From a virus, in the IMG/VR virus record IMGVR_UViG_3300025767_000128, positions 1-23,459 of that record: DNA of 23,459 bases; one strand, written 5' to 3'. Numbering within the stretch: position 1 is the first letter of the stretch; each line of letters opens with the position of its first letter. Positions 1 to 23,459 of the stretch are shown here, piece by piece. Position numbers and translations under genes: made by a program. The notes beneath the pieces were generated by a model. The model was not told the DNA's origin, searched no databases, and saw only the letters and a program-made list of their open reading frames with translations.

Positions 1-2
1 AG

Positions 3-467
3 ACTGTTCAATTTAGAGCAACAATAAGTGGATTGAGTGAAACACTTTCTCCATCGTGGGATAGTGGTAAGTTTATTGGTTCACCATTCAGTTACTACAC
101 ATATAGTGGTATTGAAAGAAGTGTTTCATTTAACTTTAAGGTATTTTCCTTAAATAAAGATGAACATAAGGTAGCATGGGATAAATTAAACTTTTTAACG
201 GGTTTAGTATATCCACAGGGATACTACGATTCATCAGCGGTAAAGCCACCATTCATTAGATTTACATTGGGTGATTTATACAAATCAAAAGCTGGATTCA
301 TTGACTCACTTTCACATACTTTTGATGATAACACTCCTTGGGAAATTGATGAAAAGGGATATCGTTTACCAATGATTATTGATGTTGCTGTAACCATTAA
401 ATTTGTTGAAAATAGAGGTCAAACAGCTGATAGAAAGTTCTACACATTCAAACCCCAAACATCGTAA
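3..467 (+). CDS. Baseplate / tail-tube-like protein, 5'-truncated by the window edge
   Basis: The frame is open to the left edge. A TTG at 33 could be read as a start, but the codons before it (reading TVQFRATISG) continue the same protein, so the true start lies outside. The visible part has a Ser/Tyr/aromatic-rich segment (FSYYTYSGIERS), then a hydrophobic 'FLTGLVYP' turn, then 'PPFIRFTLGDLY' and 'DNTPWE' near the C-terminus. Alternating beta-strand patterning of this kind is typical of tube-like domains in baseplate proteins of contractile tails (gp48/gp54- or Afp7-like), but I cannot place it in one family. The gp53-like gene starts 3 bases after its stop and a hub-like gene follows, which supports a baseplate role. 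Family assignment is inference. Confidence 0.55.
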   Translation, partial: TVQFRATISGLSETLSPSWDSGKFIGSPFSYYTYSGIERSVSFNFKVFSLNKDEHKVAWDKLNFLTGLVYPQGYYDSSAVKPPFIRFTLGDLYKSKAGFIDSLSHTFDDNTPWEIDEKGYRLPMIIDVAVTIKFVENRGQTADRKFYTFKPQTS

Positions 468-470
468 GAT

Positions 471-761
471 ATGGCAAGTAGATACGAAAATAACGAAGTA
501 AAGGTAACCAACGATGGTAGAAGTGTATATCGTTCAAAGATATACCCTAACATTCCATTGAGGGATGATGATATCTATGTAGCAACCGAAACAGGTGATA
601 GATTAGATACACTTGCTTACCAATACTATGAAGATTCATCTCTTTGGTGGATTATCGCAGCAGCGAATAATATCCACAACGCTCCATTCGGATTAACGGA
701 TGGGACAATCCTACGAATCCCACAAAATTATATTGAAATAAATAACAATTTCAGAAAATAA
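471..761 (+). CDS. gp53-like baseplate wedge protein with LysM-type fold
   Basis: A 96-aa protein. The segment from about residue 39 to 89 has the LysM-like pattern found in T4 gp53 and related baseplate wedge proteins: 'GDRLDTLAYQYYEDSSLWW', then 'IIAAANNIHNA', then 'GTILRIPQ'. In phage tails this domain does not bind cell wall; it helps hold wedge and hub parts together. The N-terminal part ('SRYENNEVK') is polar and carries a 'YRSKIYPNIPLRDDD' segment common in this family. It sits 3 bases after the preceding baseplate gene and 3 bases before the hub-like gene, so the three are co-transcribed. The ATG at 471 follows the upstream stop directly and no Shine-Dalgarno is visible. Assignment to the gp53/LysM family is fairly secure from pattern and length. 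Confidence 0.7.
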   Translation: MASRYENNEVKVTNDGRSVYRSKIYPNIPLRDDDIYVATETGDRLDTLAYQYYEDSSLWWIIAAANNIHNAPFGLTDGTILRIPQNYIEINNNFRK

Positions 762-764
762 GTT

Positions 765-2969
765 ATGTCATCATTTCCAAATTTTTCAAATATAGCTGGA
801 TATATCCAAAATAAGATAACATCTAGAAAGGGTAGCAGTTATAATGTCTCAAAGTTAAATGCTTGGGTAAGAGTTACCTCTGGTACTGGGCCGGGTGGTA
901 TGGTATTACTATCCAATCCTAACTTTCAATTGTTTAAGGGGGCTGGTTCAAACGCAACTGGTTTATATGGAAATGATTCTCAATCTGGAACTGTTGGAAC
1001 AACTTGGAGTGGTGGGGCTATTAATGGTGGTGAAGGACAGGGTTATAGACCTTCTCCGATAGTTTCATCTTTGGAAATAGATGAAGGTGCTGGTGCATTA
1101 TCAAGAAAAGCATCATTTAGTATTACGGCTCACTCTAAAGAACAAATGGAAATACTAACTCAGTATTTTTTGGAACCGGGGTATTCGGTATTCCTTGAAT
1201 GGGGTTGGAATACTGCTGATGGTGTTAGTGGATTACAAGGATTAAATTCTACAAATATTTCAAACTTTCAATCATTTGTAAACACACAAAAAGCTAGAGA
1301 AACCGCAAAGGGTGATTATGATAATTACTTAGGATTTATGACCGGTGGTAGTGTTTCTTTGGATGGTGATAAATGGACAATAACTGTAAATTGTACTGGA
1401 TATGTAGAACTACCTGCTTATTTGGTATCAGCTGGTACTGGTGAATTATCGGATACTGGTGATGCTAAAGTAATTACGGCTCCTTTATATGGAACTCATG
1501 ACATTGAAGGAACATTCGATATAGGTAGGCAACGATTTATGAATATGTTTAATTTATTGCCTGAAACAAGACAAACATTTTTGGTAAAGGGATTAGAATC
1601 TGAACTTGGTGTATTGGAAAACTTTATTAATTTTGATACCGATGTTTCTGATAAAATTAATAAAGATGTCGGTAGCTTCATTTTTGGATTCTTCAGAGCG
1701 GATAAAGAGGTTGATGGTGAGAATGTGGAATTTCCAAATGGAACAAAAATAATTAGTGAGGATAAGTTTATCCGATTTTCTGCATTGATGCGAATATTCA
1801 ATCAAATTGGTGTTGATGGATATGAGATTGGTAAAAAGGGTAGTGGTAAAATTATTAAATTTGAAGTTAATACATCTGAGACTGTATGTTCTGCCTTTCC
1901 AAATATTTTTAGTATAGATTCATCTAAATTATTCATACCAAATCCAGAAACTCCTAGAATTAAATTAGGTGGTATTACTCATAAAGCATTAACTATCAAA
2001 GACCTCGTATCAAATAGTACCCCTTCTGATAATTCGATTGGTAACATTCATTTTCCAAATAAAAACCCATACAAATATCAACCAAAAGTTGGTAACCTTA
2101 TTGAAAAAAATGAAAAGCAGTGGGGGTATTTGAGTGATTTATATGTAAACTTTGATTTTGCAAAAAATATAATGGAAACTAAAAACTTTTTTGTAAGAGA
2201 TGCATTATATCAATTATTAAATGGGTTATCATCCGCAGTAAATGGTATGTGGGATTTTCAAATGGATGAATCTGAGGTGATTGACGGTGTAACTCAATTA
2301 AAAGTTTTTGAAATGAACTTAATCAATGGTGGACAAAATCCAACACCATATACATTTGATATGATTGGTGAAAAATCCGTTTTTATTGATGCATCATTAG
2401 ATTTGGATATTAGTAGTGATAAAATGAATCGAATTATCGGTTCTAGACTTGGGGCAGCATTAAATGGGGACACATCAAGAATACCAAAAACTTTATTTTC
2501 AAATAGAGAGGATTTATTGGGAGTTCGTCTAAAACCAAGTGAGGACTCGCCTGCACCACCTAAACTTACCGATGATGATAAAGAAGCATTAAAAGAGCAG
2601 AACTTAAACATTATTTTAGGTAAATCTAAATTCTTCCCAAAAATATCATTGGTAGATTATAGTAATGTAAGTGGTGATTTATATGATATATGTTATTTAG
2701 GAGCATTTAAGGATTCTACAATATTTTCATCATTAAAAAATGATTGGAATAACGCAGAATCAAAGTCAAAAACAGTATCCCCCCTAATGCCAATTAACTT
2801 TTCATTTAAGATACATGGTGTAAGTGGTATTAAAAGAGGTGATATGTTCAGAGTAAATGGTATACCTGATAGATACAACGATGGGTTTTTCCAAGTGTTA
2901 TCGGTTAAACACGCCTTAGATGGTATGATGTGGACAACTGAAGTAACTGGAGGATATAGACAAGCTTAA
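765..2969 (+). CDS. Large baseplate hub-like structural protein
   Basis: A 734-aa protein, the largest in the window. The last ~45 residues ('RGDMFRVNGIPDRYNDGFFQ' followed by a 'VLSVKHALDGMMWTTEV' strand) match the end of hub proteins of the gp27 / gpD 'late control' type, where a beta-barrel closes with 'F.V..V.H.ls...W.T....'. The N-terminal 100 residues are Gly/Ser/Asn-rich and probably flexible. Residues from about 105 on ('SSLEIDEGAGALSRKASFSI', 'FLEWGW') look like the first tube domain of a hub. The protein is longer than T4 gp27 (391 aa), so it may carry extra inserted domains. The start at 765 lies in a TAAGTTATG context. It follows the gp53-like gene and ends 2 bases before the next gene. 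The hub role is inferred from the C-terminal pattern and position. Confidence 0.6.
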   Translation: MSSFPNFSNIAGYIQNKITSRKGSSYNVSKLNAWVRVTSGTGPGGMVLLSNPNFQLFKGAGSNATGLYGNDSQSGTVGTTWSGGAINGGEGQGYRPSPIVSSLEIDEGAGALSRKASFSITAHSKEQMEILTQYFLEPGYSVFLEWGWNTADGVSGLQGLNSTNISNFQSFVNTQKARETAKGDYDNYLGFMTGGSVSLDGDKWTITVNCTGYVELPAYLVSAGTGELSDTGDAKVITAPLYGTHDIEGTFDIGRQRFMNMFNLLPETRQTFLVKGLESELGVLENFINFDTDVSDKINKDVGSFIFGFFRADKEVDGENVEFPNGTKIISEDKFIRFSALMRIFNQIGVDGYEIGKKGSGKIIKFEVNTSETVCSAFPNIFSIDSSKLFIPNPETPRIKLGGITHKALTIKDLVSNSTPSDNSIGNIHFPNKNPYKYQPKVGNLIEKNEKQWGYLSDLYVNFDFAKNIMETKNFFVRDALYQLLNGLSSAVNGMWDFQMDESEVIDGVTQLKVFEMNLINGGQNPTPYTFDMIGEKSVFIDASLDLDISSDKMNRIIGSRLGAALNGDTSRIPKTLFSNREDLLGVRLKPSEDSPAPPKLTDDDKEALKEQNLNIILGKSKFFPKISLVDYSNVSGDLYDICYLGAFKDSTIFSSLKNDWNNAESKSKTVSPLMPINFSFKIHGVSGIKRGDMFRVNGIPDRYNDGFFQVLSVKHALDGMMWTTEVTGGYRQA

Positions 2970-2971
2970 TT

Positions 2972-3325
2972 ATGGATATAGATAGATACAAATCAATTTC
3001 TAAAGCGGATACTGAATTCAAAGAAGTTAGTATTGTAGCTTATATTCCTACCCCAACTGAATTGGAATATAAGATGGGATATATCACACGCCATTTTGTC
3101 CAAAGTGCAAATGATAAAACCGCACCTATTTACGAAATTAGAAAAAAATCAATTTCTAAGTTTGCAAATAATTCATTGTATATCACAACATCAATGGATT
3201 GGAGAATAAAAGGACCGGTTGATGAAGTTAAGAAATCTAATTCGGCATCAATCCGAATTGCTTCTCAAATCATTCCAAAACTTTCACTATATCTTCCCAA
3301 TCTTTTACAATTCCATAAAAAATAA
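2972..3325 (+). CDS. Small unknown protein at the end of the baseplate operon
   Basis: A 117-aa protein I do not recognise. It is basic, lacks signal peptide and membrane segments, and has one Trp-containing segment ('ITTSMDWRIKGPVDEVKKSN') followed by a predicted amphipathic stretch and a basic tail (HKK). It starts 2 bases after the hub-like gene and is the last gene before a promoter, so it is most likely a minor tail or baseplate component, or an assembly factor. The start at 2972 (ATG) is the first in frame after the upstream stop. The -33 element of the following promoter begins right after its stop codon. Function is unassigned. Confidence 0.6.
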   Translation: MDIDRYKSISKADTEFKEVSIVAYIPTPTELEYKMGYITRHFVQSANDKTAPIYEIRKKSISKFANNSLYITTSMDWRIKGPVDEVKKSNSASIRIASQIIPKLSLYLPNLLQFHKK

Positions 3326-3357
3326 TTTGGATATGTAACAAATTTTTCTTATATTTG
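3326..3357 (+). promoter_or_regulatory. Bacteroidota-type promoter (P1) for the glycosyltransferase gene
   Basis: TTTG at 3326-3329 and TATATTTG at 3350-3357 with a 20-bp spacer, matching the Bacteroidota -33 / -7 (TTTG / TAnnTTTG) consensus. The spacer holds CAAA (TTTG..CAAA dyad) and a T-tract directly before the -7 box, as in the other eight promoters of this window. The ATG of the next gene is 20 bases downstream. Confidence 0.8.
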
Positions 3358-3377
3358 TTAATTGTAAATTTACTTAA

Positions 3378-4346
3378 ATGAAGGTTACTGTTGTATTAAG
3401 AACTTATAGGAGGCAAGATTTTCTAAAGCAAGCACTTGCATCCATCCATCTTCAAACTCACAAAGATTGGGAATTACTTATTTTCGATGATGCTGGTTTA
3501 TCGGAAAATTTGGAGATTTATAAAAAGTTCAAAGAACAACACCCAAACAATAGGGTAGTTTATCTAACATCAGCAACTCCACATGATATGTACAAACAAT
3601 CTTGGAAACTTGGGATACAATTATCTCAAGGTGATTTGTTTGTAAGATTGGATGATGATGATTTATTCTCAGTAGATACATTGGAGTATCTATCTAACAC
3701 CTACGAACAACACCCTGATTTAGATTTTTCATATGGTTCATCCATATTTTTTGGAGAAGAGGGATTGAGAGATATTATCCAAACTCAGACTCCATTGGAC
3801 CCACCAAAGACCAGAGATACTTGGACAGCATATACAATTCCAAATAATCACCCTTGGACTCACCCTTGGAGTTTTACACATGATTATTACGATGAACCAC
3901 AACACTACACTTCAATCATCCATTGTAGTAAGGCAAATCATATGTGTAGTTTCCACGCCTATGCTATCCGAATCAAATCCGCACTTAAAGTTATTAACGA
4001 ATTTGAAATCGTATCAAACTTTGTGGATGATTTGGAAATGATGGGTAGTTTGGAGTATTTGGGGCTAACCCATACTTCACTCAAACGAATTCTGACTTAT
4101 GTAAGGGTTCACAATACTGGAAGATTGACTGATAGTTCGACTAAAATTGGTGGTAGAAACTTATTTGAAGATATCCTACACATTAGAGACAAAGTAGAAT
4201 ACTTACGAACTGAAGATTTCAAAACATCAGTATATCAATCACCAATAGAAGGTAATGTAAATGAGGGAGTTGTATCAACGCATCATATGACTTACTTTAA
4301 TGAGTATAGGAACCAAATCAACAAAGTAGCTCAACAATTTGGATAA
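3378..4346 (+). CDS. Family 2 glycosyltransferase (GT-A fold)
   Basis: A 322-aa protein with a GT2 N-terminal Rossmann-like half: 'VTVVLRTYRR' at the start, 'SIHLQTHKDWELLIFDDAG' with acidic pair D37-D38 (nucleotide-sugar binding), and 'GDLFVRLDDDDLF' with D92-D95 as the metal-binding DxD region. The C-terminal half (His/Trp-rich 'NNHPWTHPWSFTHDYYD', about residues 155-175) is probably acceptor-specific. GT2 enzymes transfer a sugar from a nucleotide-sugar donor. In phages they glycosylate modified DNA bases or host surface glycans or virion proteins; which one applies here is not visible. It has its own promoter, and the next promoter overlaps its stop codon (TTTGGATAA), so it is a monocistronic cassette set among virion genes. 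The family assignment is secure, the substrate unknown. Confidence 0.85.
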   Translation: MKVTVVLRTYRRQDFLKQALASIHLQTHKDWELLIFDDAGLSENLEIYKKFKEQHPNNRVVYLTSATPHDMYKQSWKLGIQLSQGDLFVRLDDDDLFSVDTLEYLSNTYEQHPDLDFSYGSSIFFGEEGLRDIIQTQTPLDPPKTRDTWTAYTIPNNHPWTHPWSFTHDYYDEPQHYTSIIHCSKANHMCSFHAYAIRIKSALKVINEFEIVSNFVDDLEMMGSLEYLGLTHTSLKRILTYVRVHNTGRLTDSSTKIGGRNLFEDILHIRDKVEYLRTEDFKTSVYQSPIEGNVNEGVVSTHHMTYFNEYRNQINKVAQQFG

Positions 4347-4369
4347 TTCAAATAATTTTCTTATCTTTG
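4338..4369 (+). promoter_or_regulatory. Bacteroidota-type promoter (P2) for the polymerase gene, near-leaderless
   Basis: TTTG 4338-4341, 20-bp spacer, TATCTTTG 4362-4369. The -33 box overlaps the last codon and stop (TAA 4344-4346) of the glycosyltransferase. Only 4 bases separate the -7 box from the ATG at 4374, so the transcript should begin at or within a few bases of the start codon. Confidence 0.85.
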
Positions 4370-4373
4370 TGAA

Positions 4374-5642
4374 ATGATAATAGTAGAGTCTAACAAAGAG
4401 CGGGAAGAATTCTTACAACGATGGAACAACGAGCCATCGGTTATCATTCCTATATGGTCTGATTTGGAGAAGCATCCAATGAACAATGAACTTTCGTTTT
4501 TGTTCGTTATGATGGGAAAATACAACTTTATACTCATATACAACCATATTGATGGAAAATCCCATCATTTAGACCTTACCACATCCGAACAACCGAAATG
4601 GGTGTGGAATAAGAAAGGATTTCTACAAATGGATACAAAGATACAAAATCTTTTTGATATATCCACATACACCTTCTTTGATGAGAATCGCTTGTTGGAC
4701 TTCAAACCCGAAGAACAACCTTTCATCACACATTATACCCGAATGGGTATAAGAGAGAACTTAGGTAAGATAGCACCTTTAATGAAATGGGGTGAGTACC
4801 TAACTTCTTTTGTGAATTCCTTTGAACTTCCTACTCCTAATAGTAGTTGGATGAATAACGATGTAATCCCTATCCTTTCAGATATTGAACGATATGGGGT
4901 TCGAGTCGATGGGGAAAAATTTTTAGATAGATATCCACAAGCCACCAAGCACCTATCCAATAACACCTTATACACCGAATACAACCCATACACCATTACC
5001 TCCCGTCCCTCCAATCGATTTGGTGGTATCAACTTTAGTGCCCTAAACAAAAAGGATGGAACGAGAGAAGTGTTTATTCCCAAACCCAACCACATATTCC
5101 TACAAATGGATTATGATGCATATCACCCTCGAATCATTGGAAAGATTGTTCACTATCCATTACCAACCACTTCGGTTCACCAATGGTTAGCGGACCAATA
5201 CGGAGTTCCTTACGATGAATCCAAAGGAATCACCTTCCAATTACTTTATGGTGGGATACCCGAAGAGTTCGACTCTATTCCTTATTATAAGAAGGTTAGA
5301 GAGTACATTGAGAAGTTGTGGGAGAACGCATCCCAAAGAGGATATACAAACACCTTATATCGTAATATCCCCCTCTCTTCGATTGAGGATGTGAATCCAC
5401 AAAAGTTATTTAACTATCTTCTCCAAGCAACTGAAACTGAGTTGAATATAAGAACGATGAAGAGAGTGTTGGAGTTTATTGAACAAACCGACATTGAATT
5501 GACCTTATACACTTATGATTCGTTTTTGTTCTCCTTCCCATTGGATGCACCTAAAGAACACGCTAAAAAATTGAAAGAATTGATTGAAGAGGGTGGATTC
5601 CCTATTAAAGCAAGTTGGGGAACGGATTATGGAAAACTTTAA
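4374..5642 (+). CDS. Compact, divergent family A (PolA-like) DNA polymerase
   Basis: A 422-aa protein with the three polymerase motifs of family A. Before motif A is 'TSRPSNRFGGINF' and 'DGTREVF', like the template-binding region of Pol I. Motif A is M245-D246-Y-D-A-Y-H251-P-R253; D246 fits catalytic Asp705 of E. coli Pol I, but the Glu710 position is His251. Motif B has K284-x3-F288-x3-Y292-G293, matching K758/F762/Y766; the usual upstream Arg is Tyr280. Motif C is 'YTYDSF' with D382, in place of HDE. The first ~160 residues ('WSDLEKHP..') may be a remnant of the 3'-5' exonuclease domain, with no convincing catalytic set. It is shorter than the Klenow fragment (~600 aa). It could be the replicative polymerase or an accessory enzyme; T4-like phages normally use family B. 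It has its own promoter (P2). Confidence 0.75.
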   Translation: MIIVESNKEREEFLQRWNNEPSVIIPIWSDLEKHPMNNELSFLFVMMGKYNFILIYNHIDGKSHHLDLTTSEQPKWVWNKKGFLQMDTKIQNLFDISTYTFFDENRLLDFKPEEQPFITHYTRMGIRENLGKIAPLMKWGEYLTSFVNSFELPTPNSSWMNNDVIPILSDIERYGVRVDGEKFLDRYPQATKHLSNNTLYTEYNPYTITSRPSNRFGGINFSALNKKDGTREVFIPKPNHIFLQMDYDAYHPRIIGKIVHYPLPTTSVHQWLADQYGVPYDESKGITFQLLYGGIPEEFDSIPYYKKVREYIEKLWENASQRGYTNTLYRNIPLSSIEDVNPQKLFNYLLQATETELNIRTMKRVLEFIEQTDIELTLYTYDSFLFSFPLDAPKEHAKKLKELIEEGGFPIKASWGTDYGKL

Positions 5643-5650
5643 TATTTATA
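5643..5650 (+). promoter_or_regulatory. TATTTATA box, possible phage late promoter element
   Basis: TATTTATA directly after the polymerase stop codon and 24 bases before the ATG at 5675. The same octamer occurs at 8565-8572 and 10605-10612, each time in the short gap before a gene. A-T-rich octamers act as late promoters in T4-like phages (TATAAATA), but this is the reverse complement of that box, so function is uncertain. It is followed by an inverted repeat (A5650-T5656 with A5668-T5674) ending at the start codon. Confidence 0.35.
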
Positions 5651-5674
5651 GAATATCACCAATGAGAATATTCT
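5650..5674 (+). repeat. 7-bp inverted repeat ending at a start codon
   Basis: AGAATAT (5650-5656) and ATATTCT (5668-5674) can pair as a hairpin with an 11-base loop. Its 3' arm ends on the base before the ATG at 5675, where it could hinder or time ribosome entry. The stem is A-T rich and weak, so it may be chance. Confidence 0.35.
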
Positions 5675-6433
5675 ATGCTATTAAAAGATATACTTTTAGA
5701 AGGAATGTACGATAAATTAGTTGGACAAATCAACAAAGATGTGTTCCGAACTATCAAATCTGCTATGAATGGTAGTGGAACGCAAGAGAAGCCAAAGAAG
5801 TACAAAGGTTATGAGGTTCGTAAAGACCCTATACCAACTACTAAGATTGGTGATTTGTTAAATTCTGAAAAAGGATATCTTTATGTAGGTGAATACAATG
5901 ATTCAGTAAGTGGAGTGGAAACCGAAGTTCAGGTTAAGTTTGCAGTAACCGAAGATGGTGTACAAACTGGTAAATTCTACATCGATGGTTCTGCGGAAGC
6001 TGATGAAGATTATCCATCAATTGAAGTTCAGATTGCAATTCACCCAAATGATGGTGAAAAGATATTTTCTAAAATCCAACCAGTGTTGAGAGATTTGATA
6101 AGACACGAAATCGAACACTTAACTCACGGAAACAAATCAGCATCAGCCAAATACTCCAAAATTATGAGAGGTGATTTGGCAATGAGAAGAAAGATTAAGA
6201 GTAATCCTGAATTATTCTACAAATACTTCCTATTACCTAAAGAAGTAGATGCAAATATCCACGGATTGTATTCGAAAGCTAAAACAATGAAACAACCTTA
6301 CCAAAAGGTGGTGAATGATTATTTGAAATCATTAGTGGATGATGAAATTATCACTCCTAAGAATAAAGATTTAATCTATAAAACTTGGAAACAAAGAATT
6401 CCTAAAATCGGAGGGATTCCAAACCTAAAGTAA
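5675..6433 (+). CDS. Zinc metallopeptidase-like protein (HExxH), probably virion-associated
   Basis: A 252-aa protein with 'RHEIEHLTHG': H144-E145-I-E-H148 is a complete HExxH zinc motif, with a further His at 151. No third ligand is certain; acidic residues downstream (e.g. 'LPKEVDANIHG') are candidates. The N-terminus 'LLKDILLEGMYDKLV' resembles a short leader-like segment that recurs in uncharacterised proteins of marine myoviruses. The C-terminal half is Lys-rich and helical. The gene lies 1 base before a 701-aa protein of the same block, so the two are likely made together. Possible roles are prohead maturation, cargo processing or cell-wall/host-protein cleavage. The motif is seen; activity and substrate are inference. 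Confidence 0.6.
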   Translation: MLLKDILLEGMYDKLVGQINKDVFRTIKSAMNGSGTQEKPKKYKGYEVRKDPIPTTKIGDLLNSEKGYLYVGEYNDSVSGVETEVQVKFAVTEDGVQTGKFYIDGSAEADEDYPSIEVQIAIHPNDGEKIFSKIQPVLRDLIRHEIEHLTHGNKSASAKYSKIMRGDLAMRRKIKSNPELFYKYFLLPKEVDANIHGLYSKAKTMKQPYQKVVNDYLKSLVDDEIITPKNKDLIYKTWKQRIPKIGGIPNLK

Positions 6434-6434
6434 T

Positions 6435-8540
6435 ATGAACAAAAACGAATTTATACAAGAACTACTAATAGAGTTATCGTATCGTTCAGATGAGGGGTAT
6501 CCTATCTTAACGAAAGGAACTCATATTTCTATTCTTTCTGAAATTTTGGATGAGTGGGGATACTCTGATATTAAAAATGAACTAATCAATAACTTATTAG
6601 AAGCCGAAGGTGAAAGTTCCGAAGAAGATAAGAAATATAAAGGTATTGGTGGACAACCTCCGATGTATGTAAAAGCTGGTGAGTATCAAAAGTGGCAATC
6701 AAACCCAGATGGATTCTCAGGACAAAGATTTAAGAAAACAGAAACCGGAAAGTATGTATCGGTAGATGGTGATGGTGAAGGTGGTGAAGCAGAAGGACCT
6801 AAAGTAAACATTTTTGATAAAGATTATGATGCTCCGGATATTAAGAAAAAGGATGATACCCAAACTCCAGTTGGTAATGATGTATTCACCAAATTATCTG
6901 AAGATAATGTAAAAACTCAGAATAGTTTCATAAAGAACGGATTCAAATCGGGAGCTGCTCCAGGTAATGCTGGTTCAATGTACAATGAGATTATGAGTAG
7001 TAGAGTTTCTGAGTATTTCTTACAAAATCCAACCGCTACTGAGCAAGATGCTTACAATCACATCAAACAATTGGAAGATGGTGGTGAGTTGGCACAACAA
7101 AATAACAAATCAACAAATAGACCAGGTAGAATTACCGCAAACGATACAAAACCATACGAAGGTAATGGTGATAGTAACGAATTAATTGCAAAACGATTAA
7201 TCGCAATCCGTTCTGCTAAAAGAAAAGCGGAAAAGGTAGATATTGCTAATAGTAAGTTAGGTTGGGAAAATACCAAAACCTTAAACTTCTTTGGTGATAC
7301 TAAAGGATTGAAAGCGATGAGTAAATCGGTAGAATCTGCTAGTGGTATTGTTGACCAAAACGGAAATCCAATCTCTAAAGAAGAAGCATTGGAATTGGTA
7401 AAAACATCAGGTGGTGGTGAGAATCCATCGGATACTGGAACTGTAATTATCAACAACAATACAGGTGTAATTACAATGTTATTCCATTCTGATAAAGATT
7501 CAACTGCTGCATTAATTGCACAATCTACTTTTGGGGCAGAGGTTGAGCAGGGTGAGAAAAATATCGATAAGTTAGTATCTGATGGTAGATTGACAGCTGA
7601 ACAAGCACAAAATATTAAAGAAACGAGAAAAGGGTATGCTAGACGAGTTGAAGCAACCGAAAATAAGTTAAACGATGTAACCTCATCCCCAGCTAAATTC
7701 CTAAGAGATGGGATTGGTAATACTATCCAATCATCACAAGCGGTAAATCTCCTAAAGAACGCATCAGCTGGAGCAGACCGAGCAAAATATTGGAAATCTC
7801 AAGTTGAAAAGAGATTCTCAAATCCAAACCTATTATTACCACCAAAAGATGGTGAACCTCGTAAGAGAGTTTCAGATTATTTACCTGAGGGTGTAACCGA
7901 ACCAAATGATGAACAAATGGTGGAAGCATATATTAAATGGTGTTCGGATGATAGTTGGGGTAAATCAGAGGAATCTCTTCCAAAGAACGACCAGAAGTTA
8001 ATCAACGATATGAATACCAACTTTGGTGGACCGGATGTATTGCAAGAAATTGATAAAATCAGACGAGAAACCATTGAGATTCAAGAACAAATGATTAAAG
8101 AGTTGGATTCGCAAACTCAAATTGAAATTGACGGAAAATCTATCGGATTGGGAACTTACTTAGAAGCTCAAAACATTTGGGAAAAAGGACACTTTACTGC
8201 AATTAACGCTGATAGGGGTGTATTCAAATATGAGGGTATGTTTGAGGTAAATAATGGTGGTGTTCCAATCGGACCTGAAGAATTAAAAGGATGTGCTAAT
8301 ATTGAAGATGAGAATGATTTCATTTCTCACTTTGAAGTTGGGGCTGTTGAAGAAGTTTCTGGAAAAGAGGGTGGTGTAACTGGTTCTAAAAAGTTAGTTT
8401 ACGCTATTACTAAAAAAGGAAGTAGAATTCCAATTATGGAAAAAAGACAGCGTTCTAAGAATGGTATATTGGGTAGATTGAATTCAGTTTATGGGTGGAG
8501 TAAAGAAATGCAGAACTGTTTTGATTCAAAGTCTAAATAA
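6435..8540 (+). CDS. Large unknown protein, probable virion component
   Basis: A 701-aa protein that I cannot assign. The first ~60 residues form a helical, acidic domain ('FIQELLIELSYRSDEGYPIL'), separated by a charged linker ('EAEGESSEEDKKYKG') from 'GGQPPMYVKAGEYQKW' and an acidic Gly-rich linker (~residues 112-125). The middle holds 'SGAAPGNAGSMYNEIMSSRV' and 'GTVIINNNTGVITMLFHSDK', then a long helical, probably coiled-coil stretch (about 370-430), and a basic C-terminus with 'RQRSKNGILGRLNSVYGW'. Patterns like 'GAPGNAGS..NE.MS' occur in large uncharacterised proteins of marine myoviruses. No signal peptide or membrane segment is seen. It starts 1 base after the HExxH protein. Possible roles are a DNA-injected internal protein or a prohead core protein. 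Confidence 0.6.
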   Translation: MNKNEFIQELLIELSYRSDEGYPILTKGTHISILSEILDEWGYSDIKNELINNLLEAEGESSEEDKKYKGIGGQPPMYVKAGEYQKWQSNPDGFSGQRFKKTETGKYVSVDGDGEGGEAEGPKVNIFDKDYDAPDIKKKDDTQTPVGNDVFTKLSEDNVKTQNSFIKNGFKSGAAPGNAGSMYNEIMSSRVSEYFLQNPTATEQDAYNHIKQLEDGGELAQQNNKSTNRPGRITANDTKPYEGNGDSNELIAKRLIAIRSAKRKAEKVDIANSKLGWENTKTLNFFGDTKGLKAMSKSVESASGIVDQNGNPISKEEALELVKTSGGGENPSDTGTVIINNNTGVITMLFHSDKDSTAALIAQSTFGAEVEQGEKNIDKLVSDGRLTAEQAQNIKETRKGYARRVEATENKLNDVTSSPAKFLRDGIGNTIQSSQAVNLLKNASAGADRAKYWKSQVEKRFSNPNLLLPPKDGEPRKRVSDYLPEGVTEPNDEQMVEAYIKWCSDDSWGKSEESLPKNDQKLINDMNTNFGGPDVLQEIDKIRRETIEIQEQMIKELDSQTQIEIDGKSIGLGTYLEAQNIWEKGHFTAINADRGVFKYEGMFEVNNGGVPIGPEELKGCANIEDENDFISHFEVGAVEEVSGKEGGVTGSKKLVYAITKKGSRIPIMEKRQRSKNGILGRLNSVYGWSKEMQNCFDSKSK

Positions 8541-8564
8541 TTAAACCTTTGAAAAATAAATTGA

Positions 8565-8572
8565 TATTTATA
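8565..8572 (+). promoter_or_regulatory. TATTTATA box, possible phage late promoter element
   Basis: Part of TTGATATTTATA (8561-8572), a 12-mer repeated exactly at 10601-10612. Here it is followed by AAGG and lies 36 bases before the ATG at 8609. A weak TAAGG/CCTTA inverted repeat (8571-8575 with 8587-8591) overlaps its end. Confidence 0.4.
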
Positions 8573-8596
8573 AGGGATTGAAAATACCTTAAAACG

Positions 8597-8603
8597 AAGG
8601 GAG
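8597..8603 (+). promoter_or_regulatory. Shine-Dalgarno-like AAGGGAG, unusual in this window
   Basis: AAGGGAG sits 5 bases before the ATG at 8609. Almost no other start here has a purine-rich Shine-Dalgarno sequence, as expected for Bacteroidota, where such sites contribute little. This gene may therefore be translated differently from its neighbours. Confidence 0.5.
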
Positions 8604-8608
8604 ATTAT

Positions 8609-9010
8609 ATGAAAACACAACTACTGTGTACATTTACTACAAAAGAGGGGTTACAAAAGACTTTGCAAGATATCAGAGAGACTTATGTGATTGTCTACAA
8701 CTATATCTATATTCTTCAGAATAAATCCAATTTGGATGAATTGTATATTACATATAATATCAATACTGAATATAAACCCACACAACCTTTAGATGATACA
8801 ATTTTGATTCACCGAAAAAAAGAATCAAATACTTTATACACTATTAATGCTCTTAATCAATTGGTAAAAGAAGAAAATGGTGGAGTATTAGATAAGACTT
8901 TTGTGGTTGATTGGCAAAAATTTAAGAATTCCATTATACTTACTAATACGGAAGGTACAAAACGAATTCAAACGAGAATATTCGAGGTTATAGAATTTAA
9001 TCAAAATTAA
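8609..9010 (+). CDS. Unknown 133-aa protein upstream of the lysin
   Basis: A 133-aa protein without recognisable motifs. The N-terminal half is Tyr/Ile-rich with a 'YVIVYNYIYILQNK' strand and 'ELYITYNINTEY', followed by 'NTLYTINALNQLVKEENGG', then 'VDWQKFKNSIILTNTEGTKR' and a strand-rich end. The 'LYTINALN.L' and 'VDW..YKN.ILL' patterns recall small uncharacterised proteins found widely in marine myoviruses, but I know no function for them. It is preceded by a TATTTATA box and a real Shine-Dalgarno sequence, both unusual, and followed 9 bases later by the lysin gene, so the two are probably co-expressed late. Confidence 0.6.
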   Translation: MKTQLLCTFTTKEGLQKTLQDIRETYVIVYNYIYILQNKSNLDELYITYNINTEYKPTQPLDDTILIHRKKESNTLYTINALNQLVKEENGGVLDKTFVVDWQKFKNSIILTNTEGTKRIQTRIFEVIEFNQN

Positions 9011-9019
9011 AATTAAACT

Positions 9020-9835
9020 ATGCTACTAAAAATTGGTTCAAAGGGAGATGTTGTAAAACAAGTACAGAAAGTAATTGGTTCTGGTGCGGATGGTATCTTC
9101 GGAAGTGGAACTGCTGAAGCAGTTAAAAAATGGCAAGCAGCAAATGGATTACCTGCTGATGGAATCGTAGGTCCTGCTACTCTTGCAAAAATGGGAATTA
9201 AAGTTGAGGCAGCTTCTGCACCAACCCCAAACAATGCACCATCTGCGGATGCTAAATACTCAAAAGATAAAATCAAAGCGGTAATTGAGAAAAAAGGATA
9301 CAAATGGTTCGAAGGTGATTACAACCTAAACATCGTTGGTGTTCGTAATTCAGATACCGGTACAAAAGTAACCAACGCATTTGATGACAAGATTACTGTA
9401 TCTTATCAGGTAAATGGTGAGTGGGTATATAAAGAGTGGATGAACACAACTGACCCTGGTACAAAAGGTGTTAAGGAATACCATAACGCAGCAGGTGTTG
9501 CTCGTTTGGTTCCAGGTCAATATATTAATTCACACGGATTAGGAATGCACCAAGGAAAATATGAAGCTCTTAAACAATTCGGTAAAGTAAAAGTTTTCAG
9601 AGATGCTAACAGAGATATGAACTACGATGAAACCAAAATCCAAGAGGGTGTATTTGGAATCAACATTCACAAAGCTGGTGCTAACTCAACTTATGTAGAG
9701 AACTGGTCTGAAGGATGTCAAGTATTCAAAAAAGCAGCTGATTTCGAAGAGTTTATGGTAATCGCTAGAAAGGCAGCATCTGTTGGAAATTCTAAATTCA
9801 CTTATACTTTGATTGATTCTAAAGATATTGCATAA
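9020..9835 (+). CDS. Peptidoglycan-binding lysin candidate with a YkuD-like His/Cys motif
   Basis: A 271-aa protein. Residues 3-57 are a PG_binding_1 domain ('GSKGDVVKQVQKVIGSGADG', 'FGSGTAEAVKKWQ', 'GIVGPATLAKMG'). An Ala/Pro linker follows (about 63-75). The C-terminal part ends in 'GINIHKAG' with H217 and 'NWSEGCQVF' with S230-E-G-C233. A His and a Ser-x-Gly-Cys spaced like this resemble the H..S(H/x)GC catalytic core of YkuD/L,D-transpeptidase-type enzymes and related phage wall hydrolases. No signal peptide is present, so release would need a holin or another pathway. It could alternatively be a virion-borne wall enzyme. It overlaps the next tiny ORF by one base (TAATG). The binding domain is certain; the catalytic class is inferred from the motif. 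Confidence 0.7.
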   Translation: MLLKIGSKGDVVKQVQKVIGSGADGIFGSGTAEAVKKWQAANGLPADGIVGPATLAKMGIKVEAASAPTPNNAPSADAKYSKDKIKAVIEKKGYKWFEGDYNLNIVGVRNSDTGTKVTNAFDDKITVSYQVNGEWVYKEWMNTTDPGTKGVKEYHNAAGVARLVPGQYINSHGLGMHQGKYEALKQFGKVKVFRDANRDMNYDETKIQEGVFGINIHKAGANSTYVENWSEGCQVFKKAADFEEFMVIARKAASVGNSKFTYTLIDSKDIA

Positions 9836-9900
9836 TGAAGTGGAAAGAAATCTGGTTCAGATTGAAAGTAGCGTTTTTTGAAACACTACAAATGTGGTAA
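9835..9900 (+). CDS. 21-aa amphipathic peptide coupled to the lysin gene
   Basis: An ORF that starts in the lysin stop codon (TAATG) and reads MKWKEIWFRLKVAFFETLQM plus a final Trp. Trp, Phe, Ile and Leu alternate with Lys and Arg, giving an amphipathic, membrane-active character. It ends 4 bases before the terminator stem. Coupling and position suggest a role with the lysin, but the ORF is so short that it may be chance. Confidence 0.35.
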   Translation: MKWKEIWFRLKVAFFETLQMW

Positions 9901-9904
9901 GATG

Positions 9905-9933
9905 AAAGGGGAGACGAAAGTTTCCCCTTTTTT
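9905..9933 (+). terminator. Rho-independent terminator after the lysin operon
   Basis: AAAGGGGA (9905-9912) pairs with TCCCCTTT (9923-9930) around a 10-base loop and runs into a T tract (9928-9933). It closes the virion/lysis transcript; the next promoter begins 2 bases later. It is the only strong intrinsic terminator I see in the window. Confidence 0.85.
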
Positions 9934-9934
9934 A

Positions 9935-9966
9935 TTTGGATATATCAAATCTTTTTTGTATATTAG
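9935..9966 (+). promoter_or_regulatory. Bacteroidota-type promoter (P3) for the HEAGH protein gene
   Basis: TTTG 9935-9938, 20-bp spacer with CAAA and a T-tract, and TATATTAG 9959-9966 (one mismatch to TAnnTTTG). It lies directly behind the terminator. The ATG is 22 bases downstream. Confidence 0.7.
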
Positions 9967-9988
9967 TTTCGTAATAGATTAAAGATAT

Positions 9989-10378
9989 ATGAATCCATAC
10001 CCTAACGATTTCCAAAAAGTTGTTGACTACCTCAAAGAAAGAGGAATTTATGTTCAGTTATCCACTTCTACTAATTTCTTTGGTGGTGGTGTTAATCTTA
10101 TCAATATCCATCACCGATATAACTTAGAAAAGAATGGATTGTTCGCTCTTCTTCACGAAGCTGGACACTCACTCCAAAATACCGAAGTTTATGGTCCGAA
10201 TCACTATAAGAGAATTGATGATGGGGAACAACCTACTAAGTTCAATATGTATCGATTTATGAATGAGGTGGATGCTTGGGATAGAGGTGAGAGATTGGCT
10301 GAGGAATTGGGAATTCAGTTAAATAAGAAAGATTTTGTAAAATCCAAAGAGGAAGCTCTCTTAACTTATTATTGTTAA
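9989..10378 (+). CDS. Small zinc metallopeptidase-like protein (HEAGH)
   Basis: A 129-aa protein with 'LLHEAGHSLQN': H56-E57-A-G-H60 is the gluzincin/ImmA-type zinc motif. E93 in 'FMNEVDAWDRGERLAEELG' is a good candidate for the third ligand, with the 'NE..AWDR' pattern seen in small stand-alone metallopeptidases of phages and bacteria. No signal peptide is present, so it acts in the cytoplasm. ImmA-like enzymes cleave repressors, so a role against a host or prophage regulator is possible, but no HTH domain is fused here. The gene is a monocistronic cassette between promoter P3 and promoter P4. Family type is well supported; substrate unknown. Confidence 0.75.
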   Translation: MNPYPNDFQKVVDYLKERGIYVQLSTSTNFFGGGVNLINIHHRYNLEKNGLFALLHEAGHSLQNTEVYGPNHYKRIDDGEQPTKFNMYRFMNEVDAWDRGERLAEELGIQLNKKDFVKSKEEALLTYYC

Positions 10379-10398
10379 AAAATATTTTTTACAAAAGG

Positions 10399-10430
10399 TT
10401 TGGTAATTCCAAATCTTTTTTGTATATTTG
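10399..10430 (+). promoter_or_regulatory. Bacteroidota-type promoter (P4) with perfect TTTGG/CCAAA dyad
   Basis: TTTG 10399-10402, 20-bp spacer, TATATTTG 10423-10430. TTTGG-TAATT-CCAAA (10399-10413) is a perfect dyad over the -33 region. The ATG of the 54-aa ORF is 9 bases downstream of the -7 box. Confidence 0.85.
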
Positions 10431-10439
10431 TAAAACTAT

Positions 10440-10604
10440 ATGAAAAATCAAAAACCAATTTGTGTGGACTTGGATGGAATGGGAGATTTCAGTCGATTTC
10501 CATCGCCGGAAAAAAAAGAAAAAAAGAGTTTGGTAATACCGAATTTTTTTCGTATCTTTGTATCAAATAAATCCAAAGAACCCACTAAAAACTCGGTTTT
10601 TTGA
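10440..10604 (+). CDS. 54-aa ORF with a HAD-like N-terminus, possibly a gene remnant
   Basis: The ORF begins MKNQKPICVDLDGMGDF. 'KPICVDLDG' is typical of the first motif (DxDG) of HAD-superfamily phosphatases, where the first Asp is the nucleophile. After about 20 residues the resemblance stops and the rest is a Lys/Ser/Pro-rich tail whose DNA contains promoter P5. HAD enzymes are normally 150 aa or more. The best reading is a decayed or truncated HAD gene whose promoter and start survive, or a small peptide of new function. It lies directly behind P4, so it is probably transcribed. Confidence 0.4.
   Translation: MKNQKPICVDLDGMGDFSRFPSPEKKEKKSLVIPNFFRIFVSNKSKEPTKNSVF
10529..10560 (+). promoter_or_regulatory. 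Bacteroidota-type promoter (P5) for the SSB-UvsX operon
   Basis: TTTG 10529-10532, 20-bp spacer, TATCTTTG 10553-10560. GGTAATACC lies over the dyad position. It is embedded in the 54-aa ORF and leaves a leader of about 115 bases before the SSB start at 10680. Confidence 0.85.
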
Positions 10605-10632
10605 TATTTATATAAGGTGTAGGAAAGACACC
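10605..10632 (+). promoter_or_regulatory. TATTTATA box and small hairpin in the SSB leader
   Basis: TTGATATTTATA (10601-10612) repeats the element at 8561-8572. It is followed by GGTGT (10616-10620) and ACACC (10628-10632), a 5-bp stem with a 7-base loop. The region could be a second (late) promoter plus an RNA structure. T4 gene 32 is known to be autoregulated through structure in its leader; that this leader works the same way is only inference. Confidence 0.35.
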
Positions 10633-10679
10633 ATAATAAAACCATTAAACAAATATAAACACTTAAAACTTAAACAATT

Positions 10680-11498
10680 ATGGCTATTAACTTAGACGCA
10701 ATCCGTGGACGCTTGAACAAGCTCCAAAACACTGGAACTACAAAGAACAACCTTTGGAAACCATCACCAGGGAAAACACAAGTACGAATCGTTCCCTACA
10801 AGTTCAACAAAGAAAACCCTTTCATTGAACTTTATTTCCACTACAACATTAACAACAAATCTTATCTTTCACCGATGTCCTTTGGGCGTCCTGACCCCAT
10901 TGTCGAATTTGCTGACAAACTGAAGCGAATGGGTGATAAGGAGGATTGGAAAGCAGCCAAAAAAATGGAGCCAAAACTCCGTACTTTTGTACCTGTAATC
11001 GTTCGTGGTGAAGAGAATGAAGGTGTAAAGTTTTGGGGATTTGGTAAGACCGTTTACCAAGAACTATTGGGTTACATCGCTGACCCAGATTACGGAGATA
11101 TCACCGACCCACAAGTTGGACGAGATATCACCATCGATTATGTATCGGCCGAAGAAGCAGGAACATCTTACCCTGTAACTACCATCCGTATGAAGCCAAA
11201 AGAAACTGCACTTTCTGAAGATTCAGCAGCACTTCAAAACTTTTTGGATAATCAGACAAACATTACTGATATCTACCAAGAACTTTCTTACGCTGAATTG
11301 AAAAGTGTATTGGAAGGTTGGTTGAATCCAACTGGTGAAGAAGGTGAAGAGAGTGTAACTGAACAAACTCTTTCAGCACCCACATCAACACCAGCACCCC
11401 AAGCGGTAGCAGCACCTGCACCTCAAGCAGTTCCTGTTGAGGACCGTAAAAAAATGGATGATGTGGCATCTGCATTTGATGACCTATTCAACAACTAA
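10680..11498 (+). CDS. Single-stranded DNA-binding protein, gp32-like
   Basis: A 272-aa protein that coats ssDNA during replication and recombination. The N-terminus 'INLDAIRGRLNKLQ' is followed by 'WKPSPGKTQVRIVPYKFN' and 'PFIELYFHYNI', the OB-fold opening typical of T4-like SSBs, then 'FWGFGKTVYQELLGYI' and 'DPDYGDITD'. The zinc-finger region of T4 gp32 is missing: the protein has no cysteine. A Pro/Ala-rich linker (about 232-256) leads to an acidic tip 'DDVASAFDDLFNN', the usual docking site for replication partners. Length fits T4 gp32 (301 aa) without the zinc module. It is the first gene after P5 and is followed 12 bases later by uvsX, as expected for functional partners. Confidence 0.88.
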   Translation: MAINLDAIRGRLNKLQNTGTTKNNLWKPSPGKTQVRIVPYKFNKENPFIELYFHYNINNKSYLSPMSFGRPDPIVEFADKLKRMGDKEDWKAAKKMEPKLRTFVPVIVRGEENEGVKFWGFGKTVYQELLGYIADPDYGDITDPQVGRDITIDYVSAEEAGTSYPVTTIRMKPKETALSEDSAALQNFLDNQTNITDIYQELSYAELKSVLEGWLNPTGEEGEESVTEQTLSAPTSTPAPQAVAAPAPQAVPVEDRKKMDDVASAFDDLFNN

Positions 11499-11510
11499 TA
11501 AGTTACATTT

Positions 11511-12632
11511 ATGGCAAAAACAACTAAAGAAGGTGATTTAGCTAATATCTTAGCTGAATCCCTTAACAAACAAGCTAAAGACCAAAAAGTAGCATTCTTT
11601 TTGGATGGTGGGGATGCACCCACCGATGTAACCGGTTGGGTATCAACTGGAGCATCAATGTTGGATGTTGCCATTTCTAATCGCCCTTATGGTGGATTGC
11701 CTGTTGGTAGAATCACCGAAATTACTGGACTAGAACAATCTGGAAAATCATTAGTATCTGCTCACCTCCTTGCTGAAACACAAAAGCAAGGTGGTGTAGC
11801 GGTACTCATCGATACCGAAAATGCGGTAAGTAGAGAGTTCTTGGAAGTAATCGGTGTAGATGTATCTAAATTACTATATGTAGCAGCTGAAACTGTGGAA
11901 CAATGTTTCGCATATACTGAAACCATTATTGAAAAAGTACGAGTTGCATCGAAAGATAAGATGGTTACTATCGTAGTGGATTCAGTTGCAGCAGCATCAA
12001 CTGAAAAGGAGATGGAAGCTGATTATGGTAAGGATGGATACGCTACGGATAAGGCAATCATCATCTCAAAGGCAATGCGTAAAATCACTAACTTAATTGG
12101 TAGACAGAAAATCACTTTGGTTTTCACAAACCAATTAAGACAGAAGATGAACGCAATGCCATTCTCCGACCCTTGGACTACTTCTGGTGGTAAAGCAATC
12201 GCTTTCCACGCATCGGTTCGTTTGAGATTGAAGAGTATGGGAACTATTAAGGTGAAAGAAAGTAGTGGTGATAGAATTGTTGGTATCAAAGTAAGGTGTC
12301 AGGTTGTTAAAAACCGAATGGGACCACCACTTCGTTCCGCAGATTTCGATATATTCTTCGATAGAGGAATTGATAACTATGGAGCTTGGCTAGCAATGAT
12401 GAAGGATAACAAAATCCTTACTCAGGGTGGAGCTTGGTACACATATGTGGATATTGAAACTGGTGAAGAATTCAAATTCCAAGCCAAAGATTTTCCTGAA
12501 TTGATGCAAACCAACAAAGAGTTGGAGGAGCAGATTTACAAAAGAATTTGTGAAGCAACTATTCTACAATACAAAAAAGATTCATTGGATACCGATAATT
12601 TGGTAACCGATTCAGAAGTAATTGGAGATTAA
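11511..12632 (+). CDS. uvsX: UvsX/RecA-type recombinase
   Basis: A 373-aa protein with the RecA core. Walker A is 'GLEQSGKS' at 73-80, followed by 'LIDTENAVS' and the Walker B strand 'MVTIVVDSVAAAS'. 'TLVFTNQLRQKM' and 'TTSGGKAIAFHASVRLRLK' are the L1/L2-side DNA-binding regions, in the order seen in RecA and UvsX. It forms filaments on ssDNA and drives strand invasion, which starts recombination-dependent replication in T4-like phages. Length lies between RecA (352) and T4 UvsX (391). It follows the SSB by 12 bases with a TAAGTTA element before the ATG. No UvsY-like mediator is recognisable nearby. The assignment is secure at the RecA/UvsX level. Confidence 0.92.
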   Translation: MAKTTKEGDLANILAESLNKQAKDQKVAFFLDGGDAPTDVTGWVSTGASMLDVAISNRPYGGLPVGRITEITGLEQSGKSLVSAHLLAETQKQGGVAVLIDTENAVSREFLEVIGVDVSKLLYVAAETVEQCFAYTETIIEKVRVASKDKMVTIVVDSVAAASTEKEMEADYGKDGYATDKAIIISKAMRKITNLIGRQKITLVFTNQLRQKMNAMPFSDPWTTSGGKAIAFHASVRLRLKSMGTIKVKESSGDRIVGIKVRCQVVKNRMGPPLRSADFDIFFDRGIDNYGAWLAMMKDNKILTQGGAWYTYVDIETGEEFKFQAKDFPELMQTNKELEEQIYKRICEATILQYKKDSLDTDNLVTDSEVIGD

Positions 12633-12645
12633 AAAATAATAAGTT

Positions 12646-12897
12646 ATGAGTAAATTAGCAAACATGCTACGAACATCTGCGGAAGCAGATAAAGCAAAAG
12701 CACTCCTTACATTGGAGTTGTTGGAGAACCATCCAGCCGGAATTGGTGACCATTCTACAAAAGATTTCTACGAAAACGCTGAAGAAGCACTTCAGATGTT
12801 GGTAGATGCTGATGATAGATTGGAAGCAATTGATAAATATCTTTCTGGAAACACTGGATTGATTAACGGACATGGTTATACTACAACAACAACATAA
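12646..12897 (+). CDS. Small acidic protein between uvsX and the nuclease
   Basis: An 83-aa, mostly helical protein with no match I recognise. 'LLTLELLENHPAGIGDHSTK' and 'FYENAEEALQMLVDADDRLE' suggest two or three helices, followed by a Gly/Thr tail ending in a Thr run. The start lies in a TAAGTTATG context and its stop overlaps the next start (TAATG), so it is translated together with the 5' nuclease. Position between recombinase and nuclease suggests a replication or recombination accessory role, for example a mediator, but there is no sequence proof. It could also be a tiny filler protein. Confidence 0.65.
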   Translation: MSKLANMLRTSAEADKAKALLTLELLENHPAGIGDHSTKDFYENAEEALQMLVDADDRLEAIDKYLSGNTGLINGHGYTTTTT

Positions 12898-13943
12898 TGA
12901 AAGCACTCTACAAAGATATCCTCAACGAAGTTAGTGAGGAACACAAAACCAATCATCTTCGTGAAAGGAATAGTAGAGTTCTTGTTATTGATGGACTAAA
13001 TACCTTCATCCGTAGCTGGACAACCAACCCCACAATGAATGAGGATGGTGACCATACGGGTGGAGTTATTGGTTCATTAAAATCAATTGGATTCCAAATC
13101 AGAGAATTTAACCCAACAAGAGTTATTGTAACTTTTGATGGTAAAGATGGTTCTAAATCAAGAAAAAAAATCCACGAAGGATACAAAGCTGATAGAGCTA
13201 AAAACCGATTTCGAGTCAATCGTGCCTATGGGGATATGATGACGGAGGAGGAAGAAAAGTTATCTATGAGGCAGCAATTCGTTTGGTTAAACGATATGTT
13301 GGATTATCTACCAGTTCAAACAATGATTTATGATGGGATTGAAGCAGATGACACTATTGCATATCTTACACAACATACTCAATATGAGTTAGATGGTGAG
13401 GTGGTTATTGTATCAACTGATAAAGATTTCCTACAATTAGTTTCTGATAAAGTTAGTGTTTTTTCACCAACTAAAAAGAAAATGTATAATAGACAGGTTG
13501 TATTTGATGAGTTTGGAATCTGGCCACAAAACCTTCTTTTGTATAGAACTTTGGATGGTGATAAATCCGATAACATACCAGGCATCAAAGGATGTGGTAT
13601 TAAAACCCTTTTGAAGAGATTTCCTGAGCTTTCGGAAGATAGACTAATCACACATGATGAATTATTCCAATTGTGTGAGGATAAACAGGGAAAGATTAAA
13701 CTCTATACTGATATCTTAGAAGCAAAAGACCAACTTTTGATGAATAAGAGATTAATGGAGTTAGATGAACCACATATTCCAACTGAAAAGAAACTAAAGA
13801 TATTAGATAGATTCAGAGAAGATGATGTTGAATTTAACAAACTTGATTTCTTACGAGTTGGGGCAAAATACAAAGTTCTCCAAAATTGGCGGGACATTAA
13901 CGATTGGTTACAATCAACATTTCACAATATTATTACAAAATAA
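12897..13943 (+). CDS. 5'-3' exonuclease / RNase H of the FEN family
   Basis: A 348-aa protein with the acidic metal sites of FEN/5' nucleases: D32 in 'VLVIDGLNTF', D81 in 'VTFDGKDG', E149/D151/D152 in 'GIEADDTIAYL', D175 and D177 in 'STDKDFLQL', and D220/D222/D225 in 'LDGDKSDNIPG'. The helix-hairpin-helix 'IPGIKGCGIKTL' follows. 'SKSRKKIHEGYKADR' is the helical arch. It removes RNA primers and flaps from lagging strands, the job of T4 Rnh or the Pol I 5' domain. Since the polymerase at 4374 has no such domain, this protein probably supplies the activity in trans. It starts within the preceding stop codon and ends just before promoter P6. Confidence 0.88.
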   Translation: MKALYKDILNEVSEEHKTNHLRERNSRVLVIDGLNTFIRSWTTNPTMNEDGDHTGGVIGSLKSIGFQIREFNPTRVIVTFDGKDGSKSRKKIHEGYKADRAKNRFRVNRAYGDMMTEEEEKLSMRQQFVWLNDMLDYLPVQTMIYDGIEADDTIAYLTQHTQYELDGEVVIVSTDKDFLQLVSDKVSVFSPTKKKMYNRQVVFDEFGIWPQNLLLYRTLDGDKSDNIPGIKGCGIKTLLKRFPELSEDRLITHDELFQLCEDKQGKIKLYTDILEAKDQLLMNKRLMELDEPHIPTEKKLKILDRFREDDVEFNKLDFLRVGAKYKVLQNWRDINDWLQSTFHNIITK

Positions 13944-13944
13944 T

Positions 13945-13975
13945 TTTGATAACTCACAAATTTTTAGTATCTTTG
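13945..13975 (+). promoter_or_regulatory. Bacteroidota-type promoter (P6) for the helicase gene
   Basis: TTTG 13945-13948, 19-bp spacer, TATCTTTG 13968-13975. It begins 2 bases after the nuclease stop codon; the helicase ATG is 21 bases downstream of the -7 box. Confidence 0.85.
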
Positions 13976-13996
13976 TGAACTCAAATTAAGTTATAG

Positions 13997-15355
13997 ATGC
14001 AAGATATAGATACATTATCCAAATACGGACAATCCTTTCAGACGAAGGTGTTATCAACATTGATAACCGATGTCCGTTTATTGGATACACTTAATGAGAT
14101 TATCCATCCTAAGTTTTTTGAATCCGAATCTAATAAGTGGATTTTAGATGAAATCGTTAATTACTATAACGAATTCAAAAAGCCACCAACTTTAGATGTG
14201 TTCAAAGTAGAACTATCTAAGATGGATGATAAGGCATTTCAAAAAAGAATTGTTGACCAACTAAAGTTAGTTTTTACTCAGGTTGGTGATTCGGATTTGG
14301 AATATGTTAAAAAAGAGTTTTCTAATTTTTGTATCAATCAGAATATAAAACAAGCAATCGTTCAATCGGTTGATTTATTGAAAGCAGGTTCTTATGATAG
14401 AATCAAAGAGTTGGTAGATAAAGCAATGAAAGTTGGTGTAGATACCGAAATGGGACATGATTATGTTCTTGATTTTATGGATAGAACTGAAGAAATCAAT
14501 CGTAATACTGTACCAACTAATTGGGAATGTATTAACGAATTGATGGATGGTGGATTGGGACCTGGCGAATTGGGGGTAGTGGTAGCACCTTCTGGGGTTG
14601 GAAAGACTTGGGTACTATGTGCATTGGGAGCAGCCGCTGTGAAAGCTGGACTTAATGTGGTACACTATTCTTTGGAACTTTCAGAACACTATGTGGGACA
14701 GAGATACGATACCGTCTTTACTCAAATTCCATCAGTAGATGTGAAAGATAAGAAAGAAGAGGTATTGGATAAAATCAAACGATTGAAAGGTAAACTTTTA
14801 ATCAAATACTTCCCACCTAAAGGTGTATCTGCTAAAAAGGTAGAAGCTCACATTGAGAAGATGATTGCAGCTGGTAATAGACCTGATTTAATCATTATCG
14901 ATTACGCTGACCTTCTACTTTCTCACTCCAACAAATCCGATTCAACTTATGGTGAGCAAGGTGGTGTTTACATTGAGTTGAGAGGTATGAGTGGTGAGTT
15001 GAGAATTCCAATTTGGACAGCATCCCAAACCAATCGTTCAGGTATTGATTCTGAAGTTATCGAAGCGGATAAGATTGCAGATTCTTACGCTAAGGTAATG
15101 AACGCTGACTTCATTATGAGTGTGAGTAGAAAATCAAAAGATAAGTTGAACAATACTGCCAGATTCCACATTATGAAGAATCGTTTTGGACCAGATGGGA
15201 TTACCTTCCCATCAAAGATGGATACCAACAAAGGATTCATTGAGGTTTACGATGGTAATTCATCGGATGGAATCATCACACAAAAAGAATCCGCAAATGG
15301 AGAAGCTGTTGAGAAAAAACTACTTCACAAAAAGTATGTTGAAAACTTCGGATAA
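13997..15355 (+). CDS. Replicative DNA helicase, DnaB/gp41-like
   Basis: A 452-aa protein with a helical N-terminal domain (about 1-120; 'HPKFFESESNKWILDEIVNY' is the DnaB-N pattern) and a RecA-like ATPase domain. Walker A is A197-P-S-G-V-G-K203-T204. 'VHYSLELSEHYVGQRY' is the H1a-like region, 'LIIIDYADLL' is Walker B, and 'IWTASQTNRSG' is the sensor segment with the conserved Gln. The hexamer unwinds DNA ahead of the fork, 5'-3', and recruits primase. Length fits T4 gp41 (475). No primase is seen in the window. It has its own promoter (P6), and a ~145-base gap follows before the next gene. Confidence 0.9.
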   Translation: MQDIDTLSKYGQSFQTKVLSTLITDVRLLDTLNEIIHPKFFESESNKWILDEIVNYYNEFKKPPTLDVFKVELSKMDDKAFQKRIVDQLKLVFTQVGDSDLEYVKKEFSNFCINQNIKQAIVQSVDLLKAGSYDRIKELVDKAMKVGVDTEMGHDYVLDFMDRTEEINRNTVPTNWECINELMDGGLGPGELGVVVAPSGVGKTWVLCALGAAAVKAGLNVVHYSLELSEHYVGQRYDTVFTQIPSVDVKDKKEEVLDKIKRLKGKLLIKYFPPKGVSAKKVEAHIEKMIAAGNRPDLIIIDYADLLLSHSNKSDSTYGEQGGVYIELRGMSGELRIPIWTASQTNRSGIDSEVIEADKIADSYAKVMNADFIMSVSRKSKDKLNNTARFHIMKNRFGPDGITFPSKMDTNKGFIEVYDGNSSDGIITQKESANGEAVEKKLLHKKYVENFG

Positions 15356-15500
15356 GTATCAAAATTTGTAAAACCTACCAAAAAGAAAAAACCAAAAATT
15401 TAACTTTGTAAATGGATTTTTTTTCTCATATATACAATAGTTATAATCACCCAACTTAAAAAAGAGTTGGTAAATCTAATAATTAAAAATAATAAAATTT
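15356..15500 (+). promoter_or_regulatory. Leader/intergenic region before the histone-like gene
   Basis: A gap of 145 bases. It holds a weak promoter-like series: TTTG 15405-15408, a T-tract, then TATATACA 15429-15436 at the usual 20-bp spacing, a poor match to TAnnTTTG. Another box, TAACTTTG at 15401-15408, has no -33 partner at a suitable distance. Further on, CCAACT (15451-15456) can pair with AGTTGG (15465-15470) in a hairpin without a T-run, so it is more likely a leader structure than a terminator. Confidence 0.35.
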
Positions 15501-15671
15501 ATGGCAACATCGCAAGAAATTTTCGAACAAATTAAAGAGTTATATACTCAATTTGAGGCAGAGCACAACGGAACTACTAAAGCAGCTAAATCACGTGCTC
15601 GTAAGCATATCGGTGAAATGAAAAAATTGGTAACGGATTATAGAAAGGCATCAGTCGAAGAATCTAAATAA
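15501..15671 (+). CDS. Histone H1 (Hc1)-like small basic DNA-binding protein
   Basis: A 56-aa protein. The N-terminal half is a helix ('IFEQIKELYTQFEAEHNG'). The C-terminal half ('TKAAKSRARKHIGEMKKL' then 'YRKASVEES') has the K/R-A-A-x-x-R-A-R-K pattern and the 'L..L...YRK.S.E..K' spacing of the Hc1-like histone H1 proteins common in Bacteroidota (about 55-65 aa) and related to chlamydial Hc1. Such proteins bind and compact DNA. Phages may use them to organise their own genome or disturb the host nucleoid. It starts with ATG 15501 after an A-rich leader and ends in a TAAGTTAT element 10 bases before nrdB. A SET-domain gene lies about 1 kb downstream. Family assignment is from pattern and length. 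Confidence 0.72.
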   Translation: MATSQEIFEQIKELYTQFEAEHNGTTKAAKSRARKHIGEMKKLVTDYRKASVEESK

Positions 15672-15681
15672 GTTATCAACT

Positions 15682-16677
15682 ATGAGCAGATTATTTACCG
15701 AAAGAATTCCTTTCAAACCGTTTGAATACCCAGATTACTATACCGAAGGTTGGTTGAAACAAGCACAGGCGTTTTGGTTACATACCGAAATTCCAATGCA
15801 AGGTGATGTCAAAGATTGGAACGAACACCTTACTAAAGAAGAAAAGAACTTAGTTGGTAACATTCTTTTGGGATTTGCTCAAACTGAATGTGCTGTATCT
15901 GACTATTGGACTACTATGGTAACCAAATGGTTCCCAAAGCATGAGATTAAGCAGATGGCTATGATGTTTGGTTCCCAAGAAACAATCCACGCAACGGCAT
16001 ATTCTTACTTAAACGAAACATTGGGGTTGGATGACTTTTCAGCATTTTTGCATGAACCTGCAATCGCTGAAAAGTTTGAACTCCTAACTCAAACATCCGC
16101 AGATTGGACACATGAAGATTTGGATACAAATCCAGAAGCAAGAAAAGAGGTAGCTCGTTCACTTGCAATCTTCTCCGCATTTGCAGAGGGAGTATCTCTC
16201 TACTCCTCTTTTGCCGTTCTCTACTCCTTCCAAATGAGAAATCTATTGAAGGGTATCGGACAACAAATGAAGTGGAGTGTAAGGGATGAATCTCTCCATT
16301 CCAAAATGGGTTGCCAACTATTCAGAGAAATGTGTAATGAATTTCCTGATTTGAAAGAGGCTAGTAAACAAACTATCGAAGAGGCAGCCAAACTTATTGT
16401 AGAATTAGAATCTCGCTTCATTGATAAAATGTTCGAAATGGGTGATTTAGAAAACCTATCAGCATCTGATTTGAAAGAATTTATCAAAGCAAGAACAAAT
16501 ACAAAACTACAAGAACTTGGATACGAAAGTATCTTCGAATACAATAAGAAAAAAGCAGAAAATTTAGAGTGGTTCTATCACCTAACCGGTGGGTTAACTC
16601 ATACCGATTTCTTCGCTATCAGACCTACTGATTATTCAAAGGCTGGTGAAGGTGAAGATTGGGGTGATTTATTTTGA
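15682..16677 (+). CDS. nrdB: Ribonucleotide reductase class I beta subunit
   Basis: A 331-aa protein carrying the di-metal site of class I RNR: E69 ('QTECAVSD'), E100 and H103 in 'QETIHATAY', E169 ('FAEGVSLY'), E203 and H206 ('DESLHSK'). Y107 sits four residues after H103, where the radical Tyr122 of E. coli lies. Spacings E69-E100 (31) and E169-E203 (34) equal those of E. coli NrdB. The first ligand is Glu where E. coli has Asp84. The C-terminal 'GEDWGDLF' is the tail that docks on the alpha subunit. It makes and stores the radical used by NrdA to reduce ribonucleotides. Its start follows the histone-like gene by 10 bases; P7 overlaps its stop codon. Confidence 0.92.
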   Translation: MSRLFTERIPFKPFEYPDYYTEGWLKQAQAFWLHTEIPMQGDVKDWNEHLTKEEKNLVGNILLGFAQTECAVSDYWTTMVTKWFPKHEIKQMAMMFGSQETIHATAYSYLNETLGLDDFSAFLHEPAIAEKFELLTQTSADWTHEDLDTNPEARKEVARSLAIFSAFAEGVSLYSSFAVLYSFQMRNLLKGIGQQMKWSVRDESLHSKMGCQLFREMCNEFPDLKEASKQTIEEAAKLIVELESRFIDKMFEMGDLENLSASDLKEFIKARTNTKLQELGYESIFEYNKKKAENLEWFYHLTGGLTHTDFFAIRPTDYSKAGEGEDWGDLF

Positions 16678-16703
16678 TAATTCAAATATTTTTCGTATCT
16701 TTG
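16673..16703 (+). promoter_or_regulatory. Bacteroidota-type promoter (P7) for the SET-MazG-NrdA operon, near-leaderless
   Basis: TTTG 16673-16676, 19-bp spacer, TATCTTTG 16696-16703. TTTGA-TAAT-TCAAA (16673-16686) is a perfect dyad. The TGA stop of nrdB (16675-16677) lies inside it. The ATG at 16708 is only 4 bases after the -7 box, so the mRNA should be nearly leaderless. Confidence 0.85.
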
Positions 16704-16707
16704 TGAG

Positions 16708-17118
16708 ATGAATATATTTGAGTATCTTACTGATTCTATTAAAACCGATATAGCACCATCTTCAGTACACGGTATTGGGACATTCGCTTTAAGGGATTTG
16801 GAAATTGGTGAAGAGGTTTTTGTTAAGTGGGGTGGTGAATCAAAGGTTTATACTATTAGTGTGGATTCCTTTGAATCACTCCCAACTTATGTTAAAATGA
16901 TGATATTAAAGTCATACGAAAATAAAGAAGAATATCCATTTATTTGGTTTAGGTTATATAACGATTCATATTTCAATTTGGCTAATCCTTGGGCATATGT
17001 AAACACCAAAGAGAAAGATGGAAATGTGGATTCACTAACAAAAAAGGTAATTAAACCAATCAAATCAGGTGAAGAATTATTCGGAACCTATAATTTAGAA
17101 AATACAATATTAAAATGA
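16708..17118 (+). CDS. SET-domain protein, candidate lysine methyltransferase
   Basis: A 136-aa protein that is almost only a SET domain. Its N-terminal part 'APSSVHGIGTFALRDLEIGE' contains the H-G-x-G (H21-G22-I-G24) motif that contacts S-adenosylmethionine. Its end has 'YVNTKEKDGN' (N99, N106) in place of the classical NHSxxPN segment, then 'IKPIKSGEELFGTYN' with Y128, the SET C-terminal Tyr motif. SET enzymes methylate lysines of proteins, often histones or ribosomal proteins. The NHS motif is changed, so cofactor binding and activity are uncertain. It is the first gene after P7 and overlaps mazG by 4 bases (ATGA). An Hc1-like histone gene lies about 1 kb upstream, a natural candidate substrate. 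The fold call is good; the substrate is inference. Confidence 0.75.
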   Translation: MNIFEYLTDSIKTDIAPSSVHGIGTFALRDLEIGEEVFVKWGGESKVYTISVDSFESLPTYVKMMILKSYENKEEYPFIWFRLYNDSYFNLANPWAYVNTKEKDGNVDSLTKKVIKPIKSGEELFGTYNLENTILK

Positions 17119-17429
17119 CATTTGATAAACTAATTGAAAATGTAAAAGGTTGGGCAGACGATAAGGGTATCCTTAAATCTGAAAACGCTCCCAAACAACT
17201 GATGAAAGTAATGGAAGAGTTAGGTGAAACCGCTGGAGCCATTGCAAAGAACAAAGCAACCGATGAAATCCAAGATGGTATTGGTGATACATTCGTAACT
17301 CTAATCATTTTGGCTTATCAATTGGGATTGGAACCATCTGAGTGTTTGGAGCATGCTTGGAACGAAATTAAAGATAGAAAAGGAAAAACCGAAAACGGAG
17401 TTTTCATTAAAGAAGAAAAAGGACTATAA
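17115..17429 (+). CDS. mazG: MazG-like nucleotide pyrophosphohydrolase
   Basis: A 104-aa protein of the all-alpha MazG-like family. 'KVMEELGETAGAIAKNK' holds E34, E35 and E38 (the EExxE half of the metal site). 'DEIQDGIGDTFVTLIILAY' holds E51, D54 and D58 of the second half. 'WADDKGILKSENAPKQLMKV' is the usual N-terminal helix pair. These enzymes hydrolyse (d)NTPs to monophosphates and pyrophosphate, removing damaged or non-canonical nucleotides; in phages they have also been proposed to alter host stress nucleotides. It is the short, single-domain form. The start overlaps the SET gene by 4 bases and its stop overlaps the nrdA start (TAATG), so it is translated together with both. Confidence 0.85.
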   Translation: MTFDKLIENVKGWADDKGILKSENAPKQLMKVMEELGETAGAIAKNKATDEIQDGIGDTFVTLIILAYQLGLEPSECLEHAWNEIKDRKGKTENGVFIKEEKGL

Positions 17430-19210
17430 TGGCTAAGAATTACGGAGAAGATTTAGGTTGGGAATTAGGAGTGGATTTCCCAGAATGGGGTAACACAGAA
17501 ATTTATGTAAAAACAATTTCAAAGGGTTACCTATTACAAGGTGAAAAACCAAAAGATGCATATTGGAGAGTTGCAACTAAAGTGGCTCAACGATTGAACA
17601 AACCTCAGATGGCATCAAAATTCTTTGATTACATTTGGAAAGGTTGGTTAAATCTTGCAACACCTGTTCTTTCAAATACCGGAACCGATAGAGGTTTACC
17701 TATCTCTTGCTTCGGAATTGATGTAGCTGATTCAATCTTTGATATTGGTGCAAAGAACTTAGAATTGATGTTACTTGCAAAGCATGGTGGTGGTGTTGGT
17801 ATTGGTATCAACCAAATCAGACCAGCAGGTTCACCAATTACTGGTAATGGTACATCGGATGGTGTAATTCCATTCGCTAAAATATACGATTCAACAATCC
17901 TTGCAACAAACCAAGGTTCAGTTCGTAGAGGAGCAGCATCGGTAAACCTAAACATTGACCACAAAGATTTTGAAGAGTGGTTAGAGATTAGAGAACCTAA
18001 AGGTGATGTAAACCGCCAATCACTTAACCTACACCAATGTGCGGTAGTGGGTGATAAGTTTATGAGAAAGTTGGAAAATGGGGATGAAGAAGCTCGTAGA
18101 AAATGGAGTAAACTTCTTCAGAAGCGTAAGGCAACTGGTGAACCTTATATTATGTACAAAGGCAATGTAAACAAACAAAACCCTGATATGTACAAACATA
18201 ATGGTTTGAAGGTTCATATGACAAACATTTGTTCTGAGATTACCTTACATACTGATGAATCACATTCATTTGTTTGTTGTTTGAGTTCATTGAACTTAGC
18301 AAAATATAACGAATGGAAAGATACTGATTTGGTATATACTGCAACTTGGTTTTTGGATGGTGTTCTTTCTGAATTTATCCAAAAAGCTAAGAACTTAAAA
18401 GGATTTGAAAACTCAGTTCGTTCTGCTGAAAAAGGTAGAGCATTGGGATTGGGTGTATTGGGATGGCATACTTACCTACAACAAAATGGTATTCCATTCG
18501 AAGGTATGACAGCACAATTTGAAACTCGTAAGATTTTCTCTCAATTGAAGATTGAATCCGAAAGAGCGAGTAGAGATATGGCTTCCGAATATGGGGAACC
18601 TTTATGGTGTAGAGATAGTGGGTTCAGAAACACTCACCTTCGTGCAATCGCACCAACGGTATCTAACTCTAAATTGAGTGGTGATGTATCAGCTGGTATC
18701 GAACCTTGGGCAGCTAATGTATTTACTGAACAAACCGCAAAAGGAACTTTCATTCGTAAGAATGGTGAGTTGGAAAAAGTACTTAAAAAGATTGGAATCA
18801 ACACCAAAGAAACTTGGGACAAGATTATGGCTGATGGTGGTTCAATTCAGGATATTGCAGAATTGGATAATTGGTGTTTCCTTAATGGTAAAGTTATTAA
18901 GTGTGATGAGATTTCTGAAACCGATTCACAAAAAACATTTACTATTAAGAGTGTATTCAAAACATTCAAAGAAATTAACCAATTAGATTTGGTTAGACAA
19001 GCTGGTATTAGACAACAATATATTGACCAATCGGTTTCATTAAATTTGGCATTCCCATCAACGGCATCTCCAAAGTGGATTAACCAAGTATCTATGGAAG
19101 CATGGAAGCAAGGTGTAAAGACACTTTACTATATGAGAACCGAATCGGTTTTGAGAGGGGATATTGCAACACAAGCAATGGACCCAGAATGTTTAAGTTG
19201 TGATGGATAA
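17429..19210 (+). CDS. nrdA: Ribonucleotide reductase class I alpha (catalytic) subunit, without ATP-cone
   Basis: A 593-aa protein. The catalytic triad is N266, C268 and E270 in 'NICSEI'. The redox pair is C94 ('PISCFG') and C283 ('FVCCLSSLNL'). Y567-Y568 ('LYYMRT') match the radical-transfer Tyr730-731 of E. coli, and C588/C591 ('ECLSCDG') form the C-terminal swivelling pair that thioredoxin reduces. 'LAKHGGGVGIGINQIRP' is the usual substrate/effector region. The N-terminus starts at the core and lacks the ~90-residue ATP-cone, so dATP overall inhibition is probably absent; the protein is much shorter than E. coli NrdA (761). It reduces ribonucleotides with NrdB. It overlaps mazG by one base and precedes thioredoxin by 19 bases. 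Confidence 0.92.
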   Translation: MAKNYGEDLGWELGVDFPEWGNTEIYVKTISKGYLLQGEKPKDAYWRVATKVAQRLNKPQMASKFFDYIWKGWLNLATPVLSNTGTDRGLPISCFGIDVADSIFDIGAKNLELMLLAKHGGGVGIGINQIRPAGSPITGNGTSDGVIPFAKIYDSTILATNQGSVRRGAASVNLNIDHKDFEEWLEIREPKGDVNRQSLNLHQCAVVGDKFMRKLENGDEEARRKWSKLLQKRKATGEPYIMYKGNVNKQNPDMYKHNGLKVHMTNICSEITLHTDESHSFVCCLSSLNLAKYNEWKDTDLVYTATWFLDGVLSEFIQKAKNLKGFENSVRSAEKGRALGLGVLGWHTYLQQNGIPFEGMTAQFETRKIFSQLKIESERASRDMASEYGEPLWCRDSGFRNTHLRAIAPTVSNSKLSGDVSAGIEPWAANVFTEQTAKGTFIRKNGELEKVLKKIGINTKETWDKIMADGGSIQDIAELDNWCFLNGKVIKCDEISETDSQKTFTIKSVFKTFKEINQLDLVRQAGIRQQYIDQSVSLNLAFPSTASPKWINQVSMEAWKQGVKTLYYMRTESVLRGDIATQAMDPECLSCDG

Positions 19211-19229
19211 TTTATAAAAATAAAAAACT

Positions 19230-19499
19230 ATGTTAGAAGTAAAGAAATTTTATGGAACATGGTGCGGGCCTTGTAAAGCATTAGCACCAACTATTGAAAA
19301 GTTGAAGCAAGCACATACTGATGTTAGATTCGAAGATATCGATGTTGATGTTGATTTTGAAGCTGCATCTAAATACGGAGTTCGTAGTATTCCATTGGTA
19401 GTTATTGAAAAGGATGGACAAGAGGTACAGCGTTTTGCTGGACTTCAATCAGAAATGGCATATAATAACGCAATCAATGAATTGAAAAAGGTAGGATAA
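19230..19499 (+). CDS. Thioredoxin-like reductant
   Basis: An 89-aa thioredoxin fold with the classical active site W11-C12-G-P-C15 and the cis-proline P55 in 'VRSIPLVV'. The N-terminal strand-helix of full-length thioredoxin (~105 aa) is shortened, which is common in phage thioredoxins. It most likely reduces the C-terminal cysteine pair of the NrdA encoded directly upstream. The order nrdA-trx supports this. An acidic stretch ('EDIDVDVDFEAA') makes up the middle. Its stop overlaps the next start (TAATG 19497-19501). Host thioredoxin reductase would be needed to recycle it, since none is seen here. Confidence 0.88.
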   Translation: MLEVKKFYGTWCGPCKALAPTIEKLKQAHTDVRFEDIDVDVDFEAASKYGVRSIPLVVIEKDGQEVQRFAGLQSEMAYNNAINELKKVG

Positions 19500-19702
19500 T
19501 GCCAATACTAAGAGGTCAGTCTCATCCGTCATCAAAGTTGACAGATGAGCAGGTTATACAAATAAGAAAGTTATGGAAAATGGGACACCGAAATGTTCGA
19601 GTAATGGCTCGAAACAATAAGTGTTCCTCAGCCAATATTCTTAGGATTGTACGAAATGAAACTTGGACACATCTAAATGAATTTTGGTCTGGTAGTTTAT
19701 GA
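19499..19702 (+). CDS. Small helix-turn-helix DNA-binding protein
   Basis: A 67-aa protein whose core ('KLTDEQVIQIRKLWKMGHRN', then 'VRVMARNNKCSSANILRIVR', then 'NETWTHL') has the pattern of the HTH module often found at the C-terminus of phage HNH endonucleases and alone as a small DNA-binding protein: a helix 'L..eqv..Ir.l', a 'G..' turn, a recognition-helix region and a 'W.hl' end. No nuclease part is attached. It may be a transcription regulator or the left-over DNA-binding part of a homing endonuclease. It overlaps both neighbours (TAATG before, ATGA after), so it is translated with thioredoxin and the first Mom-like gene. The HTH call is from pattern only. Confidence 0.6.
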   Translation: MPILRGQSHPSSKLTDEQVIQIRKLWKMGHRNVRVMARNNKCSSANILRIVRNETWTHLNEFWSGSL

Positions 19703-20460
19703 AAGAAAATAAGATATACTGCGATACATCAAAGTTATCCATTAGACCTATAACTAAATCGGTAGCGAAAGATATCATTGTTAACAACCATTATAGTGGA
19801 TTGTGGACAAAGGTATCTTACGCTATCGGTTTATTCACTTCAGAGGTTGAAGAACATCCTTTCTTCCAAAATGTAGAAGAAAAACTAATTGGAGTTGCCT
19901 GTTATGGAGACCCAATTGGTAGAAGTGCTGGACAATCCATCACTCCCTTATTAGAAAGAACCGAAGTATTGGAACTAACCCGATTATTTGTATTCGATGG
20001 GTATGGTTCAAACATTGAGAGTTGGTTCTTATCTCAAACTTTCGATTGGTTAAGAGAAAACGCTTCCCACATCAAAGGACTTATATCGTATTCAGACCCC
20101 AAAGTTGGACATAACGGAACAATTTACCAAGCAACTAATTGGTTGTATCAAGGTAACAAATTGAGATTCAACGATAGTTGGGATTTCAGATGGGAAGAAG
20201 ATGGTGAATGGCATCACGGAAGAACTTCCTATGTGAAGTTTGGGACAAATGACCCGAAAGAAATCCAAAAGATGATATCAACTCCCTTTTGGATAAAGAA
20301 ATCACCCAGAAAACACCGATATGTGTACATCTTATCAAAGGGTGGTGAACGAAGAAAACTAATTAAAACATTAAAGCACCCAACACTCCCTTATCCAAAG
20401 GAAAGTGAAGAATTTGTAGATGAAATCCACAAATTAGAACCAATCAATTTGGATAATTAA
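19699..20460 (+). CDS. Mom-like DNA-modification protein (GNAT-like), copy 1
   Basis: A 253-aa protein resembling the phage Mu Mom family, a GNAT-like fold that in Mu changes adenine to N6-carbamoylmethyl-adenine and protects DNA from restriction. Seen here: 'IIVNNHYSG' near residue 30, 'LIGVACYGDPIG', 'VLELTRLFVFDGYGSNIES', 'LISYSDPKVGHNGTIYQATN' followed by WLYQG, and 'HGRTSYVKFG'. The order and spacing fit Mom-like proteins. The same blocks recur in the paralogue at 20657-21460. A basic C-terminus with 'KHPTLPYPKE' may contact DNA. It overlaps the HTH gene by 4 bases and ends inside promoter P8. Another GNAT activity is possible; the family link is moderately sure, the chemistry inference. 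Confidence 0.65.
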   Translation: MKENKIYCDTSKLSIRPITKSVAKDIIVNNHYSGLWTKVSYAIGLFTSEVEEHPFFQNVEEKLIGVACYGDPIGRSAGQSITPLLERTEVLELTRLFVFDGYGSNIESWFLSQTFDWLRENASHIKGLISYSDPKVGHNGTIYQATNWLYQGNKLRFNDSWDFRWEEDGEWHHGRTSYVKFGTNDPKEIQKMISTPFWIKKSPRKHRYVYILSKGGERRKLIKTLKHPTLPYPKESEEFVDEIHKLEPINLDN

Positions 20461-20479
20461 AATATTTTTCGTATATTTG
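20448..20479 (+). promoter_or_regulatory. Bacteroidota-type promoter (P8) for the second Mom-like gene
   Basis: TTTG 20448-20451, 20-bp spacer, TATATTTG 20472-20479. The -33 region overlaps the last codons and stop (TAA 20458-20460) of Mom-like copy 1. The first ATG downstream (20498) is 18 bases away. Confidence 0.8.
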
Positions 20480-20497
20480 TTTATTAAATAGATTGAC

Positions 20498-20656
20498 ATG
20501 ACTGAATCGGAAGAAATCGAAGGAATCCTAATTGAAGCATCAGCATATAACCTCCGTACTGAGGTAATGGAATGGGCTGTAAAGGAATTAAAAGAAAACC
20601 CAAAAATGCGGAGAGTTGATGCATATCACTTAGCATTTAATGAGTGGGTAAAATAG
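20498..20656 (+). CDS. Small 52-aa helical protein between the Mom-like paralogues
   Basis: A 52-aa acidic, helical protein ('EEIEGILIEASAYNLRTEVM', then 'EWAVKELKENPKMRRVDAYH', then a 'LAFNEWVK' end). The pattern 'A...l..np.....ayh.a..eWv' is seen in short uncharacterised phage and bacterial proteins. It is the first gene after P8 and its TAG stop is directly followed by the ATG of the next gene, so it is very likely translated. It may be an accessory factor of the Mom-like enzyme (Mu Mom also has a small partner, Com, a translational activator, but there is no zinc motif here). Function unknown. Confidence 0.6.
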   Translation: MTESEEIEGILIEASAYNLRTEVMEWAVKELKENPKMRRVDAYHLAFNEWVK

Positions 20657-21460
20657 ATGAAAGAAGAAGGAAAACACTATGTAGATGCAAATAGGGTAAG
20701 CGTAGCTCCTATTGCAAAATCTATCGCTAAAGATATGATTATCAAAAAGCACTACACTCATGCTTGGACAGCATGTAGATATGCTTTGGGTATCTATCAT
20801 CAAATGGATGAAAACGATGTATTTGGTAATGATAAGCAATTAGTTGGAGTAGCAGTATATGGTTTCCCAGTTGGGGCTAAGGCATCCACCTCAGTTTGTG
20901 AAGGATTAACCAAAGATAACATCTTAGAACTTACCCGTTTGTATGTAGATGATGGATATGGTTCAAACATCGAAAGTTGTGCAATAGGTAAAACTTTCCA
21001 ATGGTTAAAAGAAAACGATACCAACATCAAAGTTTTACTTTCTTACGCTAACAACGGACAGGGGCATGTTGGTGGAATCTATAAGGCAACCAATTGGATT
21101 TATCAAGGTTTGAACACGGATATTGCGCTCATGCCAAATTGGGGTATCTCTCTATCTAATGACCCATACGATTGGATTCATAGTAGGACAGTTTACAATA
21201 ATTGGGGTAGTGGTAACTTAGAACATCTACGAAGAGAAATTGGAAAGCAGGGTTATACTGAATTTTGGAGAAGAGAAGAACCACCAAAACATAGATACAT
21301 TCAGATTCTTGCTCAGAACAAAAAGGAAAAGAAAGATTTGATGAAACGATTAAAGCACCCAATACTTCCTTATCCAAAAGAACTAAACGATTACAATACT
21401 GAAATCGTACACCATACAACATACGCACCGGAAGAATCAAACGAAATAAATTTTTGGTAA
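20657..21460 (+). CDS. Mom-like DNA-modification protein (GNAT-like), copy 2
   Basis: A 267-aa paralogue of the protein at 19699-20460. Shared blocks in the same order: 'IIKKHYTHAW', 'LVGVAVYGFPVGA', 'ILELTRLYVDDGYGSNIES', 'LLSYANNGQGHVGGIYKATN' followed by WIYQG, 'HSRTVYNNWG' and 'LKHPILPYPKELND'. The largest differences are in the ends and in the region just before the HSR/HGR block. The 'SYSDPKVGHNG' of copy 1 is 'SYANNGQGHVG' here, so an acidic residue in the likely active-site loop is lost, which could mean a different substrate or an inactive partner. It starts directly after the 52-aa gene and ends inside promoter P9. Family link moderate, chemistry inferred. Confidence 0.65.
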   Translation: MKEEGKHYVDANRVSVAPIAKSIAKDMIIKKHYTHAWTACRYALGIYHQMDENDVFGNDKQLVGVAVYGFPVGAKASTSVCEGLTKDNILELTRLYVDDGYGSNIESCAIGKTFQWLKENDTNIKVLLSYANNGQGHVGGIYKATNWIYQGLNTDIALMPNWGISLSNDPYDWIHSRTVYNNWGSGNLEHLRREIGKQGYTEFWRREEPPKHRYIQILAQNKKEKKDLMKRLKHPILPYPKELNDYNTEIVHHTTYAPEESNEINFW

Positions 21461-21484
21461 ATCCAAATATTTTTTGTATATTCG
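21453..21484 (+). promoter_or_regulatory. Bacteroidota-type promoter (P9) with perfect TTTGG/CCAAA dyad
   Basis: TTTG 21453-21456, 20-bp spacer, TATATTCG 21477-21484 (one mismatch). TTTGG-TAAAT-CCAAA (21453-21467) is a perfect dyad. The TAA stop of Mom-like copy 2 (21458-21460) lies within it. The next ATG is 30 bases downstream. Confidence 0.75.
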
Positions 21485-21514
21485 TAAAACATTAAAACTC
21501 ATAAACCATAAAAG

Positions 21515-23338
21515 ATGAAATTAATTGACAAGTTAAAAGAATTTGTAGAGAGTGGTAAAAGACACAAAATCATTACCGCAACCATCTCTGAAATTAGAGA
21601 AATCTTCAAACCTAAAGAGGATGTTCCAGCAGTATTTAAGATTCAGTTTTACATCTTTAACTCTGTATGGAATCGTATTCCTAACTTTGGTATTTCTTCT
21701 GTATTAGAAGATAAATTGAAATACGCAATCAAAATTGGTAGTGGTATTTCTTCGTATAACCAACTTCCAATTTCTTGGATTGAGGATAGGGTTTTCAAAC
21801 TTAAAAACTTCCTAATGAAAGATAGGGGACACATCACTACTTTGGTGTGTTGGTTGTATTCGGAGAAGTTTTCAATTACAGCCTTTGAAAAAATTGTTGA
21901 TAAACTAATCACCGAATACAAAGCAGTTGATGATTGGAAGAAAGATTTTTCAGTTTCACATACTGTTTCCATCTTAGAAGAAGTTCAATCTTACATTGAA
22001 GAATCAAAGAACCAACAAAAGAAAGTTGGAACTAAGAAGTCAGACCAGAAACTTTCTATTCAGATGATTTGTGAGAATGTTCCATCATTTGGTGAAACCC
22101 TTAATGATTTTGAAGTAAGTATTGAGGTTCGTAGAGAAAGTATCTATGTTCATATGTTGGAGATTTTAGCACTTAATAATACTTTCAATAAATGGATTGA
22201 ATATCAGAAAGCGTTCCTTGCTTTTGTTGGTAAGGTAATGAGAAAAGATGGGTCTGATAACTACTTTAGAGATATTCTTAATATTGAAGCAATCCGAAAC
22301 CACATTGATACTCTGAACACATTTGTGGGTAATTCTAAGATTGCAATTTTCTCATCAGCAATCGCTTCTTACAAACGAAAGGTATCCGAATATAGTGAAA
22401 TCATCCCTATGAGGTTTTTGGGATTACGAAAGTTGACTACCTTTGATAAGAGAGGTTCATATTACTACTCATCAACCGAAAGTAATATTGAAGAACAGTT
22501 GATGGCTTTACACACCAATGGTGTTACTGAAGCTGAGGCTAAATTAGAGTTGACAATTATGAATCAAATCGCTGATAATGTGGCTTGGGATTCATATGAA
22601 GAGAAACGAAAAGAACTATTGGGTTCACAACCTGATAAGTTAAACACTACCAATTTAGCAGATGCCTCATTGGGTAAAGAAGATTTCGGTATGGCTTGTG
22701 TGGATGCTGTAATGGAATTGAGAGCATCTCTACCACATATGGGTGATAGAAAATCGGAAAAACAAATCAACCTATTGGTTACTGATTTTGTAAATGGTTT
22801 GATTGCACAAATGGAAGAGGTGGTTGATGATGAAACTCTTTTTAATGTTGGGGCTACTATGGATAACCGATTCCAAAAGTTGATTCTACCAACTTACATC
22901 AAACTTAAAGATACATACACATCAGAAACTCCAACCGATAATAAACAAACAATTTACGAAACCCTACTTAACGAACTTAAACCATTCCTAAACGGACAGA
23001 CTAAGTTCAAAGTAATGAAGTTTACAGCTGAATCTTACAAAGAACCTGAAGTTACTACGATTGACTTTGGAACAAATAAACGAGGTGAAGCTGGTTTGGA
23101 TTTGGGACAGAGAAAACAAAGTATGGGGTACACCATTCAGAATTGTATTGTTCAGCAAAAACACCACAACCGCTCTGAAAATGATGTTGACCACAATATT
23201 TCAAATGTGGATTATTGGAAGTGGTATTCTAAAGCTAACTTTGAGTTGGTTATGAAGAATCAACAACACTTTATCTCAATTGGTGAGTTTAGTGTTTTGG
23301 CTGATGCACACACATTAAATAACATTTTTAACGCATAA
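21515..23338 (+). CDS. Large unknown protein with a possible degenerate HNH-like C-terminus
   Basis: A 607-aa, largely helical protein that I do not recognise as a whole. The first ~500 residues contain many charged amphipathic helices and no membrane segment. A Lys/Gln/Ser-rich linker (about residues 164-180) divides off an N-terminal domain. The last ~80 residues ('GLDLGQRKQSMGYTIQNCIV' with D529, Q532, N543, then 'KHHNRSENDVDHN' with N552) follow the D-x-GH...G...N..(L/V)Q....NR pattern of HNH-type nucleases, but the catalytic His of 'GH' is Gln532. It may therefore be an inactive or variant nuclease domain, or the likeness may be chance. It is transcribed from P9 as a single cassette. Confidence 0.6.
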   Translation: MKLIDKLKEFVESGKRHKIITATISEIREIFKPKEDVPAVFKIQFYIFNSVWNRIPNFGISSVLEDKLKYAIKIGSGISSYNQLPISWIEDRVFKLKNFLMKDRGHITTLVCWLYSEKFSITAFEKIVDKLITEYKAVDDWKKDFSVSHTVSILEEVQSYIEESKNQQKKVGTKKSDQKLSIQMICENVPSFGETLNDFEVSIEVRRESIYVHMLEILALNNTFNKWIEYQKAFLAFVGKVMRKDGSDNYFRDILNIEAIRNHIDTLNTFVGNSKIAIFSSAIASYKRKVSEYSEIIPMRFLGLRKLTTFDKRGSYYYSSTESNIEEQLMALHTNGVTEAEAKLELTIMNQIADNVAWDSYEEKRKELLGSQPDKLNTTNLADASLGKEDFGMACVDAVMELRASLPHMGDRKSEKQINLLVTDFVNGLIAQMEEVVDDETLFNVGATMDNRFQKLILPTYIKLKDTYTSETPTDNKQTIYETLLNELKPFLNGQTKFKVMKFTAESYKEPEVTTIDFGTNKRGEAGLDLGQRKQSMGYTIQNCIVQQKHHNRSENDVDHNISNVDYWKWYSKANFELVMKNQQHFISIGEFSVLADAHTLNNIFNA

Positions 23339-23347
23339 TTTTGCGTT
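23330..23347 (+). terminator. Weak hairpin over the stop codon of the 607-aa gene
   Basis: AACGCA (23330-23335) and TGCGTT (23342-23347) form a 6-bp stem with a 6-base loop holding the TAA stop. Only a short T-rich tail follows, so it is a poor terminator and may only slow or mark the 3' end. Confidence 0.3.
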
Positions 23348-23396
23348 TACTTCCTCTACCATGTATGTATATGTGTAGAAACATTAAAAATAAAAT

Positions 23397-23459
23397 ATGA
23401 GAGTATTAGTAATACCAAATTACACAAACTTTGGGATGGCAAAGGACATCAATAGGGAT
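23397..23459 (+). CDS. Start of an unknown gene, cut by the window end
   Basis: An ATG after an A-rich leader (aaaaataaaat) opens a frame that reads MRVLVIPNYTNFGMAK and runs to the window end (21 codons). The 'RVLVIPNYTN' strand could open a Rossmann-like domain, for example of a glycosyltransferase, but too little is visible. The ~58-base gap before it has only a poor promoter match (TATATGTG at 23368-23375). Confidence 0.5.
   Translation, partial: MRVLVIPNYTNFGMAKDINRD

What the first reader, a model, noticed from the sequence alone, without database searches (positions are those of the whole stretch)
19699..21460. Tandem Mom-like paralogues with a small gene and a promoter between them
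Two proteins of 253 and 267 aa share all main blocks (NHY/KHY, ELTRL.V.DGYGSNIES, SY....GH.G.IY.ATNW.YQG, KHP.LPYPKE) and are divided by P8 and a 52-aa gene. Copy 2 changes the SYSDP block to SYANN, losing an acidic residue. Single Mom-like genes are known in phages; a divergent pair suggests two adenine modifications, a heterodimer with one regulatory partner, or a shift to a different substrate.
Basis: partly seen in the sequence, partly recalled or inferred. Interest (0 to 1): 0.65.

Follow-up and report, generated by a model that had tools for sequence, protein, structure and literature searches.

The report
Paired Mom DNA-modification genes in phages
This phage carries two long-separated copies of Mom, an enzyme family that chemically masks phage DNA from bacterial restriction enzymes; many related uncultured phages keep the two side by side, in a genome slot that close relatives fill with ordinary DNA methyltransferases, which suggests a two-enzyme DNA-masking kit rather than an accidental duplicate.

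Summary
Two proteins of 253 and 267 aa (c1, c2; 44% identical) flank a 52-aa gene and a Bacteroidota-type promoter. Both are full-length Mom proteins by profile (PF25680, E 7e-44 and 2e-45) and by predicted fold (best PDB hit for both is phage Mu Mom 8bv8, E 6e-13 and 9e-14). Both keep the serine equivalent to Mu S124, which PDB labels 'inactive' when mutated.

The pair is an ancient duplication. It occurs in 85 distinct sequences in the order NrdA-thioredoxin-HTH-c1-c2; c2 alone is rare (6) and c1 alone was not seen. With NrdA as anchor, contigs hold both genes or neither (13 and 29). Sister phages put three N6/N4 DNA methyltransferases in exactly this slot, which supports a DNA-modification role.

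The 'lost acidic residue' (Mu D149, Asp in 65 of 67 diverse Moms) is real but does not define copy 2: it is one derived Asp-to-Asn change in a c2 subclade, fixed in 17/17 under strong purifying selection, and it persists in phages lacking c1, which argues against a dead partner of c1.

Best reading: two diverged Mom modifiers, probably with different target contexts; untested biochemically. New variant of a known kind.

The parts
19699..20460 (+). c1, Mom-family protein copy 1 (253 aa)
   Evidence: PF25680 E 7.3e-44; AF2 model pLDDT 83.8, top PDB hit 8bv8 E 6e-13
20657..21460 (+). c2, Mom-family protein copy 2 (267 aa)
   Evidence: PF25680 E 2.1e-45; AF2 model pLDDT 82.6, top PDB hit 8bv8 E 8.7e-14
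20498..20656 (+). 52-aa gene between the copies; no Pfam or PHROG match; no cysteine, so not Com-like
   Evidence: homologues in the c2-Asn clade and, with methyltransferases instead of Moms, in L406-L408
20448..20479 (+).
   Evidence: conserved in 36 of 40 distinct gapped pairs
20020..20022 (+). codon for Ser108 of c1 = Mu Mom S124 (mutated in the 'inactive' crystal structure)
20975..20977 (+). codon for Ser107 of c2 = Mu Mom S124
20095..20097 (+). codon GAC, Asp133 of c1 = Mu Mom D149 (Asp in 84/84 distinct c1)
21050..21052 (+). codon AAC, Asn132 of c2 = Mu Mom D149 position (Asn in 17, Asp in 66 of 83 distinct c2)
19499..19702 (+). 67-aa gene, HTH-like (weak HNH-endonuclease PHROG match E 0.001), stop overlaps c1 start (ATGA)
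   Evidence: found in 136 of 143 loci with both Moms
19230..19499 (+). thioredoxin; conserved upstream neighbour of the slot
17429..19210 (+). ribonucleotide reductase large subunit (NrdA); anchor gene of the slot
   Evidence: anchored census
21453..21484 (+). next promoter of the same type, after c2

Best explanation
c1 and c2 are two Mom-family (GNAT-fold) DNA-modification enzymes produced by an ancient duplication in a lineage of large phages that probably infect Bacteroidota. Shown: family, fold, conserved catalytic serine, paired inheritance, purifying selection, and replacement of the pair by DNA methyltransferases in sister phages. Inferred: each adds a Mom-type group (methylcarbamoyl or a related acyl-like group) to adenine N6 in phage DNA, at partly different sequence contexts, so that together they block more host restriction enzymes than one could. 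c2 is the more constant member, and c1 the one gained or lost. In the window's clade c2 has its own promoter and so can be expressed separately from c1. Its Asp-to-Asn change at Mu D149 is a tolerated, selected refinement, not decay.
For: Family: PF25680 full-length matches for both copies, PHROG 1384 'Mom-like'. Fold: top PDB hit for both is Mu Mom S124A, TM by target 0.73-0.77, followed by GNAT acyltransferases. Serine kept in both, 66/67 in the family. Tree: c1 and c2 are two clean sister clades (100/100; together 100/97 apart from Polaribacter and Brocadia Moms). 85 distinct pairs, 6 c2-only, 0 c1-only. NrdA-anchored census 13 both, 29 none, 0 single; HTH-anchored 39 both, 1 c2-only, 3 none. 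An independent anchor, the downstream 607-aa gene, also finds pairs. dN/dS medians 0.13 (c1), 0.13 (c2-Asp), 0.06 (c2-Asn). 26 fixed diagnostic residues. Slot logic: three PF01555 methyltransferases (E 1e-43 to 6e-46) replace the Mom pair in L406-L408, and those contigs have no Mom; a methyltransferase plus HNH nuclease replaces c1 in L082; a methyltransferase lies between the Moms in L068.
Against: No activity, substrate or target sequence was tested for either protein. Different target contexts are an inference: the diagnostic residues are not significantly clustered near conserved catalytic positions in sequence (6 of 26 against 3.8 expected, p 0.16). Most contigs are fragments, so a missing copy may lie elsewhere. 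dN/dS values are pairwise, with dS near saturation.
Confidence: 0.55

Rival explanations
1. c1 and c2 form an obligate heterodimer in which c1 is the catalytic subunit and c2 (Asn at Mu D149) a non-catalytic or regulatory subunit.
For: The pair is inherited as a unit in anchored censuses. D149 is Asp in 65/67 diverse Moms but Asn in this c2. Several relatives have overlapping genes, as expected for co-translated subunits.
Against: c2 with Asn occurs without c1 in L015, L018 and L020, where the HTH gene is followed directly by c2. Most c2 keep the Asp. c2 keeps the catalytic serine. c2, not c1, is the copy that survives alone. In the window's clade a promoter separates the two genes.
Confidence: 0.15
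2. c2 of the window's clade has changed chemistry: with Asn for Asp at the D149 position it transfers a different group or acts on a different base.
For: The position is nearly invariant (D 65, N 1, E 1 of 67). The change is a single event, then fixed in 17/17 under the strongest purifying selection of the three groups. It sits among other clade-typical residues (Cys108 next to the serine, Lys143, Gly136).
Against: Asp to Asn is isosteric and all other near-invariant residues remain. There is no structural or biochemical evidence for another substrate. The accompanying residues also occur in a few Asp-type c2.
Confidence: 0.15
3. Redundant duplicates kept for dosage.
For: Same fold, motifs and location, and both have the catalytic serine.
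Against: 44% identity with 26 positions fixed differently, separate long-lived clades, and replacement of one copy but not the other in L082.
Confidence: 0.1
4. Not DNA-modifying: acyltransferases acting on host proteins or small molecules.
For: The GNAT fold is widely used for protein and small-molecule acylation (searches list such enzymes below Mom).
Against: Mom itself is the top structural and sequence hit by many orders of magnitude. The locus is swapped with DNA methyltransferases and nucleases in sister phages.
Confidence: 0.05

Closest known systems
Mom of phage Mu (NP_050657, PDB 8bv8)
   Same: Profile, fold, catalytic serine (S124), and the H58, Y59, R111, Y159 and N163 equivalents in both copies.
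   Different: About 22% identity. Two copies instead of one. c2 has Asn at D149. No Com-like zinc-finger gene upstream (the 52-aa gene has no Cys and the 67-aa gene has one), whereas Mu com overlaps mom.
Single Mom of Polaribacter phage P12002L (YP_009209713)
   Same: Nearest isolate homologue, 46% to c1 and 42% to c2, outside but next to the c1/c2 clade; lies next to a DNA methyltransferase gene.
   Different: One copy only, in a 48.7-kb phage.
Mom-REase fusions of jumbo phages (Iyer et al. 2021, PMC7824862)
   Same: Mom domains in large phages, predicted to protect phage DNA.
   Different: Those are fused to nuclease domains. Here both are stand-alone Mom proteins in tandem. The 484-kb record LR756508 has four Mom-domain ORFs in frames of 510-797 aa.
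Arrays of PF01555 DNA methyltransferases in the same slot (L406-L408)
   Same: Same position between the HTH/52-aa genes and downstream genes, so presumably the same role.
   Different: Unrelated enzyme family (N6/N4 methyl transfer).

Membership tests
Mom (PF25680, Mu Mom type) | Full-length profile match above curated cut-off (27.1 bits) | tested here: met
   150.3 and 155.3 bits, profile 2-202 of 202
Mom (PF25680, Mu Mom type) | Mom/GNAT fold | tested here: met
   AF2 models; Foldseek top hit 8bv8 E 6e-13 and 9e-14, TM by target 0.73-0.77; GNATs next
Mom (PF25680, Mu Mom type) | Serine equivalent to Mu S124 | tested here: met
   S108 in c1, S107 in c2; 66/67 in family
Mom (PF25680, Mu Mom type) | Asp equivalent to Mu D149 (65/67 of family); not shown here to be required for activity | tested here: inconclusive
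   met in c1 (D133); not met in c2 of this clade (N132), met in 66/83 distinct c2
Mom (PF25680, Mu Mom type) | N6-methylcarbamoyl modification of adenine in DNA | not testable with these tools
   needs LC-MS of DNA
Mu-type com-mom operon | Cys4 zinc-finger Com gene overlapping mom | tested here: not met
   neighbouring small ORFs have 0 (52-aa) and 1 (67-aa) cysteines; Mu arrangement
Jumbo-phage Mom-REase fusion | Mom domain fused to a REase-fold nuclease domain | tested here: not met
   c1 and c2 are stand-alone, 253 and 267 aa, with a single Pfam domain

The most novel reading that the evidence does not exclude
The Asn-bearing c2 clade makes a chemically different DNA modification from c1, so these phages carry two distinct hypermodified adenines, or two modified bases, made by sister Mom enzymes.
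Probability: 0.15. Interest if true: 0.75.

Novelty: new variant of a known kind. Interest (0 to 1): 0.5.

Why it matters
The chemistry of Mom is unusual for its fold, and the role of its nearly invariant Asp is hard to probe by mutation alone. A natural, selected Asp-to-Asn variant beside an Asp-bearing sister, and also alone in some phages, is a ready-made comparison. The slot, where one phage lineage holds a Mom pair and its sister holds three methyltransferases, also shows how phages swap whole anti-restriction kits at one place.

Tried and rejected
Copy 2 as a decaying or dead duplicate: rejected, dN/dS 0.06 in the Asn clade and Asn fixed in 17/17. Spacer gene as part of the Mom system: rejected as general, because many pairs have no spacer and the 52-aa gene also sits before methyltransferases in L406-L408. 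Com-like regulator: no cysteine-rich small gene. Diagnostic c1/c2 residues clustered near catalytic residues: tested, not significant (p 0.16). Cassette swapping faster than the flanks: c2 is on the whole about as conserved as NrdA (medians 81% and 83%), although single cases (L282: c1 69% and c2 57% beside a 92% downstream gene; L166: c2 57% beside NrdA 93%) suggest exchange. Literature on Mom catalytic residues: the main paper is not held in the library, and other searches found only passing mentions. LR756508, related by replication genes, has Mom-domain ORFs but only as weak, apparently fused matches. Atomic coordinates of the models were not available, so distances around Asn132 were not measured.

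Full report
OBSERVATION. c1 (19699-20460) and c2 (20657-21460) align over 250 residues at 44% identity. The promoter at 20448-20479 belongs to a set of very similar TTTG...TATATTTG/TATCTTTG elements in the intergenic regions of the window. This is the Bacteroidota-type promoter (established knowledge). The host was not determined directly. The replicative helicase is closest to an unannotated 484-kb phage, a Microcystis phage and Flavobacterium phages.

WHAT THE PROTEINS ARE. Each matches Pfam Mom (PF25680) end to end and the PHROG 'Mom-like DNA modification protein'. AlphaFold2 models built from the window and its relatives (mean pLDDT 83.8 and 82.6) have as best match among solved structures phage Mu Mom, entry 8bv8, 'inactive mutant S124A' (E 6e-13 and 9e-14, TM-score by target 0.73-0.77), followed by ordinary GNAT acyltransferases. 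Aligning Mu Mom with the crystal chain located the mutated residue at position 124 of NP_050657; it corresponds to Ser108 in c1 and Ser107 in c2 and is Ser in 66 of 67 diverse Moms. The equivalents of Mu H58, Y59, R111, Y159 and N163 are present in both copies.

THE ACIDIC RESIDUE. It is Asp in 65 of 67 representatives; the only Asn among them is the window's c2 clade. In the larger sets c1 has Asp in 84 of 84 distinct sequences, while c2 has Asp in 66 and Asn in 17. The tree places all Asn-bearing c2 in one clade (98/96) nested among Asp-bearing c2, so the change most likely happened once and late. It is not degeneration: pairwise dN/dS has median 0.06 in the Asn clade, against 0.13 for c2-Asp and c1.

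ORIGIN AND DISTRIBUTION. c1 and c2 are sister clades, each with full support, within a group that excludes the Moms of Polaribacter phage P12002L and a Brocadia contig. c1-like and c2-like proteins are also found on two contigs of the TMED198 bin, although the c2-like placement is weak (81/55). Among GenBank phages with a match, each record had one place (224 of 224 and 173 of 173). In IMG/VR there are 85 distinct c1-c2 DNA sequences, 6 c2-only cases and no c1-only case with intact downstream DNA. Those counts come from searching with the Moms themselves, so three other anchors were used. With NrdA: 13 pairs, 29 without Mom nearby, no singles. With the 67-aa HTH gene: 39 pairs, 1 c2-only, 3 none. 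With the downstream 607-aa gene, c1 and c2 hits sit side by side in the loci with enough upstream sequence. The genes therefore mostly come and go together.

THE SLOT. The order NrdA, thioredoxin, HTH67, c1, (spacer), c2 is conserved; HTH67 is found in 136 of 143 loci with both Moms. The spacer is empty (17-nt overlap or 4-nt gap), a 52-aa gene, an 84-89 aa gene, or larger inserts. In L068 it holds a PF01555 methyltransferase and a 415-aa protein of unknown family. In L082 c1 is replaced by a methyltransferase (PHROG 67, E 2e-81; PF01555) and an HNH endonuclease, while c2 stays. In L406-L408 the HTH and 52/53-aa genes remain, but the Mom pair is replaced by three tandem PF01555 methyltransferases (E 1e-43 to 6e-46 in L406), and no Mom is found on those contigs. 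The slot is thus a DNA-modification position, which is independent support for the proposed role of the Mom pair.

HOW IT MOST LIKELY WORKS. Mu Mom converts adenine to an N6-methylcarbamoyl form and protects DNA from many restriction enzymes (PMC8281217, PMC6483171). By homology both copies should do something of this kind. 26 positions are fixed differently in c1 and c2, which together with co-inheritance suggests division of labour, most simply different sequence contexts. A heterodimer with c2 as inactive partner is disfavoured, because Asn-bearing c2 stands alone in L015, L018 and L020, where the HTH gene runs directly into c2 (one Mom per record). Different chemistry of the Asn form remains possible.

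LIMITS. Contigs are fragments, so absence is provisional. No activity, target site or complex formation was tested. The Mu Mom mechanistic paper was not available, so the role of D149 is not stated beyond its conservation. The proximity test of diagnostic residues was negative (p 0.16).

VERDICT. Both copies are members of the Mom family. The arrangement as a long-lived tandem pair with a natural D149N variant is a new variant of a known kind.

Noticed in passing
window 16708-17118: 136-aa SET-domain protein (PF00856, 23.4 bits, just over cut-off) beside the ribonucleotide reductase genes of a phage.
   Followed up: no
L406, L407, L408: Three tandem N6/N4 DNA methyltransferases occupy exactly the slot of the Mom pair in closely related phages.
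   Followed up: partly
LR756508.1 159414-218044: 484-kb phage record with four Mom-domain ORFs in frames of 510-797 aa, two over the Pfam cut-off.
   Followed up: no
L218, L219: The 'bacterium TMED198' bin has three Mom genes on two contigs, one of a quite different Mom subgroup.
   Followed up: partly
L271 927-2097: Synechococcus phage DSL-LC03: a gene annotated as type II restriction endonuclease overlaps the Mom gene.
   Followed up: no
window 4374-5642: 422-aa protein matching only the C-terminal part of a phage DNA polymerase profile (phrog_17, positions 956-1231).
   Followed up: no
L166, L282: c2 only 57% identical to the window's while NrdA is 93% (L166) or the downstream gene 92% (L282): local exchange of the Mom cassette.
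   Followed up: partly
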